A stretch of DNA of 5,857 bases, from the NCBI GenBank assembly GCA_945906835.1, contig CAMDRL010000088.1, forward strand, positions 1 through 5,857. Reading direction: 5' to 3'. This stretch comes from Rickettsia typhi (GTDB taxonomy: Bacteria; Pseudomonadota; Alphaproteobacteria; Rickettsiales; UBA1997). Position numbers and translations under genes: made by a program. The notes under the pieces were generated by a model. It ran no database searches and was not told the origin of the DNA. It saw only the letters and a list, made by a program, of their open reading frames with translations. Positions 1 through 5,857 of the stretch are shown here, one piece after another. The first letter of the stretch is position 1. Every line of letters starts with the position of its first letter.

Positions 1-394
1 GCTCAATTTGCCATTTTTTAGTATTTTTGGAAGTTGCAAATCCACGAGCTAATTCAATTTGATCTTCACTCAAAATATTTAAAGAGAAATAATGATTTTT
101 CTTAAATAGTTGAAGATTTGATGATTTATTATCAATGCAAAATGATACTAATGGGGGATTTAAAGAGACCGAAGAGAAAGAGTTAATGGTCATGCCAAAA
201 AACTCTTCAGTAAAAATTTCTTTTATAGTTTGACCAAAAATTTTAGTGCTGAAAATTTTTTGAGTGAATGCTTTATTTTCAAATAAATTAGTATTGGCAA
301 ATTTTTCAGCTAAGAAGTTTTCTCTTTTGGCGCAGGCAACAATAACTCCAGTAGCGAACAATCCTAAGGTATCGCGTAATTTTTTTTGATCCAT
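1..394 (-). CDS. Flavin reductase-domain protein, FMN-binding, C-terminus beyond window
   Basis: This is a probable flavin reductase-like, FMN-binding split-barrel protein that would use NAD(P)H to reduce flavin in the cytoplasm. The 131 visible residues begin MDQKKLRDTLGLFATGV, the usual opening of the family, and continue with GMTINSFSSVSLNPPLVSFC at residues 67-86, the typical flavin-phosphate-binding stretch. Then come DNKSS (88-92), the core strand FSLNIL (103-108) and the helix SEDQ..LA..FA (109-120). Residues 24 to about 65 are extra: most relatives have about 10 residues between the ATGV strand and the GMT motif, and here there are about 45, rich in Phe and Lys. The frame is open throughout. 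The ATG at 394 has AGGAA just upstream and lies 7 bases after the nuoL stop, so the two genes are probably cotranscribed. The family call is firm. The physiological substrate and the partner monooxygenase, if any, are unknown. Confidence 0.85.
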   Translation of the reverse strand, partial: MDQKKLRDTLGLFATGVIVACAKRENFLAEKFANTNLFENKAFTQKIFSTKIFGQTIKEIFTEEFFGMTINSFSSVSLNPPLVSFCIDNKSSNLQLFKKNHYFSLNILSEDQIELARGFATSKNTKKWQIE

Positions 395-398
395 TAAA

Positions 399-403
399 TT
401 CCT
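399..403 (-). promoter_or_regulatory. Ribosome binding site of the flavin reductase gene
   Basis: AGGAA, read on the minus strand, lies 4 bases before the ATG at 394 and overlaps the TAG stop of nuoL (404-402). It is one of the few recognisable Shine-Dalgarno sequences in the window. It supports the 394 start and suggests translational coupling to nuoL. Confidence 0.6.
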
Positions 404-2384
404 AGAAGCCAATTAATTGTTTAAAAGAGCGAATTAATAAAAATACTGCAATCATCAATCCCAAAATGATTGATAAAGCGTAATGATAAATGTAGCCAGT
501 TTGCATTTTACTTATTCTTTCTGCGCCTTTTTTACATAAAGCAACAACGCCATTTGGACCAATATCATCAATGATTTTAACATCAAAAACTCTCCATAAG
601 AAATTGCCAAGTTTTTTAGTTGGGTTCACGAAAGCAATTTCATAAAATTCATCAAAATACCATTTATTGAAAGAAATTTTATAGAAAGTGCTAAATGATT
701 TAGCTAATTTTGCTGGCCAACTGGTTTTAACTAAATAGCAAATATAGGCTAAATAAATGGCGATGATGCCAACAATTAAAGGTGCATATTTCACTAACAT
801 TGGTGAGTGATGAACTTCTTCTAGAACATTTTTATTTTCTTCTAAAAGGAAAATTGCTTGTCCAAAAAAGTTTCCTTCTGCAGAAACCATATGCAGGAAA
901 TGATAGCCGATAATTCCTGCAAATATTGATCCAGCTGCTAAAATAAACAAAGGAATTAACATTGATAATGGAGATTCGTGAGCATGGCTGAAAGTGTGTT
1001 TGTCAGCGCGAGTTTTGCCGTGGAAAACCAAAAATAATAAACGCCAAGAATAAAATGCAGTTAAGAAAGCTGCGGTAATTCCAAGTGCGAAGGCTAATTT
1101 TCCGAAAGGAGTGTGAGACATATAAGCAGCTTCTAAAATAACATCTTTAGAATAAAAACCTGCAAATGGCGGGAAGCCTGCTAAAGCAAGAGATCCAATC
1201 CACATCATGGCGTAAGTGAAAGGAATTTTTTTCCAAATTCCACCCATTTTTTGAATATCTTGTTCATGATGCATAGCGTGAATTACGCTTCCTGCGCCAA
1301 GGAATAACAAAGCTTTAAAGAAAGCATGAGTTGCTAAGTGGAAAATTGCAGCAGAGTAAGCTGAAACGCCGCAAGCGAAAAACATGTAACCAAGTTGGCT
1401 ACAAGTTGAATAAGCGATGATTTTTTTGATATCATTTTGAGTAATGGCAATTGTAGCGGCAAATATTGCAGTTGTTGCTCCAACCAATGTTATCATCATT
1501 AAGGCAGTTTCAGAATGTTCAAAAAGTGGTGAGCATCTGGCAACTAAAAACACCCCAGCCGTAACCATTGTAGCGGCGTGAATTAAAGCAGAAACTGGAG
1601 TTGGACCTTCCATGGCATCGGCTAACCAAACATGTAAACCAATTTGCGCTGATTTACCCATAGCGCCAATGAAGAGTAAGATACAAATTGCATCAATATT
1701 TCTAAATGATGCGCCTAGAATTGTAAAAGTGTCGTTTAAATGACTGCTGGCAGCAGCAAATACTGGTGCATATTCAACAGTTCCAAAAGTGATGTAAATT
1801 AATGAAATAGCGATCACTAAACCAAAATCACCAATACGATTCACCACAAATGCTTTAATTGCGGCGGCATTAGCTGAAGGTTTTTTAAACCAAAATCCAA
1901 TCAATAAATAAGAGGCTAAGCCAACACCTTCCCAACCTACGAAAAGTTGTAAGAAATTATCTGCAGTTACTAAAATTAACATGAAGAAAGTGAAGAGTGA
2001 AAGATATGACATGAAGCGCGCAACCGATTTATCTTCATGCATATATCCTGTAGAATATATGTGAACTAAACTTGAAACTACGGTAACTACAACCAGCATT
2101 ATGGCGGTTAATTGATCTAATTTTAAAGACCAGTCAGCAACAAAAGTGCCTGATGAAATCCAGCTAAATAACTTAATTGTTTTGCTAGCACTATCTCCAG
2201 CTAATGTGATATCACAAAAGATTTTTAATGAGCAAATTGCTGAAATGACAAGCAATGTTGTTGTGACAACTTGAGCCAACTTATCTATGAAATGATGAGA
2301 AATTTTTTTAGATGAAATTCTTGAAGAAAATCCTCCAATTAAAAAGCCAAAAAGTGGCAGAAATACAACAAGAAAAAGAAGCAT
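402..2384 (-). CDS. nuoL: NADH-quinone oxidoreductase subunit L (complex I, ND5-like)
   Basis: This is the largest antiporter-like membrane subunit of respiratory complex I, which couples NADH:quinone electron transfer to proton pumping across the inner membrane. At 660 residues it is a normal full length. The signature GWEGVGLASYLLIGFW is at 150-165, with the essential Glu at 152. MGKSAQIGLHVWLADAMEGP follows from 242, carrying the conserved Lys244 and His251, then ALIHAATMV with His269. FHLATHAFFKALLFLGAG (348 on) has His349, His353 and Lys357, and FYSKD has Lys413. These match the known proton-channel residues. After residue 500 the long C-terminal extension ends in a final membrane helix (about 633-652), as expected for NuoL's lateral helix and anchor; this argues against a shorter NuoM, NuoN or hydrogenase homologue. 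I see no clear Shine-Dalgarno before the ATG. Upstream there are 119 AT-rich bases and then a palindromic element. nuoK and nuoM are not adjacent, so the gene stands apart from the usual nuo order. Confidence 0.97.
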   Translation of the reverse strand: MLLFLVVFLPLFGFLIGGFSSRISSKKISHHFIDKLAQVVTTTLLVISAICSLKIFCDITLAGDSASKTIKLFSWISSGTFVADWSLKLDQLTAIMLVVVTVVSSLVHIYSTGYMHEDKSVARFMSYLSLFTFFMLILVTADNFLQLFVGWEGVGLASYLLIGFWFKKPSANAAAIKAFVVNRIGDFGLVIAISLIYITFGTVEYAPVFAAASSHLNDTFTILGASFRNIDAICILLFIGAMGKSAQIGLHVWLADAMEGPTPVSALIHAATMVTAGVFLVARCSPLFEHSETALMMITLVGATTAIFAATIAITQNDIKKIIAYSTCSQLGYMFFACGVSAYSAAIFHLATHAFFKALLFLGAGSVIHAMHHEQDIQKMGGIWKKIPFTYAMMWIGSLALAGFPPFAGFYSKDVILEAAYMSHTPFGKLAFALGITAAFLTAFYSWRLLFLVFHGKTRADKHTFSHAHESPLSMLIPLFILAAGSIFAGIIGYHFLHMVSAEGNFFGQAIFLLEENKNVLEEVHHSPMLVKYAPLIVGIIAIYLAYICYLVKTSWPAKLAKSFSTFYKISFNKWYFDEFYEIAFVNPTKKLGNFLWRVFDVKIIDDIGPNGVVALCKKGAERISKMQTGYIYHYALSIILGLMIAVFLLIRSFKQLIGF

Positions 2385-2503
2385 TTGAGAATTAAAAAAT
2401 TGAAAATTAGCTTGGAAAGATTGAGTTGGTGAAATTTAAAGAGTTTAAGAAAAAAATCAAATTTAAATTTATTAAATGTTTTAGAAGTTATTCCTTCGTA
2501 TTG

Positions 2504-2612
2504 TTAACCTTTGGTTGAGCGTATTCAAAACCATCGGAAGATTCCTTCTTCGATATTAACTCGCGGTGCAAGAACCTTCCGTTGGTTTCGACTACGCTCA
2601 ACCAACGGTTAA
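2504..2612. repeat. REP-like inverted pair, downstream side of the nuclease gene
   Basis: The two 41-base arms, 2504-2544 and 2572-2612, are inverted copies of one another with about five mismatches. Each arm contains a 30-base unit (2508-2537 and 2579-2608) whose core is GGTTGAGCGTAGTCGAAACC or a close variant. The unit at 2579-2608 is itself a hairpin, with a 9-base stem CCGTTGGTT/AACCAACGG and a loop containing GTAG; the unit at 2508-2537 has lost part of that symmetry. The structure is therefore a palindrome made of two palindromes, like a paired REP (BIME) element. It begins 3 bases after the stop codon of the GIY-YIG gene. Confidence 0.9.
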
Positions 2613-2615
2613 TGT

Positions 2616-2921
2616 TTACCCATCAAAATTTTCTGAACTAGAATTGTTTCTACATTTTGCAAATTCTTGAATTGCTTTCAAATCTTTATTAATTAAAGCG
2701 ATTCTCTTTTTTCTACTCCAACCTTGCACTCTTTTCTCAAAAAGAAAAGCTTCATCGATTCTCTCAAATTCTTCTGAAAATACTAATTTCACTGGTAATC
2801 TTGCTTTGGTATAAATAGCTCCAAATCCATTTTGATGTTCCCATAAGCGGCGATCAAGATCAACTGTGCTGCCTATATAAAATGACTTGTCGCTGCATTC
2901 TAGAATATACATGTGAGGCAT
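2616..2921 (-). CDS. Stand-alone GIY-YIG nuclease domain protein
   Basis: This is a 101-residue single-domain protein of the GIY-YIG nuclease superfamily, small UPF0213/YhbQ-like or URI type, expected to nick or cut DNA with one metal ion. The first signature strand is MYILEC (4-9, Tyr5), in place of GIY, and the second is FYIGST (14-19, Tyr15 and Gly17). DLDRRLWEHQ (21-30) supplies the conserved Arg and His. YTKARLPVKLVF (37-48) follows, and FEKRVQGWSRKKRIALI (61-77) carries the predicted metal ligand Glu62 and the family's KR..GWSR..K hallmark. All expected catalytic positions are present, so the enzyme looks intact. There is no extra DNA-binding domain as in homing endonucleases. I kept the ATG at 2921; an ATG three codons later (2912) is equally possible because neither has a clear ribosome site. 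The gene is bracketed by REP-like inverted pairs, which suggests a role tied to those repeats (inference). Confidence 0.9.
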   Translation of the reverse strand: MPHMYILECSDKSFYIGSTVDLDRRLWEHQNGFGAIYTKARLPVKLVFSEEFERIDEAFLFEKRVQGWSRKKRIALINKDLKAIQEFAKCRNNSSSENFDG

Positions 2922-2951
2922 GGTGTTTGTAGTGTTAGTTTTTAATCATTA

Positions 2952-3074
2952 AATACCGTTGGTTGAGCGTAGTCGAAACCATCAGAAGGATCCTGCTGCA
3001 AGGTTGAAAAGCTCTTTTAACATAATATGGCAAGAGCCTTCCGTTGGTTTTGACTACGCTCAACCAACGGTTTA
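2952..3074. repeat. REP-like inverted pair, upstream side of the nuclease gene
   Basis: This is the second copy of the nested palindrome. The arms 2952-2992 and 3034-3074 are inverted copies with few mismatches, and the similarity continues weakly to 2995 and 3031. The 30-base units are at 2956-2985 and 3041-3070. The latter keeps the full 9-base stem CCGTTGGTT/AACCAACGG with GTAG in the loop. The 38-41 bases between arms here differ from those of the other copy and contain a small imperfect hairpin of their own (GTTGAAAAG/CTTTTAAC, 3003-3021). It lies 46 bases after the stop of the last lipoprotein gene and 30 bases before the nuclease start. It could also act as a transcript 3' end stabiliser for the lipoprotein operon. 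Confidence 0.9.
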
Positions 3075-3079
3075 GAAAA

Positions 3080-3104
3080 TTGGTTCTAGCTACGAGAACG
3101 GTTT
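3080..3104. repeat. Degenerate fifth REP-like unit, possible weak hairpin
   Basis: TTGGTT, CTACG and AACGGTTT occur in the same order and spacing as in the adjacent unit at 3041-3073, except for about five missing bases, so this reads as a decayed copy. It still folds as GTTCT/AGAAC (3083-3087 with 3095-3099). On the minus strand it is followed by CCAATTTTC, so it might serve as a weak terminator for the lipoprotein genes, but the stem is only 5 base pairs and the T run is short. Confidence 0.4.
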
Positions 3105-3120
3105 GGGAAAATATTCTTTA

Positions 3121-3654
3121 TTACCACAAACCGCCACCACCACCCACACTAGCTCCATATCTAGTGTCACCTTTACCATTTATTTTCCAGACATTTCCAA
3201 TACTATGTTCAGCTGGATCGTATCTTTCTTCCCCTGGAAGTTTAGGTGTCATGGCAGCAGTTTGTAAAATACCTAAAGAAGAGTGGCGACAAAAGACATG
3301 AGCGCTCCAGAAAATGGTATTATAATCACTAAGATTTTTTCTAATTTCTGCTGGATTATCCCAATTAACTTTTTTCAATTCTTTTTTATAACGATTTCTA
3401 ATTTTTTGAATATCGGGATTAACAGAAGTAATATCTGGATCTCTGCTCCAAGTATAAAAATTATGAAAAAACCCTGTAGAGAATTGAGTTCCAAGACCTG
3501 ACTGACATCCATGATTCCATCCTAAATTAAATCCCGGAGATCCGCCTTTTGGCATTTGTCTGAATATTAAATATCCGTGTGGCTTATACCAATTAGACAC
3601 TGAACAATTTGTTAAAAAACAAATTAATAAAATTATTAGATTTTTCTTAATCAT
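3121..3654 (-). CDS. Putative lipoprotein, fifth of tandem paralogue array, Gly-rich end
   Basis: This is an unrecognised secreted protein of 177 residues. The start is placed at the ATG at 3654 because MIKKNLIILLICFLTNC is a clean signal peptide. The longer open frame would overlap the preceding gene and put a polar stretch before the signal. The candidate acylation Cys is 17 (LTNC; Asn at -1 is not ideal). Motif 1 is PGFNLGWNHGCQSG (40-53, Cys50) and motif 2 is SDYNTIFWSAHVFC (109-122, Cys122). The segment between them is about 30 residues longer than in the sister proteins and is charged (about 80-108). A further domain after motif 2 ends in SVGGGGGLW. It is the last gene of the array, starting 11 bases after its neighbour stops. 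Membership of the family is well supported, and function is unknown. Confidence 0.75.
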   Translation of the reverse strand: MIKKNLIILLICFLTNCSVSNWYKPHGYLIFRQMPKGGSPGFNLGWNHGCQSGLGTQFSTGFFHNFYTWSRDPDITSVNPDIQKIRNRYKKELKKVNWDNPAEIRKNLSDYNTIFWSAHVFCRHSSLGILQTAAMTPKLPGEERYDPAEHSIGNVWKINGKGDTRYGASVGGGGGLW

Positions 3655-3665
3655 ATTTGTGGTAT

Positions 3666-4208
3666 TTATTGACCGAATATTTGTCCAGCAGAACCACCTG
3701 CCCATAGTGGGTTGGCGCCCATCAAGCTACCACTGGGACTACCACCATTTAATACGCCCATAAAAGCACCAACATCTCCTCCAACCGAACCTCCTAAAGA
3801 TCCACCACTTCCGCCAAAAAATCCGCCCCAAGCACCACCTATATCTCCTGAGTTAAATGTTGAATCATAACCATAAGGATTAATTGCTCTGTCCCAAGAA
3901 CCAACAGCACCAGTTGTGGCAGAAACAGATTGCTGGAAGCACCAAGCATATCCTCTGGAATGACCAAAGCGATATTCAGAATTACCAATCAAAGCTGGAT
4001 CATATTTGTATTTGTTCTTGTTGCGATAAAACACGTTACTACGGGAATAAGTTGAAGCTGAACATCCATCCTTAAAACCTCTTTGAAAGGTTGGTGTTCC
4101 ATCTGGAATGTTAGGATTTGTGCCGCCGTAGAAAGGTGTGTTGGCGTTAGAAAACCATTTGCAGCCAGTAATTTGCAGAAGCAAAATGATCAATATAACT
4201 TTTTTCAT
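3666..4208 (-). CDS. Putative lipoprotein, fourth of array, long glycine-rich tail
   Basis: This is an unrecognised secreted protein of 180 residues. The lipobox is ITGC with Cys16 after a short Lys-led hydrophobic segment, a good lipoprotein signal. Motif 1 is PTFQRGFKDGCSAS (39-52, Cys49), preceded by IPDG as in the second gene of the array. The middle stretch SNVFYRNKNKYKYDPAL resembles the third gene. Motif 2 is SEYRFGHSRGYAWC (77-90, Cys90). Unlike its sisters it then has a tail of about 90 residues. Residues 122-174 are strongly glycine-rich (GG.WGGFFGG.GGSLGG pattern) with many GxxxG spacings, which suggests a glycine-zipper or surface-exposed low-complexity segment. Its ATG directly follows the TAA of the preceding gene with no gap, which suggests termination-reinitiation coupling. 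Function is unknown; an envelope location is inferred from the signal. Confidence 0.78.
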   Translation of the reverse strand: MKKVILIILLLQITGCKWFSNANTPFYGGTNPNIPDGTPTFQRGFKDGCSASTYSRSNVFYRNKNKYKYDPALIGNSEYRFGHSRGYAWCFQQSVSATTGAVGSWDRAINPYGYDSTFNSGDIGGAWGGFFGGSGGSLGGSVGGDVGAFMGVLNGGSPSGSLMGANPLWAGGSAGQIFGQ

Positions 4209-4568
4209 TTATCTATATCCACTAAATGTTGAGCTCCAAATTGAGCTTTTTAACTTAACATAATCTCTTCTGTAACAATACCAAAAGGCGTTACTCCAAG
4301 CTGTTTTATATTCAGAGGAATATGCCATTTTATAGCCATCAACAGCATTATTTCTATAGAACATTTTGTAAAAAGTATTGCTACCAGCTGACATGCCAAC
4401 TTCACAGCCATCAGCCCAACCTTGTCTAAATTCAGGAGATGCTTTTTCTAAATCTTTTTGAAATTCTTCACCAGGTCTTTCAGGGAAAATTCTTGCAATT
4501 GACTTTGCGCAAGAAGAAAGATTAAGAGCGATTAATAAAAATAAAATTTTCAATATAATTTTTTGCAT
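4209..4568 (-). CDS. Putative lipoprotein, third of array
   Basis: This is an unrecognised small secreted protein of 119 residues. The signal ends in LSSC with Cys20 as the likely lipid-modified residue. Motif 1 is PEFRQGWADGCEVG (45-58, Cys55). Motif 2 is SEYKTAWSNAFWYC (85-98, Cys98), with Ala replacing two of the Gly positions. The linker carries NTFYKMFYRN, related to the SNVFYRN stretch of the next gene. After motif 2 there is a short basic and Ser-rich end. It starts 12 bases after the previous stop and ends flush against the next ATG, so it is almost certainly in one transcript with its neighbours. No enzyme motif is visible. A structural or accessory envelope role is a guess. Confidence 0.78.
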   Translation of the reverse strand: MQKIILKILFLLIALNLSSCAKSIARIFPERPGEEFQKDLEKASPEFRQGWADGCEVGMSAGSNTFYKMFYRNNAVDGYKMAYSSEYKTAWSNAFWYCYRRDYVKLKSSIWSSTFSGYR

Positions 4569-4580
4569 TTTTTAATTTTT

Positions 4581-4925
4581 TTAATCTAGTGCGCCATATT
4601 TGAAGGGGTTGAAATCTACAAACTGAGCAATATGAAGAACACAAGCAAACCAACCTTGCCCCCAACCAGTTTGAAATACGGGATCATGTTGATAGATACC
4701 ATTTCCTAAATCAGGACCTTTAGAAGTTCTGTAAACTGCTGAGTTGGAAAATGCTTTTTGTGCTAAAGCGCTTTTACAACCAGCATGCCATCCAGCTTGA
4801 TATTCAGGAGGACCATCTGGAACCGCAAGACTCATTGTGATTGGTTGATAAAAACCTGCATTTTCAGGCATTCTGCAGCAAGTTAAAGATAATATTATTA
4901 GTAAGATTGATGTAGTTTTTCTCAT
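4581..4925 (-). CDS. Putative lipoprotein, second of array
   Basis: This is an unrecognised small secreted protein of 114 residues. The N-terminus MRKTTSILLIILSLTCC is a hydrophobic signal ending in two cysteines, 16 and 17; either could be acylated, and neither gives an ideal lipobox. MPEN follows directly and is matched by MPES in the first gene. VPDGPPEYQAGWHAGCKS (35-52, Cys50) is motif 1 and PVFQTGWGQGWFAC (82-95, Cys95) is motif 2, one of the best-conserved versions. It lies 26 bases after the stop of the first gene and 12 bases before the third. No strong Shine-Dalgarno is visible before the ATG. Function is unknown. Confidence 0.77.
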   Translation of the reverse strand: MRKTTSILLIILSLTCCRMPENAGFYQPITMSLAVPDGPPEYQAGWHAGCKSALAQKAFSNSAVYRTSKGPDLGNGIYQHDPVFQTGWGQGWFACVLHIAQFVDFNPFKYGALD

Positions 4926-4951
4926 TAGTCTATATTTCTAGTTAACATTTT

Positions 4952-5281
4952 TTACACAACATCCCAGTCTAAAATATAAGTACATTGTTCAAATCCATCC
5001 CACCATCCAGTGTTGTAATCAGGACTTTTTTGCATTCTTTGAAAATCGTATTTTTTATTATTAAAATCAGTAATTAGACCTTTTCCAACGGCTTCCCAAG
5101 CTGATTCGCAGCCATCTTTAAAACCTCTGCCATATTCACTTTCAGTTGAAGGAAAATTTCTTACACCAGTAAGTGGGCGAGGTTTTGCCCCCCAATTCCA
5201 ACTTTCTGGCATTGGTTCGGCTACAATACTACAAGATGCTAAAGATATCGTTAGAGATAATAATAAGATTTTTTTTAGCAT
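4952..5281 (-). CDS. Putative lipoprotein, first of tandem paralogue array
   Basis: This is an unrecognised small secreted protein of 109 residues and the cleanest member of the array. The signal MLKKILLLSLTISLASC ends in the canonical lipobox LASC with Cys17; Ser at +2 would favour outer-membrane sorting under the usual rule. Motif 1 is SEYGRGFKDGCES (48-60, Cys58) and motif 2 is DYNTGWWDGFEQC (88-100, Cys100). The two motifs share the pattern Y-x-x-G-aromatic-x-D-G and look like an internal duplication. Its ATG overlaps the TAA (5277-5275) that would end the full-length glycosyltransferase frame. This is a typical coupled-gene overlap and suggests the array was once translated directly behind that gene. 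Function is unknown. Confidence 0.8.
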   Translation of the reverse strand: MLKKILLLSLTISLASCSIVAEPMPESWNWGAKPRPLTGVRNFPSTESEYGRGFKDGCESAWEAVGKGLITDFNNKKYDFQRMQKSPDYNTGWWDGFEQCTYILDWDVV

Positions 5282-5391
5282 TTTTTAGTAACTTCTTGTA
5301 AGATTTTTGACATTTCTTGACCCATTATCTCAAAGCTAAATTCTTTTTCAAGTTTTAAAAAAGCTTTTCTGGTTAGTCTATTTCTCAGAGA
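5278..5391 (-). pseudogene. Stranded C-terminal codons of the glycosyltransferase, after an in-frame stop
   Basis: After the TAA at 5394-5392 the same frame stays open for 38 codons, to the TAA at 5277-5275. It reads SLRNRLTRKAFLKLEKEF and then SFEIMGQEMSKILQEVTKKC. This is what a family-4 glycosyltransferase normally has after its ..AFED position: a charged helix, the FSxE-like step and a final amphipathic helix. The stretch is therefore former (or recoded) coding sequence and not an ordinary intergenic gap. Confidence 0.7.
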
Positions 5392-5857
5392 TTAGTCTTC
5401 AAAAGCAAGAATTATTTTTTGAGATAAATCTTCGTAATTTTCATTGGCAAATAACAAGCCATTTTCACCATCTTTAATTAATAATTTTCCGCCATCGCTA
5501 TTAGAAGAAACTACTAAAGTTGAATATAAAAAAGATTCTAAAATTACCAAACCAAATGGTTCTTCGCGAGAAGGAACGCAGAAAATATCAACATTTTCAA
5601 AAAAGCTTTTTTTATCTTTTACAACTCCAAAAAATTCACATTTATCAAAAATATTATGAGCTTTGGCTAAAGCTTTAATAGTATTCCAGCTGTAACTTCC
5701 CCGAATTGAAGATTGCACTTCAAAGACGCCAATTTTTAATTTAAAATCATGGTTTTTTTGAGATAAAATTTCGCAAGCCTTAATTAAGATATCAAAACCT
5801 TTGCGGGGTTCTAAGCGGCCATAAATAGCGATTACTGGCGGCTTTTTGAAAGTTTTC
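5392..5857 (-). CDS. Glycosyltransferase family 4 (GT-B), N-terminus outside window, premature stop
   Basis: This is the C-terminal, nucleotide-sugar-binding half of a retaining GT4-type glycosyltransferase, expected to act in the cytoplasm on a surface polysaccharide or lipid sugar; the sugar cannot be told. Of the 154 visible residues, VIAIYGRLEPRKGFDILIKA (8-27) holds the G-R-x-x-x-x-K-G donor-phosphate loop. FFGVVKDK (75-82) and VDIFCVPS (89-96) are the next Rossmann strands. REEPFGLVILES (97-108) carries the diagnostic E-x7-E pair, Glu99 and Glu107. The final ribose-side loop is DGGKLLIKDGENGLLF (121-136). The frame enters from beyond base 5857, so no start is annotated; the GTG at 5718 lies inside the domain and is not a start. 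The stop at 5394-5392 cuts off about 38 residues that still lie in frame downstream, including the helix that in GT-B enzymes packs back on the N-terminal domain, so activity is doubtful. Confidence 0.88.
   Translation of the reverse strand, partial: KTFKKPPVIAIYGRLEPRKGFDILIKACEILSQKNHDFKLKIGVFEVQSSIRGSYSWNTIKALAKAHNIFDKCEFFGVVKDKKSFFENVDIFCVPSREEPFGLVILESFLYSTLVVSSNSDGGKLLIKDGENGLLFANENYEDLSQKIILAFED

What the first reader, a model, noticed from the sequence alone, without database searches (positions are those of the whole stretch)
2504..3074. GIY-YIG nuclease bracketed by paired REP-like palindromes: a possible REP/RAYT analogue with a different enzyme
Four copies of a 30-base unit with core GGTTGAGCGTAGTCGAAACC occur as two inverted pairs, exactly flanking one compact, apparently intact GIY-YIG gene. 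Two of the four units keep a 9-base-pair hairpin with GTAG in the loop, and each pair folds into a larger palindrome. REP/BIME elements have this nested design and are linked to RAYT tyrosine transposases. Here a single-domain GIY-YIG enzyme sits in that place, suggesting a nuclease that recognises, spreads or domesticates palindromic repeats. I have an unverified impression that similar GGTTGAGCG-type repeats occur in other bacterial genomes, so the repeat may be known while its link to the nuclease is less so.
Basis: partly seen in the sequence, partly recalled or inferred. Interest (0 to 1): 0.75.

Follow-up and report, generated by a model that had tools for sequence, protein, structure and literature searches.

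The report
Nuclease gene with its own palindromes
A small GIY-YIG nuclease gene from a likely Rickettsiales bacterium sits between two pairs of inverted DNA palindromes, and relatives of the gene in at least 13 bacterial phyla lie beside palindromes of the same design, so the nuclease likely recognises and spreads these repeats, a job tied so far to an unrelated enzyme family.

Summary
Four units form two inverted pairs around an intact 101-aa GIY-YIG gene. A hairpin of the same design (variable stem, conserved GAG...CGA, small loop) lies within 500 bp of 98 of 110 related genes (391 hits; 1.4 in shuffled sequence). Stems covary. Repeat class follows nuclease clade, with exceptions (27 changes on the tree, 60.7 shuffled). 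In 8 of 13 genomes whose places were listed, many copies lie away from the gene, often as pairs; in 3 of 13 none do. None of 19 RAYT-type transposase loci examined has the motif within 500 bp. In Alphaproteobacteria, CGTC-type palindromes, reported in 2013 to lack a transposase, flank single-domain GIY-YIG genes at 17 of 69 loci (32 hits near, 2 far, 0 at 20 uvrC loci). One Flavobacterium site is occupied in 9 genomes and empty in 14. Against: 11 of 17 motif-rich Flavobacterium genomes examined showed no flanked GIY-YIG gene, and among large genomes the gene does not predict repeat number. Binding, cutting and mobilisation are inferred. I call it a REP-like system with a different enzyme class.

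The parts
2616..2921 (-). single-domain GIY-YIG nuclease, 101 aa; predicted catalytic residues Y5, Y15, R25, E62 (roles recalled) invariant in the 25-row alignment A1
   Evidence: ORF; Pfam; alignment; AlphaFold2 pLDDT 89.3
2508..2537 (+). palindromic unit 1, degenerate, core 2513-2532 with 2 mismatches
2579..2608 (-). palindromic unit 2, 9-bp stem, begins 7 nt beyond the gene's stop codon
2504..2612 (.). left inverted pair (units 1 and 2), downstream of the gene
   Evidence: I3; fold z -8.1
2956..2985 (+). palindromic unit 3, 5-bp stem, 34 nt upstream of the start codon
3041..3070 (-). palindromic unit 4, 9-bp stem
2955..3071 (.). right inverted pair (units 3 and 4), upstream of the gene
   Evidence: I2; fold z -10.4

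Best explanation
This is a REP-like system in which a single-domain GIY-YIG nuclease likely recognises its own class of folded DNA palindromes and promotes their spread through the genome. Shown by sequence: the gene sits between palindromic units; the units share a hairpin design (covarying stem, GA opposite GA kept, a small loop of a few types); the unit class follows the nuclease clade, with exceptions; in many related genomes further units, often paired, lie away from the gene. Inferred: the enzyme binds the hairpin as single-stranded or extruded DNA, cuts next to it, as its fold relative Slx1 does at branched DNA, and repair of the break copies the pair to a new site. The gene between two units would be the autonomous form and the solitary pairs the non-autonomous form. 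The gene is usually single-copy and, in Flavobacterium, under purifying selection, so it may also serve the host.
For: Hairpin within 500 bp of 98 of 110 GIY-YIG loci: 391 hits near vs 83 in 726 kb beyond, 1.4 in shuffles; loci were found by protein similarity, not by repeats. Stem pairing in cores picked without regard to the stem 97/97/95/87% vs 77/65/43/53% expected; 103 double-change cells vs 28.7 shuffled, 0 of 500. Repeat class follows nuclease clade: 27 vs 60.7 changes, 0 of 200 as low. Nearest upstream unit points at the gene in 69 of 86 loci, nearest downstream unit points back in 67 of 90. Copies away from the gene. Y1_Tnp loci: 0 of 19 with the motif within 500 bp. CGTC hairpins: 32 near vs 2 far at 69 single-domain loci, 0 at 20 uvrC loci, 0 of 9 UPF0213-like loci. 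Occupied/empty site in Flavobacterium. Median dN/dS 0.08. Fold hits: UPF0213, then weaker Slx1 and I-TevI.
Against: No biochemical or transposition data. In G004, G008 and G010 all listed copies lie at the element's own locus, and in G005 and G011 only one lies elsewhere. 11 of 17 motif-rich Flavobacterium genomes examined showed no flanked GIY-YIG gene, and among the 26 genomes of 5 Mb or more the gene does not predict the count: 9 of 9 with it, but also 13 of 17 without it, have 16 or more copies. No target-site duplication or precise excision was seen; the Microcystis site is not a clean empty site. 12 of 110 loci lack the strict hairpin; only 27 of 69 alphaproteobacterial single-domain loci show a strict CGTC or GAG-CGA hairpin. 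The GAG-CGA motif also occurs at 4 of 20 uvrC loci, 5 hits in 98 kb. Sister nucleases L032 and L071 carry different repeat classes.
Confidence: 0.63

Rival explanations
1. The repeats are moved by another enzyme, such as a RAYT, and the GIY-YIG gene is cargo caught between two repeats.
For: Y1_Tnp genes occur in 87 of 121 Flavobacterium genomes; 11 of 17 motif-rich genomes examined showed no flanked GIY-YIG gene.
Against: 0 of 19 Y1_Tnp loci fetched from six motif-rich genomes (of 30 matches there) have the motif within 500 bp; G017 (29 copies) and G066 (61) have no Y1_Tnp match; the pairing of nuclease clade and repeat class is not expected of cargo.
Confidence: 0.17
2. A free-standing homing nuclease cuts a fixed chromosomal site and spreads by gene conversion; the palindromes are its recognition or recombination sites and multiply only as by-products.
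For: GIY-YIG homing enzyme I-TevI is a weak fold hit (E 0.36); the element stays at one locus in 9 Flavobacterium genomes; in G004, G008 and G010 the listed units are only at the gene's locus.
Against: Tens of copies per genome away from the gene in others; flanking genes differ among phyla.
Confidence: 0.13
3. The palindromes regulate or terminate the gene's transcript and are kept for that reason; the nuclease does not act on them.
For: Units abut both gene ends; the downstream unit starts before the end of the stop codon in 46 of 90 loci.
Against: The same units occur in many copies far from the gene; no Rfam family matches in the window.
Confidence: 0.07

Closest known systems
REP/REPIN with RAYT (TnpA_REP) transposases (PMC3116915 abstract; PMC8266576 and PMC6006769 passages)
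   Same: Short imperfect palindromes, in E. coli with a conserved stem mismatch; inverted pairs; dispersed copies; an enzyme gene, often single, flanked by the same units
   Different: Enzyme is GIY-YIG, not HUH tyrosine; no GTAG foot; the Y1 loci tested here lack these units
CGTC-tagged REPs, including R. conorii RPE-4/RPE-6 and Neisseria dRS3 (PMC3733652, passages and part of the Results)
   Same: At 17 of 69 alphaproteobacterial single-domain GIY-YIG loci: C/TGTC tag, stem starting AT, small loop
   Different: The paper reports no associated transposase gene. The window's own unit bears no CGTC tag
UPF0213-type GIY-YIG proteins (1zg2, 1ywl)
   Same: Closest solved structures, single domain
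   Different: The 9 UPF0213-like alphaproteobacterial loci have no CGTC hairpin
Slx1 and I-TevI
   Same: GIY-YIG fold (weak hits); Slx1 cuts branched DNA, I-TevI drives homing (roles recalled, Slx1 also in the entry titles)
   Different: The window protein is a lone GIY-YIG domain

Membership tests
REP/RAYT (REPtron) | short palindromes in many dispersed copies, often as inverted pairs | tested here: met
   in 8 of 13 related genomes with listed places and in Flavobacterium; not in G004, G008, G010; the window's own genome is not held
REP/RAYT (REPtron) | GTAG tetranucleotide at the foot of the hairpin | tested here: not met
   bases before the window units are TTAA, TTAA, AATA, TAAA; GNAG lies in the loop with N = G46 A19 T8 C4 of 77
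REP/RAYT (REPtron) | flanked gene is a Y1/HUH transposase | tested here: not met
   no Y1_Tnp among the 9 window ORFs tested; 0 of 19 Y1_Tnp loci with the motif within 500 bp
CGTC REP superfamily | C/TGTC tag and stem starting AT | tested here: not met
   not met for the window unit; met at 17 of 69 alphaproteobacterial loci; TGTCA precedes units of Flavobacterium clade B
CGTC REP superfamily | no associated enzyme gene, as reported in PMC3733652 | tested here: not met
   32 CGTC hairpins within 400 bp of 69 single-domain GIY-YIG genes, 2 further away, 0 at 20 uvrC loci
Rickettsia palindromic elements | match to an RPE consensus | not tested
   no RPE consensus was fetched
GIY-YIG superfamily | Pfam match and conserved Y, Y, R, E | tested here: met
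   (residue roles recalled)
transposon with TIR and target-site duplication | terminal inverted repeats and duplication at an empty site | tested here: inconclusive
   inverted units at both ends in most loci; empty sites found but too diverged to read a duplication

The most novel reading that the evidence does not exclude
GIY-YIG nucleases are the dedicated enzymes of a second great class of bacterial interspersed palindromes: the GAG-CGA hairpins in at least 13 phyla and the orphan CGTC REPs (hence Rickettsia RPE-4/RPE-6 and Neisseria dRS3). They spread palindromes by structure-specific cutting, independently of HUH transposases, each clade with its own hairpin code.
Probability: 0.48. Interest if true: 0.92.

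Novelty: new variant of a known kind. Interest (0 to 1): 0.85.

Why it matters
Interspersed palindromes are widespread in bacterial genomes, and in the papers seen here only one enzyme class, the HUH RAYTs, is tied to them. PMC3733652 left open which enzyme serves the CGTC superfamily. A GIY-YIG partner would answer that, suggest a function for many small 'GIY-YIG nuclease family' genes, and offer a testable hairpin-nuclease code in which stems vary freely and the loop class follows the enzyme.

Tried and rejected
Rejected: RAYT as mover (0 of 19 Y1_Tnp loci within 500 bp; two hits lie 1.1 and 1.4 kb away); an Rfam RNA family (none); chance. A first CGTC count (29 loci) gave 9 near and 3 far; a second mislocated many genes and accepted GTCG; one search takes positions and requires GTCAT. 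One locus (L145) was misplaced; one search repeats the count with it corrected and the hits do not change. Microcystis gave presence in 3 and absence in 2 of 12 genomes at one locus but no clean empty site. Searching papers for the repeat letters: one search found 0 papers; one search found 105, of which the 20 listed look unrelated by title. Searches for GIY-YIG together with repeat terms (one search lists RAYT papers) showed no report of the link in the listed titles and abstract starts (searches listed 20 of 222, 20 of 41 and 15 of 41); subscription papers and preprints are not held, so this is weak evidence of novelty. Phage and plasmid searches gave only relatives under 60% identity and were not followed up.

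Full report
What is in the window. The main ORFs lie on the minus strand: flavin reductase, nuoL, the GIY-YIG gene, five small ORFs without Pfam match, a glycosyltransferase. Four palindromic units form two inverted pairs around the GIY-YIG gene; none is expected by chance. Each pair folds strongly as a whole; two of four units fold strongly alone. The best named relative of the protein is from a Rickettsiales bacterium, 80% identity, and the nearest rows in the tree are L001 and L002, both Rickettsiales. The window's other ORFs have no match in L001 (5.5 kb) or L002 (7.6 kb) apart from a weak glycosyltransferase match in L001. The window's own genome is not held, so copies elsewhere in it could not be counted.

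The same arrangement elsewhere. The motif TTGAGCGNAGTCGAA (up to 2 mismatches) occurs 270 times in 99.7 kb around the gene (within 500 bp) and 64 times in 666.5 kb beyond. A first hint was that C-terminal tails of several homologues read like the repeat translated (my reading). With 30 Flavobacterium loci added, a structural motif (4-bp stem, GAG, 3-8 nt, CGA, stem) is near 98 of 110 genes: 391 hits in 138 kb, 83 in 726 kb beyond, 1.4 in shuffled near regions (mean of 5 shuffles). Loci with a classified repeat bear names from Pseudomonadota, Thermodesulfobacteriota, Cyanobacteriota, Bacteroidota, Ignavibacteriota, Chloroflexota, Acidobacteriota, Campylobacterota, Cloacimonadota, Calditrichota, Actinomycetota, Spirochaetota and Latescibacterota; many are metagenome bins, so single assignments may be wrong. 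Comparing upstream with downstream flanks without using the motif found the same hairpins and further classes; 41 of 107 loci reach the 99th percentile of 249 shifted controls.

Structure under constraint. Taking one GNAG-type core per locus without regard to the stem (77 loci), the first four flanking positions pair in 97, 97, 95 and 87%, against 77, 65, 43 and 53% expected from base composition, with two to four pair types each. On the 74 distinct units, 84% of cells over six pairs are Watson-Crick (52.7% shuffled; 22-31% when slid), 103 cells show changes on both sides (28.7 shuffled, 0 of 500 reach it), and there are 12 extra pair types (8.5 shuffled, 4 of 500 reach it). Inside, GA opposite GA and a short loop are kept. 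I read this as tandem G.A mismatches capped by a GNA-type mini-loop; that reading is recalled and inferred. E. coli REPs also have a conserved stem mismatch needed for activity (PMC8266576, passages seen).

Nuclease and repeat go together. On a tree of 134 domains (101 columns, 71 of 130 inner branches open, some long branches) the repeat classes, 'none' included, need 27 changes, 60.7 when shuffled, none of 200 as low. Exceptions exist: L001 differs from the window and L002, and the sister pair L032/L071 differs. Within Flavobacterium, clades carry different repeats: GNAG with T-A closing pair, GNAG with TGTC tag, GNAG with C-G closing pair, GNNC, YTG. Six further rows (L103-L106, L109, L110) fall outside these classes but share other flank repeats. 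Placement is regular: with a 3-bp stem, units lie upstream in 86 of 111 loci, downstream in 90, both in 77; the nearest upstream unit points at the gene in 69 of 86, the nearest downstream unit points back in 67 of 90, and the downstream unit starts before the end of the stop codon in 46 of 90. The window has the rarer form, pair-gene-pair.

Genome-wide. The strict 15-mer TTCGRCTNCGCTCAR is found in 10 of 13 genomes reached from loci, 4 to 39 copies, reversed control 0 in all, and in 10 of 10 further genomes, 6 to 93 copies, reversed control 1 in two of them. Not all of this is dispersal. Of the 13 genomes whose places were listed in full or nearly so, eight have many copies away from the gene (G003, G006, G007, G013, G233, G235, G236, G238), two have one (G005, G011) and three have none (G004, G008, G010); for G002, G229-G232 and G234 places were not listed, for G237 only two. 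Many of the dispersed copies are inverted pairs about 30 to 80 nt apart. The best GIY-YIG match (E 2e-42 or lower) is single in each of the 13 genomes; weaker GIY-YIG matches occur beside it in several. The three genomes without the strict 15-mer carry another class at the gene (G001: TCGAGCGGAGTCGAG; G009: YTG) or none that I classified (G012); their genome-wide copies were not counted.

Flavobacterium test, for and against. In 121 genomes, 21 have a match to A1 at 1e-30; 14 of these 21 have 16 or more copies, against 15 of the other 100 (from the counts). The 12 genomes with clades A or B all have 16 or more (median 55), against 17 of 109 others (median 1; Fisher 4e-9); these clades were singled out after I had seen their flanks, so that figure is partly circular. 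Kinship also confounds it: among 26 genomes of 5 Mb or more, 9 of 9 with and 13 of 17 without clade A or B have 16 or more. Of 20 motif-rich genomes (10 or more copies) outside clades A and B, I probed 17 and looked at the best 30 matches: three have a flanked relative (G060, with two gene copies inside a long unit array, G078, G084), one has a decayed flanked copy (G073), two have a single unit near a distant paralogue (G019, G121), and 11 show none. Gene loss with surviving repeats is one reading; another mover is the other.

Other enzymes. Y1_Tnp (RAYT-type) genes are in 87 of 121 genomes. I fetched 19 of the 30 matches in six motif-rich genomes: none has the motif within 500 bp. PMC6006769 (passages) reports a Bacteroidetes Y1 subclass with structures of its own; I did not compare those structures.

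CGTC REPs. PMC3733652 (abstract, passages and the first part of the Results seen) describes CGTC-tagged REPs, including R. conorii RPE-4 and RPE-6 and Neisseria dRS3, and states that they apparently lack a dedicated transposase. From 96 Alphaproteobacteria genomes I examined 69 single-domain GIY-YIG loci, picked by hand from the upper part of the list: C/TGTCAT-tagged hairpins occur 32 times in 69.7 kb around the genes (within 400 bp; 17 of 69 loci) and twice in 107 kb beyond; 0 at 20 uvrC loci (98 kb); 0 of 9 UPF0213-like loci. GAG-CGA hairpins occur 24 times near (12 of 69 loci), twice beyond, and 5 times at 4 of 20 uvrC loci; 27 of 69 loci have either type, so 42 have neither by these strict rules. 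In G147 the gene at 1556809-1557030 lies between two inverted CGTC-1 copies, oriented like the solitary pairs of that genome. Of 12 genomes with 3 or more strict CGTC-1 copies, 10 have at least two GIY-YIG matches (uvrC usually being one), against 36 of the other 84; G178 and G184 have one. Three of the 12 (G143, G147, G186) have a strict copy beside a GIY-YIG gene among the places listed; the list was cut.

Movement and selection. Beside a fabH-like gene (annotation by eye) in Flavobacterium the clade B element fills the intergenic gap in 9 genomes (L089-L097; L098 lies elsewhere) and is absent in the 14 others probed, where the gap is 54-158 bp without the motif. The number of units differs between occupied orthologues. 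In Microcystis the element is present at one locus in 3 of 12 genomes; two more match the left flank without it; unit arrays have grown differently. Eight of ten clade B genes give median dN/dS 0.08 over 27 usable of 28 pairs, with dS high (median 1.35).

Protein. The AlphaFold2 model (pLDDT 89.3) matches two UPF0213 structures at E below 0.001, then more weakly Slx1 (E 0.006 and up) and I-TevI (E 0.36). NCBIfam has no model above cut-off.

Verdict. The repeat-nuclease partnership is shown by sequence; recognition, cutting and spreading are inferred. It works like REP/RAYT but is not a member, since the HUH enzyme and GTAG foot were tested and not met.

Noticed in passing
L003, L006, L007, L009, L011, L013, L018, L020, L024, L030, L034, L035, L044, L069, L071, L074 and others: 28 of 80 GIY-YIG loci show relatives of HsdM or HsdR nearby; in many the element sits just downstream of hsdM in a type I restriction-modification operon. 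A few of the 28 rest on weak matches that may be repeat-coded peptide; the gene names are my reading of the ORFs.
   Followed up: partly
L006, L013, L069: Repeat-like peptides are read in frame inside hsdR/hsdM-like ORFs, as Rickettsia palindromic elements are in Rickettsia genes (the latter recalled).
   Followed up: no
L211, L228 (G060): Two copies of the nuclease gene inside one array of more than 20 units with a period of about 101 nt.
   Followed up: no
window 3121-5281: Five small, lipoprotein-like ORFs in a row with no Pfam match; one (3666-4208) has 90 relatives, those named being hypothetical proteins, some from Rickettsiales.
   Followed up: partly
L245 (G092) and L244 (G126): The intergenic site that is empty for the GIY-YIG element holds other inverted repeats, TGTCATTGCGAG... 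and ...TTCGACGCAAGGAGAAATC....
   Followed up: no
L182, L183 (Microcystis): Units beside the nuclease gene are amplified in tandem with different periods (about 22 and 42 nt) in two genomes.
   Followed up: no
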